Assembly: GCF_014647115.1 (NCBI RefSeq)
Contig: NZ_BMOO01000004.1
Coordinates: 310,001 to 374,000 of the forward strand
Source: Halarchaeum rubridurum
Lineage (GTDB): Archaea > Halobacteriota > Halobacteria > Halobacteriales > Halobacteriaceae
Direction: 5' to 3'
Length of the DNA: 64,000 bases
The notes under the pieces are model-generated. The model saw only the letters and a program-made list of their open reading frames with translations, was not told where the DNA came from and searched no databases. The translations under genes were made by a program, and so were the position numbers. Positions 1-64,000 of this stretch are shown one piece after another (within the stretch, counting starts at the first letter, position 1; each line of letters starts with the position of its first letter).

Positions 1-132
1 ATCGAGGGGCTACGCGTCCTCGACGCCGGCCCCGCCGCCAACGCCGCCGAGGCCGAGTCCGTCACGCCCCTCGTCATCAACATCGCCATGAACAACGCCG
101 ACATGCACGACGTCGGCGTTCGCTACCTCTAG
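1..132 (+). CDS. npdG: NADPH-dependent F420 reductase, C-terminal fragment
   Basis: Only the last 43 codons are inside the window; the gene begins to the left. The fragment contains LDAGPAANAAEAESVTPLVI followed by a short MHDVGVRYL tail, which matches the C-terminal end of F420H2:NADP oxidoreductases (Fno/NpdG), where a 'DAGPL-N---ES-TPL' segment closes the substrate pocket. The enzyme exchanges hydride between reduced F420 and NADP in the cytosol. A cofE gene for F420 maturation lies near 10.5 kb in the same window. The family call rests on this tail alone, so the N-terminal Rossmann domain is not verified. Confidence 0.75.
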   Translation: MEGLRVLDAGPAANAAEAESVTPLVINIAMNNADMHDVGVRYL

Positions 133-276
133 GCGGTCGCTCGCGGCACGCGGGCCGCTCGCCGGACGCCCACCCAGTCGACGTCACCCGTCGGTCGTTC
201 ACGATACCCGTCGCTCCGCAGTTCGCGTCGAAAGAAGCGGAGTGGTCGGGTGCGGACACCGACGCCGGCGACCGGA

Positions 277-546
277 CTACGCGCCGGCTTCCTCGAAGGC
301 GTCTTCGAGCTTCTCGGACTGCGTGACGCCGACGAATCGCTCGACGACGCCGTCGTCGTTCTCGACGACGATGGTGGGAATCGAACGCACCTGATACTCG
401 TTGGCGACGTCCTGGTTCTCGTCGACGTCGACCTTCTCGAAGGTGACGCGGTCGCCCCACTCCTCCTCAAGCTCTTCGAGGATCGGGTCCTGGGTCTTGC
501 ACGGGCCACACCAGTCGGCGTAGAAGTCCTTCAGGGTGACAGTCAT
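277..546 (-). CDS. trxA: thioredoxin
   Basis: An 89-residue single-domain thioredoxin. The redox motif WCGPC is at residues 12-16 and the cis-proline loop SIPT is near residue 56. It is shorter than bacterial thioredoxin (about 105 residues) because the first beta strand and helix are trimmed, as is common in archaea. It is a cytosolic disulfide reductase with broad targets. The ATG at 546 is followed closely by a beta strand (TVTLKDFYADW), so no earlier start is needed. It is transcribed away from the neighbouring sec61beta gene; a weak TATA-like TTATC lies about 37 nt upstream. Confidence 0.93.
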   Translation of the reverse strand: MTVTLKDFYADWCGPCKTQDPILEELEEEWGDRVTFEKVDVDENQDVANEYQVRSIPTIVVENDDGVVERFVGVTQSEKLEDAFEEAGA

Positions 547-661
547 CGTTCTACCCCGAACTAGACCGGGCCACGCCGATAAGGATTACTCACGGAACGG
601 CGATTGCCGTTACCGGCGTTCGTCCGCAAGGATTAGGGTGGTGGACGCCGAACCGGCCTGT

Positions 662-826
662 ATGAGCAGCGGCCAGAACTCCGGCGGACTGATGTCGAGC
701 GCCGGACTCGTCCGGTACTTCGACTCCGAGGGGCGCAACGCGATCCGAATCAATCCCAAGAGCGTGATGGCGTTCGGGGCCCTCTTCGGCGTCCTCGTCA
801 TCATGCTGAACGCGCTGACGGTCTGA
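662..826 (+). CDS. secG: preprotein translocase subunit Sec61beta
   Basis: A 54-residue protein with a Gly/Ser-rich N-terminus, the conserved segment GLVRYFDSEGRNAIRINPKSV and one C-terminal transmembrane helix (about residues 35-53, FGALFGVLVIMLNALTV). This is the standard architecture of archaeal Sec61beta, the small tail-anchored subunit of the SecYE protein-conducting channel. The start ATG at 662 fits the family length; an in-frame upstream extension would add non-conserved sequence. pdxT follows 38 nt downstream on the same strand, with its own TATA-like box between the two genes. Confidence 0.93.
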   Translation: MSSGQNSGGLMSSAGLVRYFDSEGRNAIRINPKSVMAFGALFGVLVIMLNALTV

Positions 827-864
827 GCCGGGAGCCTTTTTCTCTCCGCGACCCAAGCGGTGGT

Positions 865-1464
865 ATGACACTCGAAGTCGGCGTCGTCGCCGTGCAGGGC
901 GACGTCTCCGAACACGGCGACGCCGCCCGTCGCGCGGCGGCGAACCACGGCGAGGAGGCGGTCGTCCACGAGGTGCGAAGTGCGGGCGTCGTCCCCGACT
1001 GCGACCTGCTGTTGCTCCCCGGCGGCGAGTCGACCGCCATCTCCCGGCTCCTCGAACGCGAGGGCATCGACGAGGAGATCGTCGCCCACGTCGCAGCGGA
1101 GAAACCCGTGTTGGCGACCTGCGCGGGGCTGATCGTCGCCTCGCGCGACGCCCGCGACGAGCGCGTGGAGACGCTCGGGCTCGTGGACGCGACGGTCGAC
1201 CGGAACGCGTTCGGCCGGCAGGTGGACAGCTTCGAGGCCCCGCTGGACGTCACGGGTCTCGACGAACCGTTCCCCGCGGTGTTCATCCGCGCGCCCCTCA
1301 TCGACGAGGTCGGCGACGGCGTGGACGTGCTGGCGTCGTGGGACGGGAAGCCCGTGGCGGTCCGTGACGGTCCGGTCGTCGGAACGTCGTTCCACCCGGA
1401 ATTGACGGCGGACGCGCGCATCCACGACCTGGCGTTCTTCGAGAACGCGGAGGCGGCGCTGTGA
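865..1464 (+). CDS. pdxT: pyridoxal 5'-phosphate synthase glutaminase subunit PdxT
   Basis: 199 residues, a class I glutamine amidotransferase. It supplies ammonia to PdxS for ribose-5-phosphate plus triose-phosphate based PLP synthesis. Visible motifs are the oxyanion loop LLLPGGEST (residues 49-57), the nucleophile Cys86 in LATCAGL, and the His177/Glu179 pair in SFHPEL. Its partner pdxS is not in this window. A TATA-like CTTTTTC about 27 nt before the ATG suggests a leaderless transcript. The stop codon overlaps the GTG of the next gene, so it heads an overlapping four-gene run (pdxT-DUF151-hisE-DUF4385). Confidence 0.95.
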   Translation: MTLEVGVVAVQGDVSEHGDAARRAAANHGEEAVVHEVRSAGVVPDCDLLLLPGGESTAISRLLEREGIDEEIVAHVAAEKPVLATCAGLIVASRDARDERVETLGLVDATVDRNAFGRQVDSFEAPLDVTGLDEPFPAVFIRAPLIDEVGDGVDVLASWDGKPVAVRDGPVVGTSFHPELTADARIHDLAFFENAEAAL

Positions 1465-1952
1465 GCGCCGACGCCGACCCGGGGTCGGACGCGGGCGACG
1501 AGCGCCTTGACGCGAGCATCGCGGGCGTGAAGGTCGCGGGGACGGCGGACGGCCCCGCACCGGTCGTGCTCGTCGACGCCGCGGACGAGGCGGACGTCCT
1601 CCCCATCTTCATCGCGTTCGAGGAGGCCATGAGCATCGCGCACGGCGTCGACGCCGCGGACGTGGGCCGGCCGCTCACGCACGACCTGCTCCTCGACGTG
1701 ATCGAGGAGCTCGGCGGGCGGCTCCTCGACGTCGTGATACGCGCGGAGTCCCACGGCACGTACTACGCGGACGTCAACCTGCGGACGCCGCGCGGGGAGA
1801 CGACGGTGGACGCGCGTCCGAGCGACGCGCTCGCGCTCGCGGCGCGGACGGACGCGCCGATACGGGTCGACGCCGGGGTCTTCGAGGCGGGGCGACGCGA
1901 GCGCTCGGCGTTCGACGACCTCCAGGACATCCGGGAGGTGGCGGCGGAATGA
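1461..1952 (+). CDS. bifunctional nuclease-domain (DUF151) protein
   Basis: 163 residues with an acidic N-terminal tail of about 20 residues followed by a DUF151/bifunctional nuclease (BFN) domain. The family signature is visible as ILPIFIAFEEA-like sequence (VLPIFIAFEEAMSIAHG), RPLTHDLL, LGGRLLDVVI and the RPSDALALAAR segment near the C-terminus. DUF151 proteins have been linked to nuclease activity in plants and Thermotoga, but the role in archaea is unknown. The GTG start overlaps the pdxT stop (GTGA), and the gene ends overlapping the hisE ATG, so translation is probably coupled. Confidence 0.85.
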   Translation: MSADADPGSDAGDERLDASIAGVKVAGTADGPAPVVLVDAADEADVLPIFIAFEEAMSIAHGVDAADVGRPLTHDLLLDVIEELGGRLLDVVIRAESHGTYYADVNLRTPRGETTVDARPSDALALAARTDAPIRVDAGVFEAGRRERSAFDDLQDIREVAAE

Positions 1953-2287
1953 GCGACGACCACGACGGGAACGACGGGCACGCCGCGGACGACGCACCCG
2001 ACGGCGAGGTGCTCGAAGGCCTCTTCGACGTCATCGAGGACCGAAAGGAGACGCTCCCGGAGGGCTCCTACACGGCGTCGCTGTTCACCCACGAGAAGGG
2101 CGAGAACCGCGTGCTGGAGAAGGTGGGCGAGGAGTCCACGGAGTTCGTCCTCGCGGCGAAGGACGACGACGGCGCGGAGATGGCGGCGGAGGGCGCGGAC
2201 CTCGTCTACCACCTGCTCGTCGCGCTCTCGATGCACGACGTCGACGTCGAGGAACTGCTCGACGTCCTCCGCGAGCGCCAGGGGTAG
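1949..2287 (+). CDS. hisE: phosphoribosyl-ATP pyrophosphatase
   Basis: 112 residues of the MazG/HisE all-alpha fold. It catalyses the second step of histidine synthesis, hydrolysing phosphoribosyl-ATP to phosphoribosyl-AMP. The characteristic segments are DVIEDRKETLPEGSYTASLF, the EKVGEEStE helix with its metal-binding glutamates, and ADLVYHLLV. An acidic extension of about 22 residues precedes the domain. The ATG overlaps the previous stop by 4 nt (ATGA). No other his gene lies in the window, so hisE is unlinked here from the rest of the pathway. Confidence 0.95.
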   Translation: MSDDHDGNDGHAADDAPDGEVLEGLFDVIEDRKETLPEGSYTASLFTHEKGENRVLEKVGEESTEFVLAAKDDDGAEMAAEGADLVYHLLVALSMHDVDVEELLDVLRERQG

Positions 2288-2290
2288 GCG

Positions 2291-2926
2291 ATGGCGGACG
2301 GGACGGCCGAAGCGAACGACCGAGCGGAAGCGAAGAGCGCTGACGACGGCGGGGTGGATGGCGGCGACGGCGGGGTGGATGGCGGCGACGGCGGGGTGGA
2401 TGGCGGCGACGGCGGGGTGGATGACGGCGACGGCGACGGTGGGATGGACGCCGAGACGAACGCCCGGGACGACGGGCCGCCCCCGCACGTTCGGGACGAC
2501 GCGGCGGACGACGTCGACTACCGCGCGCACCCGGCGGCGTACGAGGTCGGGCGCGGCGAGGAGGGCGTCTTTCGCGTCCAGCCGTACAAGTCCGAGCTCC
2601 TGCCGCTGTGGGGGTACGCGGACCGCGAGACGGCGGACCGGGCGGGGGAGGGAATCTACGAGCGCTTCGAGGCGTACCGCGCGGCCGGCGACGTCGTCGG
2701 GATGGACATGGCCCGGAAGTACCTCCAGATGGGGTACACGCGGGCGATGCGCTACGCGCGCTACCCCGGCGGACGGAAGTACGTGGACGGGGAGGAGCGC
2801 GACCCCGAGCACTGGTCGGACCACGACAAACGCGAGGCCGCGCTGGTCTTCTCGGTCTGGCTCGAATCGGTGCGCAACGACGAGGCCTATCGACGGCTGA
2901 AGGCGCGCCACCGCGCGCACGCCTGA
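2291..2926 (+). CDS. DUF4385 family protein with minisatellite-encoded acidic N-terminus
   Basis: 211 residues. Residues about 65-205 are a DUF4385 domain, recognised from DYRAHPAAYEVGRGEEGVF, QPYKSELLPLW, GDVVGMDMARKYLQMGYTRAMRYAR and GGRKY. The function of this family is unknown. The N-terminal 60 residues are Gly/Asp-rich and include four near-perfect GVDGGDG heptads encoded by a 21-bp tandem repeat. The gene starts 3 nt after hisE, so it is probably the last gene of the pdxT-DUF151-hisE operon. The real start could be further in if the repeat tail is not translated, but the ATG at 2291 fits the operon spacing. Confidence 0.8.
   Translation: MADGTAEANDRAEAKSADDGGVDGGDGGVDGGDGGVDGGDGGVDDGDGDGGMDAETNARDDGPPPHVRDDAADDVDYRAHPAAYEVGRGEEGVFRVQPYKSELLPLWGYADRETADRAGEGIYERFEAYRAAGDVVGMDMARKYLQMGYTRAMRYARYPGGRKYVDGEERDPEHWSDHDKREAALVFSVWLESVRNDEAYRRLKARHRAHA
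2351..2434 (+). repeat. 21-bp minisatellite, four copies, in frame
   Basis: Four head-to-tail copies of a 21-bp unit beginning GGGGTGGAT (at 2351, 2372, 2393 and 2414); the fourth has one change (GGC to GAC). Because the period is a multiple of three, copy-number changes keep the DUF4385 gene in frame and alter only the length of its acidic Gly/Asp tail. Confidence 0.95.
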
Positions 2927-2985
2927 GGGTCAGGACGAGGGTGGTCCGTGCGCCTCGGTGACGCCCTGAGGCGGCGATACGTGCG

Positions 2986-2991
2986 TTTTTA
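2986..2991 (+). promoter_or_regulatory. TATA box of the NOG1 gene
   Basis: TTTTTA centred about 27 nt before the ATG at 3015, the spacing expected for a haloarchaeal leaderless transcript. Confidence 0.6.
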
Positions 2992-3014
2992 CGGCTCGCC
3001 CCGCTAGAGCGCCT

Positions 3015-3992
3015 ATGATCTTCGAGGACCTTCCGACGACGCCCACGTCGGAGGAGCTGCTCGACAAGGCGTTCTCGCGAGCGGCGCGGGCGGGCCGGGC
3101 GAAGTCGGGCGTCGAGGCCCAAGAGTCGATGTTGCAGACGGCGTCGAACGTGCTGAGCGACAACCTCGGGAACGTCGTGACGGCGTGGCCGGACTTCGAC
3201 GAGGTCGACCCGTTCTACCGCGAGCTCGCGGACGCCGTCGTCGGCGTGGACGAGGCGCGCACGCACCTCTCCGAGGTGACGTGGGCGTCGCGAAAGACGA
3301 AGTCGCTCGGTCGAGAGTACATCGGCCGACTGCCGCGCGAGGACGCTGACGCGGCGAAGAAGCTCCGCAAGCAGGCGTTCGCGCGGATGGGCTCCGTCCT
3401 CCGCGAGATCGAGGACGACCTCCAGTTCCTCAACGAGGCCCGCGACGACCTCAAGACGTTCCCGGACATCCGGCCGGACGAACCCGCCATCGTCGTCGCC
3501 GGCTACCCGAACGTCGGGAAGTCCTCGTTCGTGAACGCGGTGACGAGCGCGCGCAACGAGACCGCACGATACCCCTTCACGACGAAGGGCGTCCGCGTCG
3601 GGCACATCGCTCGCGACCACATCCGCTATCAGCTCGTCGACACGCCGGGCCTGCTCGACCGGCCGGCGGACGAGCGCAACGACATCGAGGAGCAGGCCGT
3701 CTCAGCGCTGACGCACCTCGCGGACGCCGTGCTCTTCGTCGTGGACGCCTCCGCGACCTGCGGCTACCCCCTGGACGACCAGCTCGCCCTCCAGTCGGAC
3801 GTCCGCGCGACGTTCGTCGAGGGGACGGAGAGCGACATCGGCTTCCTCACCGTCTGCAACAAGAGCGACCTCTCGACGGACGTCGAGGCGGACGCCTACA
3901 TGAGCGTCGAGACCGGAGAAGGCGTCGACGACGTCCTCACCGCGGCCATCGACGCGACGGGCTACGAGCCCGAACTGCCGACGCGGGACTAA
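3015..3992 (+). CDS. NOG1-family GTP-binding protein
   Basis: 325 residues. An N-terminal helical NOG1 domain (about residues 1-155) precedes a TrmE/Era-like GTPase domain with G1 GYPNVGKSS (about 163), a G3 DTPG (about 210) and G4 NKSD (about 282). Members act in large-subunit ribosome biogenesis in eukaryotes and are conserved in archaea. The archaeal form lacks the long eukaryotic C-terminal extension, in keeping with the length here. A TTTTTA box at 2986-2991 is 24-29 nt before the ATG, which indicates leaderless transcription and fixes the start. Confidence 0.92.
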   Translation: MIFEDLPTTPTSEELLDKAFSRAARAGRAKSGVEAQESMLQTASNVLSDNLGNVVTAWPDFDEVDPFYRELADAVVGVDEARTHLSEVTWASRKTKSLGREYIGRLPREDADAAKKLRKQAFARMGSVLREIEDDLQFLNEARDDLKTFPDIRPDEPAIVVAGYPNVGKSSFVNAVTSARNETARYPFTTKGVRVGHIARDHIRYQLVDTPGLLDRPADERNDIEEQAVSALTHLADAVLFVVDASATCGYPLDDQLALQSDVRATFVEGTESDIGFLTVCNKSDLSTDVEADAYMSVETGEGVDDVLTAAIDATGYEPELPTRD

Positions 3993-4062
3993 ACACACCC
4001 GCGAAGCGCTTCACCGTCCGGCGGCCGGCGAACACCCACGCACGGACGGCGAGCGGGGAGCG

Positions 4063-5457
4063 TTACCCGGCGGCGTTCGGGCCGCGGGTCGGCCGCACGA
4101 GAGCGGCGTTCGGGCCAGGTTCGGGCGCGGTCGTCGCGTCCACGCCGCCCGCGGCACCGCTCGCGCTCTGTATCTCCACGAACCGGACTTGGACGGCGAC
4201 GTCGTAGCCGGTCGCGTCGTGTATCTCCTCTCTGAGCGTCGCCGCGAGGGTCGGATACGTCGACCCGTCCGGCCGGCCGACGGTGAGCACCACGCGGTCC
4301 GGCACGGTGATCGGCGACGGTGTCCGCGCGTACGTCACCTGCACGTCGACGAGCGAGAGCGCGGCGTACTCGCCGCTCTCGAAGGTGTCCTGCACCTCCA
4401 TGCGCGTCGTCTCCTCGAACTGCCCGTGCTGGTAGGAGGAGTAGGTGACGCCGCCGAGGAACAGCGAGAGGACGGCGATGGCGACGGCGAGCGCGGCGAT
4501 GCGCTTGAGGGTGGCGCTGCGGGCCTCGCTGAGCCGGAACCAGTGTTCGGGGCGATAGCCCTGGTACCAGAGGACGGCGAGCGCGGCGAGGTTGATCGAG
4601 AGGAAGTTCACGAGGACGAGGACGGTGGAGCCGACGACGGTCGTCGGGAGCCCCCACGCGAGGCCGATGCCGATGACGGCGGTCGGCGGGACGAGCGCCG
4701 CGGCGATCATGACGCCGACGAGCGCGGTCGAGACGCCGGAGGAGAGACTGAACGCGCCCGCGACGCCCGCCGCGAGCGCGACGGCGAGCGAGAGGAAGTC
4801 GGGGGTGAGGCGTTCGCGTATCTGCCCGATCGAGAGCAGTTCCTGGGGGGAGAGCGGCGGGACGAGGTGAACGGTGCGCGCGAGGAACGCGAAGCCCGCG
4901 GCGGCGGCGACGGCGGCGACGAAGCCGACCGCTTGGAGCTTGACGCCGCGGAGGAACATCTCGCGGTCGTCGACGACCGTCCCGACGCTCGTCGCCATCG
5001 CGGGGCCGATCAGCGGCGCGATGACCATCGAGCCGACGACGACCGCCGGCGAGTCGAGGAGGAGGCCCGCGGCCGCGACGACCGCCGAGACGACCGTCAT
5101 CACGAGGAACGGGCCGAGCTTCGGCGCGAGGTCGGTCGCCTTCGCCGTGATCTCCTCGCGGGCGATGCGGTCCTCCGACTCCTCCTCCTCGTAGCGCTCC
5201 TGGAGCTCCTCGAACTTCTTCGAGACGACCGTCTCGGCGTCCACGACGACCGTGTAGGCGTCGCGTTCGAGGCCGGCGTCGCGGAGCGCGGAGAGGACGT
5301 CCTCGACGGCTTTCGTCGGGAGCGGGAAGTAGACGACACCGGTGTACCCCTGACTCCCCGTCTCGTCCGTGACGACGTAGTCGATCCCGCGCTCCTCTAG
5401 CTCCGCGAGGATGGTCTCGCGTTTCCCGGCGGGGACGACGACTTGGACCAGACGCAC
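4063..5457 (-). CDS. TIGR00341/DUF389 family membrane protein
   Basis: 464 residues. An N-terminal soluble, ferredoxin-like domain of about 100 residues (MRLVQVVVPAGKRETILAEL) is followed by a charged linker (residues about 90-115) and a DUF389 membrane domain of several helices with the signature GSMVIAPLIGPAMA. The C-terminal 140 residues form another soluble part exposed outside one TM segment. The function is unknown. The start is GTG at 5457, supported by a TTTTCTT box about 27 nt upstream (5480-5487). Confidence 0.85.
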   Translation of the reverse strand: MRLVQVVVPAGKRETILAELEERGIDYVVTDETGSQGYTGVVYFPLPTKAVEDVLSALRDAGLERDAYTVVVDAETVVSKKFEELQERYEEEESEDRIAREEITAKATDLAPKLGPFLVMTVVSAVVAAAGLLLDSPAVVVGSMVIAPLIGPAMATSVGTVVDDREMFLRGVKLQAVGFVAAVAAAAGFAFLARTVHLVPPLSPQELLSIGQIRERLTPDFLSLAVALAAGVAGAFSLSSGVSTALVGVMIAAALVPPTAVIGIGLAWGLPTTVVGSTVLVLVNFLSINLAALAVLWYQGYRPEHWFRLSEARSATLKRIAALAVAIAVLSLFLGGVTYSSYQHGQFEETTRMEVQDTFESGEYAALSLVDVQVTYARTPSPITVPDRVVLTVGRPDGSTYPTLAATLREEIHDATGYDVAVQVRFVEIQSASGAAGGVDATTAPEPGPNAALVRPTRGPNAAG

Positions 5458-5500
5458 GCACGGACGTGCACCCGGCCCGAAGAAAAGCGTGTGGGAACCG

Positions 5501-6268
5501 TTACGCCGCGGTGTAGGTCGCCTGCACCGAGACGGAGACCGAGACCGGCGCGTCGTCGATCACGGTGCGGTCGGCGCTCGCGCCGCCGCTCGCCGCCGTC
5601 TCGTACGCGATGGGGCCGTAGCCGCCCCCGACGGAGACGGTCTTCAGACCGGTCACGGACAGGTCGGCGGCGTCCGCGGCCGCGTCGGCCTGCGAGCGCG
5701 CGTCACCCATCGCCGCGTGGATGGCCTCCTCGCGGAGGTCCGCGCGCGTCCCCTCGGAGAGCGTGAAGCGCACGCCGTCGACGCGGTTCGCCCCGCCCGC
5801 CACCGCGGCGTCGAGGACGTCACCCGCCCGCTCGGGGTCCTGCACGGTAATCGCGAAGGCGTGGACGGCCTCGTAGCCGTTCGTCGTCGTCTCCCCGTCT
5901 GGGCCGCGCTCCGTGCGCTCGTGGACGCGGTACGCGGTCGTCTCGACGTCGTCGCTCGCCACGCCCGCGTCGGTCAGCGCCTCGCGGAGCGCGGACGCGT
6001 TCTGTGCGACGGCGGCGCGCGCGTCGTCGGCAGAGGCCGCGCTCGCGGTCACCGCGACGGAGACGACGGCCTGGTCGGGGTCGGCGGACGCCGAGCCGGA
6101 CGCGGAGACGTCGATGGTCGTCGCGTTCGACGCCGCATCGGTCGGTGCGGCCGTCTGGGCGGGCGTAGGTGCGGTCCCGCCGCCCGTCCCGGCGGCGGCG
6201 ACGCCGGCGGTGACGACGCCGACGGCGGTGAGTAGTGCGAGCAGTGCGAACGTTGCGTTGCGACGCAT
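5501..6268 (-). CDS. secreted SIMPL (DUF541) domain protein
   Basis: 255 residues from ATG 6268. An N-terminal hydrophobic segment ([26 protein letters not shown]) is a signal peptide or anchor, followed by a Thr/Ala-rich linker. The SIMPL/DUF541 domain starts near residue 55 with [22 protein letters not shown] and repeats of the alternating Ser/Val pattern typical of the family. The related bacterial protein YggE affects oxidative stress and membrane homeostasis; the archaeal role is unknown. An upstream in-frame start would add 11 residues before the signal peptide and is less likely. Confidence 0.85.
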
Positions 6269-6371
6269 GAAAGGGGATAGGCGCGCTGGGAACGTCAACA
6301 CGTCGGAGGGTCAAACGGCGGTTTGTCCCACGCGACGAAAGACACAACCGCCCCGCGCGGCTACGTCACCC

Positions 6372-6989
6372 ATGTTCGAGAACCGACCGGACCGCGATGC
6401 GGAGATCGTCCTCCTCGGCCGGTCGAACGTCGGGAAGTCCACGCTGATGCGCGAGATCACCGGTCACGACTTCACCACCGGCGGGAAGCCGGGCGTCACG
6501 CGCCAACCCAACCACTACGACTGGGCCCCCGAGTCGTTCGTCGTCACCGACCTCCCCGGCTTCGGCTTCATGTCCGGCGTCGAGGAGGAGCGCCAGGAGT
6601 CGATCAAGACCGACATCGTCCGATACGTCGAGGAGCACGCCGACGCCATCCTCGCCGGCGTCATCGTCCTCGACGGGAAGGCCGCCATCGACATCATCGA
6701 CCGCCACACCACCGAGGAGGAAATCCCGCACACCGTCGAGCTCTATGGTTTCCTCCGCGAGCTCGGCATCCCGCCCGTCCTCGCCGTCAACAAGATGGAC
6801 AAGGTCGACGACCGCGACGAGCGACTGAACGACATCGCCGACCGCTTCGGCCTCGTCCCGCCCTGGGAGCAGTGGCAGGACACCATCGCGCCCGTCACCG
6901 CGAAGAAGGGCGACATCGACGCGCTGAACGACGCGGTCCGCGTCCACCTCGAAGCCGCCAAACGCGACGACCTCAAGAAGTTCTTCTAA
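6372..6989 (+). CDS. engB: GTP-binding protein EngB
   Basis: 205 residues of the EngB/YihA GTPase family involved in ribosome assembly. Visible motifs are G1 GRSNVGKST (16-24), the switch I threonine in [11 protein letters not shown]3 DLPGFGF (about 58), G4 NKMD (about 137) and the G5-like VTAKKG (about 176). The length equals that of the usual single-domain enzyme. The start ATG at 6372 puts the P-loop at the normal distance from the N-terminus; longer in-frame starts run back through the antisense SIMPL gene. It is followed by a 430-bp gene-free region full of hairpins. Confidence 0.94.
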
Positions 6990-7009
6990 ACGACCTTTTT
7001 GCCGTGCTA

Positions 7010-7211
7010 CGAGAGGCCCGAGGCCTCTCGGCATGACGAAAGACGGCTTCGCCGTCTTTCGGACCACTCGGGTCGCCGCAGACGAGCCGCTCGCGGCAAA
7101 AATCTCGGCCTCTGCGAGAGGTCGTAGACCTCTCGCTGCCCCCGCAGAACGCCGCGCGTTCTGCGGACAAAAACTCCCGCGCGCCGCAGGCGCGCGGACC
7201 GCGATAGCGGT
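7010..7211. repeat. array of perfect GC-rich hairpins with 3-nt loops
   Basis: Five perfect inverted repeats follow one another: 7010-7030 (9-bp stem, loop CGA), 7037-7061 (11 bp, loop TTC), 7114-7136 (10 bp, loop GTA), 7142-7166 (11 bp, loop CGC) and 7177-7197 (9 bp, loop GCA). A weaker sixth (7198-7211, 5 bp, loop GATA) follows. Short A-rich linkers such as GGCAAAAATCTCGG and GGACAAAAACTC separate several of them. The stems differ in sequence, so this is not a simple tandem repeat. The array lies directly after the engB stop; the rest of the gap (7212-7420) is GC-rich with weaker inverted repeats and no gene that I can support. Confidence 0.9.
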
Positions 7212-7420
7212 ACTGCACCGCGACGGCCGCCGTACCCGCTCCGCATCGGCCGCCGCGCCCGCTCCGCGGCGGTCATTACTCCGTATCGGCTCCCCCGACG
7301 TTCGACGGTCATCACCGCCCCGCGTCGGCCGGTTCCCACCCGGAGTCGCTTCGCGTCGCGCTCCGTCGCGCGCTCGTGTACGTGCGAGGCCCGCGGTGAA
7401 TCCGCGACACCGTGCCGAAC

Positions 7421-7798
7421 CTACACCGCGTCGTCGAGATGGTCGATGACGAACTCGATGAAGGAGTCCTGGCGGGCGAAGTAGGCGGCGTCGACGGCGA
7501 CGGAGAGGCCGGTCGTGGCCGAGACGGGGAAGTGCAACTCGACGGCGTCGGCAAAGTACGTGACCGTGCACCGATGGTCGCCGTGGCGTTCGCGGAAGAC
7601 GTCCTCGATGTAGTCGGCCTCGAGCGACTTGAAGCGCATCTCCTCGACGGCGCGCTCGATGGCGTGCTCGTCGTAGTCGGCGGCGACGTCGTCCCGGACG
7701 TACTGGAGGTCGTAGTCGGACGCCGTGTAGACGACGACGGAGCGGAGGTCGTCGCCGACGCGCTCGCACAGGTCGTCGAGGATACCCCGTCCCCTCAT
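7421..7798 (-). CDS. conserved haloarchaeal hypothetical protein
   Basis: 125 residues from ATG 7798. It begins MRGRGILDDLCERVGDDLRSVVVYTASDYDLQYVRDDV (quoted here only in part), is acidic and soluble, and alternates helix and strand with a central TVTYFADAVELHF strand. I recognise it as a type of short haloarchaeal protein with no assigned function. The upstream in-frame start (7855) adds 19 basic residues and is unlikely. It stands alone: the hydroxyacid dehydrogenase gene ends 108 bp upstream on the same strand. Confidence 0.7.
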   Translation of the reverse strand: MRGRGILDDLCERVGDDLRSVVVYTASDYDLQYVRDDVAADYDEHAIERAVEEMRFKSLEADYIEDVFRERHGDHRCTVTYFADAVELHFPVSATTGLSVAVDAAYFARQDSFIEFVIDHLDDAV

Positions 7799-7906
7799 AC
7801 GGGATGCGTGCCAGTCGTACCCACAAAAGCGTTCCGTCGGGCGATTTCGTGTCACACGAGCACCAGGACGGCGAGCGCGGAGGTGAGAAGGCAGGGGAGT
7901 GCCACG

Positions 7907-8827
7907 TCAGGCGACGCGGTTGACGAGAGCTCCGTCGGCGGCGGCGTGCCGGAGGTTCGTCCGGACGAGCCGGGCGACGTCGGTAGGGTACTCCCGGTCG
8001 AGGGGCGCGGCGTGGGGCGTGACGAGCACGTCGTCGAGGTCCCAGAGCGGCGAGGACTCCGGGAGGGGTTCGGTCTCGAAGACGTCGAGCGCCGCGCCGG
8101 CGAGGGCGTCGGTCTCCAGCGCCGTGACGAGGGCGTCCTCCTCGACGACCGCGCCGCGGGCGACGTTCACGAGGTAGGCGTCGTCGCGCATCGCGGCGAG
8201 CGCGTCCGCGTCTATCAGCCCGCGCGTCGACGCCGTGAGCGGGACGGCGACAGCGACGAACCGGGCGTCCGCGACGGCCTCGTGGAGGCGGTCCGGCGTG
8301 TAGACGGTGCGTACGTGCGGCGTCCGCGCCGGGGTGCGACGCACGCCGTCGACGTGCATCCCGATGGCGTCCCCGCGCGTGGCGATGCCGCGGCCGAGCG
8401 TCCCGAGGCCGACGACCGTGAGGCGCTCGTCCCGGAGCGTGAACGGTGCGTCCCACGCCGGCGTCGTCCACGTCCGCTCGGTCTGGGCGTCGCGGTACTC
8501 GTGGAGGCGGCGGGCGAGCGAGAGCATCAGCCCGAGCGTCGTCTCGCCGACGGACGCGCCGTGGATGCCCGTCGAATTCGTCAGGGCCGTGCCGGCGTCG
8601 CGGTACGCCTCGACCGGGAAGTCGTCGTAGCCCGCGCGGATGCAGTGTACCCAATCGAGGCCGACGAACGCGTCCGCGTGGCCGAAGGTCACGACGGCGT
8701 CGACGGCCGAGACGTCCTCGTCCACCACGGAGACGGCCGCGTCGACGTCTTGGAGCTGTTCCACGAACGCGGCGGGCGGGCAGACCGCCCCGACGGACTC
8801 GTGCACGCCGAGACGAGCGATGTCCAT
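7907..8827 (-). CDS. D-isomer specific 2-hydroxyacid dehydrogenase
   Basis: 306 residues of the NAD(P)-dependent D-2-hydroxyacid dehydrogenase family. The Rossmann motif GLGTLGRG is central. The catalytic arginine lies in VNVARGAVV, the glutamate in DVFETEPLPESSPLW, and the catalytic histidine in VTPHAA near residue 275. A D-lactate, glyoxylate or phosphoglycerate-like substrate is possible; the sequence does not discriminate. The ATG at 8827 starts directly with the first strand of the fold (MDIARLGVH), so longer starts are rejected. It is monocistronic, as gene-poor DNA flanks it on both sides. Confidence 0.88.
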   Translation of the reverse strand: MDIARLGVHESVGAVCPPAAFVEQLQDVDAAVSVVDEDVSAVDAVVTFGHADAFVGLDWVHCIRAGYDDFPVEAYRDAGTALTNSTGIHGASVGETTLGLMLSLARRLHEYRDAQTERTWTTPAWDAPFTLRDERLTVVGLGTLGRGIATRGDAIGMHVDGVRRTPARTPHVRTVYTPDRLHEAVADARFVAVAVPLTASTRGLIDADALAAMRDDAYLVNVARGAVVEEDALVTALETDALAGAALDVFETEPLPESSPLWDLDDVLVTPHAAPLDREYPTDVARLVRTNLRHAAADGALVNRVA

Positions 8828-9130
8828 GCGACTAGCTACCGAGAAATCGACGTTCAATCTTGCGGAAGGGCGACTCGGGAGAAAGGCCTCGTCACAAGGG
8901 GCTCGGAGGGGGTAACTCCTCGTCACCGTCGCCCGCGTGGACCGTGGGCCCGCGCGTCTAAACGCCTTTCGAGGCGCGCGGCCGCTGTCGGACCGAAAGC
9001 GCACGCGAGTTCATCCGCGATGGCGGGCGAAGGGCTCGCCGTGCGCCACACATAGGCCGGGCGGGGTGCGCGAAACCCGACGGACGACCCGCCCGGACGG
9101 CCGCGTCCGTCGTGCCCGCCACCGGCCACG
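8828..9130. other. gene-free stretch with one inverted repeat
   Basis: No supported gene in 303 bp. It holds an inverted repeat with 6-bp arms CGGACG/CGTCCG and loop GCCG around 9092-9107, possibly terminating the NUDIX/eIF2B-like gene's neighbour transcripts, and a TATA-like CTAAAC near 8959 on the plus strand with only an 11-codon ORF after it. Confidence 0.4.
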
Positions 9131-10372
9131 CTACTGCCAGTCGCGGAGCGCCGCGAGGTCGGCCGCAGCGCTCTCGACACCCGCCTCGTCGAGGACGCCG
9201 TCCTCCGTGACGACGCCCGTGACGAGCGACGCGGGTGTGACGTCGAAGAGGGGGTTCACGACGTCGAGGGACGCGTCGCCGTCGTAAAGCTCGGCCGACG
9301 GTGCGTCCTCGACGTCGGGATCGTCGGGGTCCGTCTCGGGGGCAATCTTGTCCGTCGCGCAGACCGCGTAGACGGGGACGTCCGCCTCTGCGGCGGCGAG
9401 CGCCGCGGCGCGCGTCCCGACCTTGTTCACGACGCTCCCGTCGCGCAACACGGTGTCCGCGCCCACGAGCACCGCGTCGACGGCCGCGACGAGCGACGCG
9501 ACCGCGGCGTCCGTCGTGAGCGCCACGTCGAGGCCCGCGTCGGCGAGCCGTTCGGCCGTATCGACGCCCTCGCGGCCGGTCCGTGACTCCGCGACGACGA
9601 CGCGCTCGGGGGTCGCGCCGACGACCGCGTCGAAGGCCGTACCGGAGCGCGAGAGCGTCAGGAGCGACGCGCCCGCGAACTCGGCGGCGGCGGCCGCGGC
9701 GGCCTCGTCGTCGGCGGCGAGCGCCGCGTCGAGCACCGCGGTCGCGCTCGCCAGAATCCCGTCGGCGTCGGCCGTGTCCGCCTCGGCGACGACGCGGTGC
9801 ACGCGGTTGGCGACGGCCGCCATGCTCTCCCTCGCGGCGAGCAGGTCGCGCGCCGTCCCGAGAAGGGCGTCGTAGTCGGCTCCGGCCGCGGCGTCGTCCC
9901 GCAGGACCTCACAGGCCCGGAGCGAGATGTACGCGGAGCCGTGGGTCCCGTCGTCGCGCACGCTCTCGACGGTCGGCCGGACGCGGTCGTAGGACGTCCA
10001 GAGCCGTGGCACCGTCTCGCGCTCGCGGATCGCCGTCGGCGACACCCACTCGTAGGTGGTCGTCTCGTAGTTCGGCGTCACGTCGCGCGTGTCGCAGTCG
10101 AAGAGATAGGGGTGGACGACCCAGCGGGTCCCGCGCTCGTCGTCGGTGACGGGGAACGGGTCGCCCGCGCGGGCGAGCGTCGTGTCCGTCTCGGGGTCGA
10201 TGCCGGTCTCCTCCCGGACCTCGACGCGCGCCTGCGCGTCCGGGTCGCCCTCGGCGTGGCCGGCGACGGCGCCCCACCGGCCCGCGTAGGAGCCGACGTC
10301 GTCGCTCCGCCGAAAGAGCAGGACGTCGGTGCCGTTGCGCAGGAAGACGGTGACGACGTGTGTCTCCTCCAT
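9131..10372 (-). CDS. NUDIX hydrolase fused to an eIF2B-alpha-like domain
   Basis: 413 residues with two domains. Residues 1-130 form a NUDIX domain: the box is recognisable in GHAEGDPDAQARVEVREETGI (residues shown are the core; REXXEEXG glutamates present). Residues about 155-413 are an eIF2B alpha/beta/delta-like domain (SAYISLRACEVLRD, then TLSRSGTAFDAVVG, VGADTVLRDGSVVNKVGT and FDVTPASLVTGVVTEDG), the family that includes ribose-1,5-bisphosphate isomerase and methylthioribose-1-phosphate isomerase. The start MEETHVVTVFL matches the beginning of NUDIX domains. The fusion suggests linked nucleotide cleavage and sugar-phosphate isomerisation, but the substrate is unknown. Confidence 0.88.
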   Translation of the reverse strand: MEETHVVTVFLRNGTDVLLFRRSDDVGSYAGRWGAVAGHAEGDPDAQARVEVREETGIDPETDTTLARAGDPFPVTDDERGTRWVVHPYLFDCDTRDVTPNYETTTYEWVSPTAIRERETVPRLWTSYDRVRPTVESVRDDGTHGSAYISLRACEVLRDDAAAGADYDALLGTARDLLAARESMAAVANRVHRVVAEADTADADGILASATAVLDAALAADDEAAAAAAAEFAGASLLTLSRSGTAFDAVVGATPERVVVAESRTGREGVDTAERLADAGLDVALTTDAAVASLVAAVDAVLVGADTVLRDGSVVNKVGTRAAALAAAEADVPVYAVCATDKIAPETDPDDPDVEDAPSAELYDGDASLDVVNPLFDVTPASLVTGVVTEDGVLDEAGVESAAADLAALRDWQ

Positions 10373-10484
10373 GCGTGCCGGTCGGGTCGGCTCCCCGTTA
10401 GCTTCGGGGGCCGCGGCGGCGTCGGTATCGGTGTCCGTGTCGGGGGATCGGCGGCCCTTTAGCGACGCCGACGGAACTGCGGAT

Positions 10485-11243
10485 ATGGAAGCGTTCGCAG
10501 TTCCGGGACTCCCCGAGTTCGAGGCGGGCGACGACGTCGCGGCGGCAATCGAGTCCGCGTCCGACCTCCGCGACGGCGACGTCGTCTGCGTCGCCAGCAC
10601 GATCATCTCCAAGGTCGAGGGGCGAACGGCCACCCTCGACGACTACCCGGCGGGGCCCCGAGCACGCGAGATTGCGGCGCGCTTCGAGGAGCAGACCGGC
10701 GAGGAGCGCGACCCGCGTTTCGCCCAAGCAGTACTTGAGGAGTCGACGGACCTCGTGATGGACGAACCGTTCCTCCTGACGGAGACGCGCTTCGGACACG
10801 TGGGCGTGAACGCCGGAATCGACCGCTCGAACACGGGCGGGGCCGAACTCCTCCTCCTCCCGGAACACCCGAGCGAGTCGGCACGCCGCATCCACGAGAG
10901 CCTCGCGGCCGACGTCGCGGTGGTCGTCACGGACACCTCGGGGCGGCCGTTCCGCCACGGCCAGACCGGCGTCGCCATCGGCTGGGCGGGGATACCGGCG
11001 TCGCGCGACTGGCGCGGCGAGACCGACCGCGACGGCCACGAACTCGAAGTGACGGTCGAGTCGGTCGTGGACGAACTCGCGGCGACGGCGAACCTCGTCT
11101 CCGGCGAGGGCGACGACGGGACGCCGGTGGTCGTCGTCCGCGACTGGGCGTTCGGCGACCACGAGGGGAGCGAGAACCTCTATCGGGACGTCGAGAGCGA
11201 CTTCGTCCGGCAGGCGCTCCGCGAGTGGCATTACGACGGGTAG
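10485..11243 (+). CDS. cofE: coenzyme F420-0:L-glutamate ligase
   Basis: 252 residues of the CofE family, which adds glutamates to F420-0 with GTP. Family landmarks are VCVASTIISKVEG near residue 30, the LITETRFG-like LLTETRFGHVGVNAGIDRSN segment (metal and nucleotide site), TDTSGRPFRHGQTGVAIG, and ELAATANLVSGEG. The protein is soluble. The ATG at 10485 gives the normal family length and the first strand (MEAFAVPGLPEF). It is transcribed divergently from the NUDIX/eIF2B-like gene (112 bp between starts) and relates functionally to the F420 reductase fragment at the left end of the window. Confidence 0.95.
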   Translation: MEAFAVPGLPEFEAGDDVAAAIESASDLRDGDVVCVASTIISKVEGRTATLDDYPAGPRAREIAARFEEQTGEERDPRFAQAVLEESTDLVMDEPFLLTETRFGHVGVNAGIDRSNTGGAELLLLPEHPSESARRIHESLAADVAVVVTDTSGRPFRHGQTGVAIGWAGIPASRDWRGETDRDGHELEVTVESVVDELAATANLVSGEGDDGTPVVVVRDWAFGDHEGSENLYRDVESDFVRQALREWHYDG

Positions 11244-11263
11244 AACGGAGGGGCGGACGTGAG

Positions 11264-11452
11264 TTAGCGCGGCTGACCGTCGACGTATCCGGTGTCCGCG
11301 CCACCGACGAGGTCGGCGAGCGCACCGCCACCCAAGTAGACGGAGACGACGCCGAGGACGACGAAGAGCGCGACGCTGCACAAGACGAGGAGCGCGGGGA
11401 CGATGCCGAACGCGCCGAGCAGGATGTCGACGAAGACGATGGGGTTCGCCAT
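11264..11452 (-). CDS. small two-helix membrane protein
   Basis: 62 residues, start MANPIVFVDILLGAFG at ATG 11452. One or two transmembrane helices (residues about 5-45: a long run of Leu/Val/Ala) and a short polar C-terminus ending VDGQPR. No recognisable function. It lies 20 bp after cofE on the opposite strand, convergent with it. The longer in-frame reading upstream is basic shadow sequence and is rejected. Confidence 0.6.
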   Translation of the reverse strand: MANPIVFVDILLGAFGIVPALLVLCSVALFVVLGVVSVYLGGGALADLVGGADTGYVDGQPR

Positions 11453-11612
11453 ACGCGCGTCGACGGCGGCCGGCCCCTTAGCTCCCGGTGGTTCCGCGCG
11501 CCCGCCGCGAGCGACGCCGGGTCGGCCGGGCCGAAGGCGATGCCCGAGCCCCATACGGGTGGGTCGGGGTTCGGGGTGAGGGATTATCCGCTCGCTTCCC
11601 GTACGGGGTGGT

Positions 11613-11747
11613 GTGAGCGAACCAGACGTCGGCGTCGTCTGTCGGGTGGCACTCGACACGGGAGTGTGCGAGGCGTGTGGGGCGGGCGCGAACGTGCGCT
11701 GGCGAACCGAACGGGGGTGGTACTGTGCGGACTGCACGGACTGGTGA
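11613..11747 (+). CDS. 44-residue two-CxxC zinc-finger microprotein
   Basis: A small ORF starting at GTG 11613 with two zinc knuckles: CEACG (about residues 19-23) and YCADC (about 37-41), separated by ARVRWRTERGWY-like sequence, and ending TDW. This layout matches the haloarchaeal class of small CxxC-CxxC zinc-finger proteins, usually 40-80 residues and of unknown function. It sits in the otherwise gene-free 376 bp between 11453 and 11828, upstream of and on the same strand as moxR. Support is the motif and Trp/Tyr/Cys content, which is rare in random GC-rich ORFs; the promoter is unclear. Confidence 0.6.
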   Translation: MSEPDVGVVCRVALDTGVCEACGAGANVRWRTERGWYCADCTDW

Positions 11748-11828
11748 GGGCGCGACGGCGCGGCGCGCGGGACCCGACGACGCACGAGTGAGCCGCGGCG
11801 CGGCGAGTGGCGTCGGTGGTGGTCGGCC

Positions 11829-12818
11829 GTGACGGAGGGGTCGACGCGGGCGGCGGACGCGGAGCGCGGCGTCGAGCCGCTCCCGGTGGCGGAGGCGCGT
11901 GCGCTCGTCGAGCGCGTCACGGAGAACGTCGGGGAGGTCGTCGTCGGAAAGGCGGACGTCGTCGAGGACGCGCTCGTCGCGCTCCTCGCGCGCGGTCACC
12001 TCCTCTTAGAGGACGTCCCGGGCGTCGGCAAGACGGTGCTCGCGCGGTCGCTCGCCGGCTCCATCGACGGGACGTTCTCCCGCCTCCAGTTCACGCCCGA
12101 CCTACTCCCGAGCGACGTCACCGGGACGAACGTCTTCGACGAGGCGGCGGGCGGGTTCGACTTCCATCCGGGTCCGGTGTTCGGGAACGTCGTCCTTGGC
12201 GACGAGATCAACCGCGCGCCGCCGAAGACCCAGAGCGCGCTCCTGGAGGCGATGGCGGAGGGACAGGTGACGGTGGACGGCGAGACGCACGCGCTCCCCG
12301 ACCCCTTCTTCGTCGTCGCGACGCAGAACGCCGTGGAACGCGACCGCGTCTACGACCTCCCCGCGGCCGAGGTGGACCGCTTCACGAAGAAGTGCACGCT
12401 CGGCTACCCGGACGTCGAGGAGGAGGTCGAAGTGCTCGGACGCGTCGTCGGCCATCACCCCGTGGCGGACGTCGAACCCGTCACGGACGTCGCGGCGCTC
12501 CGGCGGGCGCGCGAGACGACGGCACGCGTCGAGACCGCGGAGCCGGTGCGTCGCTACGTCGCACGCCTCGTCGCGGAGACGCGAGAGCGCGCCGCGCTCG
12601 GCGTCAGCCCGCGCGGCGGCGTCGCGCTCCTCCGGTGTGCGCAGGCACGCGCCGTGCTCGACGGGCGCGACTACGTCGTCCCGGACGACGTGAAGCGAGA
12701 GGCGCGAAGCGTCCTCGCGCACCGGGTGCGCGCCGACGCGGGGGGCGACCTCGGCGGAGAGGACGCGACGCGCGTCGTCTCGCGCGCGCTCGACGCCGTC
12801 GACCCCGAAGCGCCGTGA
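11829..12818 (+). CDS. MoxR-type AAA+ ATPase
   Basis: 329 residues, MoxR family. Walker A GVGKT (65-69), Walker B VVLGDEINRAPPKTQSALLEAM (core LGDEIN around 122), sensor 1 VVATQN, arginine-finger region EVDRFTKK and a C-terminal lid with SPRGGVALLRCAQA. MoxR ATPases act as chaperones for the assembly of cofactor- or VWA/DUF58-containing complexes. GTG start. The stop overlaps the next ATG by one base (TGATG), and the DUF58 and transglutaminase genes follow without gap, the classical moxR-DUF58-transglutaminase locus. Confidence 0.92.
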   Translation: MTEGSTRAADAERGVEPLPVAEARALVERVTENVGEVVVGKADVVEDALVALLARGHLLLEDVPGVGKTVLARSLAGSIDGTFSRLQFTPDLLPSDVTGTNVFDEAAGGFDFHPGPVFGNVVLGDEINRAPPKTQSALLEAMAEGQVTVDGETHALPDPFFVVATQNAVERDRVYDLPAAEVDRFTKKCTLGYPDVEEEVEVLGRVVGHHPVADVEPVTDVAALRRARETTARVETAEPVRRYVARLVAETRERAALGVSPRGGVALLRCAQARAVLDGRDYVVPDDVKREARSVLAHRVRADAGGDLGGEDATRVVSRALDAVDPEAP

Positions 12819-13783
12819 TGCGACCGACCGGCCGCGGCGTCGCCGTCGTCGCGGTCGCCCTCGCGGGGTTCGTCAGCGCGCGGGCGTTCGGGACGCGCTC
12901 GCTGAACGCCGTCGTCGTCCCCGCTGTCTGCGTGTTCCTGCTCGCCGCGCTCGTCGTCGCACGCGCCGACGCACCGCGCGTCGTCCGCGACCCGCCCGCG
13001 GACGGCTTCCCCGGCGACGACCGGCGCGTCTCGCTCGCCGTGAGGGGCGACGGTGCGCTCGTCACCGTCCGGGACGCGCTCGGGACGGGGCTCGACGGCG
13101 ACGGCGTGGTCAGGAGCGTCGCGGACGGCCGCGAGGGAGGCTACGACGTCACGCTCCGCGAGCGCGGCCGCCACGCCGTCGGTCCCGCGACGGTCGTCGT
13201 GAGCGACCCGTTCGGCCTGTGGCGGCGGTCGTTCGCGGCGGAGGGCCGGGACGAGGTCGTCGTCTACCCGAGCGTCGTCCCGCTCGGTACCCCGCCGCGC
13301 GCGCTCGCCGGGGCGGTCGGGACCGCCGGCGGGCGCAGCGAGTTCGCCGGCGTCCGCGAGTACGTCCGCGGCGACCCGCTGCGCGACGTGAACTGGAAGG
13401 CGTCGGCGAAGCGCCCGGACGAGTACCTCGTCACGACCTACGCGGGCGACGGCTCGGACGCACGCGTCGTCGTCGCCGTCGACGTCCGCGAGGGCGGGGA
13501 CCCCGACCGGGCCGCGGTCGCCGCGGCAAGCGTCGTCGTCGCCTGTCTCGACGCCGGCGTCGCCGTCGGCCTCCGCACGCCGAACGGCACGCTCGCACCC
13601 GCGAGCGACGCGGGGACGCGACGGCGCGCTCTCGAACTGCTCGCCGACCTCGGGCGGGCGGAGTCGGGGAGTGACGCCGAAGGCGCGCGCGTCGTCGTCT
13701 GCGCCGGGGCGGATGGCGTGACGGTCAGCGTCGACGGCGAGACGCGCCCGGCGGCCGAACTCCTCGGGGAGGGGAGGGCGTGA
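12818..13783 (+). CDS. DUF58 membrane protein
   Basis: 321 residues. Two N-terminal transmembrane helices (about 7-22 and 30-50) are followed by a beta-rich region and the DUF58 core, seen as GRSEFAGVREYVRGDPLRDVNWKASAKR (core RxYxxGDxxRxINWKxSA), then a VWA-like segment VVVAVDVREGG. DUF58 proteins typically partner with MoxR and membrane-bound transglutaminases; their role is probably in envelope protein assembly. Start by overlap with moxR (TGATG); the end overlaps the downstream GTG by 4 nt. Confidence 0.9.
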   Translation: MRPTGRGVAVVAVALAGFVSARAFGTRSLNAVVVPAVCVFLLAALVVARADAPRVVRDPPADGFPGDDRRVSLAVRGDGALVTVRDALGTGLDGDGVVRSVADGREGGYDVTLRERGRHAVGPATVVVSDPFGLWRRSFAAEGRDEVVVYPSVVPLGTPPRALAGAVGTAGGRSEFAGVREYVRGDPLRDVNWKASAKRPDEYLVTTYAGDGSDARVVVAVDVREGGDPDRAAVAAASVVVACLDAGVAVGLRTPNGTLAPASDAGTRRRALELLADLGRAESGSDAEGARVVVCAGADGVTVSVDGETRPAAELLGEGRA

Positions 13784-15870
13784 CGCGACGCGTACCCGTG
13801 CTCGGGCGGGTGACCCCCGCCCGGCTCGCCGCGCTCGCTTGCGTCGCCGTCCTCTCGGCGTCGTCGCTCGCCGTGCTCTACCACGTCGTCGACGTCGTCG
13901 GCGACCTGACCCTGTTCTGGGCGGTGTTCCTCGGCTCGCTGGCCCTCGCCGCGCTCGCGCAGGCCGTCCGACCGCGGTACGCGCTCGCCGTCGGCGTCGT
14001 CCTCCTCGGCGCGGGTCTGTCGGCGTACGTCGCCACCGCACCCGAGAGCTACGCGCGCTCGCTCAGCGTCGCGCGGGTCGCCGACGACGCCGTCACGCTC
14101 CTCACCGGCTACTCCGTGCTCCGGATGGTGAACGTGCTCGTCTGGGCGCTGGCGATGATTCCCGCGCCCGCGTTCCTCACGTGGTACTTCGCGCTCCGGG
14201 ACCGCTACGCGCCCGCGGTCGGCGTCGCCGGCCTCGCGCTCGGGTTCTTCGTGCTCACGGGCGACAGCACGGGCACCGCGACGCTCGTCGGCGCACTCGC
14301 CGCCGCGGGCGCGGTCGGCCTCGGGACCCTCGATTCCCACGGCGCGACCCGCCGACAGCTCGAAACGGTCGGTCTCGTCCTCGCGCTCGTCGCCGTCGCG
14401 CCGGTCGCCGTGTCGGTCGCGCCGGGCGGCAGCGGGGCGACGTTTAGCGGCGTGGACACCGCGCCGACGACGAGCCTGACGAGCGCCGAGGAGCGAATCG
14501 GTCTCGGTGGGGCGCTCGACCTCTCGCCGGCCGTCCAGTTCGTCGTCCGCGCCGACCGGCCGGGCTACTGGCGCGTCGGCACGTACGACCGCTATACGGG
14601 GAACGGCTGGGTCCGCACCGGCGACGGCGGGTCGCTCGCACGACCCGAGGGGGCGAGCGAGCGCGTCACCCAGCGCGTCACCGCGAAACGGCCGCTCTCG
14701 GCGATGCCGGCGGTCGCCGAGCCCGTCGCCGTGGATGACGTCGACTACCGCGTGACGAGCGGCGGGACGCCGGTCCCCGAGAACGCGTTGACCGCGAACG
14801 AGAGCTACCGCGTCGTCAGCGAGCGATTGCGCGGCGGCCAGCGCGCGCTCTACGCCGCCGGGACGGACTACCCGGACGGAATCGAGCGCCGATACCTCCA
14901 AGTGCCGGACACGACCGGCGACGAGGTGGACGCGCTCGCCGCGAACGTGACGGCGAACGCCTCAACGCCCTACGGGACGGCCCGCGCCATCGAGCGCTGG
15001 CTGGAGCGCACCAAGACCTACTCGCTCGACGCGCCCGCGGCGAACGACCACCTCGTCCGGACGTTCCTCCTCGATACGGGGACCGGCTACTGCGTCCACT
15101 ACGCGAGCGCGATGGTCGTCATGCTCCGCGCGGAGGGCGTCCCGGCGCGCTTCGTCACCGGCTACACGCCGGGCGAGCGGACCGGCCTCGGGACGTGGAC
15201 CGTCCGCGGCGTCGACTCGCACGCCTGGGTCGAGGTCTACGCCCCCGACACCGGTTGGGTCCGCTTCGACCCGACGCCCACGGGCGCGCGCATCGACGCC
15301 GAGCAGGCCGCACTCGAAGACGCAACCGGGGGCGACGGCGGGGCGGACGACACGAACGAGGCGGCGACCACCTCGACCTCGACGTCGACGACGCCGACCA
15401 CCACGACACCCACGGAGACGACGACCACCACGTCGACCACCGCGAACGCGACGTCGTCGGCGACGGGAACGAGGATGGACGGGGCGAGCGGGCCGACGCT
15501 CCCCGACCCCCGGACCCTCCTGCTCTGGGTCGCCGTCGCGCTCGGGGTCGGTGCCGTCGCCCGCCGGCTCGGGCTCCTCGAACGCGGCTATCGGGCGCTC
15601 TGGGTCCGCTGGCTCCCCGAGGGCGACCCCGAGGCGGTCGTCGCGGGCGCGCACGAGCGGATGCTGTACGTGCTCGCCCGCCGCCACCGGCCGCGCGAGA
15701 CGGGCGAGACCGTCCGCGAGTATCTCGACGCGGTCGACGCGCCGACGCCCGCACGACGCCTCGCGTCCCTCCACGAACGCGCGCGCTACCGAGGCGACGT
15801 CGGGAGCGACGACGCCGCCGACGCCCGCCGGGCGCTCCGCGAACTACGCGGCGGAAACGCCCGCCCGTAG
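13780..15870 (+). CDS. membrane transglutaminase-like protein (TgpA type)
   Basis: 696 residues. The first 215 residues carry about six TM helices. An extracellular transglutaminase-like domain follows with Cys in GTGYCVHYASAMV (about 437), His in SHAWVEVY (about 480) and Asp in RFDPTPTG (about 496), the complete catalytic triad. A Thr/Ser-rich low-complexity linker (about 515-565) leads to a further TM helix (about 575-595) and a C-terminal DUF4129-type tail. Catalysis would occur outside the membrane. The GTG start overlaps the DUF58 stop (GTGA), so it is the last gene of the moxR operon. Confidence 0.92.
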   Translation: MTRRVPVLGRVTPARLAALACVAVLSASSLAVLYHVVDVVGDLTLFWAVFLGSLALAALAQAVRPRYALAVGVVLLGAGLSAYVATAPESYARSLSVARVADDAVTLLTGYSVLRMVNVLVWALAMIPAPAFLTWYFALRDRYAPAVGVAGLALGFFVLTGDSTGTATLVGALAAAGAVGLGTLDSHGATRRQLETVGLVLALVAVAPVAVSVAPGGSGATFSGVDTAPTTSLTSAEERIGLGGALDLSPAVQFVVRADRPGYWRVGTYDRYTGNGWVRTGDGGSLARPEGASERVTQRVTAKRPLSAMPAVAEPVAVDDVDYRVTSGGTPVPENALTANESYRVVSERLRGGQRALYAAGTDYPDGIERRYLQVPDTTGDEVDALAANVTANASTPYGTARAIERWLERTKTYSLDAPAANDHLVRTFLLDTGTGYCVHYASAMVVMLRAEGVPARFVTGYTPGERTGLGTWTVRGVDSHAWVEVYAPDTGWVRFDPTPTGARIDAEQAALEDATGGDGGADDTNEAATTSTSTSTTPTTTTPTETTTTTSTTANATSSATGTRMDGASGPTLPDPRTLLLWVAVALGVGAVARRLGLLERGYRALWVRWLPEGDPEAVVAGAHERMLYVLARRHRPRETGETVREYLDAVDAPTPARRLASLHERARYRGDVGSDDAADARRALRELRGGNARP

Positions 15871-15928
15871 CCCGTTCGTGGCGTCTGGCGACAGTATTTT
15901 GTAGCCCGACACCCAACCGCTAACCGTA

Positions 15929-16222
15929 ATGTCGGACGTATGCTCGACGTGCGGATTGCCCGATGAACTCTGCGTCTGCGAGGACGTCGCCAAGGAGTCC
16001 CAGCAGATCACAATCCGCATCGACGAGCGCCGCTACGGGAAGGAAGTCACCGTCGTCGAGGGACTCGACCCGAAGGACGTCGACCTCGACAGTCTCTCCT
16101 CGGACCTCAAGTCCAAGTTCGCGTGCGGTGGCACGGTCGAGGACGGCGAAATCGAACTCCAGGGGAACCACTCGGGCCGCATCGAGGACTTCCTCCGCAA
16201 CAAGGGCTTCAACGTCGCCTGA
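15929..16222 (+). CDS. translation initiation factor eIF1 (SUI1)
   Basis: 97 residues. A short N-terminal zinc-binding tail CSTCG...CVC (Cys5, Cys8, Cys15, Cys17) precedes the SUI1 fold ([20 protein letters not shown], then KFACGGTV and [12 protein letters not shown]). Archaeal aIF1 binds the small ribosomal subunit and governs start-codon fidelity. A TATTTTG box at about 15894-15900 lies about 30 nt before the ATG. It is monocistronic and followed by hairpin-rich non-coding DNA. Confidence 0.95.
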
Positions 16223-16236
16223 CGACCGTTTGCTGC

Positions 16237-16309
16237 GGGCGGCGAGCCGCCCCGGCAAAATCTCGGCTAAAAGCGCGGCGCACTCCCGTCGCGGCCTTCG
16301 GGGCCGCGA
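16237..16309. repeat. GC-rich hairpins after the eIF1 gene
   Basis: Two inverted repeats: 16237-16252 (6-bp stem GGGCGG/CCGCCC, loop CGAG) and 16289-16309 (8-bp stem TCGCGGCC/GGCCGCGA). Between them is GGCAAAATCTCGGCTAAA, nearly the same linker as in the hairpin array after engB (GGCAAAAATCTCGGC at about 7105). The two loci therefore probably contain copies of one dispersed intergenic element. The rest of 16310-16449 shows no gene. Confidence 0.75.
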
Positions 16310-16449
16310 TGGTCGCGCTCGCGCCTCGCGCCCGACGATGCGAGCGGGTATCGGGGCCGTGTTAGCTCCGCCCCGCGTTCATCCCGTCCTCAGGTTTTCA
16401 CGCGTGTAGCGGTGACTCCGAAGAGGGCGGGCGAAGACGACGTGATCGC

Positions 16450-16815
16450 TCAGAAGGGCGCTTCGGGGCCTTCGTCGGGCCCTCGACGTCCGGCGTCGGC
16501 CGTTTCGAGGTCGCCGTCCCACGCGACGAGGCCGCCCGCCATGCTCTGCACGGTGGCGTCGGCGTCGACGCCCTCGTAGGAGGCGATGAGGTTCGCGGCC
16601 TGCACGCTCGACTGGCCGTGCGGGCAGACGGTGACGACGTGCTCCGCGCCCGCGAAGCGCTCGACGTCGCGGGTGAGCGCCGCGAACGGGACGTTCTCGC
16701 TTCCGGGGATGTGGCCCTGCGCGTACGCGCCTTCCGGGCGGATGTCGACGATGCGGACGTCCGCGTCGTCCTCCACGAGCGCTTCGACCTCCTCGGGCGG
16801 TATCTCGCCGTCCAT
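16450..16815 (-). CDS. rhodanese-like domain protein
   Basis: 121 residues, a single rhodanese domain. The active-site cysteine is Cys64 in VTVCPHGQSS, and the N-terminal half has the family's IVDIRPEGAYAQGHIPGSENVPF. Likely a thiosulfate or persulfide sulfurtransferase, or sulfur carrier, in the cytosol. The start ATG at 16815 is near the beginning of the domain. A NUDIX gene lies 49 bp upstream on the same strand. Confidence 0.93.
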   Translation of the reverse strand: MDGEIPPEEVEALVEDDADVRIVDIRPEGAYAQGHIPGSENVPFAALTRDVERFAGAEHVVTVCPHGQSSVQAANLIASYEGVDADATVQSMAGGLVAWDGDLETADAGRRGPDEGPEAPF

Positions 16816-16864
16816 ACGTCCGAGGGTGGCCGCCCGCGCGCATAAGCGCCGCGGTCAGCGCGGG

Positions 16865-17407
16865 TCAGTCCAGATAGCCGTCCGCCCGCGCGAGGAGAAT
16901 CCCCTCTATCGTGGCGTCGTTCGACGGGTGCTCGCGGGCGCGAGCGAGCGCGTCGGCCGCGGGGACGCGCGTCACCGTGAGGAACTCGTTGTCGTCGAGG
17001 TCGCGTTCGGTCTCCGTGAGCCCCTCCGCGACGGCGATTCCCCGCTCGTGTCGGAGGATGCCCGTGCTGCACGCGAACGATTCGAGGAGGGTCATCTCGT
17101 CGGCGACGTATCCCGTCTCCTCGCGGAGTTCGCGGCGCGCGGCGGCCTCGTAGCTCTCGCCGTCCTCGACGATGCCCGCGACGAGTTCGAGGCAGTGCTC
17201 GCTGATGACCGGGCGATACTGCTCGACGAAGACGACGTCGTCGCCGTCGATAGCGAGGACGACGACGGCGTCCGGGAGGTCCGCCCAGTAGTAGTCCTTC
17301 TCGGTGCCGTCGGGTTGCGCGACGCGGTCGTAGCCGCCGGTGTACCAGCCGGTCTCGTACTCGCTCGCGCGCTCGACGACGGGCCACGGGTCGGCCGTCC
17401 AGTCCAT
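16865..17407 (-). CDS. NUDIX hydrolase, ADP-ribose pyrophosphatase type
   Basis: 180 residues from ATG 17407. The NUDIX box GIVEDGESYEAAARRELREE (continuing TGY) has all catalytic glutamates, and the preceding QYRPVISEHCLELVAG segment is that of ADP-sugar pyrophosphatases. The domain begins after a Trp/Tyr-rich N-terminus (MDWTADPWPVVER). An earlier in-frame start at 17446 adds 13 residues and would overlap the promoter of the divergent dtxR-like gene, so I prefer 17407. Substrate assignment is by family only. Confidence 0.88.
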   Translation of the reverse strand: MDWTADPWPVVERASEYETGWYTGGYDRVAQPDGTEKDYYWADLPDAVVVLAIDGDDVVFVEQYRPVISEHCLELVAGIVEDGESYEAAARRELREETGYVADEMTLLESFACSTGILRHERGIAVAEGLTETERDLDDNEFLTVTRVPAADALARAREHPSNDATIEGILLARADGYLD

Positions 17408-17486
17408 ACCCCCGCGAGGGCGGGACGGTACAAAGCCATGCGGCATCCGGGGGTACGTTTATGCGCGCGGCCATCGACCTCCGCGT

Positions 17487-17918
17487 ATGGACGCCGACGT
17501 CACGGCGAGCACGGGGCGCTACCTCAGCGCGGTGTTGCTCGTGAGCGCGCGCGGTGACGGTCCCGCTCGCACCGGCGAGGTCGCCGAGACACTCGACGTG
17601 AGTCCGGCCAGCGTCACCGAACGCCTCGACGCCCTCGCGGAGCGCGACCTCGTCGCGCGCGAGAAGTACGCGGGCGCGACGCTCACCGACGCCGGGGAGG
17701 CGGTGACGCGCGAGTGGATGTGGCGGCACTGTCTCGCCGAGAACCTCGTCGGGAGCGACGCGGAGGGCACGGACGCCGACACGGCCGGCTTCGGGAACGC
17801 CCTCAGCGAGGAGGCCGCGACCGCCCTCGAGGCCTTCATCGACCACCCGTGTAGCGAGTCGTGTCGCGCGCCCGACGCCGAGTTCGACGCCTGCAGTACC
17901 GACGTCAAACAGGCCTAG
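17487..17918 (+). CDS. DtxR/MntR-family metal-dependent transcriptional regulator
   Basis: 143 residues. N-terminal winged helix (residues about 5-70: TGRYLSAVLLVSARGDGPARTGEVAETLDVSPASVTERL) and the DtxR dimerisation/metal domain with MWRHCLAENLVG and C-terminal HPCSESC (His/Cys ligands). There is no SH3-like third domain, as in MntR and short archaeal regulators. It would sense Fe(II) or Mn(II). A TTTATG box (about 17457) is about 27 nt upstream, supporting the ATG at 17487. DtxR-type operators occur in this window at 37131 and 38301; whether this regulator binds them is inference. Confidence 0.88.
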   Translation: MDADVTASTGRYLSAVLLVSARGDGPARTGEVAETLDVSPASVTERLDALAERDLVAREKYAGATLTDAGEAVTREWMWRHCLAENLVGSDAEGTDADTAGFGNALSEEAATALEAFIDHPCSESCRAPDAEFDACSTDVKQA

Positions 17919-18331
17919 ACGACGTCGCTGTAGAAGCGGCCGTGGACGATCCGCCGGAGCGTGGCGACGGCCGCGTCCGGCTCGTTCTGGTACGTCGCCG
18001 CGACGACCGTGTCCGCGAACGGGACGACGTGCCAGACGGCGTGCTCGACGTTGTCGCTCCCGTTCAGCCGGACGTCGAGGTCGGGGTGCTCATCGCGGAA
18101 CGCCTCGAACTCCGCTTTCGTACCCACGGAGACGACGAGGAGCGACGCGAACAGCGCGTCGCGCGCCGTCTCGACGACGTCGCTCGTGACGCGCTCGCGG
18201 TACTCCTCACGGTCGAACTCCATCGCCTTCGCCGTCTCGCGGCTCACCGTCTGGGCCGCGGTCCCGAGTTCGCGGTACTGCTCGCTCGCCTCCGCCTCGG
18301 TCTCCGGCGCCAGAAATCCGCGTTCCTCCAT
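17915..18331 (-). CDS. DUF5809 family protein
   Basis: 138 residues, acidic and soluble, starting MEERGFLAPETEAEASEQY. I recognise the haloarchaeal DUF5809 family, usually encoded beside DUF5810 as here. Conserved blocks include VGTKAEFEAFRDEHPDLDVRL and NVEHAVWHVVPFADTVVAATY. No function is known. Its stop overlaps the convergent dtxR-like gene's stop by 4 nt. It lies 23 bp downstream of the DUF5810 gene and is probably co-transcribed with it. Confidence 0.75.
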   Translation of the reverse strand: MEERGFLAPETEAEASEQYRELGTAAQTVSRETAKAMEFDREEYRERVTSDVVETARDALFASLLVVSVGTKAEFEAFRDEHPDLDVRLNGSDNVEHAVWHVVPFADTVVAATYQNEPDAAVATLRRIVHGRFYSDVV

Positions 18332-18354
18332 ACGCGTGAGAGGGCGTACGGCCC

Positions 18355-18771
18355 CTACTCGGTTTCGTCTTCGGACGTCGTCGCCCCGCTGTCGTCCTCC
18401 GCCCCGTCACCGTCGCGTTGCATCTCCCGCGTCATCTCCGCGGCCTCCTCGAGGATTCGCTGCGCCTCGGCGTCGAGTGCGCCGGCGCCCGAACCCGCAC
18501 CCGCGCCGCCACCGCGAGCGCCGCTGCCCCCGCCGTGGTCGTGCCCGTGCTCGCCGGCAGGGTGCGTGTCGACCTCGAACTCGACCGTCTCGGCGTGCTC
18601 GGTGACGCGCGGTGCGAGCTCCTCGGTGCCGCCCGTCTCCCACCCGGGCGCGTGCTCGTCGAGCCACGACTCGTGGGCGTCGTCGCCCGTCACCGCGGCG
18701 AACGCGAGGTGGTCGGCGAGGTGCTCGGCGTTGGGGACGTGCTCGTCGCAGACTGGACAGGCGTAGCCCAT
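18355..18771 (-). CDS. DUF5810 family zinc-finger protein
   Basis: 138 residues. The N-terminus has a zinc-finger-like CPVCDEHVPNAEHLADHLAF (Cys5, Cys8, His17, His21). The central part (WLDEHAPGWE) is conserved in the family; residues about 70-95 are a His/Gly-rich linker, then a short helix and an acidic tail. I recognise DUF5810, a haloarchaeal family without known function. It precedes and is probably in an operon with DUF5809; rimI lies 41 bp upstream on the same strand. Confidence 0.72.
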   Translation of the reverse strand: MGYACPVCDEHVPNAEHLADHLAFAAVTGDDAHESWLDEHAPGWETGGTEELAPRVTEHAETVEFEVDTHPAGEHGHDHGGGSGARGGGAGAGSGAGALDAEAQRILEEAAEMTREMQRDGDGAEDDSGATTSEDETE

Positions 18772-18811
18772 GCTGGGGGGAAGGGGACGCGCGGCAAAAG
18801 TCGTGGCGTCC

Positions 18812-19282
18812 TCAGAGGCGCGCGACCATCACGAACGCGTCCTCGCCATCGGAGTAGTAGCGCGGGAGCGTGCGGAGGTACTCGAAGTCGAAGTCCCGGT
18901 AGAGCGAAATCGCGGCGTCGTTCGACCGCCGGACTTCGAGCTTGGCGCTCTGGACGCCCTGGGTTCGGAGCACGGACAACCCGCGGGAGACGAGGGTGTG
19001 GCCGAGTCCCGACCCCCGCGCATCCGGGTGGACCGCGATGTCCTTCACGTGGCCGAGCGGACGACCGTGGTTCGGAATCGTGTCCGCGACGACGTAGCCC
19101 GCGACGCCGTCGAGTGAGTCCTCGGCGACGAGGAATCCCGGGTTCCCGAGGTGGCGCTCGAACGCCGAGAACGGCCACGGCTGCTCGAAGGACGCCTTCT
19201 CGATTCGGAAGACGTCGAGGAGGTCCTCCCGGCGCGCCTGGCGGACACCGTCGTGCTCGACGCGATTGGCGGCCGTCGTCAC
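18812..19282 (-). CDS. rimI: ribosomal protein alanine N-acetyltransferase, RimI/Naa10-like
   Basis: 156 residues, a GNAT acyltransferase. The acetyl-CoA loop is VHPDARGSGLGHTLV (R/QxxGxG/A) near residue 89, and the C-terminal SAKLEVRRSNDAAISLYRDF strand-helix is the RimI signature, with YYSDGEDAFVM at the end. The archaeal enzyme acetylates protein N-termini. GTG start at 19282; no better start lies nearby. The aconitase gene ends 145 bp upstream on the same strand, so separate transcription is likely. Confidence 0.9.
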   Translation of the reverse strand: MTTAANRVEHDGVRQARREDLLDVFRIEKASFEQPWPFSAFERHLGNPGFLVAEDSLDGVAGYVVADTIPNHGRPLGHVKDIAVHPDARGSGLGHTLVSRGLSVLRTQGVQSAKLEVRRSNDAAISLYRDFDFEYLRTLPRYYSDGEDAFVMVARL

Positions 19283-19426
19283 ACCACGAACTACCGGACG
19301 AGAGAATATGTAACCTGTGGCCCGACGGTCGCGTCGCTCGGCGGTGTTGAACGCTGGCGGTACCGGACGCTGGCGGCGCTCGGGGGCCGCGAAAAGAACG
19401 GAGAAGGTGGGTGACGTGCGTTCGTC

Positions 19427-21415
19427 TTAGTCGTCCGCGGGCGTCGCACCGCTGTCGCCCTCACCGTACTGCTGCTTCGTGAGGGAGAGTTTGCCGCCGG
19501 CGGCGAGGATACGGCGCTCGCGCTCGGAGGCGTCGAGTTGCGCCTCGGCCTCCCAGTCGTCGTTCACGCGGACCGTGAACGTCTCCTGGCCGGACTTGAC
19601 GCCTTCCTCGACGTCGTCGACGATTTCGACGTCGTCGCCCTGCTCGATTTTCGCGTAGGTGTCCTCGTCGATGGTGAGCGGGACGAGGCCGAAGTTGAAC
19701 AGGTTCGCCTTGTGGATGCGGGCGAAGGACTGCGCGAGGACGCCCTCGATGCCGAGGTACATCGGGCAGAGGGCGGCGTGCTCACGCGAGGAGCCCTGAC
19801 CGTAGTTCTCGCCGGCGACCAGGAAGCCACCATCGGACTGCTTCGCGCGCTCCGCGAACGTGTCGTCGACGCGCGAGAGCGTGAACTCGGAGAGCTTCGG
19901 GACGTTGGAGCGGAACTTCAGGATGTCCGACGTCGCCGGGATGATGTGGTCCGTGGTGATGTTGTCCTCCATCTTCAGGAGGGCTTCACCCTCGAGGTGC
20001 GCGTCGAGCGGGTCCTTCAGCGGGACGTCGCCGATGTTCGGGCCCTTGATGAGCTCGTCGTCGATGGCCTCGTCGGGGCTGATGATGTCCGGGTCGTCCT
20101 GGCCCATGCCGGGGCTGTAGGAGTCGCCCATCTCGAGGCCGGGCGCTTCGAGGTCGCCGAGCTCGTCGGCGAGGTCGCGCGGGTCGACGATTTCGCCCTT
20201 GATCGCCGCGGCCGCGGCGACCTCCGGCGAGCAGAGGTAGACGGAGTCGTCCTCGATACCGGAGCGACCCTCGAAGTTGCGGTTGAACGTCCGCAGGCTG
20301 ACGGAGTCGCTCGCGGGCACGTGACCGATGCCGATACAGGCACCGCAGGTCGCCTCGCTGAAGTTGACACCGGCGGCCATCATCTCGGCCGTCCAGCCCT
20401 CGCGGGCGAGCATCTCGGAGGCCTGCTTGGAGCCGGGCGCGACGATGAGCTCGGTGTGTTTTGCGACCTCGCGGCCCTCGACCATCTTCGCGGCCGGGAG
20501 GATGTCCTCGTAGGCACCGTTCGTACAGGAGCCGACCATGACCTGCTCGACGTCCTCGCCCGCGACCTCGCGGACCGGAACGACGTTGTCGGGCATGGAG
20601 GGCTGCGCGATGAGCGGCTCAAGGTCGGAGAGGTCGATGGTGACCGTGTCCGCGTACTCCGCGTCCTCGTCGGCCGAAAGCTCGACGTACTCGTCCTCGC
20701 GGCCGATGCGGCTGAGCCAGTCCTTCGTCTTCTCGTCCGTCTCGAAGATGGAGGACGTCGCACCCAGCTCGGTGCCGAGGTTCGTGATCGTCGTGCGCTC
20801 GGGGATGGTGAGCGACTCGGCGCCCTCGCCCGTGTACTCGAAGATTTTGCCGACGCCGCCCTTCACGGAGAGCCGGCGCAGCATTTCGAGCGCGATGTCC
20901 TTCGCGGTCGCCCACTCGGGGAGCTCGCCCTCGAGCTGGACGTTGACGACTTCCGGCACCTCGACGTAGTACGCGCCACCGCCCATGGCGACGGCGATGT
21001 CGAGGCCACCCGCACCGATGGCGAGTTCGCCGAGGCCGCCGGGCGTCGGCGTGTGGCTGTCGGACCCGAGGAGGGTCTTGCCGGGCGCGGCGAAGTTCTC
21101 CTTGTGGACCTGGTGGCAGATGCCGTTCCCGGGCCGGGAGAAGTACGCCCCATAGGTGCCCGCGGCCGACCGGAGGAAGCGGTGGTCGTCCGTGTTCTTG
21201 AAGTCGAACTGGTAGGTCTGGTGGTCACAGTACTGCGCGGCGAGCTCGGTCTGGACTTCGTCGAGTTCGAGCGCCTCGAACTGGAGCCAGACCATCGTCC
21301 CCGTGGTGTCCTGCGTGAGGACCTGGTCGATCTCGATCCCGATCTCCTCGCCGGTCTCGAGTTCCCCTTCGACGAGGTGGTCGTCGAGGATTTTCTCCGT
21401 CAGCGTTTGTCCCAT
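19427..21415 (-). CDS. acn: aconitate hydratase
   Basis: 662 residues, monomeric aconitase of the mitochondrial/AcnX-excluded type. It isomerises citrate to isocitrate in the TCA cycle with a [4Fe-4S] cluster. The cluster cysteines are in MVGSCTNGAYED and CGACIGIGH. Other signatures are LLGSDSHTPTPGGLG and the swivel-domain GENYGQGSSREHAALCP. The length is shorter than the mitochondrial enzyme (about 780) but usual for haloarchaea. ATG 21415 (MGQTLTEKILDDHLVEG) is about 30 nt after a TTTATA box, so the transcript is leaderless and the longer upstream reading is rejected. Confidence 0.95.
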   Translation of the reverse strand: MGQTLTEKILDDHLVEGELETGEEIGIEIDQVLTQDTTGTMVWLQFEALELDEVQTELAAQYCDHQTYQFDFKNTDDHRFLRSAAGTYGAYFSRPGNGICHQVHKENFAAPGKTLLGSDSHTPTPGGLGELAIGAGGLDIAVAMGGGAYYVEVPEVVNVQLEGELPEWATAKDIALEMLRRLSVKGGVGKIFEYTGEGAESLTIPERTTITNLGTELGATSSIFETDEKTKDWLSRIGREDEYVELSADEDAEYADTVTIDLSDLEPLIAQPSMPDNVVPVREVAGEDVEQVMVGSCTNGAYEDILPAAKMVEGREVAKHTELIVAPGSKQASEMLAREGWTAEMMAAGVNFSEATCGACIGIGHVPASDSVSLRTFNRNFEGRSGIEDDSVYLCSPEVAAAAAIKGEIVDPRDLADELGDLEAPGLEMGDSYSPGMGQDDPDIISPDEAIDDELIKGPNIGDVPLKDPLDAHLEGEALLKMEDNITTDHIIPATSDILKFRSNVPKLSEFTLSRVDDTFAERAKQSDGGFLVAGENYGQGSSREHAALCPMYLGIEGVLAQSFARIHKANLFNFGLVPLTIDEDTYAKIEQGDDVEIVDDVEEGVKSGQETFTVRVNDDWEAEAQLDASERERRILAAGGKLSLTKQQYGEGDSGATPADD

Positions 21416-21442
21416 AGCACCGGGAAGTCGGGAGCCGACGAC

Positions 21443-21448
21443 TATAAA
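21443..21448 (-). promoter_or_regulatory. TATA box of the aconitase gene
   Basis: TTTATA read on the minus strand, centred about 30 bp before the start codon at 21415. It is the best match to the haloarchaeal TATA consensus near this gene. Confidence 0.7.
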
Positions 21449-21633
21449 TCCCGCGTGTTTACCCATCCCGCGAACGCCCGCGAAAACCGCCGCTCGCCGG
21501 CGATTCGACCGCGTACGACGAACTCGGAGAACACCGACTATCGGTTGCGAGACGCGTTCTTCGTGGTATTTCGTGACAGAGGGCGAACGTCGAAATCGAC
21601 AGACAGTTACCCCGCCTCTCGACAGAGAACGAC

Positions 21634-22110
21634 ATGTTCGAGAGTGGCGCGTACGTCGCCGACGCACTCGGCGGCGTCGCGGACGAACAGGTCCAACCGA
21701 ACGGCGTCGACCTCACCCTCGCGCGCGTCAAGCGACAGCGCGAACCCGGACGCATCACGACCGACGGCAAGACCGTCGGCGCACGCGAGGCCGTCGAGAC
21801 GGTCGAGCGTGACGGCCGCGAGCTCTACGCCCTCGACCCCGGCTACTACGTCGCCGGCTACGCCGAGACCGTCCGCGTCCCCGAGGGACACGTCGGCTAC
21901 GTCTACCCCCGCTCCAGCCTGATGCGCAACTCCTGCATGCTCCACACCGCCGTCTGGGACGCCGGCTACGAGGGGAAGGGCGAAGGCCTCCTCGAAGTCG
22001 GCCACCCCATCGAGCTCGAACGCGGCGCGCGCTTCGCCCAGTTCGTCCTCGCCGACGCCGACCACGAGGGAGAGTACGACGGCAGCTATCAGGGCGAAGG
22101 CGTCGAGTGA
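21634..22110 (+). CDS. dUTPase / dCTP deaminase family protein
   Basis: 158 residues of the trimeric dCTP-deaminase/dUTPase fold. Motifs are VQPNGVDLTL (residues about 20-29), YPRSSLMRNS (about 90) and GYEGKGEGLLEV (about 110). Haloarchaeal members are generally annotated as dUTP nucleotidohydrolase; separation from dCTP deaminase cannot be made from sequence reading alone. It keeps dUTP out of DNA or feeds dTTP synthesis. ATG 21634 starts directly with the fold (MFESGAYVADAL). It is monocistronic. Confidence 0.88.
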   Translation: MFESGAYVADALGGVADEQVQPNGVDLTLARVKRQREPGRITTDGKTVGAREAVETVERDGRELYALDPGYYVAGYAETVRVPEGHVGYVYPRSSLMRNSCMLHTAVWDAGYEGKGEGLLEVGHPIELERGARFAQFVLADADHEGEYDGSYQGEGVE

Positions 22111-22145
22111 CGGTGAGAACGGAACGAACGACGCGAACGTGAGAA

Positions 22146-22218
22146 CGGGCGCGAAGGGATTTGAACCCTCGGCATCTTGGTCCGGAACCAAGTGCTCTGT
22201 CCACTGAGCTACGCGCCC
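22146..22218 (-). tRNA. tRNA-Arg (anticodon CCG)
   Basis: A complete cloverleaf on the minus strand: 7-bp acceptor GGGCGCG/CGCGCCC, D stem GCTC/GAGC, anticodon stem CTTGG/CCAAG with loop TTCCGGA (anticodon CCG, read CGG), T arm GAGGG/CCCTT with loop TTCAAAT. The discriminator base is G (22146). There is no encoded CCA and no intron. Confidence 0.97.
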
Positions 22219-22496
22219 TCACCACCCGATAGTCGGAGCGAGGGTAAAACGGTTGTGAAGCAGGTGGGTGCGGCGACGCGGACGTTCAAACGGGAGGACG
22301 CGCCGATCCCGAGACGTGACGTAACACCGAGCACGGACCGGAAAGCGAAACCGGCGGCGAACCGGTCCGTGTGCGCCCGCGCCGCCTGCACGCCACACGC
22401 GTAGCGGCCGCACGATCACTCCGTTCGAGCGATGGCGTGCCTCGCGGGTCGTTCCTCCCCGCTCGGCTACTGTCGCTCTCACTCCCTCGCTAGCGC
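22219..22496. other. intergenic stretch with a long-stem inverted repeat
   Basis: No gene is seen in 278 bp. It contains a perfect inverted repeat with 10-bp arms CACGGACCGG (22332-22341) and CCGGTCCGTG (22362-22371) enclosing 20 nt. It may be a terminator after gnd or tRNA-Arg, or a processing hairpin. Confidence 0.5.
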
Positions 22497-23393
22497 TCAG
22501 TCGTTCCGAGCGACTTCGTGCCGCCCGAAGCCGTACCGGAGCCGGTTGGCGAGTCGCCGCGAGAACTTCGCGTCGGTCCGCGAGTCGAAGCGCTCGCCGA
22601 GCGCCGCGTAGATGAGCGGAATCGCCACCTCCTGTTCGAGCGACTCCTGCACCGTCCACGTCCCCGTCGAGCCGCCCGCGACGTGGTCGGCGACGGTGCC
22701 GAGGTCGCTCCCCTCCTCGCGGAAGGCCTCCTCGCAGAGTTCGAGGAGCCACGAGCGGATGACCGCGCCGTTGTTCCACGTGCGCGCGACGGCTTCGAGG
22801 TCGAGGTCGTAGCGCCCCTCGTGGAGGAGCTCGAAGCCCTCGCCGTACGCCTGCATGAGCGCGTACTCGACGCCGTTGTGCACCATCTTCACGTAGTGAC
22901 CGCTCCCGGCGGGCCCCATCCGGTCGTGGCCCTGCGGTCCGGTGGCGACCGCGTCGAAGACCGGGACGAGTTCGTCGTACGCCCACTGCGGGCCGCCGAC
23001 CATCAGGCTGAAGCCGAGTTCCGCGCCAGCGGGCCCGCCCGAGGTCCCACAATCGAGGTACGCGGCGTCGATGGAGTCGGCGCGGCGCGTCGAGTCCTCG
23101 AAGTGGCTGTTCCCGCCGTCGACGACGACGTCCTCGGCGTCGAGGTGCGGTTCGAGTTCTTCCAGCGCGGCGTCGACCGGGTCGCCCGCGGGCACCATCA
23201 GCCAGATGCGTTTCTCCGCGCCGAGCTGGTCGGCGACGGCTTCGATGCTGTTCGCGGGCGTCGCACCCGCGTCGGCCGCGTCCGCGACCGCGTCCTCGTC
23301 GATGTCGAACGCGACCACGTCGTGGCCCGCGTCGAGGACCCGATCAACTACGATGCGCCCCATCCGGCCGAGCCCGATGACGCCGAGTTCCAT
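22497..23393 (-). CDS. gnd: 6-phosphogluconate dehydrogenase, short decarboxylating form
   Basis: 298 residues. The NAD(P) site GLGRMG is at 7-12, the substrate region has VDGGNSHFEDS and CGTSGGPAGAE, and the catalytic HNGVEYALMQAYGEG (Lys/Asn/Glu) is near 178. This is the short GndA/YqeC-like class (about 300 residues), as opposed to the 470-residue enzyme. It oxidises 6-phosphogluconate to ribulose 5-phosphate, the haloarchaeal route to pentoses. Start ATG 23393 (MELGVIGLGRMG) fits the fold exactly. Confidence 0.93.
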   Translation of the reverse strand: MELGVIGLGRMGRIVVDRVLDAGHDVVAFDIDEDAVADAADAGATPANSIEAVADQLGAEKRIWLMVPAGDPVDAALEELEPHLDAEDVVVDGGNSHFEDSTRRADSIDAAYLDCGTSGGPAGAELGFSLMVGGPQWAYDELVPVFDAVATGPQGHDRMGPAGSGHYVKMVHNGVEYALMQAYGEGFELLHEGRYDLDLEAVARTWNNGAVIRSWLLELCEEAFREEGSDLGTVADHVAGGSTGTWTVQESLEQEVAIPLIYAALGERFDSRTDAKFSRRLANRLRYGFGRHEVARND

Positions 23394-23485
23394 ACGCGTG
23401 GGTCCCGGGGCGCGACCGTAGGGGTTGCGGTTCCCGCGGGTGGCCGCAACGGCAAAGGGCTCGCGGCCCCGAGACGGGACAACGA

Positions 23486-23926
23486 ATGATGTCCCAGTCG
23501 CCGTCGGGCCGCGACCCCCATCTCACGGAGATTCAGGGGGAGGGTGCCGAACGGATCACGGCACTCAAGTGGGCGCGCTATCTCTCCGGGACCTTCGGCA
23601 GCAGCGGGGCGCTCAACGCCCTCCGGCTCTACGCCGAACTCGGCTGGATCAGCGAGGGCGTCCGCCAGACGATGACCGACTACGTCCGCGGGCTCTCGGG
23701 CGGCGCGACGAGCACCGTCGCGGGTTCCGTGGACGACGACCTCCCGAAGGAGCTCGAATCGCTCGCCGGGACGCCGTTCCACCAGCACGCGAAGTCCCTC
23801 GAGTTCATCACGACTATCGCCAACGAGAGCCTCTCGCACGTCCTCGCCTCGACGACGCTCGGCGAGGACCTCTCCGGGCCGAGCGACCTCGGCGACCCGA
23901 GCGACCTCACCGGCCCCGGCGAGTAG
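23486..23926 (+). CDS. standalone ArlD/E-domain archaellum protein
   Basis: 146 residues. The core ALKWARYLSGTFGSSGALNA followed by LRLYAELGWISEGVRQTM aligns with the C-terminal ArlD/E domain of the arlCE gene of this window (ADSGSSGALEALEYYAQIGWISRPVQRQLE-like). It therefore encodes an ArlD/E homologue without the coiled coil. It probably acts as a cytosolic scaffold that links archaellum and chemotaxis signalling. It is transcribed convergently to arlJ, outside the main operon. Two consecutive ATGs (23486, 23489) are possible starts. Confidence 0.8.
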   Translation: MMSQSPSGRDPHLTEIQGEGAERITALKWARYLSGTFGSSGALNALRLYAELGWISEGVRQTMTDYVRGLSGGATSTVAGSVDDDLPKELESLAGTPFHQHAKSLEFITTIANESLSHVLASTTLGEDLSGPSDLGDPSDLTGPGE

Positions 23927-24054
23927 ACACGAACGACGGCGTCGATTCGGTTTTCACTCGACCGGTCTCCGAACGCCCACGAGCGCCACGACCGCGGAGC
24001 CGGTACGCCGCCACGGTCGATGGCCGTGTGCGCCCCGCGGCGGGGGATTCGAGT

Positions 24055-25812
24055 TCAGGAGAAGGAGATGATGGACTCGGTGATTCGGATGGTGGCGAAG
24101 GCGACGATGACGCTAATCCACGTCTGGATGACGAAGTGGTGGAGCATCGTCGAGAGGTGGCCGCGGTCGGTGTAGCGGAGAATCAACGAGGAGAGGAGCG
24201 CGTTGATGAGGACGGCGACGAAGAGCAGAAACTGGAGCTGCGGGATATCGTAGACCTGCGCGCTGAGGAGACCGCCGAGGCGGCTCTGCGAGAGGTTCAT
24301 CTCGGAGGAGACCTGCTGGAATATCTGTGCGACCTGGAGGCCGACGAAGAGCGCGAACGTGTTCGCGGCCGTGATACCGTAGAGCGTCCCCGTCATCGTC
24401 CCGGTGGACTGAGAGCGCTGGTCGCGGAGCTTGAGCACCTCGGAGATGTTCGACTCGATGAGTTGGCCGAGCTGTTTCGGGTCGCCACCCATCCGGCGGC
24501 CGGTAACGTACATGTCGCTGAACTTCTGGATGAGGTAGGAGCCGGCCTCGGCGGCGAAGTAGCGCCAGGCCTCCTGTGAGTCGACGCGGAGCGCGAGGCG
24601 CTTGTAGAGGTTGTCGATCTGCTCGGTGAGCGCGCCGAAGTCCTTCGTGCGCAGCGATTCGAGGACGGAAGACGTCGAGGACTGCTTGACGCTCTCGACG
24701 GCACCGAGCGCGCGGATGAACGCGGGGAACGACTCGTCGCGTTCCTTGATACGCGATTCGGCCGTGTAGGCGACGTATCCCGGGAGCAGGAGGGGCGTGA
24801 ACGGGATGGCGAGGTAGAACACCGTCGGAATCGGGTTCCCGATCCCGAACGCGTTCGTGAGGAGGGCGTAACAGAGCCCGCCGAGGACGAAACAGAGCGC
24901 GACGCTGGCGAGGAGCGTCGCGCGGAGCTTGATGTTCCGTTCGAGCGAGACGCTGGAGCCGCCGAACCAGACGGGGTCGGAGGGCGAGACGCTGTGGATG
25001 GCGAAGACGAAGATACCCTGAACGAACGCGAAGAGGATGATGACGGCGGCGACGGGCTGCGTGGGGTCGATGCCGACGATGAAGGGGATGACCATGGCGA
25101 AGACCGCGCCGAAGGTCATCGAGAGGACGATGGACATATAGACGTCCTTCAGGAGGTCAAGGCGGTCGAGGCGCGACTCGTAGCGGACGACGAAGTTCCC
25201 GATGATGGAGTCCTGTTCTTCGAGGAGGAACTCGCTGATGTCGCGACCCGCCCCGACGGTGTACGCGAGCCGTTCGAGGAAGTCCGACATGAGCGGGCTG
25301 GAGATGCTCTCGGAGCGCATCCGGCAGGCGTCCTCCAAGCTCTGATTCCACGTGTCGACGAGGCCGACGATTCGCGCCATCTCCTCGGCGATGGCGTCGT
25401 ACTCGTCCTCCTGGGCGAGGGTGCGAAAGACCTCGACGCGGTCGATGTTCGTCGTCGAGAGGATGGTCAGGTGCGTGATGAACAGGTGGAAGTGTTCGCG
25501 AATCTGCTTGCGGCGTCTGTCCTGGAGTATCTTCGGGTAGAAGACGACGACGACCGGGAAGAAGAATCCGGTGAGGAGCGCGATGAACGTCGGCAGGAAC
25601 GACCCGACGTAGACGAGGACGACGACCGGGAAGAGGAGCCCGAGGACGAAGGAGGGGATGATGGCGAGGAGGACGTAGCGCCGGATGGGGACGTCCATGT
25701 ACCGGTAGTCCCGGAGGAGGTCGCGCAACAGCGCGCGCAGCCCCAATCCGTCGGGTTCGTCGATGTCCTGCACGCCCGCGGTCGTCGTCTCGGAGGCGGA
25801 GTCGGTCGCCAT
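24055..25812 (-). CDS. arlJ: archaellum membrane platform protein ArlJ (FlaJ)
   Basis: 585 residues, polytopic membrane protein with two GspF/T2SS-F-type domains: TM helices about 50-90, then a cytosolic loop, paired helices around 250-320, a second cytosolic part (AFIRALGAVESVKQSSTSSV) and C-terminal helices. ArlJ is the membrane core on which the ArlI ATPase assembles the archaellum. It is the last gene of the arl operon (arlI stop at 25819 lies 6 bp from its ATG). Confidence 0.95.
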   Translation of the reverse strand: MATDSASETTTAGVQDIDEPDGLGLRALLRDLLRDYRYMDVPIRRYVLLAIIPSFVLGLLFPVVVLVYVGSFLPTFIALLTGFFFPVVVVFYPKILQDRRRKQIREHFHLFITHLTILSTTNIDRVEVFRTLAQEDEYDAIAEEMARIVGLVDTWNQSLEDACRMRSESISSPLMSDFLERLAYTVGAGRDISEFLLEEQDSIIGNFVVRYESRLDRLDLLKDVYMSIVLSMTFGAVFAMVIPFIVGIDPTQPVAAVIILFAFVQGIFVFAIHSVSPSDPVWFGGSSVSLERNIKLRATLLASVALCFVLGGLCYALLTNAFGIGNPIPTVFYLAIPFTPLLLPGYVAYTAESRIKERDESFPAFIRALGAVESVKQSSTSSVLESLRTKDFGALTEQIDNLYKRLALRVDSQEAWRYFAAEAGSYLIQKFSDMYVTGRRMGGDPKQLGQLIESNISEVLKLRDQRSQSTGTMTGTLYGITAANTFALFVGLQVAQIFQQVSSEMNLSQSRLGGLLSAQVYDIPQLQFLLFVAVLINALLSSLILRYTDRGHLSTMLHHFVIQTWISVIVAFATIRITESIISFS

Positions 25813-25818
25813 CGACGG

Positions 25819-27498
25819 TCAGACCTCCGGGGTGTCCGGGAGGCCGGCGGCGCTTATCGGGAGCGCGCGGACGCCGTCGCGCTGGAAGGTGGCGATGGCG
25901 TCGTTGACCTCGTGGAACCCGAGAACGTCGGCGTCGATGAGGCGCTCGATTATCTGCGCGCGGCGTTCGAGTTCCGCGTAGATGTCGCGGGTGTCCTGGT
26001 AGCCGAGGAGTTCCGCTATCTGGTCTTCGAGGACGTGGGAGTTATTCATCCCGGTGAAGGCGACGTCGTCCTCGCGGGGGTCCCAGTTGAACACCTGTCG
26101 GGTGAGGACGCCGCCCTCCTGTTCGGAGTAGCCCTCGATCTCCTGGACGCTCGTGACGCGCCGGAGGATGTCGTCGCCCTGCTTCACGCGGTTCTGGAAG
26201 AGCGCGACGTCGCAGTTGTCCATGAAGGGTTCGGGGACGTTGATGGGGTTCCCGGTGAAGCGCTGGACCATCGAGACGATGTCGCTCGCGTGGAACGTGA
26301 GCATCACGGGGTGGCCGGTCTGGGCGGCCTGGAACGCCATCTGTCCCTCCGCCCCGCGGACCTCGCCGACGATGATGTAGTCGGGCCGGGAGCGGAGCGC
26401 CGTGGCGACGAGGTCGAACATGTCGACGTCCGTCCCCTCGTCGCCGCCCTGGTCCTCGCGGGTGAGGAGTTGCTGCCAGGCGTCGTGCGGGATGACGACC
26501 TCCGCGGTGTCCTCCGCGGTGTATATCTTCGAGTCGCGCGGGATGAACGACGTCGTCGCGTTGAGCGTCGTCGTCTTCCCGGAGGCGGTCTCGCCGACGA
26601 CGAACACCGTCCGCTCGTTCTCCAAGCAGAGCCAGAGGTAGGCGGCGAGCTTCGGCGAGAGCGTCCCCCACTTCGTAATCTGGAAGACGGAGAGGGGCAC
26701 CTCGTCGCCCTGCCGGATGGTGAGGCTCGGGCCCTTGATGGAGACGTCGTCGGAGTAGACGATGTTGATACGCGAGCCGTCCGGGAGCGTCGAGTCGATT
26801 ATCGGGTTCGAGTCGCTCACGGGCGTGTCCATCCGTTCGCCCATGTTCTGGAGCCACTGCTCGAACTCCTCGTTGCTCCCGAAGTCGACGGTCGTCGGGA
26901 GGAGCCCGAACGTCCCGTGGTCGACGTAACACTCCTCAGCCCCGATGACGTGGATGTCCTCGTTCTCGGGGTCGCTCATGATCGGATTGAGCGGCCCGAG
27001 CCCCGCGATGTCGCGCTGGAGGCGGTAGCGAATCTTCTCGTAGGTGTCCTCCTCCAGGGGGATGAGCGTCCCGACGAACGACTGTATCGTGCTGCCCGCG
27101 CCCCCGACGGAGACGACACCGTCGAGGATGTCGTCGAGGTGCGTCTCGAAGTCCCGCTTCGCGGTCGGGCCGGGTTCGGTGACGCTGCGTTCGAGCAGGC
27201 GCTGGCGCACCTCCTCGTACTGCTCGCGCTCCTCGCTCGTCAGCGACGGCTCGATGACGTGGTAGCGCGTCGGGATACCCGTGTCGCCGAACACCTGGTA
27301 GAACGTCGGGTACTCCGAATCCGTCGAGTAGACGATGTTCGGGTTCGAGACCGCGTGCTCGCCGTCTGGTTCGTCGACGAGCATCGGGTACTCGCCGTAC
27401 TCCGCGTACATCCGTTCGAGGTGCTCGTCGAGATGCGGGTGCTCGGCGGCGAGCGATTCGAGTTCCGGCGACGGGTTCGGGGTGCCGTGCTCCGACAT
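25819..27498 (-). CDS. arlI: archaellum motor/assembly ATPase ArlI (FlaI)
   Basis: 559 residues, secretion-superfamily (GspE/VirB11) ATPase. Walker A GETASGKTTT near residue 300, the Asp-box region ETTTLNATTSFIPRDSKIYTAEDT, Walker B IIVGEVRG (about 375) and His box TFHASD (about 405). N-terminal acidic region precedes the domain, as in haloarchaea. It drives both filament assembly and rotation. Its stop is 6 bp before the arlJ start; its ATG lies 2 bp from the arlH stop. Confidence 0.96.
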   Translation of the reverse strand: MSEHGTPNPSPELESLAAEHPHLDEHLERMYAEYGEYPMLVDEPDGEHAVSNPNIVYSTDSEYPTFYQVFGDTGIPTRYHVIEPSLTSEEREQYEEVRQRLLERSVTEPGPTAKRDFETHLDDILDGVVSVGGAGSTIQSFVGTLIPLEEDTYEKIRYRLQRDIAGLGPLNPIMSDPENEDIHVIGAEECYVDHGTFGLLPTTVDFGSNEEFEQWLQNMGERMDTPVSDSNPIIDSTLPDGSRINIVYSDDVSIKGPSLTIRQGDEVPLSVFQITKWGTLSPKLAAYLWLCLENERTVFVVGETASGKTTTLNATTSFIPRDSKIYTAEDTAEVVIPHDAWQQLLTREDQGGDEGTDVDMFDLVATALRSRPDYIIVGEVRGAEGQMAFQAAQTGHPVMLTFHASDIVSMVQRFTGNPINVPEPFMDNCDVALFQNRVKQGDDILRRVTSVQEIEGYSEQEGGVLTRQVFNWDPREDDVAFTGMNNSHVLEDQIAELLGYQDTRDIYAELERRAQIIERLIDADVLGFHEVNDAIATFQRDGVRALPISAAGLPDTPEV

Positions 27499-27500
27499 GG

Positions 27501-28256
27501 TCAGGCGACGGTGCGGGTGACGATGGTCATACCGCGGTTCACTTGGACGTCGAAGCTGATACTGTCGTCGACCTGGTCGCCCATGTTGGCGAACTTCCGC
27601 ACGATTATCTCGCGGCGGACGTCGCCCGCGACCTGCTTCGTGTTGAGCTGGAGGTAGACGCCGCTCGTGTCGCGCAGCGGCCGGAGCGCCCGCCCGCTCA
27701 ACGAGTCGGGGTTGACGGTGAGGACGACCGTCTTGTCGTCGGCGAGCAGCTGCCGGAAGAAGGAGAGGACGTTCTGGATGACGTCGTCCTCCCGATTCTG
27801 CTCGACGGCGCGCTGGAACTGCGGGTCGCTACGGAGGATGGCGTCGAAGCCGTCGATGACGACGACGTCGCTCTGCCACATCGTCCCCGCGTGCATCATC
27901 CGCGTGAGGAGTTCGCGCCGCGGGCCGTCCGCGTCGTCCCCCTGCTCGTCGATGGCGTCGAAGGTGTCGACGTTCGCGTGCAAGAAGAGCAGGCGCTCGC
28001 GGAGGAGGTGGTCCACCGGGTCGTAGTCGAGCGAGCGCGTCTGCTCGATGAAGCTCGCGGACGTCTCCTCCTGGGAGACGTAGGTGACCGTCGTCCCGGT
28101 CTCGCAGAGCCCGTAGCAAAAGCGCTGGCCGAGGACGCTCTTGCCCGCACCGTGTTCGCCCTCGACGAGGACGAGACTTCCCGCGGGAAGGCCGCCGCCG
28201 AAGGCGTTCGATACCCGGTCGCTGTCTTCGAGCCCGAGTTCGTAGAGGTCTGTCAT
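27501..28256 (-). CDS. arlH: archaellum regulatory ATPase ArlH (FlaH)
   Basis: 251 residues, RecA/KaiC-like. Walker A GEHGAGKS is at 33-40, Walker B VVVIDGFDA is near 130, and the STSR-like switch is near VVLTVNPDSLSGRAL. ArlH binds ATP without strong hydrolysis and regulates ArlI. It is the fourth gene of the operon, tightly packed between arlG (4 bp) and arlI (2 bp). Confidence 0.95.
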   Translation of the reverse strand: MTDLYELGLEDSDRVSNAFGGGLPAGSLVLVEGEHGAGKSVLGQRFCYGLCETGTTVTYVSQEETSASFIEQTRSLDYDPVDHLLRERLLFLHANVDTFDAIDEQGDDADGPRRELLTRMMHAGTMWQSDVVVIDGFDAILRSDPQFQRAVEQNREDDVIQNVLSFFRQLLADDKTVVLTVNPDSLSGRALRPLRDTSGVYLQLNTKQVAGDVRREIIVRKFANMGDQVDDSISFDVQVNRGMTIVTRTVA

Positions 28257-28260
28257 TGGT

Positions 28261-28716
28261 CTAGAGGTAGAAGCGGATGGTCGAGGAGGTCCCGCCGTGG
28301 AGCACCGTCGCGCGGTGCGCGCCGGCGTCGAGGTCCCGATTCACCGTGACGCGGACGGTCTCGTCCGGTGCCCAGACGCCGTCGCCGTCCCCGAGGTCGG
28401 TGACGGTCGTCCCGTTCGCGTACCTCCCGTCGACGAGGACGTCGATTGGTCCACCGTCGGCGGCGAGCGTCTTCGAGCCGCTGTTCTTCACGAGCAGGGT
28501 GACGGTCTCGTTCTCGTCGTCGTATATCGCCTCGGGGCTCCCGGGGTCGCTGACGATGGTGACGTCCGAGGCGATGTCGTCCGCCGTGTTCCCGCCCTGC
28601 TGGCTGAGCGTCCCCTGGAGGTCGATGACGCTCCCGGTGAGCGTCATCGCCACCGACGTGGCGACGAGGAGCGACGCGATGAAGATGATGAGCTTGGAGA
28701 CGGAGGAGCCGGCCAT
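28261..28716 (-). CDS. arlG: archaellum stator protein ArlG (FlaG)
   Basis: 151 residues. One N-terminal TM helix (about 8-28, IIFIASLLVATSVAMTLTGSV) and an extracellular beta-sandwich of archaellin type (VTIVSDPGSPEAIYDDENET, then ETVRVTVNRDLDAGAHR). ArlG and ArlF form the pseudoperiplasmic stator that binds the S-layer. The start ATG abuts the arlF stop codon. A second ArlG-like protein with a propeller is encoded at 33727. Confidence 0.92.
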   Translation of the reverse strand: MAGSSVSKLIIFIASLLVATSVAMTLTGSVIDLQGTLSQQGGNTADDIASDVTIVSDPGSPEAIYDDENETVTLLVKNSGSKTLAADGGPIDVLVDGRYANGTTVTDLGDGDGVWAPDETVRVTVNRDLDAGAHRATVLHGGTSSTIRFYL

Positions 28717-29160
28717 CTAGCTCACCACCGTGACGTTCCCCGTCGCGCGCGAGATACCGCCCTTCGTGGCGACGAGCGCGCGCGTGGGCTGTGCGGAGCG
28801 TTCGACCGTGACCGTCAGGGTCTCACCGGGTGCCCAGGCCGTCCGACTGCTCCGGCTCTCGACGGCCGTCCGGCGCTCCGAGACGTAGTCGCCATCGAGG
28901 AGCAGGTCGACGTCGGCCACCGTGAGCGTCGTCGTGCCGACGTTCTCGGCGGTGAGCGTGAACGTGTCCGCTTCGGCGTCGTACGTGGCGTTGCGCAGTT
29001 CGACATCGGTGTTCTCGATGGCGACGGCGTGGTTCGTCCGGTCGTTGAACGCGCGCTCGACCTCGTCGGCGCTCGATTGCACCGCGGGGACGATGACGCC
29101 GGCGCTGATGAGCGCGGCGATCAGGAGGACCGCGACGGCACCGCTCGTGCTGAACCCCAT
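28717..29160 (-). CDS. arlF: archaellum stator protein ArlF (FlaF)
   Basis: 147 residues. N-terminal TM helix (residues about 6-28) and an exported beta-sandwich containing NATYDAEADTFTLTAENVGTTTL. It binds S-layer protein in crenarchaeal systems and pairs with ArlG. The start and stop codons abut those of arlCE and arlG with no intergenic bases. Confidence 0.92.
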   Translation of the reverse strand: MGFSTSGAVAVLLIAALISAGVIVPAVQSSADEVERAFNDRTNHAVAIENTDVELRNATYDAEADTFTLTAENVGTTTLTVADVDLLLDGDYVSERRTAVESRSSRTAWAPGETLTVTVERSAQPTRALVATKGGISRATGNVTVVS

Positions 29161-30117
29161 CTACTCGCCGCGCTCCCTGGCGATGCGCTGGATGTGTTGG
29201 GAGCTCCGGTCGTGGACCTCGACCGGAATCTCTTCGAGACTCTGTTCGGCGTCGGGGTCGATTGCGTCCTCGTCCGCGCCGCTTATCAGGGTCTCCAGTT
29301 GGCGCTGGACCGGGCGGCTTATCCAGCCGATCTGGGCGTAGTATTCGAGCGCCTCGAGCGCGCCCGAGGAGCCGGCGGTGTCGAGCAGCATCGAGAGCCA
29401 CCGGAGGAGGAGGATGTCCGTCGCGTACGTCGAGGAGAGCGAGCTGAGGTACGCGTCGCCGTCCGCGACCGGCGTCGAGGACGCCGAGTTGCTCCCCTGG
29501 TCGGGTGACGGCGAGGCGCGCTCGGTCGTCTGCGCACCGTCCGCCTCGACGGGGCGACGGGACTCCGCGGTCTCCGCGTCGGCGTCGCCGTCGTCCGACC
29601 CCGCGGAGCGCTTGACGTCGTCGAAGCTGACGACGTCGTCACCGGCGTCCCCGTCAGCGTCGGGGTCCATGACCCCGTAGGGGCCGTCCTGTTCGGGGCG
29701 CTCGAAGTCGCTGTCGCCCGCGAAGGGGTTGACGTCCTCGACGAGCTGGTCGTAGACGCCGAGGAGCGTCGCGTGATTGTCCTCGAGGTGGTCGAGGCGC
29801 GCTTCGAGGTCCTCGCGGTTCTGTCTGACTTCCTCGATGGCCGACTCGTTGTCCTCGACGTCGGCTTCGAGTTCGTCGATGCGATAGTTGACGTCGTCGA
29901 GGTCGTCCGAGGTGGCGTTCGCCGACCCCGTCGATTCGGCGGTCGCCTCCGCGGGTTCGTCGTCGGCCTGCACCGCGGCGTCGCTCGACGGCTCGGCGTC
30001 GGCCTCCGTGGACGTATCGGTCGCATCGCTCGAATCGGACGCGTCCGCCTCATCTGCGTCTGACTCGCCCACGAACGCACCCAACCCGAGCTCGTCGACG
30101 ACATCACGGGCGTTCAT
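29161..30117 (-). CDS. arlCE: fused archaellum cytosolic proteins ArlC and ArlE (ArlCE)
   Basis: 318 residues, acidic and without membrane segments. Residues about 1-75 are low-complexity Asp/Ser, 75-150 a coiled coil (LDDVNYRIDELEADVEDNES), 150-240 an acidic linker and 240-318 the ArlD/E domain (LRWLSMLLDTAGSSGALEAL). In euryarchaea ArlC/D/E form the cytosolic ring that connects to CheF/CheY signalling. It is the first gene of the six-gene operon arlCE-F-G-H-I-J; possible TATA TATATC is near 30184, 60 bp from the start. Confidence 0.92.
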   Translation of the reverse strand: MNARDVVDELGLGAFVGESDADEADASDSSDATDTSTEADAEPSSDAAVQADDEPAEATAESTGSANATSDDLDDVNYRIDELEADVEDNESAIEEVRQNREDLEARLDHLEDNHATLLGVYDQLVEDVNPFAGDSDFERPEQDGPYGVMDPDADGDAGDDVVSFDDVKRSAGSDDGDADAETAESRRPVEADGAQTTERASPSPDQGSNSASSTPVADGDAYLSSLSSTYATDILLLRWLSMLLDTAGSSGALEALEYYAQIGWISRPVQRQLETLISGADEDAIDPDAEQSLEEIPVEVHDRSSQHIQRIARERGE

Positions 30118-30271
30118 TCACGAAATCGTTTGGCGCTAACCGCTCAAGGGCGTTTCGGCCGCTCCAGTGCGCCCGAATCGCTCGATATAGGGTTCGCCGA
30201 CACGAAAAACCGGATTCGAGCCGTGCAATACTTTCTTTTATCTCGGCTCGTAGTCGTGACCGTAGGTAGAG

Positions 30272-30886
30272 ATGTCAGAACGAGTGCGGTACGAACGGGT
30301 GGTCGACGCGCTCGCCGGGTGGCGAAGCGACGCGGAGTACCGCCGCAACCTGATCGGGTCGTTACGTACCTACCTCGACGACGTCGTCGAACCCCCCGTC
30401 GTCCGCCGCGCCGATAGCGCACCCTGTGACCTCGCCGTCGACGGCGTCGGCATCGTCGTCTACACCGACTACGGCCGCTCGGACGCGACCGACCTCCGGG
30501 TCCGGGGCGACCACTTCTCCCGCGAGTACGACTACCTCGTCTGCTACGGCTACGACCTCCCGAACGACGACCTCGACCGGTGGCGGGTGGGGAAGGCGAA
30601 GACCCACCTGCTCGGTCAGGGCGTCGAGGACGTCCAGTTCGTCCGCAACGAGGTGCGTGGGGACGAGGCACTCGTCGAGGAGAAGAGCCCGTGGCCCGTC
30701 CGCTTCTGGCGCTTCGGCGAAGCCGTCGTCGCGCTCCTCGCCGTCGTCATCGGCCTCGAACTCGCCATCATCGCACGGTTGCGCGCCCCGTCGCTCGTCG
30801 CGGCCTTCGACCCGACGTTGACACTCGGCCTCGTCGTCGCGTTCGCCGCCGCGTTCACCATCGTCCGCGAACTCGTCGCCGTCTAG
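30272..30886 (+). CDS. membrane-anchored hypothetical protein
   Basis: 204 residues. A soluble N-terminal 145 residues (VDALAGWRSDAEYRRNLIGS, then CDLAVDGVGIVVYTDYGRSDATD) resembles a nuclease-like alpha/beta segment with KAKTHLLGQG, followed by two C-terminal TM helices (about 152-170 and 178-200). I do not recognise the family. It is divergent to arlCE; TTTTAT at about 30236 lies about 30 nt before the ATG, with a short leader. Its stop overlaps the convergent neighbour by 4 nt. Confidence 0.65.
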   Translation: MSERVRYERVVDALAGWRSDAEYRRNLIGSLRTYLDDVVEPPVVRRADSAPCDLAVDGVGIVVYTDYGRSDATDLRVRGDHFSREYDYLVCYGYDLPNDDLDRWRVGKAKTHLLGQGVEDVQFVRNEVRGDEALVEEKSPWPVRFWRFGEAVVALLAVVIGLELAIIARLRAPSLVAAFDPTLTLGLVVAFAAAFTIVRELVAV

Positions 30887-31260
30887 AGGTACATGTAGAA
30901 GGTGCTGTAGAGGAACGCGAGGTAGACGGCGACGAGGAAGGCGAGGAAGACGAAGAGGAGGAGGAACGCCGGATGAGTCGTCGCGTTCCCGGCGTTCTCA
31001 TCGCGGTTCGTCGCCGCGATCATCGCCCGGAAGAGCGCGTAGCCGACGCCCAGGAAGATGAGGACGGCCAGCGAGACGACCGTGACGACGACCTCCTGGC
31101 GGTGGAAGTCGAGGGCGTAGCCGACGCCGGCGAGCACGAGCGCGGAGACGACGACCCCGAAAACGGTGAGCAACGCGGAGAGACCGGGCGTAAGCGAGAG
31201 CGAGAGCCCCGCGGACTCCTCGGGGAGGAGGTCGGATATCGCACCGTCTTTCTCTGACAT
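30883..31260 (-). CDS. four-helix membrane protein of unknown function
   Basis: 125 residues with an acidic N-terminus (MSEKDGAISDLLPEESAG) and three to four TM helices (about 28-45, 55-78, 95-122, ending YSTFYMYL). The start ATG 31260 is chosen because the longer reading (31287) lies outside conserved-looking sequence. It is encoded next to the archaellum operon on the same strand. No family is recognised. Confidence 0.6.
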   Translation of the reverse strand: MSEKDGAISDLLPEESAGLSLSLTPGLSALLTVFGVVVSALVLAGVGYALDFHRQEVVVTVVSLAVLIFLGVGYALFRAMIAATNRDENAGNATTHPAFLLLFVFLAFLVAVYLAFLYSTFYMYL

Positions 31261-31324
31261 GGCGGAGGGTGCGTCCGCACGCGTCAAAACGCTACTGGCT
31301 GTTCGGGGCCGGCCGTTCGCGGAC

Positions 31325-31459
31325 TCAGAGCGTCGCCGCGGCGAGGACGGCGAGGACGAAGACGATGAGCGCGACGAGGAGCAGCGGAATCACGTTCTGC
31401 GGGACGTTCGCGCGGTCGTGCGCCGGGCTCGCACGCCGAGAAGTGTCGGAACGCGTCAT
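31325..31459 (-). CDS. small single-TM protein
   Basis: 44 residues: polar basic N-terminus (MTRSDTSRRASPAHDRANV) and one C-terminal TM helix of about 20 residues (IPLLLVALIVFVLAVLAAATL). It begins 2 bp downstream of the lipoprotein stop at 31462 and is on the same strand, so it may be translationally coupled to it. No known function. Confidence 0.55.
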   Translation of the reverse strand: MTRSDTSRRASPAHDRANVPQNVIPLLLVALIVFVLAVLAAATL

Positions 31460-31461
31460 CC

Positions 31462-32061
31462 TCACGCCCCCTCCGTCGTCGACGCGGTCGAGCTCTCCGA
31501 GTCGTTCGCGGCCGCCGACGTGCCGGTCACTCCGTCCGTCGATTCGTTCCCGCCCGTGCCACGACCCACGTACGCGCGGGTGTTGAGCGCCTTCTGGAGG
31601 TACTCGCGTTTCGAGAGGTCGCCGTCGTTGAACCGCACGGCCCACTCGCGCTCGACGTGGAACCGGTCCGCCTGGCCGTACTCACCCCCGCCCGTGTAGT
31701 CGGTCGTCGCTCGGTCCGCGACGTGGCCGACGAGGCGGGTCGCCGAGCCGTCGCTGTCGACGTAGCGCGCGTAGGCGTTGAGGACTTTCCCGATCTCCTG
31801 AAGGAACGCGGTGAGGTCGTCGGCGTCCGAGGCGAACGTCACGTCGATCCGGTCGCCGTCGACGCGCATCGAGCGGACGTCGAGCGCGCCGTCGCCGTGC
31901 GCGAGGAGCCAGCGGAGTTCGCCGGCCGTCGCCGTCCCGTCACCGTCGGGTTCCGTCGCCGTAACGGTGTTCCCGCCGTCGGAGGAGTCGCCCGTGCAGC
32001 CCGCGAGCGCCGCGGCCGCGGCCGACCCAGTGGCGGCGAGCACGGAGCGTCGAGAGGTCAT
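31462..32061 (-). CDS. putative lipoprotein of unknown function
   Basis: 199 residues. The N-terminus MTSRRSVLAATGSAAAAALA-GC (lipobox LAGC, Cys22; RR at 4-5) indicates Tat export and lipidation, as common in haloarchaea. After an acidic Thr/Ser linker comes a domain (residues about 48-155) with LRWLLAHGDGALDVRSMRVDG and LTAFLQEIGKVLNAYARYV, then a Ser/Thr-rich C-terminal tail. I do not recognise it. The neighbours are small membrane proteins between the arl operon and the archaellin gene. Confidence 0.65.
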   Translation of the reverse strand: MTSRRSVLAATGSAAAAALAGCTGDSSDGGNTVTATEPDGDGTATAGELRWLLAHGDGALDVRSMRVDGDRIDVTFASDADDLTAFLQEIGKVLNAYARYVDSDGSATRLVGHVADRATTDYTGGGEYGQADRFHVEREWAVRFNDGDLSKREYLQKALNTRAYVGRGTGGNESTDGVTGTSAAANDSESSTASTTEGA

Positions 32062-32110
32062 ACCGTCGATGGGGCCCGAGTCCGCAAGAGGATGACGGCC
32101 CGCGCGGCCG

Positions 32111-32290
32111 TCAGCCGAGCAGGCCGTACGCGAGGACGCCGAGCCCGACGAGCAACAGGAGCCCCGCGAACCCGTATTCGAGCAGCACGAGGTGAGTGAG
32201 TTCGGTCTCGTCGCTGTCGGCGAGCCGGAAGAACGCGGTGGACGCCACGACGATGCCGCCGCCGGCGGCCATCAGCGCGAAGGAGACCAT
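32111..32290 (-). CDS. small two-TM protein
   Basis: 59 residues with two TM helices (about 3-20, and 36-57) and a short acidic connector RLADSDETELTHL. The start ATG 32290 follows TATA-less GC-rich DNA. It resembles small haloarchaeal membrane proteins of unknown role. It is separated from the lipoprotein gene by 49 bp on the same strand. Confidence 0.55.
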   Translation of the reverse strand: MVSFALMAAGGGIVVASTAFFRLADSDETELTHLVLLEYGFAGLLLLVGLGVLAYGLLG

Positions 32291-32381
32291 CGACCCGGCG
32301 TAGGGTGGCGCGGGACACAACCCTTGCGGCCCACACCGGCGGCACCGGAACGTTTTGTGGCTCGTGGCCCAAGAGCGTTGT

Positions 32382-32867
32382 ATGGCCGACGACACGGAGC
32401 CGGACGACGACGAGTTGGCCGTGGAGCACGCCGAGCGGATCGCCGAGCTGCGTAGCGAGAGCGACGCGGGCGAGGGGAACCCGCTCGAACCCACGGACCT
32501 CGACATCGCGCACCGCGAGGGCGTCCGCGAGCGCGGCGACGGCCGCTACGTCGTCTCCACGAACGGCGAGGCCTCGGGGACACCGCCAGCTACCGACCTC
32601 CCCGACGGCGTGGCGCGCGACGCCGAGTCCGGGGACGACGAGCGCGACCACGCGGGCGCGCTCGAACGGAGCGACGACGCGTACGGAATCGTCCTCTCCG
32701 CGAAGACCGACGCGGGGGTCGGAACGACCGTCGTCACCTCGAACAACATCGTCGAGACCGTCGAGGAGGCCCTCCGGTGGTACGCGGGCCAAGTCGACGA
32801 CTCGCTCCCGCCCGAGGACGTCCTCGAACTCCTCTTGCGACAGTCCGACCTCGACGTCGAGCCGTAG
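32382..32867 (+). CDS. acidic hypothetical protein
   Basis: 161 residues from ATG 32382, highly acidic. The N-terminal half is likely disordered (many Asp/Glu/Gly); residues about 100-160 hold the conserved-looking segment GIVLSAKTDAGVGTTVVTSN followed by IVETVEEALRWYAGQVDDS. I do not assign a function. A GTTTTGTGG box at about 32351-32357 is about 27 nt upstream, in agreement with this start. Confidence 0.6.
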   Translation: MADDTEPDDDELAVEHAERIAELRSESDAGEGNPLEPTDLDIAHREGVRERGDGRYVVSTNGEASGTPPATDLPDGVARDAESGDDERDHAGALERSDDAYGIVLSAKTDAGVGTTVVTSNNIVETVEEALRWYAGQVDDSLPPEDVLELLLRQSDLDVEP

Positions 32868-32954
32868 CCGTCGGCGCGTGGCCGTCGCTACGCGGTGTTG
32901 CGTCGCGCAAAAAAGCGAAGGAAAGAACGTTCTGAGTTCGAAGAGCCAGTGACG

Positions 32955-33575
32955 TTACAGGGAGACCGCGCCGCCGTCGCTCTGTGAGCTGAGCGTCTGC
33001 GGCGTGGAGGCCACGTACGTGTACTGGCTCCCGGACTGCGTCACGATCTGGATCGTCGCGTCCTCGCCGGCCTGCAGCGGCTTCAGCGCGTCCGCGTTCT
33101 TGTCCAGCGCGATGTTGAGCTTCATCCGGTCGGTCTTCTCGTTGAGGACCGGGAGGGAGCCGTCCTCGTCGCGGATCGCAGACACGGAGAACTCCGCGTC
33201 CGCCGCGGAGGCGTTATCGGCGTACGTCAGCGTCTGCGCGCCGTGCGGCCCGATCCACTTGATCGTGGACCCACCGAGGTCGATTGAATCCGCGCCCGGC
33301 GACTGCATCACCGTCAGTTCCGTCTGATTGACGACCTTCTCACCGCTCGAATTGTTGTGCACGTCGCCGACGCCCGAGATCACGACGACCTGGTTCGAGA
33401 CCTGCTGTGCGGAGTCCTGACTCGTGGCGGACGCCTTGTTCTGCAGGAAGCCGGTCGTGTTGATGAGCACCGTCGCCGCGATCGCCGCGACGAGGATCAT
33501 CGCGATGAACACGACCAGGGTCTCGATACCGACCTGGCCGCGTTCGTAGTCGAAGTCTGGGAGGCTGAGTTCCAT
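32955..33575 (-). CDS. arlA: archaellin (archaeal flagellin)
   Basis: 206 residues. Class III signal peptide MELSLPDFDYERG, cleaved by prepilin peptidase ArlK before QVGIETLVVFIAMILVAAIA, the hydrophobic archaellin helix; the exported rest carries potential N-glycosylation sequons (NNS, NQT, NAS). The length is short for haloarchaeal archaellins (about 200-220 is usual). It is the filament subunit of the archaellum encoded at 24-30 kb. ATG 33575 is preferred to 33602 because the signal peptide starts there; a TTTTTC box is at 33605-33610. Confidence 0.94.
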   Translation of the reverse strand: MELSLPDFDYERGQVGIETLVVFIAMILVAAIAATVLINTTGFLQNKASATSQDSAQQVSNQVVVISGVGDVHNNSSGEKVVNQTELTVMQSPGADSIDLGGSTIKWIGPHGAQTLTYADNASAADAEFSVSAIRDEDGSLPVLNEKTDRMKLNIALDKNADALKPLQAGEDATIQIVTQSGSQYTYVASTPQTLSSQSDGGAVSL

Positions 33576-33617
33576 TGCGACGACCGAGTCTGCAGCCCCC
33601 ACCTGAAAAAGAGTATT

Positions 33618-33630
33618 GGCCGTTACGGCC
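33618..33630. promoter_or_regulatory. palindrome upstream of the archaellin TATA box
   Basis: GGCCGTTACGGCC, perfect 6-bp arms around one base, located 8-20 bp upstream of the TTTTTC box of the archaellin gene (43-55 bp before its ATG). The position next to the TFB site suits an activator or repressor of motility. Confidence 0.45.
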
Positions 33631-33726
33631 GGTGTTCGCGTGTCGAGCGCCGAGTTAGCCGATAGAGCTATACTCGATCAAGCGGCCGAGCGTATCCGGT
33701 AGCCGCGGGGGTACGCGGCGAGCGCC

Positions 33727-35004
33727 TCAGGCGATGCCGACGCCCTTGTTGACCGGGATGCGCTGGCCGTCGGCGTCGTGGACGTAGCCGGTCGTCCCGT
33801 CCGCGTTCACGTAGCGGAGGGAGGTGCTGCTGCTCGAATCGACGAAGACGACTTCGGGCTCGCCGTCGCGGTCGACGTCGTCGACGCTGAGGCCCGTGTT
33901 GGAGGCCTTGGTCTCGGTCGTCAGCTGTCGCTTGTTGTTGTCCGAGTCGGCGAGGTGGACGTAGCCGGAGCCGCCGATGTACGGGACGTAGACGGTGCCA
34001 TCACCGTAGAACTCCGTCGGCTGACCCGCGGCGTACGTGTTCGCGGCGCTGACGCCGACGCTGGCCGGCGTCTCGTCGGGCGAGACGTAGTAGAGCCCGC
34101 CGCTGCTCCCGAGGTAGATGATGTCCCGGGTGCCGTCGCCGTCGTAGTCGGCGACCCCGAGGACGGAGCCGGCACCTTGCGTGCTGCTCACCTCGGCGAC
34201 GAGCGTACCGCTGGTCGCGTCGGGGCCCGTCCGGCGGAGGTCCTTGTTCGGACCGACGTAGAAGACGGAGGGGCCGCTCCCGTTCCACGACCCGGTGGCG
34301 AGGTGGGACTCCGACGACGGCGGGTCGCCGGGGAGCGTCTGCGGGGCGTCGGTCCCGTCGACGAGGTGGAGCGTGTCGTTCTGGACGTACGGGACGCCGA
34401 AGGTGCCGTCGCCGTCGAAGTCGACGGTGGCGGAGCCGACGACCTGCGGTTCGTTGCTCCGATGGGTCGTCACGCTCGCCTCGTCGTACCGGATGCTGTT
34501 GAGCGACGCGTCGCCCGCGTAGACGACGATGCCGTCGGCGAGCCCCGTGCCTCCGCCGCCGCGGTACGGGAACGAGAAGAAGTCCCGCGATTCGGCGGCG
34601 GTGACGACGACGCGGTGCGCGCCGCCGTCGAGCGACGTGTTCGCCTGGATGCGCGCGACGTAGCCCGGCCGCCAGTACGAGCCGTCGACGACGGTGACGT
34701 TCGTGACGGTCACGGGCTCGCCGTCGACGAGGACGAGCAGGGAGTCCCGGTCGGTCGGGAGCCGTAGTTCGCCGGTGTTCTTCGCGAGGAGGGTGAGCGT
34801 GTTCGTCTCGGCGTCGTAGAGGGTTGCGCCGGGGTCGCTGATGACGGTGACGCTCTGTGAGACCTGGTCGGCGTAGTCGGAGCCGATGTCCTCGATGGCG
34901 TGGCCGACGTCGCCGGCGATGTTCGTGGCGGTGCCGCCGACGATGGTGCTGAGCGAGATGGCCGCGATGAAGAGGATGACGTGCGTGATGGATACTTCGG
35001 CCAT
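33727..35004 (-). CDS. ArlG-like stator domain fused to FG-GAP/VCBS beta-propeller
   Basis: 425 residues. Residues 1-28 form an N-terminal TM helix (HVILFIAAISLSTIVGGTAT). Residues about 45-140 align with ArlG of this window (SVTVISDPGATLYDAETNTL, then TLLAKNTGEL and TSLDGGAHRVVV). Residues about 158-400 hold about six blade-like repeats, with Ca2+-binding loops DFDGDG (195-200), DYDGDG (286-291) and DVDRDG (376-381). Such propellers in integrins and FG-GAP proteins bind ligands outside the cell. The protein would be anchored in the membrane with an extracellular propeller. ATG 35004 is chosen; longer reading is basic shadow. Confidence 0.85.
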   Translation of the reverse strand: MAEVSITHVILFIAAISLSTIVGGTATNIAGDVGHAIEDIGSDYADQVSQSVTVISDPGATLYDAETNTLTLLAKNTGELRLPTDRDSLLVLVDGEPVTVTNVTVVDGSYWRPGYVARIQANTSLDGGAHRVVVTAAESRDFFSFPYRGGGGTGLADGIVVYAGDASLNSIRYDEASVTTHRSNEPQVVGSATVDFDGDGTFGVPYVQNDTLHLVDGTDAPQTLPGDPPSSESHLATGSWNGSGPSVFYVGPNKDLRRTGPDATSGTLVAEVSSTQGAGSVLGVADYDGDGTRDIIYLGSSGGLYYVSPDETPASVGVSAANTYAAGQPTEFYGDGTVYVPYIGGSGYVHLADSDNNKRQLTTETKASNTGLSVDDVDRDGEPEVVFVDSSSSTSLRYVNADGTTGYVHDADGQRIPVNKGVGIA

Positions 35005-35131
35005 GGGGGGAGACGGAGTGGGGTACTGCCTCGCGGTTATCGGCCCACGGGGATAACTCGTGTGGCCCGCTCGTGGCGTGCTCCGCTCTCGGTCCCAGGC
35101 GCGAGGGCGACAGCCGACGTACGCGACGGCC

Positions 35132-36010
35132 TCAGTCGTCGATGGCGCGCTTTGGCGTGATACGCGGCTCCGCACCGTACTCGACGCTCGCCTCGACGCC
35201 GAAGACCTCGGCGAGGAGTTCCTCCGTCACGACGTCCTCGGGGCGACCCCAGTCGTAGATGTCGCCGTCGCAGAGCGCGACGAGGTAGTCCGCGAAGCGC
35301 GCGGCCTGCGTGAGGTCGTGGAGGACGATACAGACGGTGACGTCGCGCTCCTCGTTGAGCGTCCGGATGACCTCCATCACCTGGAGTTGGTGGCGCAGGT
35401 CGAGGTACGTCGTCGGCTCGTCGAGGAGGAGCGTGTCCGTCTCCTGGGCGAGCGCCATGGCGATGCGGACGAGCTGCCGTTGCCCGCCGCTGAGGCTGCT
35501 GACGTCCTTCTCGCGGAGGTGTTCGATACCGGCGAGCGCGATGGCGCGGTCGATGGCCTCGCGGTCCGCCTCCGTCTGCCCTTCGAGGAACCCCTTGTGG
35601 GGGTAGCGCCCGTGGCCGACGAGTTCCTCGACGGTGATGCCGTCGGGGGTCGAGCCGTGCTGGGAGAGCATCCCGAGTTCGCGGGCGAACTCCTTCGAGC
35701 CGAACTCCGCTATCTCGCGGCCGTCGATGAGGACGTCGCCGCCGTCGGCGTCGAGGTGGCGGGCGAGCGTCTTCAGGAGCGTGCTCTTCCCGCTGCCGTT
35801 CGGGCCGACGAGCGCCGTCACCTCGCCCTCGGGGACGACGAGGGTCTCGGTGTCGACGACGGGGTCGTCGAGGCCGGGGTAGCCGACGCGGAGGTCGGTC
35901 GCGTGAATCTTCGCCTCGGACTCCGAGTCGCCCGCGCGCGCCTCGTCGGCCGCCTCGGTCTCGCGCGCTGTGCCATCGGTCGTCTCGGTCGTGGTGTCTG
36001 TCTTGGACAT
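35132..36010 (-). CDS. ABC transporter ATP-binding protein (iron/siderophore type)
   Basis: 292 residues. Acidic N-terminal tail of about 35 residues, then an FecE/BtuD-type ATPase: Walker A GPNGSGKST (69-77), Q-loop LSQHG, signature LSGGQRQ (about 170), Walker B TLLLDEPTTYLD (about 195) and H-loop VLHDLTQA. It energises the FecCD-type permease encoded 3 bp upstream. The transporter is predicted to import Fe3+-siderophore or another chelate. It is the distal gene of a two-gene operon whose promoter has a DtxR-type operator. Confidence 0.93.
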   Translation of the reverse strand: MSKTDTTTETTDGTARETEAADEARAGDSESEAKIHATDLRVGYPGLDDPVVDTETLVVPEGEVTALVGPNGSGKSTLLKTLARHLDADGGDVLIDGREIAEFGSKEFARELGMLSQHGSTPDGITVEELVGHGRYPHKGFLEGQTEADREAIDRAIALAGIEHLREKDVSSLSGGQRQLVRIAMALAQETDTLLLDEPTTYLDLRHQLQVMEVIRTLNEERDVTVCIVLHDLTQAARFADYLVALCDGDIYDWGRPEDVVTEELLAEVFGVEASVEYGAEPRITPKRAIDD

Positions 36011-36013
36011 CTG

Positions 36014-37117
36014 TTAGAACTCACTGAAGTCGCCGTGGCGACGCATCAAGTAGAGGAAGTACGGCCCGCCGATGACGCCCGTGACGACGCCGACGGGGAC
36101 CTGAATCGGCATGAGTGCGAGGCGCGCGACGACGTCGGCGACGAGGACGAGCGCGGGCCCGAGGAAGAGCGAGCCGACGACGAGCCGGCGGTAGTCGCTC
36201 CCGACGGCGGTGCGGACGGCGTGCGGGACGACGAGGCCGACGAAGCCGACGAGGCCGGCGACGGCGACCGCGGTCGCGGCGGCGAGGATGGCGAGCGTCG
36301 AGAGCCCGAAGCGGACGTACTCGACCGGCATCCCGAGCGAGCGCGCCGTCTCCTCGCCGAGCAGGAGGACGTTGAGGTGGCGTGAGGCGAGGAGGAGGAG
36401 CGGGACGACGACGAGCGTCGGGACGATGGCGAGGCGGAACTGCGCCCAGCCGACGCCGGTGAGCGACCCGGTCGTCCACGCGATGGCGGTCTTCACGACC
36501 GCGGTGCTGTCGAGGAAGTAGAAGAGGCCGGTCTGGAGGGACTGGAAGACGGTGGCGACGACGACGCCCGCGAGCACGAGGCGGACGGGATTCGTCCCGC
36601 CCTGCCACGCGATGGCGTAGACGAGCGCGAAGGCGACGAGGCCGCCGAGCGCGGCGGCGAACGGGAGGACGTACGACGCGCCCGTGAAGAAGACGAGCGT
36701 GACGAGCACGGCGAGGCCCGCGCCGCCGCTGACGCCGAGGATGTACGGGCTGGCGAGCTCGTTGCGCGTGACGGCCTGGAAGACGGCCCCCGAGATGGAG
36801 AGGTTCACGCCGACGAGCGCCGCGATGAAGACGCGGGGCATCCGGAGGCTCCAGACGATTATCGCGGTCTGGGAGAGCCGGTCCGGGAAGTCGCTCCCCG
36901 TGAGGATGGCGGCCCAGACGTCGACGTCGAAGAGGATACGGGGGTCGGTGAGGACGTCGAACGTCGCGCCGAGCGGCGTCGGGTACGACCCCTGAGAAAC
37001 TTGGACGAACGCGGCGACGAAGGCGACGACGACGCTCCCCACGACGAGGGATGCCAACCGTCGGTCGCGAGAGTCGAGTCGGGTGTACGCCTCCACCGAC
37101 CGCGACGACACGTCCAT
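36014..37117 (-). CDS. ABC transporter permease, FecCD/BtuC family
   Basis: 367 residues, about nine to ten TM helices. FecCD signatures include RLPRVFIAALVG-like RMPRVFIAALVGVNLSISGA, FQAVTRNELASPYILGVSGG and LCLFGLVVPH-like VGFVGLVVPHAVRT. Import permease for siderophore, heme or cobalamin; the DtxR operator in its promoter favours iron. The start is ATG 37117 (MDVSSRSVEAYT): the GTG at 37141 would sit inside the operator and be nearly at the TATA box. It overlaps nothing and leads into the ATPase gene. Confidence 0.93.
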   Translation of the reverse strand: MDVSSRSVEAYTRLDSRDRRLASLVVGSVVVAFVAAFVQVSQGSYPTPLGATFDVLTDPRILFDVDVWAAILTGSDFPDRLSQTAIIVWSLRMPRVFIAALVGVNLSISGAVFQAVTRNELASPYILGVSGGAGLAVLVTLVFFTGASYVLPFAAALGGLVAFALVYAIAWQGGTNPVRLVLAGVVVATVFQSLQTGLFYFLDSTAVVKTAIAWTTGSLTGVGWAQFRLAIVPTLVVVPLLLLASRHLNVLLLGEETARSLGMPVEYVRFGLSTLAILAAATAVAVAGLVGFVGLVVPHAVRTAVGSDYRRLVVGSLFLGPALVLVADVVARLALMPIQVPVGVVTGVIGGPYFLYLMRRHGDFSEF

Positions 37118-37130
37118 CACCCCTATTTCA

Positions 37131-37146
37131 TTTAGGGGCACCTAAA
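37131..37146. promoter_or_regulatory. DtxR-type operator TTTAGG-N4-CCTAAA (permease promoter)
   Basis: Perfect inverted repeat TTTAGGGGCACCTAAA. It overlaps the A/T-rich promoter element centred at about 37145 and lies 14 bp from the start of the permease gene, where a repressor would block transcription. The half site TTAGG is that of DtxR/IdeR boxes. The same palindrome with a different spacer is at 38301. Confidence 0.85.
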
Positions 37147-37161
37147 TCTATTGCGATACGC

Positions 37162-38295
37162 TCAGAGCGAGCCGGCGACGATGTCGGCGACGCGTTCGCG
37201 CTCGAAGAGCGCCTCGTCGTACCCGTAGAGCTGGCGCGCGCCGCGCTCCGTGAGCACGAGGTTGCTGATGGGGCCCTGGTAGAGCGGGCCGCCCCGGTAG
37301 ACGTCGCCGTTCTGAACCGCGGTGAGCTCGCTCGCCGTCTCGTGCTCCTGCATGAACGCGACGACGGTGTTCTCGAACTCGGCGGCGGTCTTGTCCTCGT
37401 GGCCGCGCAGGAGGAGGTACGCCGGGTCGATCTTGAGCAGCGTCTCGTAGTCGATGCTGCCGCGCGAGCTGTGGAAGTCCTTCACGCTCGTCTCCGCGAG
37501 CGCGTCCCGAACGTTCAGGTCGCGCCACTGCTTGAAGCTCGTCCCCTCGTTGACGAGGTAGGGGAGGAAGGAGGTGGGTTCGTCCCCCGTCGCCCACAGC
37601 ACCGCGACCTGCGGGCGCTCGGCGTCGCTCGTCGGCGCGACGTCGGTGAGCGCGTTCTGGAACTCGTCGTGGAGCGCGGCGAACGCCTCGTAACGCTCCT
37701 CGCGCCCGAAGAGCCCGGCGACCGTCTCGAAGGCCTCGTAGAGGGTGTAGTAGCGGTAGTCCTCGTGCCACGCGTAACCGCGCGAGAAGATGGAGTTCCC
37801 GAAGAAGGGCGCGACGTTCTCGACGACCTCGTCGACGTCGGCCTCGCTCCACCCCTTGAAGCGGTTGGCGAGGAAGTTCGGGTCCATGACGTGGACGTCG
37901 GCGTCGAGCGCGTAGAAGCGCTCCTTCGAGACGCCGTCCTGATAGAGCGAGATGGTATCGCTCGTATCGACCGAGACGCCCTCAAGTTCGTCGTAGTAGG
38001 TTGTGTGCCAGCGGTTGGCGAGCCAGAGCCCCTTCGGCGCGTCGAGGCCGAGCGCGACGCCCATGTCGGCGTAGCTCCCGTTGTTCGCCACCCACGTCTC
38101 GGGGACGGCGTCGAACGTCACGTCGCCGACGGGTTCCATCGAGACGGTGTAGGAGCCGTCGCCCGTCGACGTCGCGGTCGTCGTCTCGTTCGTGCTCGTA
38201 CTCGTGGTGCTCCCGCCGTCACCGGAGCCCGTGCAGCCCGCGAGCGCCGTGCCGAGGGTCGCCCCGCCGACGCCGATGAAGGTTCGCCTGTCCAT
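37162..38295 (-). CDS. iron/siderophore ABC transporter substrate-binding lipoprotein
   Basis: 377 residues. Tat/lipoprotein signal MDRRTFIGVGGATLGTALAG-C (RR at 3-4, lipobox Cys21) followed by a Thr/Ser linker and a helical-backbone (FhuD/BtuF-like) binding protein, with FDAVPETWVANNGSYADMGVALG, LDADVHVMDPNFL and YETLLKIDPAYLLLRG. It delivers the ligand to the FecCD permease. It is transcribed from its own promoter (TTTTTGTAC at 38318-38326; start exactly 27 bp on), separated from the permease gene by the latter's operator. Confidence 0.92.
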   Translation of the reverse strand: MDRRTFIGVGGATLGTALAGCTGSGDGGSTTSTSTNETTTATSTGDGSYTVSMEPVGDVTFDAVPETWVANNGSYADMGVALGLDAPKGLWLANRWHTTYYDELEGVSVDTSDTISLYQDGVSKERFYALDADVHVMDPNFLANRFKGWSEADVDEVVENVAPFFGNSIFSRGYAWHEDYRYYTLYEAFETVAGLFGREERYEAFAALHDEFQNALTDVAPTSDAERPQVAVLWATGDEPTSFLPYLVNEGTSFKQWRDLNVRDALAETSVKDFHSSRGSIDYETLLKIDPAYLLLRGHEDKTAAEFENTVVAFMQEHETASELTAVQNGDVYRGGPLYQGPISNLVLTERGARQLYGYDEALFERERVADIVAGSL

Positions 38296-38300
38296 AGTGT

Positions 38301-38316
38301 TTTAGGCCAGCCTAAA
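38301..38316. promoter_or_regulatory. DtxR-type operator TTTAGG-N4-CCTAAA (binding-protein promoter)
   Basis: Perfect inverted repeat TTTAGGCCAGCCTAAA between the TATA box (38318-38326, minus strand) and the start codon (38295) of the substrate-binding gene. Same half sites as the operator at 37131. Confidence 0.88.
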
Positions 38317-38358
38317 GTACAAAAAGTCGTCGGTCCCGTACCGGTCGGGACGGGAACC

Positions 38359-38481
38359 TTTTTACGGAGCGCGGGCGTCCGTCGGGGTATGCGCGTCGCT
38401 GTCGCCGTAGTACGTCGGTAGATACCGACCCGTTTCTGGCGCGCGTCGAAACGCTACCCCGACAGCGACGACTCCAGACAC
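38359..38481 (+). promoter_or_regulatory. valS: valS promoter and foldable leader
   Basis: TATA box TTTTTA (38359-38364), then the mini-ORF. Foldable elements: a perfect hairpin GTCGGTA-GA-TACCGAC (38414-38429) covering the mini-ORF's last codons and stop; an 11-bp pairing of 38394-38404 (mini-ORF codons 2-6) with 38460-38470; and an alternative 9-bp pairing of 38381-38389 with 38455-38463 that excludes the former if transcription starts early enough. valS has no TATA-like box at about -27 (38455), so its transcript probably starts upstream with a roughly 90-nt leader, unusual in a mostly leaderless group. Confidence 0.5.
38389..38421 (+). CDS. putative leader peptide MRVAVAVVRR upstream of valS
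   Basis: A 10-codon ORF, ATG 38389 to TAG 38421, with four valine codons out of ten (GTC, GTC, GTA, GTA), GTA being rare in such GC-rich genes. A TTTTTA box (38359-38364) is centred 27 nt before the ATG, so the ATG is at or next to the predicted transcription start: the peptide would be translated leaderless. The next gene, 60 nt after its stop, is valS. Downstream RNA can fold (see the leader entry). It is a candidate valine attenuation or stalling leader. Experimental support is absent; chance occurrence cannot be excluded. Confidence 0.5.
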   Translation: MRVAVAVVRR

Positions 38482-41130
38482 ATGACCCAGGTGCCCGACG
38501 ACTACGACCCCGCGGAACTCGAACCGCGACTCCAGCAGCGCTGGCTGGACGAGGAGACCTACCGCTTCGACGGCGACGCCAACGACCCCGACACGGCCTA
38601 CGTCGTCGACACCCCGCCCCCCTACCCGACGGGCGAACTCCACATCGGCCACGCGCTCAACTGGTCGTACATGGACTTCGCCGCGCGCTTCCACCGCCTG
38701 CAGGGCGACGACGTCCTCTTCCCGCAGGGGTGGGACTGCCACGGGCTCCCCACCGAGGTGAAAGTCGAGGAGAACGAGGGCATCCAGCGCACGGACGTCC
38801 CCCGCGACGAGTTCCGCGAGATGTGCGTCGAGCACACCCGCCACCAGATCGCCTCGATGAAGGAGACGATGCGCGAACTCGGTTTCAGCCAGGACTGGAA
38901 CGCCGAGTTCCGCACGATGGACCCCGAGTACTGGGGGAAGACCCAGGAGTCGTTCGTCGAGATGGCGGACGACGACCTCGTCTACCGGGACGAACACCCC
39001 GTCAACTGGTGTCCGCGCTGTGGCACCGCCATCGCCGACGCCGAGGTCGAACCCATCGAGCGAGAGGGCACCCTCCACTACCTCACCTTCCCCGGTGTCG
39101 ACAACGACGACGTGGAAATCGCGACGACGCGCCCCGAACTCCTCGCGGCGTGCGTCGCCGTCGCCGTCCACCCCGACGACGAGCGCTACGACGGGCGCGA
39201 GGACGACACCTTCGAGGTGCCGCTGTTCGGCCACGAGGTCGACGTCGTCGAGGACGAGGACGTCGACCAGGAGTTCGGCTCCGGGGCCGTCATGATCTGT
39301 ACGTTCGGGGACAAACAGGACGTGACGTGGTGGGCCGAACACGACCTCGACCTGCGCGCCGTCTTCACCGAGGACGGTCACCTGAACGAGGACGCCGGCG
39401 ACTACGCCGGCCTCACCATCGACGAGGCGAAGGAGGCCGTCGCCGACGACCTCGACGCCGAGGGCTACCTCACCGACACCGAACCCACCGAGCAGTCCGT
39501 CGGGGCCTGCTGGCGCTGTGACACCCCCATCGAGATTCTCTCGAAGGAGCAGTGGTTCGTCGAGGTCGACAAGGAGGCCATCCTCGAACGCGCCGACGAG
39601 GTCGAGTGGATTCCCGAGCACATGCAACAGCGCCTCGTCGAGTGGACGGAGGGGATGGACTGGGACTGGGTCATCAGTCGCCAGCGCGTCTTCGCGACGC
39701 CCATCCCCGCGTGGGAGTGTGAATCGTGCGGGCACTGGCACATCGCGTCCGGCGACGAGACGCCCGTCGACCCCACCGAGGAGCCCCCGGCCGTGGGGAG
39801 TTGCCCCGCGTGCGGGAGCGACTCGTGGACCGGCGAGACCGACGTAATGGACACCTGGATGGACTCCTCCATCACGCCGCTGCACATCTCCGGGTGGCCC
39901 GAGGGCATCGACTTAGAGGAGTTCGAACCCGTCAGCCTCCGCCCGCAGGGCCACGACATCATCCGGACGTGGGCGTTCTACACGCTCCTGCGCACCGGCG
40001 AACTCACCGACGAGAAGCCGTGGGAGAACGTCCTCGTCAACGGGATGGTGTTCGGCCCGGACGGCAACAAGATGAGCAAGTCTCGGGGCAACACGGTCAG
40101 CCCCGAGGAGGCCGTCGAGGAGTACAGCGCGGACGCCGCCCGACAGGCGCTCGCGCTCGGCGGCCAGCCCGGTAGCGACGTCCAGTTCCAGTGGAAGGAG
40201 GTCAAATCCGCCTCCCGCTTCCTCACGAAGCTCTGGAACATCGTGAAGTTCGCCGCCGGCCACTTCGACGAGGACACCCCGGACATCGCGGACCCCGCGT
40301 ACCGCGACGCCGACACTTGGATACGCTCGAAGGCGACGCGCGTCGCCAGCGACGTCGAGGCCGAGATGGAGGCCTACCGCTTCGACGCCGCCCTCCGCGA
40401 ACTGCGCGAGTTCGCGTGGAACGACCTCGCCGACGACTACGTCGAACTCGCCAAGGGGCGACTCTACAACGGCCGGCCCGGCGAACGCGACGCCGCTCGC
40501 AAGACGCTCTACGACGTCGTCTCCGCCGTCGCGCGGATGCTCGCGCCGTTCAGCCCGCACCTCGCCGACGAAATCTGGACCTACCTCCCCGGCACCGAGG
40601 GGAGCGTCCACACCGCCGAGTGGCCCGCCCTCGACGCCTACGACGAGGAGGCCGAGGCCCGCGGCGAAGTCATCGCCGAGGCCACCCGCGAGATTCGCGC
40701 GTGGAAGTCCGCCAACGGCTACCCGCTCAACGCCGACCTCGACGACGTCGAACTCTACTTCGACCCGGGAAGCGTCGTCGAGAACGTCGACACCTACGAC
40801 CTCTCCGAGACCGTCAACGCCCCCGTCCGCGTCCGCGACGGCCGTCCGAACGTCGAACTCGTCCCCGTGGACGTCGACGGCGACGACTCCGAAATCGGCC
40901 CCGAGTTCCGCGGCGATGCCGGCATCGTCCTCCAGGCGCTAGACGAGGCCGACCCCGAGGTCATCCAGGCCCAGCAGAACTCCGGCGACACCGTTACCCT
41001 CGACGTCGACGGCGAGGAGTACGAACTCGACGCCGACTGGGTCACCGTCGAGGAGGAGTACCGGGCGGAGGGCGGCGAGGAGGTCGCGGTCGTCGAGACC
41101 GAGTTCGGCACCGTGCTCGTCTACCCGTAG
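38482..41130 (+). CDS. valS: valyl-tRNA synthetase
   Basis: 882 residues, class Ia. HIGH motif in [17 protein letters not shown] (about residue 50), editing CP1 domain with two zinc-type segments ([13 protein letters not shown] and CESCGHW...CPACGSDSW), KMSKS in [12 protein letters not shown] (about 535), then the anticodon-binding domain; no long C-terminal coiled coil, as typical of archaea. It charges tRNA-Val and edits mischarged Thr. Start ATG 38482 ([19 protein letters not shown]). A possible Val-rich leader precedes it; a triloop hairpin (41150-41168) follows the stop. Confidence 0.96.
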
Positions 41131-41149
41131 GACCTCGACCGGTTGCGGT

Positions 41150-41168
41150 GCGCGGCCGCAGGCCGCGC
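41150..41168. terminator. triloop hairpin after valS
   Basis: Perfect 8-bp stem GCGCGGCC/GGCCGCGC with loop GCA, 20 bp after the valS stop. It is of the same kind (perfect stem, 3-nt loop) as the array after engB. Terminator function is inferred from position only. Confidence 0.45.
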
Positions 41169-41298
41169 TGGCAAACGCCCGACTCCGCCGACCGGGATTC
41201 GTACTCCGGCTTTCTGCGGTGACGGACACCGGCGGCGCACCCGACCCGGAAAAAGGTGGGCCACCGGCTTTACCCGTGCGCCGTCCCCCGGTTCGTGT

Positions 41299-41718
41299 AT
41301 GTCCGGATCGCTGCCGGTACGAGATATGTCGGAAGAGGTCGTGAGTATCCCCGCGAGCGCGTCGCTCGACCAGGCTGCGGAGACGATGGCCGCCCACGAC
41401 GTCGGTTTCCTCGTCGTCACCGAGGACGGCGAGGCGACGGGCGCGCTGACGGACCGGGCGCTCGCGCTCTCGCTGAGCGAGCAGGTCATCCCGGAGTCGA
41501 CGACGGTGTCGGAGCTGGCGACCGACGACCTCGTGACCATCGACCGGGACATGGACGTCCTCCGGGTCCTCGAGAAGATGAAGCTCGACGAGGTCCGACG
41601 GGTCGTGACCGTCGACGACGACGGCGAGCCGACGAGCGTCGTCTCGCTCGACGACGTGCTCGTCCTCCTCGGCGAGGAACTCGGCGACGTGGCGGACCTG
41701 CTCGAAGCGCAGGTCTGA
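41299..41718 (+). CDS. two-CBS-domain protein
   Basis: 139 residues, a tandem CBS (Bateman) module: first CBS about residues 7-60 (VRDMSEEVVSIPASASLDQA...GFLVVTEDGEATG), second about 70-130 (VSELATDDLVTIDRDMDVLR...RRVVTVDDDGEPTSVV). Such free-standing modules bind adenosyl nucleotides or NAD and act as sensors. TTTACC at 41269-41274 is 25-30 nt before the ATG. The 3' end of the gene, including its stop codon, is the start of a 109-bp tandem duplication. Confidence 0.9.
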   Translation: MSGSLPVRDMSEEVVSIPASASLDQAAETMAAHDVGFLVVTEDGEATGALTDRALALSLSEQVIPESTTVSELATDDLVTIDRDMDVLRVLEKMKLDEVRRVVTVDDDGEPTSVVSLDDVLVLLGEELGDVADLLEAQV

Positions 41719-41937
41719 GCGGGGGCGAGGAGATGGGCGACGTCCGCGAATCGGCGTTCGATTCGCGGGCCAGTCGGACGCCGGTGCGTCCGACGCTGTC
41801 GCGGACCTGCTCGAAGCGCAGGTCTGAGCGGGGGCGAGGAGATGGGCGACGTCCGCGAATCGGCGTTCGATTCGCGGGCCAGTCGGGCGCCGGTGCGTTC
41901 GACGCTGTCGCGGACCTGCTCGAAGCGCAGGTCTGAG
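41692..41937 (+). repeat. 109-bp tandem duplication from the end of the CBS gene
   Basis: Two full copies (41692-41800, 41801-41909) and a 28-bp partial third (41910-41937). The unit starts in the last codons of the CBS gene (GCGGACCTGCTCGAAGC) and continues into non-coding DNA. Copies 1 and 2 differ at only two bases, both in one 9-bp stem (GTCGGACGC-CGGT-GCGTCCGAC in copy 1), and both changes keep RNA pairing through G-U wobbles. A second hairpin, GCGAATCG-GCGTT-CGATTCGC, is in each copy. The period is not a multiple of three. Only the first copy encodes the true C-terminus. Confidence 0.92.
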
Positions 41938-42000
41938 CCTCGGTGGTGTGTCGATGCGGGAAGTTCGGGCTTTTTCTCGCGGCCGCGCGACGACGCGGGT

Positions 42001-43107
42001 ATGGACGAACGCGTACGGGAGCACGCACGGACCCTCGTCGACTGGAGCGCGCGTATCGAGGCGGGCGACGACGTCGTCGTTCGCGTCGGGCCGGACGCCC
42101 ACGACCTCGCGGTGGCGGTCGCGGAGGAACTCGGGAAGCGCGGTGCGAACGTCGTGACGACGTACGCCTCGGGGGAGGTAACGCGCGCGTACCTCCGCGC
42201 GCACGAGGGCGACTTCGAGGCGGACCCCGAGTACGAGCGCGCGCTCTTGGCGGCGGCGGACGCGGTGTTGACGCTCGGCGGCGGGCGGAACACGGCGGCG
42301 ACGGCGGACGTCCCGGGGGAGCGCCGGCAGGCGTACGACCGGGCGCGACGGGAAATCCGGACGGCGCGCCTCGACACGAAGTGGGTGTTGACGGAGCACC
42401 CGACGCGCTCGCTCGCCCAGCAGGCCGGGATGAGCTACGAGGCCTACCAGGAATTCGTCTACGGCGCTATCAACCGCGATTGGGAGGCCCAAGCGGAGAA
42501 ACAGGCGAAGGTGAAAGAGGTCCTCGACGACGCGAGCGAGGTGCGACTCGTCTCCGGGGACGACACCGACCTGACGATGTCCGTCGAGGGTCGCGTCGCG
42601 GTGAACTCCGCGGCGAGCGTGGACTACGACTCGCACAACCTCCCCTCGGGCGAGGTGTTCACCGCGCCGCACGCGACCGAGGGCGAGGTGCGCTTCGACG
42701 TCCCGATGACCATCAACGGGAAGCGCGTCCGCGACGTCGACCTCCGCTTCGAGGACGGGGCGGTCGTCGACTACGACGCCGCGCAGGGCGAAGAGGCGAT
42801 TGCGGAGGTCGTGGAGACGGACGACGGTGCGCGACGCCTCGGCGAACTCGGCATCGGGATGAACCGCGGCATCGACCGCGTGACGGACAACATCCTCTTC
42901 GACGAGAAGATGGGTGACACCGTCCACCTCGCGCTCGGCCGCGCCTACTCGTCGAACTTCCCCGAGGGCCGCGAGGGCGAGGCGAACGAGTCGGCCGTCC
43001 ACGTCGACCTCATCACCGACGTGAGCGAGGACTCGCGCATCGTGGTCGACGGCGAGACGATGCAGGCGGACGGACGGTTCTGGTTCGAGGACGGGTTCGG
43101 GGAGTGA
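42001..43107 (+). CDS. aminopeptidase, M29 (AmpS/PepS) family
   Basis: 368 residues of the thermophilic aminopeptidase family. Typical segments are LPSGEVFTAPH (metal-ligand Glu, active-site region, about residue 217), ELGIGMNRGID with the ligand Glu in LGELG, MGDTVHLALGRAYSSN and the final HVDLITDV (His-x-Asp ligands near 340). A binuclear metal site is expected. The start ATG 42001 begins the conserved N-terminal helix (MDERVREHARTLVDW); an in-frame reading back to 41842 runs through the 109-bp repeat and is rejected. Confidence 0.9.
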   Translation: MDERVREHARTLVDWSARIEAGDDVVVRVGPDAHDLAVAVAEELGKRGANVVTTYASGEVTRAYLRAHEGDFEADPEYERALLAAADAVLTLGGGRNTAATADVPGERRQAYDRARREIRTARLDTKWVLTEHPTRSLAQQAGMSYEAYQEFVYGAINRDWEAQAEKQAKVKEVLDDASEVRLVSGDDTDLTMSVEGRVAVNSAASVDYDSHNLPSGEVFTAPHATEGEVRFDVPMTINGKRVRDVDLRFEDGAVVDYDAAQGEEAIAEVVETDDGARRLGELGIGMNRGIDRVTDNILFDEKMGDTVHLALGRAYSSNFPEGREGEANESAVHVDLITDVSEDSRIVVDGETMQADGRFWFEDGFGE

Positions 43108-43176
43108 GCGCGCCGTCGGCGTTCGGCGCGCCCGACGGGAGGACGGCACGGCCGTCGCGACGGAGGTCCGTCGCGG
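43108..43176. repeat. two inverted repeats after the aminopeptidase gene
   Basis: GCGCGCCG/CGGCGCGC arms (43108-43115 and 43124-43131) and CGCGACGG/CCGTCGCG arms (43156-43163 and 43168-43175, loop AGGT). They lie in the space between the aminopeptidase stop and the RNase P RNA, which converges on this region. Confidence 0.6.
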
Positions 43177-43295
43177 AATAGAGAACGGGCGCGAAGCGCT
43201 CGGACCCACGAACGACGAACGCGACTCGGAGAGCCGCGACTAGAGTGAGGTGGGTTTCGGCCGAGCGTTCGCAAGCGAGCGTAGCGAGCGCTGCA

Positions 43296-43642
43296 AAAGT
43301 CGAGGTGAGCTGCGGGGAGTAAGCCCCCTTCTGTTCGACCCGGCATTCGGCTGAGCGTCCGCGCGGCACGTCGGGCTACCTTCCTGTGCGCGGACTTGCA
43401 CCGGCGAGGGTGGCCGTTCCATCGCTCCTCCGTCGTCGTCCCTCGGTGGGTTGACTCCCCACGGCCTTCGTCGCCGCGGGTTCGCACACCGCATCGGTCG
43501 GACGGAGACGTGTCGTCTCTGTTCCAGTGCCGACGGTCTCCCGCCCCGGGCGTGTGCCCGGTCGCCTGCCCGACTGGTGGGGGGACTTTCCTCATGCACG
43601 CGGGGTGCGCGCACGGGGGCCGGGCTCCCGCTACTCGACCGT
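43296..43642 (-). ncRNA. rnpB: RNase P RNA
   Basis: Read on the minus strand, it shows the conserved CR-I core GAGGAAAGTCC (43585-43596 region, continuing CCCC) and CR-V ACAGAAGGGGGCTTA (43320-43334 region), plus GGAACAGAGACGA (about 43519) and GGTGCAAGTCCG. P4 pairs AAGTCCCCC with GGGGGCTT. P2 pairs GCGGGAG with CTCCCCGC, and P1 pairs GTCGAG (43634-43639) with CTCGAC (43299-43304), which sets the ends to within a few bases. It is type A-like. A TTAA element in CCCCTTAACCCC (43662-43665) lies about 25 bp before the 5' end. A stem-loop and T-run follow the 3' end. Confidence 0.93.
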
Positions 43643-43858
43643 GGCTAGCGCCGGGACGGGGTTAAGGGGTTCGGTGAGTGGCGTGGCAACTACTACCAAA
43701 CACTCTATAAGTACCTTCTGGCCGCGTTCGTCCGGTTCGAGTGCGAAATTCCGTGGCGAGCGGGCGTCTGAGCCCCCAATCACCCATTTGCGTTATCCAT
43801 CACGGAATCGTTTACCGGGGAAGGATTGAAGTCCGAACGGACCATATATGTATACGTA

Positions 43859-44491
43859 ATGTCGGAGGCCCAGTCGATACACCTTTCTGAGGACGACGGC
43901 GTGCGGGCCGTCGAACTCGCGCGTGACTCGGTCGAAGCGTTCGTTCGTAACGGACAGCGCGAGCAGCCCGGGAGCATGCGCGACGCGTTCTACAACCGGA
44001 CTGGCGCGTTCGTCCGCCTCGAATCGACACGGGGGCGCGGACGCCTCCGAGGGTGCGCGGGGGCGCACGACTCCGTTCGCGACCTCGGGAACGGGTCGAA
44101 GCAACTGGGCCACGCCATCGTCGAGGCCGCCATCAACGCGGCCAGCGACTCCTCCTGCGGGTCGGAGGTCGAGCCCGCGGAGCTCGACACGATTCGCGTC
44201 TCCGTCTGTACCGTCTCGAACCTCATCCTCACCGACGACCCCGTCGCCGACATCGAGCTCGGAACGCACGGCGTCATCGTCGACGGTGACGGCCAGTACG
44301 GCTGGATGTATCCGACCGTCCCCGTCGAGAACGACTGGAGCGTCTTCGAGTATCTCGACCGGACCTGCCGGAAGGCCGGCCTCCCGAACGGCGCGTGGGA
44401 GGACGACGACGTCGTCGTCACGCTCTTCGAGGGGCAGGTCTTCGAGGAGACCGAGCCGAACGGCGAAATCGACGTCCGCAGCCGCCTCTAA
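43859..44491 (+). CDS. AMMECR1 domain protein (TIGR00296)
   Basis: 210 residues from ATG 43859. The AMMECR1 fold is recognisable by GAFVRLESTRGRGRLRGCAG (LRGC core, about residue 55), a helical AARDSVEAFV-like N-terminus, YPTVPVENDWSVFEYLDRTC, and the C-terminal LFEGQVFEE. The function is unknown in all domains of life. An alternative TTG start at 43826 exists. The AT-rich CATATATGTATAC immediately before the ATG is close for a TATA box, so the start is slightly uncertain. Confidence 0.85.
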   Translation: MSEAQSIHLSEDDGVRAVELARDSVEAFVRNGQREQPGSMRDAFYNRTGAFVRLESTRGRGRLRGCAGAHDSVRDLGNGSKQLGHAIVEAAINAASDSSCGSEVEPAELDTIRVSVCTVSNLILTDDPVADIELGTHGVIVDGDGQYGWMYPTVPVENDWSVFEYLDRTCRKAGLPNGAWEDDDVVVTLFEGQVFEETEPNGEIDVRSRL

Positions 44492-44492
44492 C

Positions 44493-45659
44493 TCAGAAGT
44501 CCACGTCGTCCGCGTCCGCAGCCGACCGTCGCGCCGCCTTCTCGACGTCGAACTCCCTGACGAGCTCACCGTCGCGCAGCAGCGGCTCTAAGAGTTCCTC
44601 GCCGTCCGTCGGGCCGGGTCGGTCGGCGAGGCCGACGTGGTGTGCGCCGTCCGACGTCCGATAGACCTGCTTCGCCCCGGAGAGTTTCCCGCGTTTCGCG
44701 CAGGGCTCGCCGTCGCGTTCGACGATGTCGAGCGCGAAGTCCACGGGGTCGGCGTTCGAGACGTAGCCGCCGACGCCGAAGCCCGCGACGACGTCGCGGA
44801 GCTCGCGGAGGTCGTCGGGGCCGAGGCCGCCGCTGACGAAGATGCCGACGTCGTCGTATCCCCGGAGGTCGAGTTCCCAGCGGACCTCCTGGACGATGTG
44901 TCGGAAGTCCCCGCGGCGCGACCCGGTCGTGTCGAGGCGGATGCTGTCGAGGCGCTCACCGAGGGTCTCGGCGGCGCGCAGCGCCTCGTCCTTCTCGTCC
45001 GAGTAGGTGTCGACGAGCGCGACGCGCGGGACGCTCGCGTCGACGGCCTCGTCGAACGCCCGCCACGCGTCCTCCTGGTGGCCCGAGCCGAAGGCGATGA
45101 GGAGCGCGTGGGGCATCGTCCCGCTCGCCTCGTGGCCGATGACCTCGCCGCCCGCGACGTGGCTGATGCCGTCGAGGCCGGCGACGAGCGCGCTCCGCTC
45201 GACCATCGCGGCGATGGAGGGATGGACGTGTCGCGCGCCGAAGCTCAGCACCTGACTCTCGGGGGCGGCGCGCCGAACGTCGAGCGCGGCGGTCGCACAG
45301 CCGCTCGCGTGCGAGAGGAAGCCCAGGAGGCTCGTCTCGTAGCGCGCGAAGTCGAGGTAGTCGCCCTCGATGCGCATCACGGGGCCCCCATCGAAGAGTC
45401 GCCCCTCGCGCATCGCGTCGACGTCGATTGGCAGCCCTTCGAGGAGGTGGGCGGCGTCCTTCACGCCACCGAGGAGCTCGAACTCCCCGGTGGGGAACTG
45501 GTCGGCCGTGACCTCGGCGACGACGCGGGGGTTCTTCCCGGCGTGTTCGAGCGTCGTCCGGGTGCGCTCGAAGTAGGCGTCGGTCGCCCGGCCGTCGCGG
45601 ATGGCGTCGACCGGCACGATGTCGAAGGGCCCGTCGGCCGGCGGCGCGTCTCGTGGCAT
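44493..45659 (-). CDS. nicotinate phosphoribosyltransferase
   Basis: 388 residues, archaeal-type NAPRTase (pncB function). It makes nicotinate mononucleotide for NAD salvage. Landmarks are TDAYFERTRTTLEHAGKNP, SFGARHVHPSIAAMVE (His of the phosphoribosyl site), GTMPHALLIAFG, VDTYSDEKDEALRAA, RLDTTGSRRGDF and IFVSGGLGPDDLREL. The C-terminus has a Lys/Cys-rich AKRGKLSGAKQVYR. It ends 1 bp from the convergent AMMECR1 gene stop. The ATG 45659 gives the normal N-terminus; it is divergent to the ACT gene. Confidence 0.93.
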   Translation of the reverse strand: MPRDAPPADGPFDIVPVDAIRDGRATDAYFERTRTTLEHAGKNPRVVAEVTADQFPTGEFELLGGVKDAAHLLEGLPIDVDAMREGRLFDGGPVMRIEGDYLDFARYETSLLGFLSHASGCATAALDVRRAAPESQVLSFGARHVHPSIAAMVERSALVAGLDGISHVAGGEVIGHEASGTMPHALLIAFGSGHQEDAWRAFDEAVDASVPRVALVDTYSDEKDEALRAAETLGERLDSIRLDTTGSRRGDFRHIVQEVRWELDLRGYDDVGIFVSGGLGPDDLRELRDVVAGFGVGGYVSNADPVDFALDIVERDGEPCAKRGKLSGAKQVYRTSDGAHHVGLADRPGPTDGEELLEPLLRDGELVREFDVEKAARRSAADADDVDF

Positions 45660-45742
45660 GCCTCGGGGTACCGGCGGCGGGGCGAAAAAGCATGCGGGGC
45701 GACCCCCGACGGTTTTACCGCGCGGGTCGCGTACGCGTCCGT

Positions 45743-46246
45743 GTGTTCGAGGACATCATGCGGAAGTTCGAGGGGAGTCCGGGCCAGCAGGCCGTCATCA
45801 GGCTCCTCCTCGAACGCGGGTTCTCGGTGAACGACGACGGCCGCGTGGTCTCGGGGGACATCGAGATACCGAACACGCAGCTGGCGGGGGAGGTCGGCGT
45901 CGACCGGCGCGTCGTCGACTCGACGACGGACGCCATCCTCGCCGACGAGGAGCTCAGGCGCATCTTCCAGAACATCAGCCAGATTCCGAGCCTGATGGAC
46001 CTCGCGCCCGTCCTCGACCTGACGGTGGTGACGGTCGCGGTCCACGACGCCGACGAACCCGGGCTCGTGGCGACCGTCACCGGCCTCCTCGCGGACCACG
46101 ACGTCAGCATCAGACAGACGATAAGCGAGGACCCCGAGTTCACGGACGAACCGCGCCTCTACCTCGTCGTCGACGCGGACCTCCCCGGCGACGTCGTCAC
46201 CGAACTGATGGCGCTCCCGTTCGTGCGCTCCGTCGAGCTCTCGTGA
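45743..46246 (+). CDS. ACT-domain regulatory protein
   Basis: 167 residues from GTG 45743. A winged-helix-like N-terminal region (FEDIMRKFEGSPGQQAVIRL, then RVVSGDIEIPNTQLAGEVGVDRRVV) precedes a C-terminal ACT domain (VVTVAVHDADEPGLVATVTG, about residues 95-165). It is the type annotated as regulator of amino acid metabolism. The TTTTA box at 45713-45717 is about 27 bp before the GTG, supporting this start over the longer ones upstream. A good purine-rich stretch leads into the next gene. Confidence 0.8.
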   Translation: MFEDIMRKFEGSPGQQAVIRLLLERGFSVNDDGRVVSGDIEIPNTQLAGEVGVDRRVVDSTTDAILADEELRRIFQNISQIPSLMDLAPVLDLTVVTVAVHDADEPGLVATVTGLLADHDVSIRQTISEDPEFTDEPRLYLVVDADLPGDVVTELMALPFVRSVELS

Positions 46247-46256
46247 GGAGGAATGC

Positions 46257-46871
46257 GTGAGTGACGACGCCTACGAGACGCTCGCGGGACCGGGCGAGGC
46301 GCGCTTCGAGGTCCGGGGCTCCGAGTTTATCGGGCGCGCCCGCCCCGTCGAGACGCTCGACGCCGCCGAGGCGTTCGTCGAGGAGGTCCGGGCGCGCTAC
46401 GCGGACGCGAGCCACAACGTCCCCTGCTATCGCGTGCGCGAGCGCTCCGGGGAGGGGCACTTCCTCCGCGAGTACGAGAGCGACGACGGCGAGCCCTCGG
46501 GGTCGTCGGGGAAACCCGCGCTGAACGTCCTCCAACAGCGCGGCATCGAGAACGCCGTCGTCGTCGTGACGCGCTACTTTGGCGGGACGGAGTTGGGAGT
46601 GGGCGGCCTCGCGCGGGCGTACTCGCGGGCCGTGAAGGAGGCGGTCGACGACGCGGGCGTGACGACGCGCGAACCCCGGACGGCGTTCGACGCCGTCGTC
46701 GACTACGACGACTCGGGGACGGTACGCGGCATCCTCGAATCGGCCGAGTGCGACTTCGAGGCTGCCTACGAGGAGCGGGTCTCCTTCGCGGTATCGTGTC
46801 CGCGCGACGACGCGGAAGCGCTCAAAGAGCGGTTGCGAAACGCGACCTCCGGACGCGTCGAGCTCGCGTAG
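46257..46871 (+). CDS. IMPACT/YigZ family protein
   Basis: 204 residues. The YigZ signature is GPGEARFEVRGSEFIGRARP at the N-terminus and YESDDGEPSGSSGKPALNVLQQRGIENAVVVVTRYFGGTELGVGGL (partly quoted, core DDGEPxGTAGxP-like), then the C-terminal domain (ferredoxin-like). The bacterial/human family is associated with translation stress; no enzyme activity is settled. GTG start, preceded by GAGGAGG 5 bp upstream, a clear Shine-Dalgarno. It follows the ACT gene by 10 bp, so they form an operon. Confidence 0.9.
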   Translation: MSDDAYETLAGPGEARFEVRGSEFIGRARPVETLDAAEAFVEEVRARYADASHNVPCYRVRERSGEGHFLREYESDDGEPSGSSGKPALNVLQQRGIENAVVVVTRYFGGTELGVGGLARAYSRAVKEAVDDAGVTTREPRTAFDAVVDYDDSGTVRGILESAECDFEAAYEERVSFAVSCPRDDAEALKERLRNATSGRVELA

Positions 46872-46919
46872 TCGACTCAGGCTTCGGTAGTCGCGTAGTC
46901 GACTCAGGCTTCGGTGGTC
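46866..46919 (+). repeat. 27-bp tandem duplication over two stop codons
   Basis: Two copies, 46866-46892 and 46893-46919, differing by one base. The unit GCGTAGTCGACTCAGGCTTC (then 7 more bases) holds the stop codon of the yigZ-like gene on the plus strand in copy 1 and the stop codon of the TRAP permease gene on the minus strand in copy 2 (TCA at 46904). Confidence 0.9.
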
Positions 46920-49615
46920 GCGGCCGCATCGACACCGGCGTCGGCGTTCGCGGGCTCGCCGTCCGCGCCGTCGCGGGTGCGTCGGTTCTTCAGGACGAGC
47001 GCGACGAAGAGCGCGAAGCCGAGCGCGCGCAGGGTGAGGTCGAACGTGAGCGGTGCGACGCCGAGGGCGTCCCGGAGGACGCCGAGGAGGCCGGGGGCCA
47101 TCAGGAGGAGCGCGGCGACGGCGAAGCCGGTGCGTTCGAGCCGGGAGAGCGACGAGTAGAGGTAGCCGATGACGGTCGGCCCGAGCGCGTAGACGCCGAG
47201 GAAGACGCCGATAACGGGAATCAGGACCTCGGGGACGAAGAAGCCGAGGTCCAGGACGTCGGCGGCGGTGAGGGTGCGCACGGACTCGGCACCGCCCGTC
47301 CCGCGCAGGAGGAGGATGCCGGGCGAGAGGACGAACGCGAACGGCACGATGGCCTTGTTCAGGGAGAGGCTGAACGCCTCGACGCCGGTCTGGAACTGGT
47401 CGGATTTCGCGATGCCGGAGGCCGCGTAGGCGGCGACGGCGACCGGCGGCGTGATGTCCGCGATGACGCCGAAGTAGAGGATGAAGAGGTGCGCGGCGAG
47501 GATCGGGATGCCGCCGATGTCGCTAATCGCGGAGCCGAGGAGGCTGACGAGGATGATGTAGGTGACGGTCGTCGGCATCCCCATCCCGAGGATAATCGAG
47601 GCGACGCCGGTGATGAGGAGGAGGAGGACGAGCGACTCGCCGCTGACGGCGAGGATGAGGCTCGTGAGGTTCGGCCCGAGCCCCGTGGAGGCGACGACGC
47701 CGGGGATGATGCCGGCGGCGGCGACGGCGACGACGACCGTCGTCGCGGTGCGCGCGCCGGACTCCATCGACGCGCCGACGAAGGAGAGATAGCCGAAGGC
47801 GCGGTTGTCGGCGAGGGACGGCCGGCGGAGGAGGCCGGCGACCGTCGCCGCGGAGTCGTCGACGTGCTCGTCGTAGTCGAGGAGGGGACTGTCGCCGCGC
47901 GGGCGGGCGAGGAGCGCGACGACGCTGACGAGGACGACGATCCACCCGAGGTGGGGTGAGGCGTACGCGAAGGCCTCGCCGAGGGGCATACCGGCCGCGC
48001 GCGCGCCGGCGAGGAGCTCGACGGCGTTGACGCCGGCGACGGCGAACGACGCGAGGTCGGCGGCGAAGAGCGCGGCGATGCCGACGAGCAGCGGGAGGCG
48101 CGTCCGCTCGTTGTACGCCGCGACGAGCGCGACGAGCGCGAACAGCGCGACGATGGTGAACCACGCGGAGCGCGCGGGCGTGTAGCGGATGATGACGAGG
48201 TAGTAGATGAGGAGGCCGAGCGGCAGGAGGTAGAACCACCCCTTGCGGAGGTGCGCCTTGACGTCGACCAGCGCGTCCTCGGCGACGCCGCCGATGCCCG
48301 TCCGGGAGGCCTCCAGGTGGACCATCACCCAGACGCCGAAGAAGAAGACGACGGCGGGGATGGTCGCGGCGACGACGACCTCGCTGAACGGCGTGCCCGT
48401 GTAGGAGACGATGAGGAACGCGGCCGCGCCCATGACGGGCGGGAGAATCTGGCCGCCCGAGGAGGCGGAGGCCTCGACGGCCCCCGCGAACTCGGAGCGG
48501 TAGCCCGAGCGCTTCATCAGCGGAATCGTGAACGCGCCCGTCGTGACGGTGTTGGCGATGGAGGAGCCGCTGATGGTGCCCATGAATCCGCTGGCGAGGA
48601 TGCTCGCCTTCGCGGGGCCGCCCTTCCGGCGGCCGGTGAGCGAGTAGGCGAAGTCGATGAACCACCGGCCCGCACCGGACATCTCCAGGAACGCCCCGAA
48701 GAGCACGAAGATGTAGATGAACTGTACGCTGACGGAGACGGGGATACCGAAGATGCCGTTCTCCGTGTTGAACCACATGTTCTGGATTATCGTGTACCAG
48801 TCGATTCGGGTCGTCCCGAAGACGCCGACGAGCGGCGTGTCGCTCGGGATGAGGTAGCCAAAGCGCGCGTAGACGAGGAAAGAGCTGACGAGCACCATCA
48901 GCGGGAAGCCGAGCGCGCGCCGGGTGGCCTCGAGGACGAGGAGCGTCCCGGCGACCCCCACGAGGAAGGCGTACGACGTCGAACCGAGGGGGACGCCGAC
49001 GGCGCCGAGGGCGTCGACGACCGGGTGGAGGACGGTGAAGACCTCCTGTATCGGTCGGCCGGACTCCAGACCGAAGACGCGCAGACGCTGTATCTCCGCG
49101 AACTCGGTGAGGACGTAGCCGCCGGCGAGGACGGCGAGGACCATGCAGCCGAGGTCGACGGGCGTGACGCGCTCGCCCTCGCGGTCGAGCGCGAGCCACG
49201 CGAGCGCGGCCGCGACGGCATCGACGACGCGGGCGACCGGGCCGCCGACGCGGGCGTCGATGGCGTCGTGGGCCGCGGAGAGCCGGCGGGCGAGGAAGCC
49301 GTCGCCCTTCGTCGGCGGGAAGAGCAGGAAGGCCAACAGGAGGGCGAACGTCACGTGGAGGGCGTTCACCTGGAGCTGCTGGAGGGCCGCGACCTCGATG
49401 CGGCCGACGACGGGGAGCGTGACGGTGAGGACGAAGCCGCGGGCGGCGAGCCAGAGCTGGAAGACGGAGAAGCCGATCCCGATGAGGGCGGCGAGCGCCG
49501 CCGCGAGACCCCGCAGGGAGCGTTTGCGTTCGAGCTCCTGGACGATTTCGTCGGCGTCCTCGGGGAGGCTGTCGTCGGCGTCCGTCTCGGCGTCGGTGGT
49601 CGGTGTCTCACTCAT
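46904..49615 (-). CDS. TRAP transporter fused permease (DctQM type, TAXI system)
   Basis: 903 residues with about 18 or more TM helices: a DctQ-like N-terminal part (to about residue 170) joined to a DctM-like large subunit containing the conserved GFMGTISGSSIANTVTTGAFTI (partly quoted) and SASSGGQILPPVMGAAAF segments, then the C-terminal repeat with GMGMPTTVTYIILV. Uses a cation gradient to import an organic acid captured by the TAXI-type binding protein encoded upstream. The start overlaps the DUF1850 stop by 4 nt (ATGA). Confidence 0.93.
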   Translation of the reverse strand: MSETPTTDAETDADDSLPEDADEIVQELERKRSLRGLAAALAALIGIGFSVFQLWLAARGFVLTVTLPVVGRIEVAALQQLQVNALHVTFALLLAFLLFPPTKGDGFLARRLSAAHDAIDARVGGPVARVVDAVAAALAWLALDREGERVTPVDLGCMVLAVLAGGYVLTEFAEIQRLRVFGLESGRPIQEVFTVLHPVVDALGAVGVPLGSTSYAFLVGVAGTLLVLEATRRALGFPLMVLVSSFLVYARFGYLIPSDTPLVGVFGTTRIDWYTIIQNMWFNTENGIFGIPVSVSVQFIYIFVLFGAFLEMSGAGRWFIDFAYSLTGRRKGGPAKASILASGFMGTISGSSIANTVTTGAFTIPLMKRSGYRSEFAGAVEASASSGGQILPPVMGAAAFLIVSYTGTPFSEVVVAATIPAVVFFFGVWVMVHLEASRTGIGGVAEDALVDVKAHLRKGWFYLLPLGLLIYYLVIIRYTPARSAWFTIVALFALVALVAAYNERTRLPLLVGIAALFAADLASFAVAGVNAVELLAGARAAGMPLGEAFAYASPHLGWIVVLVSVVALLARPRGDSPLLDYDEHVDDSAATVAGLLRRPSLADNRAFGYLSFVGASMESGARTATTVVVAVAAAGIIPGVVASTGLGPNLTSLILAVSGESLVLLLLITGVASIILGMGMPTTVTYIILVSLLGSAISDIGGIPILAAHLFILYFGVIADITPPVAVAAYAASGIAKSDQFQTGVEAFSLSLNKAIVPFAFVLSPGILLLRGTGGAESVRTLTAADVLDLGFFVPEVLIPVIGVFLGVYALGPTVIGYLYSSLSRLERTGFAVAALLLMAPGLLGVLRDALGVAPLTFDLTLRALGFALFVALVLKNRRTRDGADGEPANADAGVDAAATTEA

Positions 49616-50136
49616 GAGTGTAGGAGCGTGGCGAGCAGCGAGCGGTCGGTGACGCGAATCGTGACGGCGCGCGCGTCGGAGCGTTCGACGAGGTCGTAGT
49701 CGTGGCCGTCGACTATCAGGTGGTGGCCGGCGACGCGCCCGGGTTTCACGTGGAGTTCACGGCCCTGCCAGTCGGGGTCGGCGAGGACGAACGTCCCGTT
49801 CACTTCGCGGACGTCGGAGCGGCTGGGGAGCCCCCAGCCGTAGGACTCGAACTCCATCCGGGTGTAGACGAGGGTGTGCCCGCGGACCGTGTACTGATCG
49901 AGGACGCGGGACTTCTGGACGCTGTGCATGTAGACCAGGGAGACGGTCGAGTTCTCGTGGACCGGCGTCTGAATGAGGACCTCGCCCGTCTCCTGGTCGG
50001 TGACGGTGAGCTGTTTGCCGGCCGGGACGGCGGCAGCGGCCGTGACCGTCGCGAGGAGGAGACCGACGACGACGGCGACGAGCAGCGCGGCTCGGCGGCC
50101 GGAGTGCTCTCGGAGTCTGTCGATGAACGCGGACAC
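49612..50136 (-). CDS. DUF1850 protein of the TAXI-TRAP operon
   Basis: 174 residues. N-terminal TM or signal helix (about 14-38, AALLVAVVVGLLLATVTAAAA) and a beta-rich extracellular domain with VYMHSVQKSRVLDQY and FESYGWGLP, typical of DUF1850. The family is regularly encoded between TAXI binding protein and fused permease; its role is unknown but its position implies a transporter accessory. GTG start at 50136; 24 bp downstream of the binding-protein gene. Confidence 0.85.
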   Translation of the reverse strand: MSAFIDRLREHSGRRAALLVAVVVGLLLATVTAAAAVPAGKQLTVTDQETGEVLIQTPVHENSTVSLVYMHSVQKSRVLDQYTVRGHTLVYTRMEFESYGWGLPSRSDVREVNGTFVLADPDWQGRELHVKPGRVAGHHLIVDGHDYDLVERSDARAVTIRVTDRSLLATLLHS

Positions 50137-50160
50137 GGGTAGGGAGAGAGGGGTGTGCGT

Positions 50161-51162
50161 TCAGCCGAAGTAGGCCTGCGCGCCCTCGTGGAGCTCGATG
50201 GACATCCCGTCCTGCGCGCTGTCCGCGGAGATGAAGTCCGTCTTGATGCTGAGTTCGTCGACGTTGTCGAAGATGGCCGCGGTGACGTTCTCGACGACGT
50301 CGGCGGAGACCCCGGCGTTCGTGGCGATCATCGCCTGCACGGCGACGGTCGGGACGGCCTCGTCGATGCCGCTGTACGTGCCGGCGGGAATCTGGTCGTC
50401 CGCGAAGAAGGACGCCGCGTCCTTGACGCTCTCGCGGGCGTCGCCGTCGATGGGGACGATGCGGATGTCCTCGGTGGTGGCGAGGTCGCTAATCGCGCCG
50501 ACCGGCCAGCCGCCGACCGTGAACGTCGCGTCGACGTCGCCGTTACGGAGCTGCTCTGCGGCCTGACTGAAGCTCGTGTTCTGCTCCTGGAAGTCCTCCT
50601 GGGTGATGCCGACCGCGTTGAGAATCTGGAGCGCGTCGACCTGCGTGCCGGAGCCGAGGTCGCCCGTGTTCACGCGCTTGCCCTCGAGGTCCTGGAGCGT
50701 CTCGATGCCCGAGTCGGCGAGCGTGACGACGTGAATCGTCTCCGGGTAGAGCGTGGCGACGCCCATCAGGTTCTCGATGGGGTTGCCCTGGAAGGCGTCG
50801 ATGCCGGTGCCGTTCTTGGCGAAGTACGCGATGTCGTTCTGGATGAGCGCGAAGTCCGCGTCGCCGGAGTGGAGGCTCCCGACGTTCTCGACGCTGGCCC
50901 CCGTGGACTGGACCTGCACGCCGTACTCCGTGTGGCCCTCGATGACGCTCTTGAACTCGTTGGAGAGCGGGTAGTACGTCCCGCCCGTCCCGCCGGCGTG
51001 CCACGAGAGGCGCGTCTCGCCGCCGCTCGACGTGGACGAGGTGCTCGTCTCGCCTTCGCCCTCGCCCTCGCCGCCGGAACCGCCGCCCGAACAGCCGGCG
51101 AGTGCCGCGATACCCGCTACACCAGTGGCTTTCACGAAGTCACGTCGGTCAAACTTCGACAT
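50161..51162 (-). CDS. TAXI-family TRAP transporter solute-binding protein
   Basis: 333 residues. Signal MSKFDRRDFVKATGVAGIAA-LAGC (RR at 6-7, lipobox Cys24: Tat lipoprotein) plus Gly/Ser-rich linker, then the TAXI domain: WHAGGTGGTYYPLSNEFK, NDIAYFAKNGTG and GDLGSGTQVDALQIL. Ligand unknown (family members bind glutamate and related acids). ATG 51162 is about 30 bp after AATATTTACC (51189-51197 region), a good TATA element; longer readings are rejected. First gene of a three-gene operon. Confidence 0.93.
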   Translation of the reverse strand: MSKFDRRDFVKATGVAGIAALAGCSGGGSGGEGEGEGETSTSSTSSGGETRLSWHAGGTGGTYYPLSNEFKSVIEGHTEYGVQVQSTGASVENVGSLHSGDADFALIQNDIAYFAKNGTGIDAFQGNPIENLMGVATLYPETIHVVTLADSGIETLQDLEGKRVNTGDLGSGTQVDALQILNAVGITQEDFQEQNTSFSQAAEQLRNGDVDATFTVGGWPVGAISDLATTEDIRIVPIDGDARESVKDAASFFADDQIPAGTYSGIDEAVPTVAVQAMIATNAGVSADVVENVTAAIFDNVDELSIKTDFISADSAQDGMSIELHEGAQAYFG

Positions 51163-51188
51163 AGTGGTAGGTAGCACACCGGGTAGGT

Positions 51189-51197
51189 AAATATTCG
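51189..51197 (-). promoter_or_regulatory. TATA-like element of the TAXI-TRAP operon
   Basis: AATATTTAC-type A/T block (minus strand), about 30 bp before the start codon at 51162 in otherwise GC-rich DNA. Further upstream (51246-51267) is a 9-bp perfect inverted repeat GTGGCGCGA/TCGCGCCAC with loop CGGT. Confidence 0.55.
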
Positions 51198-51392
51198 CTG
51201 GTTTACTACGAACGTTCAGGCAGGTACGAAAGGGCGTGTCAGGCGGTGGCGCGACGGTTCGCGCCACGGCGTTCCCGCGATTCGCGGACCGTGAAAGTGT
51301 TTTACAGGGACGTCGGTCGGGGTGCGTTTCGGTTCGACTCGGCGCCACCCGTCCCCGGTGCAGTCAGGGGGTTTCGAGGAGAAGCGAGGGGG

Positions 51393-52070
51393 TTACTGCG
51401 TGCGGAAGGCGCGGTCGCCGGCGTCGCCGAGGCCGGGGATGATGTAGCCGTTCTCGTCGAGGTGGTCGTCGATGGAGACGGTGAGGAGGTCGGCCTCGGG
51501 GTAGGCCTCGCTGACGCGGAGCAGCCCGTCGGGCGCGGAGACGGCGGAGAGCACGAAGAGGTTCTCCGGGTCGGGCTGGTCCTCACAGACGGCGTCGAGG
51601 ACGGTGCACATCGTCGAGCCGGTGGCGAGCATCGGGTCGGCGACGATGACCGTGTCCTCCTCGCGGATGTCGGGGAGCTTCACGTAGTCGACGGTGATGG
51701 GGAACTGGCCGTCCTCCTGCATCCCGGCCTCCTCGTCGCGGCCCGCGGAGATGACGCCCTGCTTCGCGCGCGGGAAGGCCTTGAGCAGCCCCTCGACGAA
51801 CGGCGTCGCGGCGCGCAGGACGTTGATGATGACGACGTCGTCGAGGCCCTTCACGCGCTCGCCCGTCGTCTCGGTGAGCGGCGTCTGGATCGTCGCGTAC
51901 TCGGTGTCCATCGCGCCGTCGATGACCTCGTAGCCGGCGATGCGGCCGAGCTTCACGAGCCCCTTGCGAAAGGCGACCTGTTCGGTGTGCTTGTCGCGGA
52001 GCTTCGAGAGCGTGTCCTTGGCGAGGGCGTGCGTGATGACGTGCGCGTCGTCGCGGTCCTCGATGGTCAT
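51393..52070 (-). CDS. upp: uracil phosphoribosyltransferase
   Basis: 225 residues, type I PRTase. The PRPP loop is [14 protein letters not shown] (about residue 140), with the uracil-binding C-terminal [12 protein letters not shown]. Converts uracil and PRPP to UMP for salvage. Full length for the family. ATG 52070 begins with acidic [20 protein letters not shown]. It is transcribed away from the small gene/ArsA-like pair, and a gene-free 230 bp with one hairpin separates it from the TAXI gene. Confidence 0.95.
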
Positions 52071-52164
52071 GGGCGGAGAAGGGCCCGCGCTCGGGGTGAA
52101 TGTACCGATTCGAGACCGGACTCACGCCGGCGGTGTTAAACCCTCACGGTCCCACGTGACGGTC

Positions 52165-52458
52165 GTGACGATCCACGAGCAGTTCGCGCGCTTCCGCGAG
52201 CAAGCGGCGGAGGTGCTCCACGGCCTCTACCACGGGATGATCGAGCACCCGGCGTTCGAGCAGATCGAGGACGAGGCGATGGACCAGGAGGACGCGTTCT
52301 TCTTCGCGTGCTTCGCGGACGCCTTCGGCATCCCGAGCCCCGTCTCGTACTACACGGCCGAACTCCTCCCCTATCTCGCGGAGGACTTCGAGGCGTGGGA
52401 GCGCCGGATGTGGGACCGCGAGAGCGTCCTCGACTGGAAGGGGCACTTCCACTTCTGA
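52165..52458 (+). CDS. conserved small protein coupled to the Get3-like ATPase
   Basis: 97 residues, alpha-helical and acidic: MTIHEQFARFREQAAEVLHG, EQIEDEAMDQEDAFFFACFADAFG, SYYTAELLPYLAEDFEAWER and a terminal KGHFHF. No known family comes to mind. The GTG at 52165 is about 27 nt after GTTAAAC (52133-52139), fitting leaderless transcription; GTG 52156 is the alternative. Its stop overlaps the next ATG (TGATG), so it is translationally coupled to the ArsA/Get3-like gene and could be its partner or client. Confidence 0.7.
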   Translation: MTIHEQFARFREQAAEVLHGLYHGMIEHPAFEQIEDEAMDQEDAFFFACFADAFGIPSPVSYYTAELLPYLAEDFEAWERRMWDRESVLDWKGHFHF

Positions 52459-53417
52459 TGGCCCGTTTCACCTTCTTCGGCGGGAAGGGCGGCGTCGGCA
52501 AGACGACGGTCTCGGCGGCGTACGCGCTCCGGTGCGCCGACGCCGGCCACGAGACGCTCGTCGTCTCGACCGACCCCGCGCACAGCATCTCCGACGTCTT
52601 CGACCAGCCCTTCGGCGACGAGCCGGAGCCCGTCACGGGCCACGAGCACCTCGCCGCGATGGAGATCGACCCCGAGGCCGAGGTCGAAGCCCACCTGATG
52701 GACATCCGCCGCGAGATGGAAGCGCAGGTGAGCCAGGTCGTCGTCAACGAGATAGACAAGCAGATCGAGATGGCCCACGAGACCCCGGGTGCGTACGAGG
52801 CCGCGCTCTTCGACCGCGTCATCCGCGTGATGCGCGAGGAGGCCGACGCCTACGACCGGGTCGTCTTCGACACCGCGCCGACCGGCAACACCCTGCGGTT
52901 GCTCTCGCTCCCCGAGTTCCTCGGCGACTGGGTCGAGCGGCTCATCGAGAAGCGCGAGACGAGCCTCGACCTCTACCAGAAGGCCGCCATCGGGAAGGAG
53001 GAGCCGCGCAAGACCGCGGAGAACGACCCGATAATCCACCGGCTCCGCGAGCGCAAGGAGAAGTTCGAGTTCGCGGGCCGGACGCTCCGCGAGGACGCGG
53101 ACTTCTACCTCGTGTTGAACCCGGACGAACTCTCCGTCGCGGAGACGCGCCGCGCCGTCGAGCGCCTCGGCGAACACGGCCTCTCGGTGACCGGCCTCGT
53201 CGTCAACAAGGTCACGCCCGCGCCCGACGAGGACGAACACGGCCGCGGGGCCGACTACCTGCGGGCGCGCGTCGAGCGCGAGCGCGAGCGAATCGCGGAG
53301 GCCGAGGAGACGATTCCCGTGCCGGTCGTCGCGCGCATCGCGTCGCGGACGGGCGAGGTGACCGGCCCGCTCCTCGACGAGGTCGCGGCGGAACTCGGAA
53401 TCGACGTCGACGACTGA
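52458..53417 (+). CDS. ArsA/Get3-family ATPase
   Basis: 319 residues, single-domain deviant-Walker ATPase. Walker A FGGKGGVGKTT (residues 7-17), switch I STDPAHSISDVFDQ, switch II DTAPTGNTLRLL, and adenine-binding LVVNKV. It lacks the Get3 CxxC zinc motif and has no second ATPase half, so it is neither eukaryotic-type zinc Get3 nor classical double-domain ArsA. Archaeal members are candidates for tail-anchored protein targeting. It is coupled to the small upstream gene and followed by a 24-bp tandem duplication. Confidence 0.9.
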   Translation: MARFTFFGGKGGVGKTTVSAAYALRCADAGHETLVVSTDPAHSISDVFDQPFGDEPEPVTGHEHLAAMEIDPEAEVEAHLMDIRREMEAQVSQVVVNEIDKQIEMAHETPGAYEAALFDRVIRVMREEADAYDRVVFDTAPTGNTLRLLSLPEFLGDWVERLIEKRETSLDLYQKAAIGKEEPRKTAENDPIIHRLRERKEKFEFAGRTLREDADFYLVLNPDELSVAETRRAVERLGEHGLSVTGLVVNKVTPAPDEDEHGRGADYLRARVERERERIAEAEETIPVPVVARIASRTGEVTGPLLDEVAAELGIDVDD

Positions 53418-53440
53418 GCGGGGCGACGCCGACGTCTGGG

Positions 53441-53496
53441 GCCGGCGGAAACGCGGCACCGCGAGCCGGCGGAAACGCGGCACCGCGAGCCGGCGG
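53441..53496 (+). repeat. 24-bp tandem repeat after the ArsA-like gene
   Basis: Two full copies of GCCGGCGGAAACGCGGCACC plus GCGA (53441-53464, 53465-53488) and the first 8 bp of a third. It starts 24 bp after the stop codon. The remaining space to 53586 has no visible gene. Confidence 0.9.
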
Positions 53497-53586
53497 GAGA
53501 GCAGCGTTCGGGTGGTCGAGCCCGCCGCGAGCGGTGGTACGGGCCGATTGCGGCAGGAAGCGCCCCTACCCGTAGAAGAAACAATT

Positions 53587-55362
53587 ATGTACATTCATGA
53601 GTTTCTCTCCCATGGCATGGTCGCATTACTCTGGCTGGTCGTCGGCATCCTGATACTCTTCAGCGTCGGGTACCTCGGCTACTCGAAGTATCTCGCCGGG
53701 TTCGTCGGGCTCGACGAGGACGCCGAGACACCAGCACACAAGTACGAGGACGGACAGGAGTACGTTCCGGCGAAGAAGCCGGTCCTCCTCGGGCATCACT
53801 ATTCGAGCATCGCCGGCGGGGCCCCCATCGTCGGGCCCATCACCGCCGGCCTCCTCTGGGGGTGGCTCCCCGCGGTCCTCTGGATCGCCATCGGGAACCC
53901 CCTGATGGGCGCGGTCCACGACTTCGTCTCCCTGAGCGCCAGCCTCAAACACGAGGGGCGCTCCATCGGGTACATCATCGGCGAATACGTCGGTGACGAG
54001 GGGAAGAACCTCCTCCTCTGGTTCGCCTTCCTCACCATCATCCTCGTCGTCGCCGTCTTCGCCTTCGTCGTCGGGCTCGTCTTCCAGCAGTATCCGAGCG
54101 CCGCGACGGCCAGCATCCTCTACATCGGGCTCGCGCTCGTCTTCGGCGTCTACCTCTACCAGCTCGACCTCCCGTTCATCCCCGGGACCGTCATCTTCGT
54201 CTCGCTCGTCTTCGTGAGCGTCTTCGTCGGGCTCGAATACCCGATCCAGCTCAGCCAGCAGCAGTGGATTCCCATCGTGCTGGTCTACTCGCTCATCGCC
54301 AGCGTCCTCCCGGTCTGGACGCTCCTCCAGCCCCGCGACTACCTCTCCTCCTTCCTGCTCTACGCGGGTGTCGGCGGCGCGCTCATCGCCGTTATCGTCG
54401 GCACCGTGCTCGGCCCGTATCTCGGTGCGGTCTCGCCGAGCCAGCCGCTCGTGACGAACATCCCCGCCTTCACCGGCTTCGGCGGGAACTCGACGCTGGG
54501 CGCGTTCAGCCCGCTGTTCCCGATGCTGTTCGTCACCATCGCCTGCGGGACCATCAGCGGCTTCCACTCGCTCGTCTCCTCGGGGACGACGTCGAAGCAG
54601 CTCAACAAGGAGACGGACGCCCGCCTCATCGGCTACGGCGGGATGCTCGGCGAGGGGCTCCTCGCCACGCTCTCGCTCTGTGCGGTCGCGGTCGTCGGCG
54701 TCACCGCGAGCGACGCGACGGGCGGCGTCGGCCTCGCCCTCCCGAAGTTCGCGCAGGGCGGCGGCATCTTCCTCAGCAGTCTCGGCATCCCGACCTCCTT
54801 CGGCGCGCCGTTCATGGCGCTCGTGATGGTGAGCTTCCTCCTCACCTCCACGGACACCGCGCTCCGCCTCGGGCGCTACCTCTTCGAGGAGATCGTCGGC
54901 ACGCCCGAGACGCAGGTCCAGGAGGCGGCCTCGAATCGCTACGTCAACAGCTTCGGGCAGTGCGTCGTCGCGTACGTCCTCATCGCCTCCGGGACGTGGA
55001 CGCCGCTCTGGCAGCTCTTCGGGAGCGCGAACCAGCTGCTCGCCGCGCTCGCGCTCCTCACCGGCACCGTCTGGCTCGCCAACTGGAGCGAGAAGAAACA
55101 GCTCCTCAGCACCGGCGTGCCGATGGCGATCATGAGCGCGATCACCGTCTGCGCGCTCCTCTACCTCGAGTACTACCAGAACCTCTACCAGGGGCTCATC
55201 CTCGGTAACTCCTCGACCGCGGCGTGGTCGCTCGCGCTCCAGATCGTCATCGGGACGGTCCTGATAATCCTCGCGCTCTCCCTGCTCCGCAAGGGCATCG
55301 GGAACGTCCGCGAGGCCCGCGGGAAGCGACCCGCGGCGACCGACGGCGGCGTCGACGAGTAA
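53587..55362 (+). CDS. cstA: CstA-family carbon starvation / peptide transporter
   Basis: 591 residues, about 16 TM helices. The CstA signature is YEDGQEYVPAKKPVLLGHHY followed by SSIAGGAPIVGPITAGLLWGWLPA, and FHSLVSSGTTSKQL in the middle. CstA proteins import peptides or pyruvate during starvation. A shorter form than the 700-residue E. coli CstA, as usual in archaea. ATG 53587 starts just before the first helix (MYIHEFLSHGMVALLWL). It is monocistronic with no obvious TATA box. Confidence 0.93.
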   Translation: MYIHEFLSHGMVALLWLVVGILILFSVGYLGYSKYLAGFVGLDEDAETPAHKYEDGQEYVPAKKPVLLGHHYSSIAGGAPIVGPITAGLLWGWLPAVLWIAIGNPLMGAVHDFVSLSASLKHEGRSIGYIIGEYVGDEGKNLLLWFAFLTIILVVAVFAFVVGLVFQQYPSAATASILYIGLALVFGVYLYQLDLPFIPGTVIFVSLVFVSVFVGLEYPIQLSQQQWIPIVLVYSLIASVLPVWTLLQPRDYLSSFLLYAGVGGALIAVIVGTVLGPYLGAVSPSQPLVTNIPAFTGFGGNSTLGAFSPLFPMLFVTIACGTISGFHSLVSSGTTSKQLNKETDARLIGYGGMLGEGLLATLSLCAVAVVGVTASDATGGVGLALPKFAQGGGIFLSSLGIPTSFGAPFMALVMVSFLLTSTDTALRLGRYLFEEIVGTPETQVQEAASNRYVNSFGQCVVAYVLIASGTWTPLWQLFGSANQLLAALALLTGTVWLANWSEKKQLLSTGVPMAIMSAITVCALLYLEYYQNLYQGLILGNSSTAAWSLALQIVIGTVLIILALSLLRKGIGNVREARGKRPAATDGGVDE

Positions 55363-55392
55363 CCGCGCCGGCTCCGCGTCGGCGGCTCTCCT

Positions 55393-56055
55393 CTATCCGA
55401 ATATCGCGTCCGCGACCCGCCCGAACAGCCCGCGCTCGCGGACCGTCGGGTCGCGCCACGTCCGGAAGGCGTCGGCGACGTCCGCCTCCGCGCTCGCCAC
55501 GCACGACTCGTCGCCGGGGGCGACGACGACGAGATTCACCTCGTAGTGGCCGTAGTAGCCGTACTTGAGGAGAGTGCGCTCGCGAAAGCCCGCGACGTAG
55601 TCGCGGACGGCGTCGTCGATTCCCGGGACGACGAGCGCGAACGTGAACTCCGTGCTGTAGTGGCGTTCGTTCGCCGTGATGCGCTCGTCGGCGAGTCGAT
55701 GGCCGAGGTCGACGAGGTCGTCGAGGGCGTCGGTGTCGAGGGCGTCGGCGCGGCGGACGAAGAGGTGTTCGTCGGAGTCGTGTCGCCCGTAGGAGATCGA
55801 GGGATGGAGGAAGTACTTCTCCCGTTCGAGGTTCAGCTCCCCGGAGAGCGGCCACGTCTCGCCGTCGAGGGCGACGTCGCGTTCGAGGTCGAAGGAGTAC
55901 TGGAGGCGCTCCGCGACGTCGTCGAGGTAGGCGTCGTCCCACGTCGGACGCGTCGGCTCCTCGGACGCGGCGGCGTCGCCGCCCGCGCCGGTGTCCGCCC
56001 CAGCGCCCGCGTCGTCGGCCGCGTCCGTTACCGCGTCGTCCGCGCGCTCACTCAT
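55393..56055 (-). CDS. conserved haloarchaeal hypothetical protein
   Basis: 220 residues from ATG 56055. Ala/Asp-rich tail of about 35 residues, then a soluble alpha/beta domain with WDDAYLDDVAERLQYSFDLE, YFLHPSISYGRHDSDEHLFV, YYGHYEVNLVVVAPGDE and a C-terminal GLFGRVADAIFG helix. I cannot name its family with certainty. It overlaps the cupin gene's end by 8 nt on the same strand, so the two are co-transcribed. It converges with cstA. Confidence 0.7.
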   Translation of the reverse strand: MSERADDAVTDAADDAGAGADTGAGGDAAASEEPTRPTWDDAYLDDVAERLQYSFDLERDVALDGETWPLSGELNLEREKYFLHPSISYGRHDSDEHLFVRRADALDTDALDDLVDLGHRLADERITANERHYSTEFTFALVVPGIDDAVRDYVAGFRERTLLKYGYYGHYEVNLVVVAPGDESCVASAEADVADAFRTWRDPTVRERGLFGRVADAIFG

Positions 56056-56422
56056 CCGCCTCGTACGGCGCGACGTCGTCCACGTTCGGCGCGCCGACGG
56101 CGACCGCGCGGACCGGTTCCGCGGCGTCGTCGGGGACGCTGGCGAAGTGGGGGCTCTCGGGTTCGGCGACGAACACCTCGTCCGGACCGACGGCGAACTC
56201 GCCCTCCGGCGTCTCGACGTGGAGTTCGCCGGAGAGGACGTAGAAGGCCTCCTCCTGCTCCTCGTGGACGTGGTAGGCGAGCGGTATCGACTCGCCCGGC
56301 TCGGCGGTGTAGACGTTGAGCGCGAAGTTGTCGAGGCCCGCGGCGTCCGTGAGAGAGCGCTGGTCGCAGGGGCGCTCGGGCGTGGGTTCGAGTTCGTCCG
56401 GGTCGATTGTGTGGTATCCCAT
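56048..56422 (-). CDS. cupin domain protein
   Basis: 124 residues, a single cupin barrel: first motif GESIPLAYHVHEEQEEAFYVLSG (metal His/His/Glu; partly quoted) around residue 45, second motif GPDEVFVAEPESPHFA around 82. A small-molecule-binding or metalloenzyme fold; the substrate cannot be told. ATG 56422 (MGYHTIDPDELE). Its 3' end overlaps the start of the next gene (8 nt), implying coupling. Confidence 0.88.
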   Translation of the reverse strand: MGYHTIDPDELEPTPERPCDQRSLTDAAGLDNFALNVYTAEPGESIPLAYHVHEEQEEAFYVLSGELHVETPEGEFAVGPDEVFVAEPESPHFASVPDDAAEPVRAVAVGAPNVDDVAPYEADE

Positions 56423-56515
56423 AGGAACGTCGTCGTGGCCGAGGGAGAAAAGGCCACGGTCGGCGGCGAGCGCGGGCGCGTAACACCGAAGGCCGTGGCG
56501 TGTCAAAGGGGCACT

Positions 56516-56725
56516 ATGGGAGCGAAGGATTCGGTCGAAGCGTGCGGGCGCTGTGCGATGTCGAGCGCGGCCGACCTCACGAGCGGGCGGAGCCCGTTCG
56601 CGGGCGAGGACGTCATCGAGGTCGAGGAGAGCGACCTCCGCGCGGTGTCGCGCCACGTCGTCGCGCTCGGCGCACTCAAGACGCGACTGAACGAGTGGGC
56701 GCGCGCGCTCACGTACGGTCGCTAG
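56516..56725 (+). CDS. small acidic hypothetical protein with one Cys pair
   Basis: 69 residues, MGAKDSVEACGRCAMSSAAD start with a CxxC (Cys10, Cys13), then EDVIEVEESDLRAVSRHVVA and LGALKTRLNEWARALTYGR. The C-terminal half is a probable helix pair. No function recognised. It is divergent to the cupin gene (93 bp between starts) and 64 bp upstream of the DUF5828-like gene. Confidence 0.55.
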   Translation: MGAKDSVEACGRCAMSSAADLTSGRSPFAGEDVIEVEESDLRAVSRHVVALGALKTRLNEWARALTYGR

Positions 56726-56789
56726 ACGCGTGCCACCGCGTCGCCGACAACACGTAAGGGCGATGGCAACGTATCGACGGCAGTAAGCG

Positions 56790-57479
56790 ATGGATGAGAG
56801 CATTTCGGGCTTCCGCGTGCGGGGGACGTGGGGCGACGTCGTCGAGCACGGCGAGCGCATCACGTCGGCGCTGCGGGAGGTCGATGCGGACGAGCCCTAT
56901 CGGGACGCGTACGAGGAGTGGGACGACTGGCGGCCGAAGACCCACGAACGCCTCACGACGGACGTCAACGAGAAGACGGCCGAACAGGCGAGCGTCGGCG
57001 AGGGCGAGGGCGAGAAGGCCGGCGAGGACGTCGACGACGACCTCCAGACGGCCGGCGAGCGCCTCAGCGAGTCCTACGAGAAACTGGAGGACGACGACGC
57101 CGAGGGGGCCGTCGAGAAGTGGGGCGAGTCCATCGGGCACGTCGCGCGCGCCGCCGACACCGCGGGCCGGCGCGCCCTCCGCAAGGTCGAGAACACCGTC
57201 TACAAGCGCGTGATGACCCAGATGGCACCCTACTACTTCGACAACGACCTCGTCTCCGCGAACGTCAAACGCGTGCGCGGCGAGGACGACACCTTCGCCT
57301 TCGAGGTGCAGGTGAACGACGACGACCTCCGCGACGAGGTGCGCGCGGTCCTCCACGAGTACGACGACGACGTCGAGCGCTGGCACGTCGACACCGAGAA
57401 GGAGACGGACGCGGCCGCGGCCGCCGAGGGCGTCGAGGCACCACGGACCGGCGGCGAGTCGCGGCCCTCGACGAACTGA
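56790..57479 (+). CDS. DUF5828-like haloarchaeal protein
   Basis: 229 residues, acidic and soluble. N-terminal MDESISGFRVRGTWGDVVEH, predicted coiled middle (AGEDVDDDLQTAGERLSESY, then EKWGESIGHVARAADTAGRR) and conserved VYKRVMTQMAPYYFDNDLVS. I associate it with DUF5828, a haloarchaeal family; this name is from memory of family members and is moderately sure. No known function. It may be co-transcribed with the phosphate transporter gene 40 bp downstream. Confidence 0.65.
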   Translation: MDESISGFRVRGTWGDVVEHGERITSALREVDADEPYRDAYEEWDDWRPKTHERLTTDVNEKTAEQASVGEGEGEKAGEDVDDDLQTAGERLSESYEKLEDDDAEGAVEKWGESIGHVARAADTAGRRALRKVENTVYKRVMTQMAPYYFDNDLVSANVKRVRGEDDTFAFEVQVNDDDLRDEVRAVLHEYDDDVERWHVDTEKETDAAAAAEGVEAPRTGGESRPSTN

Positions 57480-57519
57480 GCCGACAGCCCTTTCTCCGCG
57501 CCCCCTGTCGAGGTTACAA

Positions 57520-58704
57520 ATGGTCACCGTCGCCGCCGCTGGCACCTTGCTCGTCGCCGCGCTCGCCAGTATGTTCATGGCGTGGACCATCGGTGCCGGT
57601 TCGAGCGGGTCGACCCCGTTCGCGCCCGCGGTCGGCGCGAACGCGATTCCCGTGATGCGCGCGGGCTTCTACGTCGGTCTACTGGGCTTCCTCGGGGCGG
57701 TCCTGCAGGGCGCGAACGTCTCCGAGGCAGTCGGTCACGGCCTCGTCGCGGGGACGACGCTCACCTCCGTCGCGGTCATCGTCGCCCTCCTCACGGCCGC
57801 GACGCTCGTCGCCGTCGGGGTCTTCACGGGCTACCCCATCGCCACGGCGTTCACCGTCACTGGCGCCGTCGTCGGCACCGGCCTCGCCATGGGCGGTGCG
57901 CCCGCGTGGGACAAGTACGCCCAAATCGCGACGCTGTGGGTGCTCGTCCCCTTCGTCGGCGGCTTCACGTCGTTCGCCACCGCGTACGGCCTCCGCGAGA
58001 TCGACCGCGACGCGCTGCTCGTCCCCGCGCTCGCGGCCGTCGTCGGCGCGCTCGTGGCGAACGTGAAGTTCGTCCTCCTCGGGCCGCCGGGCGTCGGCCA
58101 GTCGCTCGCCGCGACGGCCGCGACGGCGGTGCCCGCCGTCCCGACGACGCTCGCCGTCGCCGGGGCCACGGCCGCGGTCGCGCTCGCCGTCGCCGGTCTC
58201 GTCCGCTGGGACGTCGTGGCGCACGGCGACGCGGGGAACCGCCACTTCCTCCTCGCGCTCGGCGGCCTCGTCGCGTTCTCCGCCGGGGGGAGTCAGGTCG
58301 GCCTCGCGGTCGGCCCGCTCCTCCCGCTCGTCGGCGACAGCGTCCCGACGACGTACGTCCTCGTCGGCGGCGGCCTCGGCCTCCTCGTCGGGTCGTGGAC
58401 GGGCGCGCCGCGGATGATCAAGGCGCTCGCGCAGGACTACTCCAGCCTCGGCCCGCGCCGGTCCATCGCCGCGCTCATCCCGAGCTTCGCCATCGCGCAG
58501 GCCGCCGTCTTCTTCGGCGTCCCCGTCTCCTTCAACGAGATCATCGTCTCCGCCATCGTCGGCGGCGGCTACGCGGCGGGGAGCGCTGGCGGCGGCGTCA
58601 GCCGCGAGAAGATGGTCAAGACCGTCGCGGCGTGGGTCGGGTCGCTCGCGCTCGCGCTCGGCGCGAGCTACGCCGTCTTCGCCGCCGTGGCGCGCCTGAC
58701 GTAG
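57520..58704 (+). CDS. pit: inorganic phosphate transporter, PiT family
   Basis: 394 residues, about 10-11 TM helices with two PiT repeats. The first signature is in AWTIGAGSSGSTPFAPAVGA (followed by NAIPVMRAG), the second in PVSFNEIIVSAIVGGGYAAG. It lacks the central hydrophilic loop of eukaryotic members. Imports phosphate with Na+ or H+. ATG 57520 starts at the first helix (MVTVAAAGTLLVAALAS). A 31-bp period duplication straddles and follows its stop codon. Confidence 0.9.
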   Translation: MVTVAAAGTLLVAALASMFMAWTIGAGSSGSTPFAPAVGANAIPVMRAGFYVGLLGFLGAVLQGANVSEAVGHGLVAGTTLTSVAVIVALLTAATLVAVGVFTGYPIATAFTVTGAVVGTGLAMGGAPAWDKYAQIATLWVLVPFVGGFTSFATAYGLREIDRDALLVPALAAVVGALVANVKFVLLGPPGVGQSLAATAATAVPAVPTTLAVAGATAAVALAVAGLVRWDVVAHGDAGNRHFLLALGGLVAFSAGGSQVGLAVGPLLPLVGDSVPTTYVLVGGGLGLLVGSWTGAPRMIKALAQDYSSLGPRRSIAALIPSFAIAQAAVFFGVPVSFNEIIVSAIVGGGYAAGSAGGGVSREKMVKTVAAWVGSLALALGASYAVFAAVARLT

Positions 58705-58756
58705 GACGAGAGAAGAGCGAAGACGAGTCAGGACGGACGAGAGAAGAGCGAGGACG
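58704..58756 (+). repeat. 31-bp-period duplication after the phosphate transporter gene
   Basis: GGACGAGAGAAGAGCGA followed by A/GGACG occurs at 58704-58725 and 58735-58756. It starts at the last base of the phosphate-transporter stop codon. 22 bp are conserved with one substitution. Confidence 0.85.
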
Positions 58757-58771
58757 GGGCGGGAGCGCGGC

Positions 58772-60136
58772 TCAGTTTTCGAGCGACTCGGCGTCGTCGT
58801 CCGCCTCCGCGGACTCCGGCGTCACTTCCTCGTCGAGCTTCGTGACGCGGGCCTTCATGATGCGGGTGTTCTCGACCTGCTCGGCGCGGAGCTCGACGTT
58901 CTCGTAGCGGAAGGTCTCGCCGACCTCGACGAGGCGGCCCGCGCGGTTGAAGATGAAGCCCGCGATGGTCTCGAACTCCTCGCCCTCCGGGAGTTCGATG
59001 CCGAGCGCCTCGTTCACCTCGTCGACGTTCACCTCGCCGCGGACGATGACGGTGTCGTCGTCGACGAACGTCACCGGGCGCTCCTCCTCGCCCTCGAGTA
59101 TCTCGCCGACGATCTCCTCGATGAGGTCCTCGGTCGTGATGAGCCCCTCCGTGGTGCCGAACTCGTCGAGGACGACGACGAGGCCGACGCGTTCTTCTTG
59201 CATCTCCTGGAGGAGTTCGTTGACGTTCTTCGACTCGGGGACGTGGAGCGTCGGCTCCATCAGGTCGTCGAGGGTCGCCGCGTCGCTCTCGCCGTACTGG
59301 TGTTGGCGCACGAGGTCGCGGAGGCTGACGATGCCGACGACGTTGTCGAGGCTCCCCTCGTAGACCGGGAGGAGTTCGTGGCCGGAGCGGACGCAGGTCT
59401 GGATGGCCTCCTCCAGGGAGGCGTCGGTCGAGGCGGCGTCGACGTCGAGGCGCGGCGTCATCACCTCCTTGGCGATGGTGTTGTTGAAGCGGAAAATGCG
59501 CTGGAGCATCTCGCGTTCGTCCTCCTCGATGACCCCCTCGCGCTCGCCCGTGCGTATCATCTCCTGAATCTCGTCGCGCGAGACGTAGGAGGACTCGATG
59601 GCCGCGCCGCCGCCCGTGAGGCTGTTGACGATCCGCGTGAGGTGGTCGAAGGTGACGACGAGGGGGAGGAGGAAGCGCTCGCACCACTTGAGCGGGCCGG
59701 CGATTCGGAGCGCCCACGTCTCCGAGTTCTCGACGGCGTAGGATTTCGGCGCGCTCTCGCCGAAGAGGAGGACGAGCGCGGTGACGCCGAACGTCGCCGC
59801 GATGACGGCTTGGCCCTGCGAGAGGTAGAAGCCGAGGAGCCCCGTGGCGATGGACGACATCGCGATGTTCACGAGGTTGTTCCCGACGAGGATGGTGATG
59901 AGGAGGCGGTGCGGGTCGGCCTTGAGGTCGGCGACGGCCTGCGCGCCCGGGACGCCCTCCTCGGCCAGCGACTCGACGCGGTGGCGCGCGAGCGAGAACA
60001 TGGCGAGTTCGGAGGAGGAGAAGAACGCCGAGAGCCCCATCAGCACGACGAGGGCGACCACCCCGACGGCGGTTATCGTCGGCGTGTCGAGCCCCAGCAC
60101 TGCCGGCGTCGTCGCGAGAAGTGCAGCTGCGCCCAT
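58772..60136 (-). CDS. CNNM/CorC-type hemolysin-family transporter
   Basis: 454 residues from ATG 60136. DUF21/CNNM membrane domain (residues about 1-185; FFSSSELAMFSLARHRVESL), two CBS domains (about 200-330; MTPRLDVDAASTDASLEEAI and LMEPTLHVPESKNVNELLQE) and a C-terminal CorC_HlyC domain (about 345-430; FETIAGFIFNRAGRLVEVGE). The family exports or regulates Mg2+ and possibly other divalent cations. The longer upstream reading overlaps the glutaredoxin gene and is rejected. Confidence 0.92.
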   Translation of the reverse strand: MGAAALLATTPAVLGLDTPTITAVGVVALVVLMGLSAFFSSSELAMFSLARHRVESLAEEGVPGAQAVADLKADPHRLLITILVGNNLVNIAMSSIATGLLGFYLSQGQAVIAATFGVTALVLLFGESAPKSYAVENSETWALRIAGPLKWCERFLLPLVVTFDHLTRIVNSLTGGGAAIESSYVSRDEIQEMIRTGEREGVIEEDEREMLQRIFRFNNTIAKEVMTPRLDVDAASTDASLEEAIQTCVRSGHELLPVYEGSLDNVVGIVSLRDLVRQHQYGESDAATLDDLMEPTLHVPESKNVNELLQEMQEERVGLVVVLDEFGTTEGLITTEDLIEEIVGEILEGEEERPVTFVDDDTVIVRGEVNVDEVNEALGIELPEGEEFETIAGFIFNRAGRLVEVGETFRYENVELRAEQVENTRIMKARVTKLDEEVTPESAEADDDAESLEN

Positions 60137-60232
60137 TCGGTACCGTGGCTTCCGGCCCCCGACGATTAAGCGTTTCTGCACGGTTCCGCCGGTGGCGAAG
60201 CGTTTACCCCGTGTTCGCCCGACGGTCGGAAC

Positions 60233-60529
60233 ATGAGCGCGACGAGCGCCCCACCGAACCCGGAGAGTCAGGACGCGGCGATCACCCTGTATCGGCTCCA
60301 GGCGTGTCCGTACTGTGAGCGCGTCGTCCGCGTGCTCGACGACCTCGGACTCGACTATCACTCGCGGTTCGTCGAGCCGATGCACTCGGAGCGCGACGTC
60401 GTCAAGCGTCTCGTCGGCGCGCGAACCGTCCCGGCAATCGTCGACGAGAACACGGGCGTCGCCATGGCGGAGTCCGCGAACGTCGTGCGCTATCTGGAGA
60501 CGACCTACGGCGAGGGGGGTGAGCACTGA
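60233..60529 (+). CDS. glutaredoxin / GST N-terminal domain protein
   Basis: 98 residues, thioredoxin fold. Redox motif CPYC in LYRLQACPYCERVVRVLDD (about residues 25-28), cis-Pro in GARTVPAIVDENTG and GST-type ESANVVRYLETTYG at the end. It would reduce disulfides or bind a low-molecular thiol (gamma-glutamylcysteine in haloarchaea). The stop overlaps the start of the redoxin gene (TGATG): operon glutaredoxin-redoxin-Sua5. Confidence 0.9.
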   Translation: MSATSAPPNPESQDAAITLYRLQACPYCERVVRVLDDLGLDYHSRFVEPMHSERDVVKRLVGARTVPAIVDENTGVAMAESANVVRYLETTYGEGGEH

Positions 60530-61041
60530 TGGTCGACTTCGACGTCAGCGAGCTCCCCGAGGCGAATCACCCCGAGGTCGGCGAGACCGCCCCGGACTTC
60601 ACGCGGCCGCTCGTGAACGCGGAGTTCTGGGAGGACGCCGCGCTCTCCGACCTCACCGGGGAAGGCCCCGTGCTCCTCGTCTTCCACCCGATGGACGGCG
60701 CGTTTCCGACGACGTACATGTGGCAGGAGTTCGTCGAGCGCGACTTCGCGGACGTGCAGGTCGTCGGCGTCTCCATCTCCACGCCCTACGAGCACGCGAC
60801 GACCATCGAGGAGCGCGGCCTCGACGAGGCGGGCTATCGCCTCTTCAGCGACCCGGGGAACGAGGTCGCGGAGGCGTACGGCATCAGCCACGACCTCGAC
60901 GGGATGACGGGCGTCTCCGAACCCCGGCCCTCGGTCTTCCTCGTCGAGGAGGACCGCACGGTCGCGTACGCGTGGACCGCACGGGAGTGGCCGGACTTCC
61001 CCGAGTACGACGCGGTCGAGGCGGCCGTCGCGGACCTGTGA
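60529..61041 (+). CDS. redoxin-fold protein lacking all cysteines
   Basis: 170 residues with the AhpC/BCP fold: GETAPDFTRPLVNAEFWED, VLLVFHPMDGAFPTTYMWQEF and YGISHDLDGMTGVSEPRPSVFLVEED. Peroxiredoxins have the peroxidatic Cys in the P-x-x-x-T-x-x-C motif after the FxP turn; here this place reads GAFPTTYMW and no Cys occurs anywhere in the 170 residues. It therefore cannot be a normal peroxiredoxin. It is coupled to a CPYC glutaredoxin upstream (1-nt overlap) and to the Sua5 gene downstream (4-nt overlap). Confidence 0.85.
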   Translation: MVDFDVSELPEANHPEVGETAPDFTRPLVNAEFWEDAALSDLTGEGPVLLVFHPMDGAFPTTYMWQEFVERDFADVQVVGVSISTPYEHATTIEERGLDEAGYRLFSDPGNEVAEAYGISHDLDGMTGVSEPRPSVFLVEEDRTVAYAWTAREWPDFPEYDAVEAAVADL

Positions 61042-61637
61042 GCGTGCGCGCCTCCGACGCCGACCTCGACGCGGCCGCGGCCGCGCTCCGCGAGGGCGAC
61101 CTCGTCGTCTACCCGACGGAGACGGTGTACGGCCTCGGCGCGGACGCCCTCGACCCGGACGCCATCGAGCGCGCGTACGCGGCGAAGGGCCGCGACCGCT
61201 CGAAGCCGATGAGTCTCGGCGTCCCGAGCGCCGCCGCCGCGCGCGACTACGTCGTCGCGGGCGAGCGCGAGGAGCGCTTCATGGACGCGTTCCTCCCCGG
61301 GCCCGTGACGGTCGTCTGCGAGAAGCGCGACGTCGTCCCGGACGCCCTCACGGGCGGGCGAGAGCGCGTCGGCGTCCGCGTCCCCGACCACGACGTCGCG
61401 CTCGCCCTCTTGGAGCGCGTCTCGCCCGTCACCGCGACGTCCGCGAACCGGAGCGGAACCGGGAGCGTCCGGGACGTCGCCGACCTCGACCCCGACTTCC
61501 GCGACGACGTCGCCGTCGTCCTCGACGGCGGCGAGACGGGCGGCGTCGAGAGCACGGTCGTCGACGTCGCGCGCGACGAGGTCATCCGCGCGGGCGCGAA
61601 CGCCGACGAGATTCGGCGCTGGCTCGCCGAGCACTAG
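61038..61637 (+). CDS. L-threonylcarbamoyladenylate synthase (Sua5/YrdC)
   Basis: 199 residues. YrdC/Sua5 domain: AALREGDLVVYPTETVYGLGADALD (partly quoted), KGRDRSKPMSL (ATP/Thr site), PGPVTVV, VGVRVPDH and SPVTATSANRSGTG. It makes threonylcarbamoyl-AMP for the t6A37 modification of ANN-decoding tRNAs. It has only the YrdC core without the extra Sua5 C-terminal domain. GTG start at 61038 overlaps the redoxin stop (GTGA). Confidence 0.93.
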   Translation: MSVRASDADLDAAAAALREGDLVVYPTETVYGLGADALDPDAIERAYAAKGRDRSKPMSLGVPSAAAARDYVVAGEREERFMDAFLPGPVTVVCEKRDVVPDALTGGRERVGVRVPDHDVALALLERVSPVTATSANRSGTGSVRDVADLDPDFRDDVAVVLDGGETGGVESTVVDVARDEVIRAGANADEIRRWLAEH

Positions 61638-62278
61638 AGCAGCGAGGAGAGCGAGCGCGTGCGGACGCCGCACTCGGCCCGGTAGTCGCAGTTCGTGCAC
61701 TTCGCGTCGCTCCGGAGGCGCGACGGCGGGCCGTCCATCCCGCGGACCGTTCTGAGCGTGCGCCGATACGCCGCCTTCGCGCGCGTCGTGATGGCCACCT
61801 CGCGGACGATTCCGTGACGCGGATACTCGACGTAAGCGTACTCGACGGGCGCGCGCTCGCGCCACGCGAGGGCCTTCGCGGCCGCGACCGCCCGCACCGT
61901 CTGGGGTTCCCACACGCCCGTCTCGGGCGGCTCGCCGGGCGAGACGAGCGTCGGCGCGAGCGGTGAGACGATTTTCGCGACGCGCCCGCGACAGTCCTTC
62001 CCGGTGAGGAGCACGTCGGTCTCGTCGGGCGAGGCGAGCCCCGGGTAGCGCGTCAGGACCGCACCGAGGCGCGCGCGATACGTCGCGGGGTCGACGGCCA
62101 CGGTGTTGCGCAGCGCGGCGTCGCTCGCCTCGACGAGCGTCGGGTAGCGAAAGGCGAGTTCGCGGACGCGCACGACGGCGTCGGGGAGGTCCCGGGCGCC
62201 CTCCTTGCGCCGGTAGTAGAGCTGCCGGGGGCAGTAGGCGGCCGTGGCGAGGTCACCGAAGGAGACGTGGTCGGACAC
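61634..62278 (-). CDS. orphan Cas4/Dna2-like protein
   Basis: 214 residues. Four cysteines in the Cas4 iron-sulfur pattern: Cys16 in AAYCPRQLYYRR and three in KCTNCDYRAECG (about 193-202). Between them the expected nuclease core is only weakly matched: instead of a clear G-x-x-D...P-x-E-x-K I see VLLTGKDCRGRVAKI and APVEYAYVEYP. There is no CRISPR array or other cas gene in the window. It is convergent with Sua5 (4-nt overlap of stops). A DNA-repair-type exonuclease or a degenerate Fe-S protein are both possible. Confidence 0.75.
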   Translation of the reverse strand: MSDHVSFGDLATAAYCPRQLYYRRKEGARDLPDAVVRVRELAFRYPTLVEASDAALRNTVAVDPATYRARLGAVLTRYPGLASPDETDVLLTGKDCRGRVAKIVSPLAPTLVSPGEPPETGVWEPQTVRAVAAAKALAWRERAPVEYAYVEYPRHGIVREVAITTRAKAAYRRTLRTVRGMDGPPSRLRSDAKCTNCDYRAECGVRTRSLSSLL

Positions 62279-62351
62279 GCGCGGCGGTGGCCCCGTCCTC
62301 GTACTTGGACCCGCGGGAAACGACTACGGGGCGGGCGCGACGAGCGGGCGT

Positions 62352-62528
62352 ATGGTGTCAAGCGGTGTTCGAACGCTCGTCTGCGCGGTCGTCGGGCTGG
62401 TCGCCGGGGCCGTCCTCGGGCCGTCGTTCGCGCCCGACCCGACCGGCGTCGTCGCGTGCGCGCTCGCGCTGGCCGCCGCGCTCGCCGTCGGCGGCGGCCT
62501 CTATGCGACGTGGGGACGGGGCGAGTGA
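62352..62528 (+). CDS. small two-TM protein
   Basis: 58 residues: MVSSGVRTLVCAVVGLVAGA with two TM helices (about 6-24 and 33-53) and a tail WGRGE. The start is ATG 62352. It is divergent to the Cas4-like gene. No recognised function; the 17-bp tandem repeat starts 10 bp after its stop. Confidence 0.5.
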   Translation: MVSSGVRTLVCAVVGLVAGAVLGPSFAPDPTGVVACALALAAALAVGGGLYATWGRGE

Positions 62529-62537
62529 ATGCGCGCG

Positions 62538-62588
62538 GTGCGGCGGCGGTCGCGGTGCGGCGGCGGTCGCGGTGCGGCGGCGGTCGCG
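62538..62588 (+). repeat. 17-bp tandem repeat, three perfect copies
   Basis: GTGCGGCGGCGGTCGCG repeated at 62538, 62555 and 62572. It is followed by a triloop hairpin GGGCGGC-TCC-GCCGCCC at 62613-62629. Confidence 0.92.
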
Positions 62589-62675
62589 GCGACCGCACCC
62601 CGCGATGCGTTCGGGCGGCTCCGCCGCCCGCCTGCGTCCAGCGGGCCTGGTGGATCACTAAGGGCGAGCGAGGGC

Positions 62676-63275
62676 TTAGAGGTTGGTGTTCGTCTCCTGG
62701 CCCTCCGTAGCCTCCTCGAGGCCGTCCTCGCGGGCGGCGGTGGTGAGGCGTTCTGCGAGGTCGCGGTCCTGGAGGACGCTCTCGAACTCGGCGCGGTAGC
62801 GGTCGTTGACGGACTGTATCTCGATCTGGGCGCGGGCGACGCCGGCGTACTCGCGGACGGTGTCGGGGTCGCTGTCGAGGCGCTCTGCGAGGGCGTCGGT
62901 GTCGGGGTCGCCGGTTTCGAGCGCGCGCCGGAGGGCGTCGAGGTCGAGGGGGGCGTCGGCGACGTCGGGCTGGATCAGGTGGAGGTCGCGGCGGGCCTCG
63001 CTGACGGTGTCTTCGTCGACGTCGAGGGCGTCGGCGAGCGCGGCGTCGTCGTCGCCGGCGTAGAAGCCCCGAACGAGGCGGACGAGCGCGGCGTCGTCGA
63101 GGTCGGTGCGGAAGTCGAGGCGCTCGCGCATGTCGGTCACGGTCTCGCGGAGGCGCTCGTCGATCTCGGCGTCGGTGGCGAGCGACCCGTGGCCCTCCTC
63201 CTGGTGCTCCGTGACGGTCTCGCCCTCGGTGACGTCGACGAAGATGTCGCGGAGCTCGCGGGTCTTCTCGTCCAT
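62676..63275 (-). CDS. Cmi4-like haloarchaeal protein (conditioned medium-induced)
   Basis: 199 residues from ATG 63275, acidic and soluble. The N-terminus MDEKTRELRDIFVDVTEGET is that of haloarchaeal proteins annotated 'conditioned medium-induced protein 4'. Helical middle part (RLVRGFYAGDDDAALADALD) resembles winged-helix-like HTH segments (DDDTVSEARRDL), and a long C-terminal helix includes QIEIQSVNDRYRAEFESVLQ. The role is unknown; the annotation comes from induction by conditioned medium in a related organism. It is divergent to bioY. Confidence 0.75.
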   Translation of the reverse strand: MDEKTRELRDIFVDVTEGETVTEHQEEGHGSLATDAEIDERLRETVTDMRERLDFRTDLDDAALVRLVRGFYAGDDDAALADALDVDEDTVSEARRDLHLIQPDVADAPLDLDALRRALETGDPDTDALAERLDSDPDTVREYAGVARAQIEIQSVNDRYRAEFESVLQDRDLAERLTTAAREDGLEEATEGQETNTNL

Positions 63276-63328
63276 ATCGTCCGCGCTTGCCGCCAGGCGG
63301 GTATAGACCTTCGGGTGCCACGCAGTCC

Positions 63329-63357
63329 TGTAAACCGATGTTTTGATTGTGGTTGAC
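63329..63357. promoter_or_regulatory. BirA-like operator upstream of bioY
   Basis: TGTAAACC (63329-63336), 14-nt spacer, GGTTGAC (63351-63357). The known BirA signal in bacteria and archaea has half sites GTTAACC/GTAAACC and GGTTAAC separated by 14-15 nt; the left half matches well, the right half with one or two mismatches. It lies 16-44 bp before the bioY ATG, at the core promoter. TTTTGATT within the spacer could be the TATA element. Confidence 0.65.
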
Positions 63358-63372
63358 GGAGGGTGTGGTGGT

Positions 63373-63978
63373 ATGAGCACGGACACGGAGTCGGTCGCCC
63401 TCGTCGGCGACGAGACGGTGGAGAACGTCGTGCGGGCGGCGCTGTTCGCGGCGTTGACCGGCGTCTTCTCGTACGTGAGCTTCCAGTTGCCGGTGTCGCC
63501 GGTGCCGTACACGCTGCAGGTGTTGGGCGTCTTCCTCGCGGGGGTCTTCCTCGGGCCGCGGTGGGGGTTCGCCTCGCTCGCGCTCTACGTGGTCGCGGGC
63601 GCGGTCGGCGCGCCGGTGTACGCGTACGGGGCGAGCGGCGTCGGGCAACTGTTCAGCCCGTGGGGTGGCTACCTCTGGTCGTACCCGTTCGCGGCGGGGC
63701 TGCTGGGCTCCGTCGCGCACGGCACGGGTGCGCGGACGCCGACCGGCGAGGTCCCGCTGTGGCGGCTCGCGGCCGGACTGACGGCGGCGACGGCCGTCAT
63801 CTACGCGTTCGGGACGGTCGGATACGCCTACTTCGGCGACCTCGCGCTCTTCGCGGACCCGGTTCGCGCGCTCGTGAGCGCGGCGCTCGTCACCGCGGTG
63901 CCGTTCGTCCCCGGGGAGCTCCTGAAGGCCGTCGTCGCGGTGCTGGCCGCGCGCAGCGAGCGGCTCCGGGACGCGTGA
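63373..63978 (+). CDS. bioY: biotin transporter substrate-binding subunit BioY
   Basis: 201 residues, six TM helices. BioY signatures are FQLPVSPVPYTLQVLGVFLA near residue 40, GVGQLFSPWGGYLWSYPFAA near 90, and the C-terminal FVPGELLKAVVAVLAA. S-component of the biotin ECF transporter. ATG 63373 gives the usual short N-terminal tail. A BirA-like operator is upstream. Its stop overlaps the GTG of the next gene, expected to be the ATPase subunit. Confidence 0.93.
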   Translation: MSTDTESVALVGDETVENVVRAALFAALTGVFSYVSFQLPVSPVPYTLQVLGVFLAGVFLGPRWGFASLALYVVAGAVGAPVYAYGASGVGQLFSPWGGYLWSYPFAAGLLGSVAHGTGARTPTGEVPLWRLAAGLTAATAVIYAFGTVGYAYFGDLALFADPVRALVSAALVTAVPFVPGELLKAVVAVLAARSERLRDA

Positions 63979-64000
63979 TCGACGTCTCCGGCCTCGTCCA
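63975..64000 (+). CDS. start of a gene, probably biotin ECF ATPase (BioM)
   Basis: GTG at 63975 overlaps the bioY stop (GTGA) and reads MIDVSGLV to the end of the window. The sequence fits the beginning of an ABC ATPase (typically MIxVxxLxxxY), and BioM follows BioY in many haloarchaea. Only eight residues are available. Confidence 0.5.

Follow-up and report, generated by a model that had tools for sequence, protein, structure and literature searches.

To our knowledge, the only role assigned to ArlF and ArlG is that of stator components in the archaellum motor. A 64,000-nucleotide stretch of the Halarchaeum rubridurum genome (the window) encodes, beside the archaellin gene, a protein in which an ArlG-type domain is followed by a predicted β-propeller. 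This arrangement raises the question of whether an ArlG copy outside the arl operon still serves the motor or has become the mount for a head with a function of its own.

The fusion gene and its two parts

The initial annotation had described the gene as an ArlG-type anchor carrying an extracellular propeller, located outside the arl operon and beside the archaellin gene, and sequence and gene order agree with this architecture. The coordinates it gave are exact; the strand, which it left unstated, is minus. The relevant features of the window are:

33727-35004, minus strand: arlG2-propeller fusion gene, 425 amino acids, ATG at 35002-35004, stop at 33727, strong coding score
34561-35004, minus strand: ArlG-type domain, residues 1-148, a predicted N-terminal membrane helix and archaellin-fold sandwich (NF052591, PF01917 and a low-confidence model)
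34921-34989, minus strand: N-terminal hydrophobic helix, about residues 6-28, read from the sequence, without a preceding class III (prepilin peptidase) motif; helix 6-40 in the model
33730-34548, minus strand: predicted six-repeat FG-GAP-type propeller, residues 153-425, running to the C terminus (PF13517, HHalign, profile matches and Foldseek on a weak model)
34405-34422, minus strand: DFDGDG calcium-type loop, residues 195-200, from the sequence
34132-34149, minus strand: DYDGDG calcium-type loop, residues 286-291, from the sequence
33862-33879, minus strand: DVDRDG calcium-type loop, residues 376-381, from the sequence
32955-33575, minus strand: archaellin, immediately downstream of the fusion gene (PF01917, 117 bits)
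28261-28716, minus strand: canonical arlG of the arl operon (NF052591, 157 bits)
28717-29160, minus strand: arlF (NF052590, 135 bits)
29161-30117, minus strand: fused arlCDE, within the arl operon
24055-30117, minus strand: arl operon, arlCDE-F-G-H-I-J, with the end of arlJ at 24055

The arl operon lies about 3.6 kb from the fusion gene on the same strand, and its slot between arlF and arlH is filled by the separate arlG. The neighbouring archaellin gene is the only one in the genome, which is 99.9% complete. The fusion gene precedes archaellin in this genome (G000) and in two others (G003 and G024), which together represent two genera. Linkage to archaellin does not hold as a general rule, since the fusions of G009 and G017, two of the five found, are distant from both the arl and the archaellin genes; a role in the archaellum is therefore not obligatory.

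G000 and G003 share a conserved block, CCACACGAGTTATCCCCGTGG, just upstream of the fusion start (35004; upstream of 8922 in locus L048). A different conserved element, TTTTTCAG, precedes the archaellin gene, so each of the two genes may have its own transcript. Beside arlJ, on the opposite strand (23486-23926, plus), the window also contains a separate short gene for an ArlD/E-like C-terminal segment; a similar short gene accompanies the arl genes of locus L049 and of loci from genus g3.

Residues 1-145 score 129.4 bits against the NCBIfam model for ArlG (NF052591), which is above the curated equivalog cut-off of 110 and bears out the assignment of the N-terminal 140 or so residues to the ArlG type. 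The anchor domain also scores 63.9 bits against Pfam Arch_flagellin (PF01917). An ArlF-type identity was rejected, the score against the ArlF model being only 35.9 bits. Like ArlG (FlaG), the anchor consists of an N-terminal helix and a predicted archaellin-fold sandwich and lacks a class III signal peptide, but the protein differs in being a second copy, encoded outside the arl operon, and in carrying a 275-residue propeller where ArlG has about 150 residues with no further domain. The equivalog model names such proteins 'archaellum stator protein ArlG', an annotation that may thus mislead.

The prepilin-peptidase motif [KR][GA] before the hydrophobic stretch is absent from all nine N termini examined in the subfamily to which the anchor belongs (ArlG2, below). 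ArlG and ArlF also lack it, while such a motif is present in the neighbouring archaellin and in almost all pilin-type carriers of the propeller; the strict motif scan missed one such carrier (L186), where RGQLLLVAG is visible.

The AlphaFold model of the whole protein, built from few sequences, is poor (mean pLDDT 52). Its ArlG part nevertheless has the six strands expected for a sandwich (residues 52-55, 69-76, 89-93, 96-105, 116-122 and 131-136) at a pLDDT of about 70-83, which agrees in part with the sandwich that the initial annotation expected from structure prediction. Sequence search reached no solved ArlG structure, and a single-sequence search of solved structures with the fusion protein gave no match.

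From its sequence, the C-terminal region of about 275 residues is predicted to be a six-bladed FG-GAP-type propeller. Three stretches of it match Pfam FG-GAP_3 (PF13517) at 29.7 bits, against a cut-off of 26.9. When a 40-sequence family alignment was cut at the loops and the pieces compared by HHalign, six repeats of 42-50 residues were defined; repeats 2-6 match one another in register (E values of 1e-5 to 3e-12), and repeat 1 matches the others weakly, although in register (3e-4 to 9e-3). Gap-free autocorrelation of the window's propeller alone was not significant (183 of 2000 shuffles), so the evidence for repeats comes from the family and not from the single sequence. The six or so FG-GAP/VCBS-like blades proposed earlier thus agree with the repeats, while the DxDxDG loops proposed with them are kept in three of five cases (195, 286 and 376), those at 239 and 331 being degenerate.

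A profile of six heads gives weak but consistent matches to propellers in the PDB, namely CRTAC1 (cartilage acidic protein 1), the designed 'Cake' and ITFG2. The head shares repeats with DxDxDG loops with FG-GAP/VCBS propellers such as CRTAC1 and ITFG2, but is only distantly related to them. Prediction of the head alone reached a pLDDT of 32; the hits of a Foldseek search with the weak model are mainly propellers, PLL-type lectins first, which is suggestive only.

Distribution of ArlG2 and other carriers of the propeller

A profile of the ArlG part was run over 392 genomes of the order and separates an ArlG2 subfamily, scoring at least 217 bits, from all operon ArlGs, which score at most 170 bits. 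The subfamily comprises 11 sequences, all in the window's family, five with the head and six headless. The five full fusions occur in 5 of 26 family genomes and in three genera, with intact frame and conserved length. Operon-type ArlG is present in all 11 genomes with ArlG2, and no ArlG2 occurs in the four genomes of the family that have no ArlG; a limited number of candidates was scored per genome, so that such absences are approximate. The headless copies examined lie away from the arl genes. In a tree of ArlG domains, built without archaellins, the ArlG2 sequences split into two clades, both well supported, that fall inside ArlG and apart from ArlF, and a single-origin constraint on all ArlG2 domains (AU p=0.27) is compatible with one or more origins. 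A scan of contigs revealed one relative, a Halorussus protein that matches the ArlG part only. The ArlG2 profile found no relatives among viral contigs, and a viral origin of the fusion was rejected, there being no PHROG match.

The closest relatives of the head are haloarchaeal surface and pilin-like proteins. The same propeller is found on DUF7261 pilin-like proteins and on type IV pilins that score 52, 64 and 40 bits against Pfam Pilin_N; related propellers occur on another pilin-like group, 'VQVGA', and on secreted proteins, several of which have PKD domains and PGF-CTERM-like ends. The tree of 40 propellers separates the secreted type from all others (100/99) and places the ArlG2 heads at two positions. 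Forcing the five ArlG2 heads into one clade costs 27.9 lnL units and is rejected (AU p=0.0052), which indicates that ArlG-type anchors acquired the propeller at least twice, or exchanged it. The pilin-type carriers have the prepilin-peptidase motif and are probably displayed by filaments, whereas ArlG2 lacks it and would be anchored like ArlG.

In G249 the DUF7261-propeller gene is part of a run of pilin-like genes that includes a T2SSF/PilC platform gene (91 bits). The loci with a DUF7261-propeller gene inside such a run are L175 (746-9282), where a PilC/T2SSF gene is part of the run, and L184 (6803-10706). A conserved gene whose product looks like a response-regulator receiver protein is found beside the DUF7261-propeller gene in L059 (5589-7409), L185 (7377-9170), L186 (6266-8056) and L183 (5920-7710), and three of these loci have a PEP carboxylase-like gene nearby as well. 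In three genomes of family f4 the Pilin_N-propeller gene is near an FtsZ-looking gene (GGAGNNTVNRL; L170 7259-8548, L171 at about 7068 and L172 at about 7281). A lone relative of the propeller, 33% identical to the pilin-type head, is encoded on the Salinibacter ruber plasmid pSR84 (L212 3674-4912), possibly reflecting transfer between haloarchaea and Salinibacter.

Evolutionary rates and the proposed role

Rates were compared between G000 and G003 by a simple counting method. The anchor domain is conserved (88.5% identical, dN/dS 0.26), as is the operon ArlG (81.5%, 0.285). The head is only 48.9% identical and its dN/dS of 0.85, to which all six blades contribute, is the highest among the genes compared; with one genome pair and this method, diversifying selection and relaxed constraint are not separable, and the high value may be due to relaxed constraint instead of ligand-driven selection. 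The corresponding dN/dS values are 0.32 for archaellin, 0.07 for ArlI and 0.09 for ValS, and a related propeller on a secreted protein (74.8% identical in the same pair) gives 0.52.

We propose, with a probability of roughly 0.6, that ArlG2 is an anchored protein whose binding head evolves fast and is displayed at the S-layer or outside it, and that it is neither a canonical stator subunit nor a pilin. The proposal joins the lack of a prepilin-peptidase site to the published model in which ArlG assembles into an open strand beneath the S-layer and the S-layer-binding ArlF caps this strand (PMC8667602). The N-terminal helix would keep the protein in the membrane, with the archaellin-fold sandwich in the space under the S-layer and the six-bladed propeller, stabilised by its calcium-type loops, presented at or beyond it. 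As the mount, the ArlG part could probably still pair with ArlG-type subunits or form short ArlG-like strands, which could occur either at the archaellum base or independently of it. The propeller would be an exchangeable head for a surface ligand, such as an S-layer glycan, an exopolysaccharide or another cell. A ligand-binding or adhesive variant, one of the roles put forward in the initial annotation, is favoured by the pilin-borne propellers, by the fast head on a conserved anchor and by the lectin-type modules on other ArlG paralogues described below.

An alternative or accessory stator, with ArlG2 inserted in the ArlG/ArlF motor strand and the propeller acting as a second S-layer clamp that tunes torque or anchoring, is rather unlikely. 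It would account for the passing of the ArlG equivalog cut-off, for the position beside the sole archaellin gene and the same order in two other genomes, and for the confinement of ArlG2 to genomes with operon-type ArlG, and it agrees with the model of ArlG strands capped by S-layer-binding ArlF (PMC8667602). However, every ArlG2 genome already has an operon ArlG, accompanied by ArlF in those whose operon was read, two of the fusions, like the headless copies examined, are encoded apart from the arl genes, and such rapid evolution would be unexpected for a structural clamp. We consider it improbable that the protein is a tip or minor archaellin, built into the filament so that its head is borne to the tip, as in the modular pilins of bacteria. 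The archaellin fold, the adjoining archaellin gene, the same head on true type IV pilins and the frequency of modular pilins in bacteria (PMC8179133) speak for such a protein, but the [KR][GA] motif is missing in nine of nine ArlG2 N termini, and the domain scores as ArlG and groups with ArlG, not ArlF, in the tree without archaellins. That the fusion is decaying or drifting without a selected role is very unlikely: a head dN/dS near 0.85 and the sporadic occurrence in 5 of 26 family genomes would fit, yet the frame is intact in five genomes of three genera, length and repeat framework are preserved, the anchor is strongly conserved, and the head has been captured repeatedly and independently.

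An anchored ArlG2 with a putative binding head would also differ from the known modular systems. It resembles modular type IV pilins such as PilB and PilC of Streptococcus sanguinis in having a filament-superfamily subunit with a C-terminal grafted module (PMC8179133), here PF01917 and a propeller of putative function, but its carrier is an ArlG paralogue without the class III signal peptide. The survey of modular pilins covers bacterial pilins, and the word archaea is absent from its text (PMC8179133). A propeller is likewise linked to the type IV filament superfamily in the tip adhesin PilC/PilY1 (PMC8179133), but there minor pilins hold PilY1 as a protein of its own, with a propeller of family IPR008707, whereas the propeller of the fusion is covalently part of the anchor and FG-GAP-like. 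A census of archaeal type IV pili lists FlaG as single copy, and the terms propeller, VCBS and FG-GAP do not occur in its text (PMC4858521). The open-access literature searched (subscription papers and preprints were outside its scope) contained no description of an ArlG or archaellin with such modules and no role assigned to this domain order.

Other heads on ArlG paralogues

Orphan ArlG paralogues outside the arl operon are also found in another haloarchaeal family (f8), where they form one clade (100/99):

L213 8714-10237 (minus strand), L214 9062-9826 (plus strand) and L215-L244: orphan ArlG loci of f8, whose C-terminal modules are of the laminin-G lectin, PQQ_2 propeller or Ig-like type

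Where tested, their ArlG parts pass the ArlG cut-off. The orphans of G210, G340, G367 and G176 carry a laminin-G/concanavalin-like module (two were scanned and match Laminin_G_3 at 71-75 bits; the others are assigned by similarity), and that of G299 an Ig-like part and a PQQ_2 propeller (165 bits). Most of the others have an Ig-like-looking tail of about 100 residues, the single one scanned matching Big_2 only weakly, and several are headless. A single origin of ArlG2 and the f8 orphans gave AU p=0.38 in a constraint test and is compatible with one or more origins.

These paralogues tentatively suggest that in haloarchaea duplicated ArlG may be a general mount for exchangeable heads (FG-GAP at least twice, PQQ, laminin-G and Ig-like), separate from the versions displayed on pili, and that these heads may undergo rapid diversification, for instance through an arms race with viruses or through the recognition of other cells. 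If spare ArlG copies do mount binding heads, the anchor of a motor would have been put to a new use as a platform for adhesins or receptors, by a route separate from pili, and the pattern of conserved anchor and fast head offers a direct test, in haloarchaea, of the ligands of the heads. In both f8 neighbourhoods inspected, a gene beginning MIFEDLPTTPTSEELIDKAFSRA, which we take to be NOG1-like, adjoins the ArlG copy.

Follow-up and report, generated by a model that had tools for sequence, protein, structure and literature searches.

The repeat behind a CBS-domain gene of Halarchaeum rubridurum raises the question of how a 109-bp unit came to stand there in tandem, and why the only two differences between its copies leave RNA pairing intact. 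A preliminary description of this locus, which lies in a 64,000-nt stretch of contig NZ_BMOO01000004.1 (hereafter the window), offered either a neutral recent duplication or a functional RNA as the answer, and both readings miss a dispersed insertion element inside the unit. We consider it probable, at roughly three chances in four, that the unit combines a small palindromic insertion element of a dispersed haloarchaeal family with a duplication of the CBS gene end and an unequal exchange.

Layout of the array

The CBS-domain gene (41299-41718, plus strand, as are all features of the array; Pfam PF00571, E 1.2e-19) is intact, encodes 139 aa and ends in a TGA stop codon at 41716-41718. The repeat starts with its last eight codons, and the tandem duplication from the 3′ end of the gene into the intergenic space stands as first described: two full copies with a period of 109 (41692-41800 and 41801-41909) are followed by a partial third copy that holds the gene-end piece only (29 nt, 41910-41938). 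With a score of 480, this array is the top entry among the 31 rows given by Tandem Repeats Finder for the window. Elsewhere in the window, a 17-bp tandem repeat (CGCGGTGCGGCGGCGGT, 62534-62589) occurs in 3.3 copies with a 100% match.

Each unit is composed of 15 nt of CBS sequence from upstream of an insertion point, a 56-nt block and about 30 nt from downstream, including the stop codon. The copied upstream sequence (41727-41741) reads GAGGAGATGGGCGAC, like GAGGAACTCGGCGAC in the intact gene; the empty site in the intact gene is GGCGAC/GTGGCGGACC and the filled copy GGCGAC/56 nt/GTCGCGGACC. From this order of gene end, element and gene end, two direct copies of the 28-29-nt CBS gene end result. 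The block, present at 41742-41797 and again at 41851-41906, runs from hairpin A through the linker GCCA and hairpin B to three further bases. In copy 1, hairpin A spans 41744-41768 (stem 41744-41752/41760-41768) and hairpin B 41773-41794 (stem 41773-41781/41786-41794). The units differ at 41778/41887 (A/G) and 41790/41899 (C/T) only, and the earlier observation that both changes fall in one 9-bp stem, that of hairpin B, turning A-U into G-U and G-C into G-U, is correct. Two stable hairpins had been assigned to each copy; A and B are indeed there, but the unit holds three, the third being hairpin C (41695-41715, 7-bp stem), the CBS gene's own end, which recurs at +109 and +218.

Hairpins placed directly 3′ of a stop codon could be taken for a pair of transcription terminators of the CBS gene, as had been suggested. 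However, no T run follows the stems, and a scan for intrinsic terminators (hairpin plus T run) found none in 41500-42200. The T-rich run CTTTTTCTC at 41970-41978, in front of the M29 aminopeptidase gene that lies downstream of the array (42001-43107, plus strand; Pfam PF02073), is the likelier termination site; it is present with or without the repeat, being kept in a relative that has none (G003, see below). A terminator pair is thus very improbable. Scanning the locus with a promoter search that does not cover archaeal promoters returned nothing. The window also contains an archaeal RNase P RNA gene at 43308-43635 on the minus strand (Rfam RF00373, 155.6 bits).

The CBS locus in related genomes

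The availability of four genomes from the same genus allowed the copy number, for which a comparison of strains had been advised, to be compared among sister species: there are two units in the window's genome (G000; 2.81 Mb, 25 contigs), one in G001, one in G002 and none in G003, where the CBS end passes directly to the T-rich run, with the M29 aminopeptidase gene next. Halarchaeum nitratireducens (L033), the closest named relative found, has the arrangement of G002, with a single CBS unit. At the two variable stem positions G001 and G002 agree with copy 1, which makes copy 2 of G000 the derived one, with 41887 and 41899 as its derived bases. A recent duplication therefore accounts for the second round, but not for the unit as a whole. 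The CBS elements measure 56, 55 and 56 nt, none of them a multiple of three.

We envisage that one element copy entered the CBS 3′ end in an ancestor common to three of the four Halarchaeum genomes compared, and that the gene was spared by having an intact 3′ end in front, with the tail that bears the element remaining beyond the stop codon. The two 28-29-nt gene-end copies on either side of the element would later have allowed an unequal exchange in the window's species. Such an exchange would double the unit and account precisely for both the period of 109 bp and the third, partial copy.

A dispersed family of two-hairpin elements

Searching G000 at the DNA level placed the block a second time, in frame within the PolX gene. 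The outcome of a pattern search, that the block occurs in G000 at CBS and PolX only, was wrong, as the stems vary in sequence while their pairing persists, and covariance models were chosen for this reason. The first model (R1, six copies) scored the two CBS elements at 89.6 bits (on 41738-41801) and 84.2 bits (on 41847-41910), the second (R2, 28 copies) at 81.4 and 75.2 bits on the same intervals. Run on 26 genomes of the family, R1 added 19 rows at E ≤ 1e-4, among them G001:C149, which has the look of a chance hit. With R2, 187 of the order's 243 sampled genomes have one match or more at E ≤ 1e-4, and this is a minimum since 22 candidates were scored per genome; with 150 candidates scored, the rows at E ≤ 1e-3 numbered 19 in G000, 27 in G124 and 47 in G132, including a few places read on both strands. 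Matches were present in 16/147 genomes of a phylum-wide sample, 15 in the same order and one outside it, weak (33.5 bits). Outside the order about 1/122 genomes thus matches, weakly, the split into 25 genomes inside and 122 outside being taken from the listing order of the 147. A 63-nt consensus matched 36/72,556 plasmid records, and the 30 among the matches listed were all haloarchaeal, as recognised from organism names; a typed consensus of the element had no match in a phage collection. The element is a dispersed palindromic repeat, a single family found at many places, between genes as well as inside them.

Comparing 100 loci with R2 gave 125 matches at 109 distinct places, which represent the highest-scoring hits rather than a random draw. 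Chance matches in GC-rich genes were excluded by eye (L155, L160, L162, L164, L166-L173, L176, L177). Left out of the count as well are loci that are likely real, several of which repeat places already counted (L157, L161, L163, L165, L174, L175, L203, L205, L207, L208, L210, L213, L216, L219, L221, L222, L225, L228, L230-L250, L286-L290). The element is 51-60 nt long at the ten sites measured and consists of hairpin A, hairpin B, a short linker between them that usually ends in CA, and about three more bases after hairpin B. Two clear hairpins are present in 106 copies. When their stems are extended to full length, what remains as linker is exactly CA in 82 of these copies; in 77, hairpin B is followed exactly by GACG (the complement of which reads CGTC), and the stem of hairpin A starts with GTT or GTC in 85. 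The two hairpins differ in sequence, and their stems are 7-13 bp long in the 13 copies that lie in frame within genes.

Pairing and the RNA reading

In the 28-copy alignment, 95.9% of cells are paired, compared with 74.2% in shuffles and at most 45.2% with slid partners; the figure of 95.9% is biased upward by the fitting of this alignment to the structure. Two-sided changes occur in all 17 pairs. The idea of a constraint on pairing, previously drawn from the window's two differences alone, finds its support across the family and not in those two bases. For two random changes to fall in one stem with pairing kept, enumeration gives a chance of 0.36% for any substitution and of 2.0% for transitions only. 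Pairing is kept only in the plus-strand transcript, while the minus strand acquires A/C mismatches. The plus strand folds better than shuffles (z -4.4 and -3.3), and the minus-strand fold weakens from z -4.5 to -2.0. The outcome is suggestive and weighs slightly in favour of plus-strand pairing, a matter that two bases cannot settle.

Taken together with the covariation in the family, the better-than-shuffled plus-strand folds and the fact that copy 2 keeps its fold on the plus strand and loses it on the minus strand speak for a functional structured plus-strand RNA under selection for pairing, be it a 3′UTR element, a processing site or a small RNA. Correction of DNA palindromes and quasi-palindromes also yields covariation, however, and covariation need not mean RNA function as it can arise in this way at the DNA level. 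The small RNA of the preliminary description has no counterpart among known RNA families, with no relevant Rfam family at gathering or relaxed thresholds (best 23 bits against a cut-off of 58). Furthermore, a single RNA role is hard to square with copies that lie in frame within coding sequence or interrupt the gene for RNase P RNA, and the G003 orthologue does without the element. We regard a functional RNA as quite unlikely.

Insertions inside genes

Coding sequence was called with a codon model for which 22 ORFs of the window served as training set, with a threshold of 0.38 (the 5th percentile of genic 240-nt stretches) applied to the 180-nt flanks of each place. By this strict cut, 13/109 places lie in frame within coding sequence and 0 were classed as frameshifts, while coding sequence was called only upstream at 9 places, only downstream at 6 and on neither side at 81. 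The in-frame count is too low, given that it misses the copy in LigA (0.36 on one side) and leaves the CBS tails uncalled. All 11 canonical in-frame copies are multiples of three; the 70 canonical copies outside frames include 30 of 55 nt and 22 of 57 nt, and 35 of the 70 have a length divisible by three.

Insertions with empty counterparts in relatives are found in unrelated protein genes, namely PolX, LigA and a TnpB-like frame. The PolX of G000 has 17 extra codons that are absent from G001, G002 and G003 (22 sequences read, 25 loci scanned), that of G008, from another genus, has 18 at the same point with both stems changed yet paired, and that of G220, from another family, has a third insert at the same codon, so that three genera are involved. 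About ten codons further along, the PolX of G017 and G023 (L086, L095) has another in-frame insert, unlike the first and with two hairpins as judged by eye, so that insertions seem to favour this linker of PolX as a hot spot. The LigA insert of G023, RKSEAPSSQSESTDSDDV, belongs to the helix-hairpin-helix region and is absent in the 16 relatives read at this site (24 loci fetched, 17 matching the search motif). G171 has an insert in a class I tRNA synthetase gene, ValS-like by eye, and in G195 (L193) an element at 1501-1562 lies inside the archaeal RNase P RNA gene (1269-1681), in a part of it that is poorly aligned to the family model. Histidine-kinase-like genes of G000 (L154 1380-1620, L159 1460-1560) carry tandem 45-bp two-hairpin versions at an SVEHGST segment, which we take to be the kinase N-box. 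One hairpin of these kinase arrays seems, by eye, to be built from the host codons themselves.

These findings bear on the simplest account of the array, in which replication slippage at strong hairpins produced a neutral tandem duplication and the block is a chance pair of hairpins. Hairpins promote replication slippage, and units differing at 2/109 bases offer too few differences to show selection. A chance pair would not be expected to recur in unrelated genes and genera with a conserved linker and conserved ends, however, nor to sit in frame in PolX, LigA and the ValS-like gene. The family contradicts slippage as a full account, to which we give little chance; for the second doubling step it may still apply.

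Duplicated gene ends and insertion sites

The CBS locus is not alone in having a duplicated gene end, a recurrence that could not be seen from this locus. Flanking direct repeats with a score of at least 25 accompany 12/109 places, compared with 1/176 random positions in the same loci; the 12 are redundant (four rows for CBS, two for Amt, two for the membrane protein) and include the tandem kinase array as well as L209, whose repeat is not contiguous with its element. The duplicated ends belong to the CBS gene (in three genomes), a gene for an SDR dehydrogenase (G000), one for an Amt-PII fusion (G001), one for a membrane protein without a Pfam match (G003 and G001) and, at the 5′ end, SurE (G023, named by eye). 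The gene for isocitrate dehydrogenase in G000 is arranged likewise, but its repeat is shorter and falls under the score cut of 25.

For the SDR and membrane-protein genes, an intact end stands beside the filled copy and the ends of the element are exact (GAG/57 nt/GAC and GGC/57 nt/GCC). There is no target duplication at the three clear pairs of filled and empty sites, that is SDR, the membrane protein and L305 against L306. Other sites have GAC on both sides, which could reflect a target preference or a short duplication; GAC is host sequence at the SDR site, and the GACG/CGTC tag may be a target preference. Flanking GACGT had been considered as a target duplication, an idea we dropped as neither the SDR nor the membrane-protein site shows a duplication.

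The inserts in the spare copies measure 57 nt (SDR), 57 and 54 nt (membrane protein), 60 nt (isocitrate dehydrogenase) and 165 nt (Amt), the last covering three tandem elements with an empty site that is unmatched at the DNA level. All are multiples of three, and in-frame inserts near gene ends occur elsewhere (L291). This is what one would expect if the element-bearing tail were a relic of an older allele with an in-frame insertion, displaced when an intact tail was brought in by recombination from a relative or from another genome copy of the polyploid cell. For CBS and SurE, however, the insert length is not divisible by three, and four of six genes is no excess because half of the other canonical copies (35/70) are multiples of three too; a rule that spare copies are always in frame is thus unsupported. 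We think gene-tail displacement unlikely. Read-through of the stop codon into the element-bearing tail was also considered and set aside, the tail being out of frame in SDR and CBS by eye.

In our preferred reading, a palindromic element inserted in a gene would persist if it leaves the frame open or has an intact end of the gene next to it. Haloarchaea are polyploid, and polyploidy would let interrupted and intact gene copies recombine.

Transposons and mobility

Both ends of IS200/IS605 transposons have hairpins and these transposons insert without target duplication, two features that the element shares. Y1 transposase (PF01797) had matches in 10/12 genomes tried and none in G002 and G008, both of which carry the element. 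Strong copies were present in 3/30 loci around Y1 transposases (96 kb), with about one expected from the densities in three genomes, and two of the three lie at most 140 nt from the transposase match. Unlike transposon ends, the copies near the transposases are insertions in the two cases that could be compared, since related transposons have no copy: the one in L305 (G000, 1411-1475) reads GGGGTG/element/AAGCCC against GGGGTGAAGCCC in L306, and is absent in L300, L312 and L306, and the one in L291 (G124, 3113-3171), in frame at a TnpB-like end, is absent in the related transposon L294. Y1 transposon ends as the source of the element are unsupported on these grounds, in two of three loci (the third is L302). 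In the scan of 30 transposase loci, terminal hairpins shared with an autonomous Y1-transposase element did not appear in those two of the three loci with a strong copy. The element also lacks the terminal inverted repeats plus target duplication of MITEs, hairpins A and B being different in sequence and the three clear sites showing no duplication. No mobilising enzyme was identified with Y1 transposase as the candidate in 12 genomes, and we saw no two strains set apart by a single fresh insertion.

We infer that the element moves as a unit. Most likely, it would be a mobile palindrome spreading via single-stranded hairpin DNA, which is the closest fit. A broader proposal seems possible to us, at somewhat less than even odds: these 51-60-nt two-hairpin elements may be mobile throughout the haloarchaeal lineage, an archaeal counterpart of the Rickettsia palindromic elements (RPEs), using a single-stranded hairpin intermediate and inserting without target duplication, often next to GRC, with entry at gene ends coupled to duplication of the end, which would spare the gene and seed tandem arrays.

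Relation to known elements

By analogy, the element would work like the RPEs or like the haloarchaeal SMR and PATE elements. In-frame palindromic elements are best known from Rickettsia, and the accounts available to us describe the RPEs as short palindromic repeats, many of them in frame in unrelated protein genes (PMC10969869, PMC3733652). Our element is likewise palindromic and in frame in unrelated genes. It differs from the RPEs, given there as about 150 bp, in its 51-60 nt with two unlike hairpins, a comparison made by description only, and also in its haloarchaeal hosts and the recurrent gene-end duplications at its sites.

CGTC-tagged REPs, in the portion of the source available, have short stems of 8-9 bp beginning with AT, loops of 4-5 and a CCA tail, lie in some cases in genes, have no known dedicated transposase and are reported from five bacterial phyla (PMC3733652). 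The GACG after hairpin B, of which GAC is host sequence at the SDR site, and the CA at the linker end recall them, the latter their CCA tail. Our element, in contrast, is a two-hairpin unit with a shared linker that does not have their stem, loop and tail, its stem starting with GTT or GTC and not with AT.

The SMRs and PATEs of Haloquadratum walsbyi are closer in host. According to the part of their description available to us, they have no transposase and make no target duplication; SMR-A, about 110 bp with inverted terminal repeats, inserts in near-terminal palindromes of PATEs and IS605-type transposons, and PATEs are longer, with one core-deleted form of 52 bp (PMC3119063). Our element, too, is haloarchaeal and without target duplication at the three clear sites. 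Two copies near the ends of IS605-type transposons (L291, L305) recall SMR-A, and Halorubrum-like copies lie, by eye, near the tip of a larger palindromic repeat. It is set apart from SMR-A, by description, in its length of 51-60 nt and its unlike hairpins A and B, and in-frame insertion and gene-end duplication are absent from that part of the SMR/PATE description (PMC3119063). We recognised no description of the two-hairpin element in the open-access literature, a scope that leaves subscription papers and supplements outside, and none of this family in the available parts of the three accounts (PMC10969869, PMC3733652, PMC3119063).

With the family present in most sampled genomes of the haloarchaeal order, many insertions are at hand in tractable, polyploid hosts, in genes that include those for DNA polymerase X, DNA ligase, a tRNA synthetase and RNase P RNA. 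This makes it possible to test movement without an obvious transposase, the tolerance of proteins to inserts and gene-end duplication as a route of survival. The family further accounts for tandem repeats found where haloarchaeal genes end, which one could otherwise mistake for assembly errors or small RNAs.

The larger palindromic repeat mentioned above was seen in L231-L240 and L243 (G124, G116, G214, G029), with element copies near its tip. It is about 250 bp long, running from GGGACTCAAAGGGGCAG to GGCTGGGGCTTTGG, and its outer stems, by eye, vary in sequence and stay complementary.
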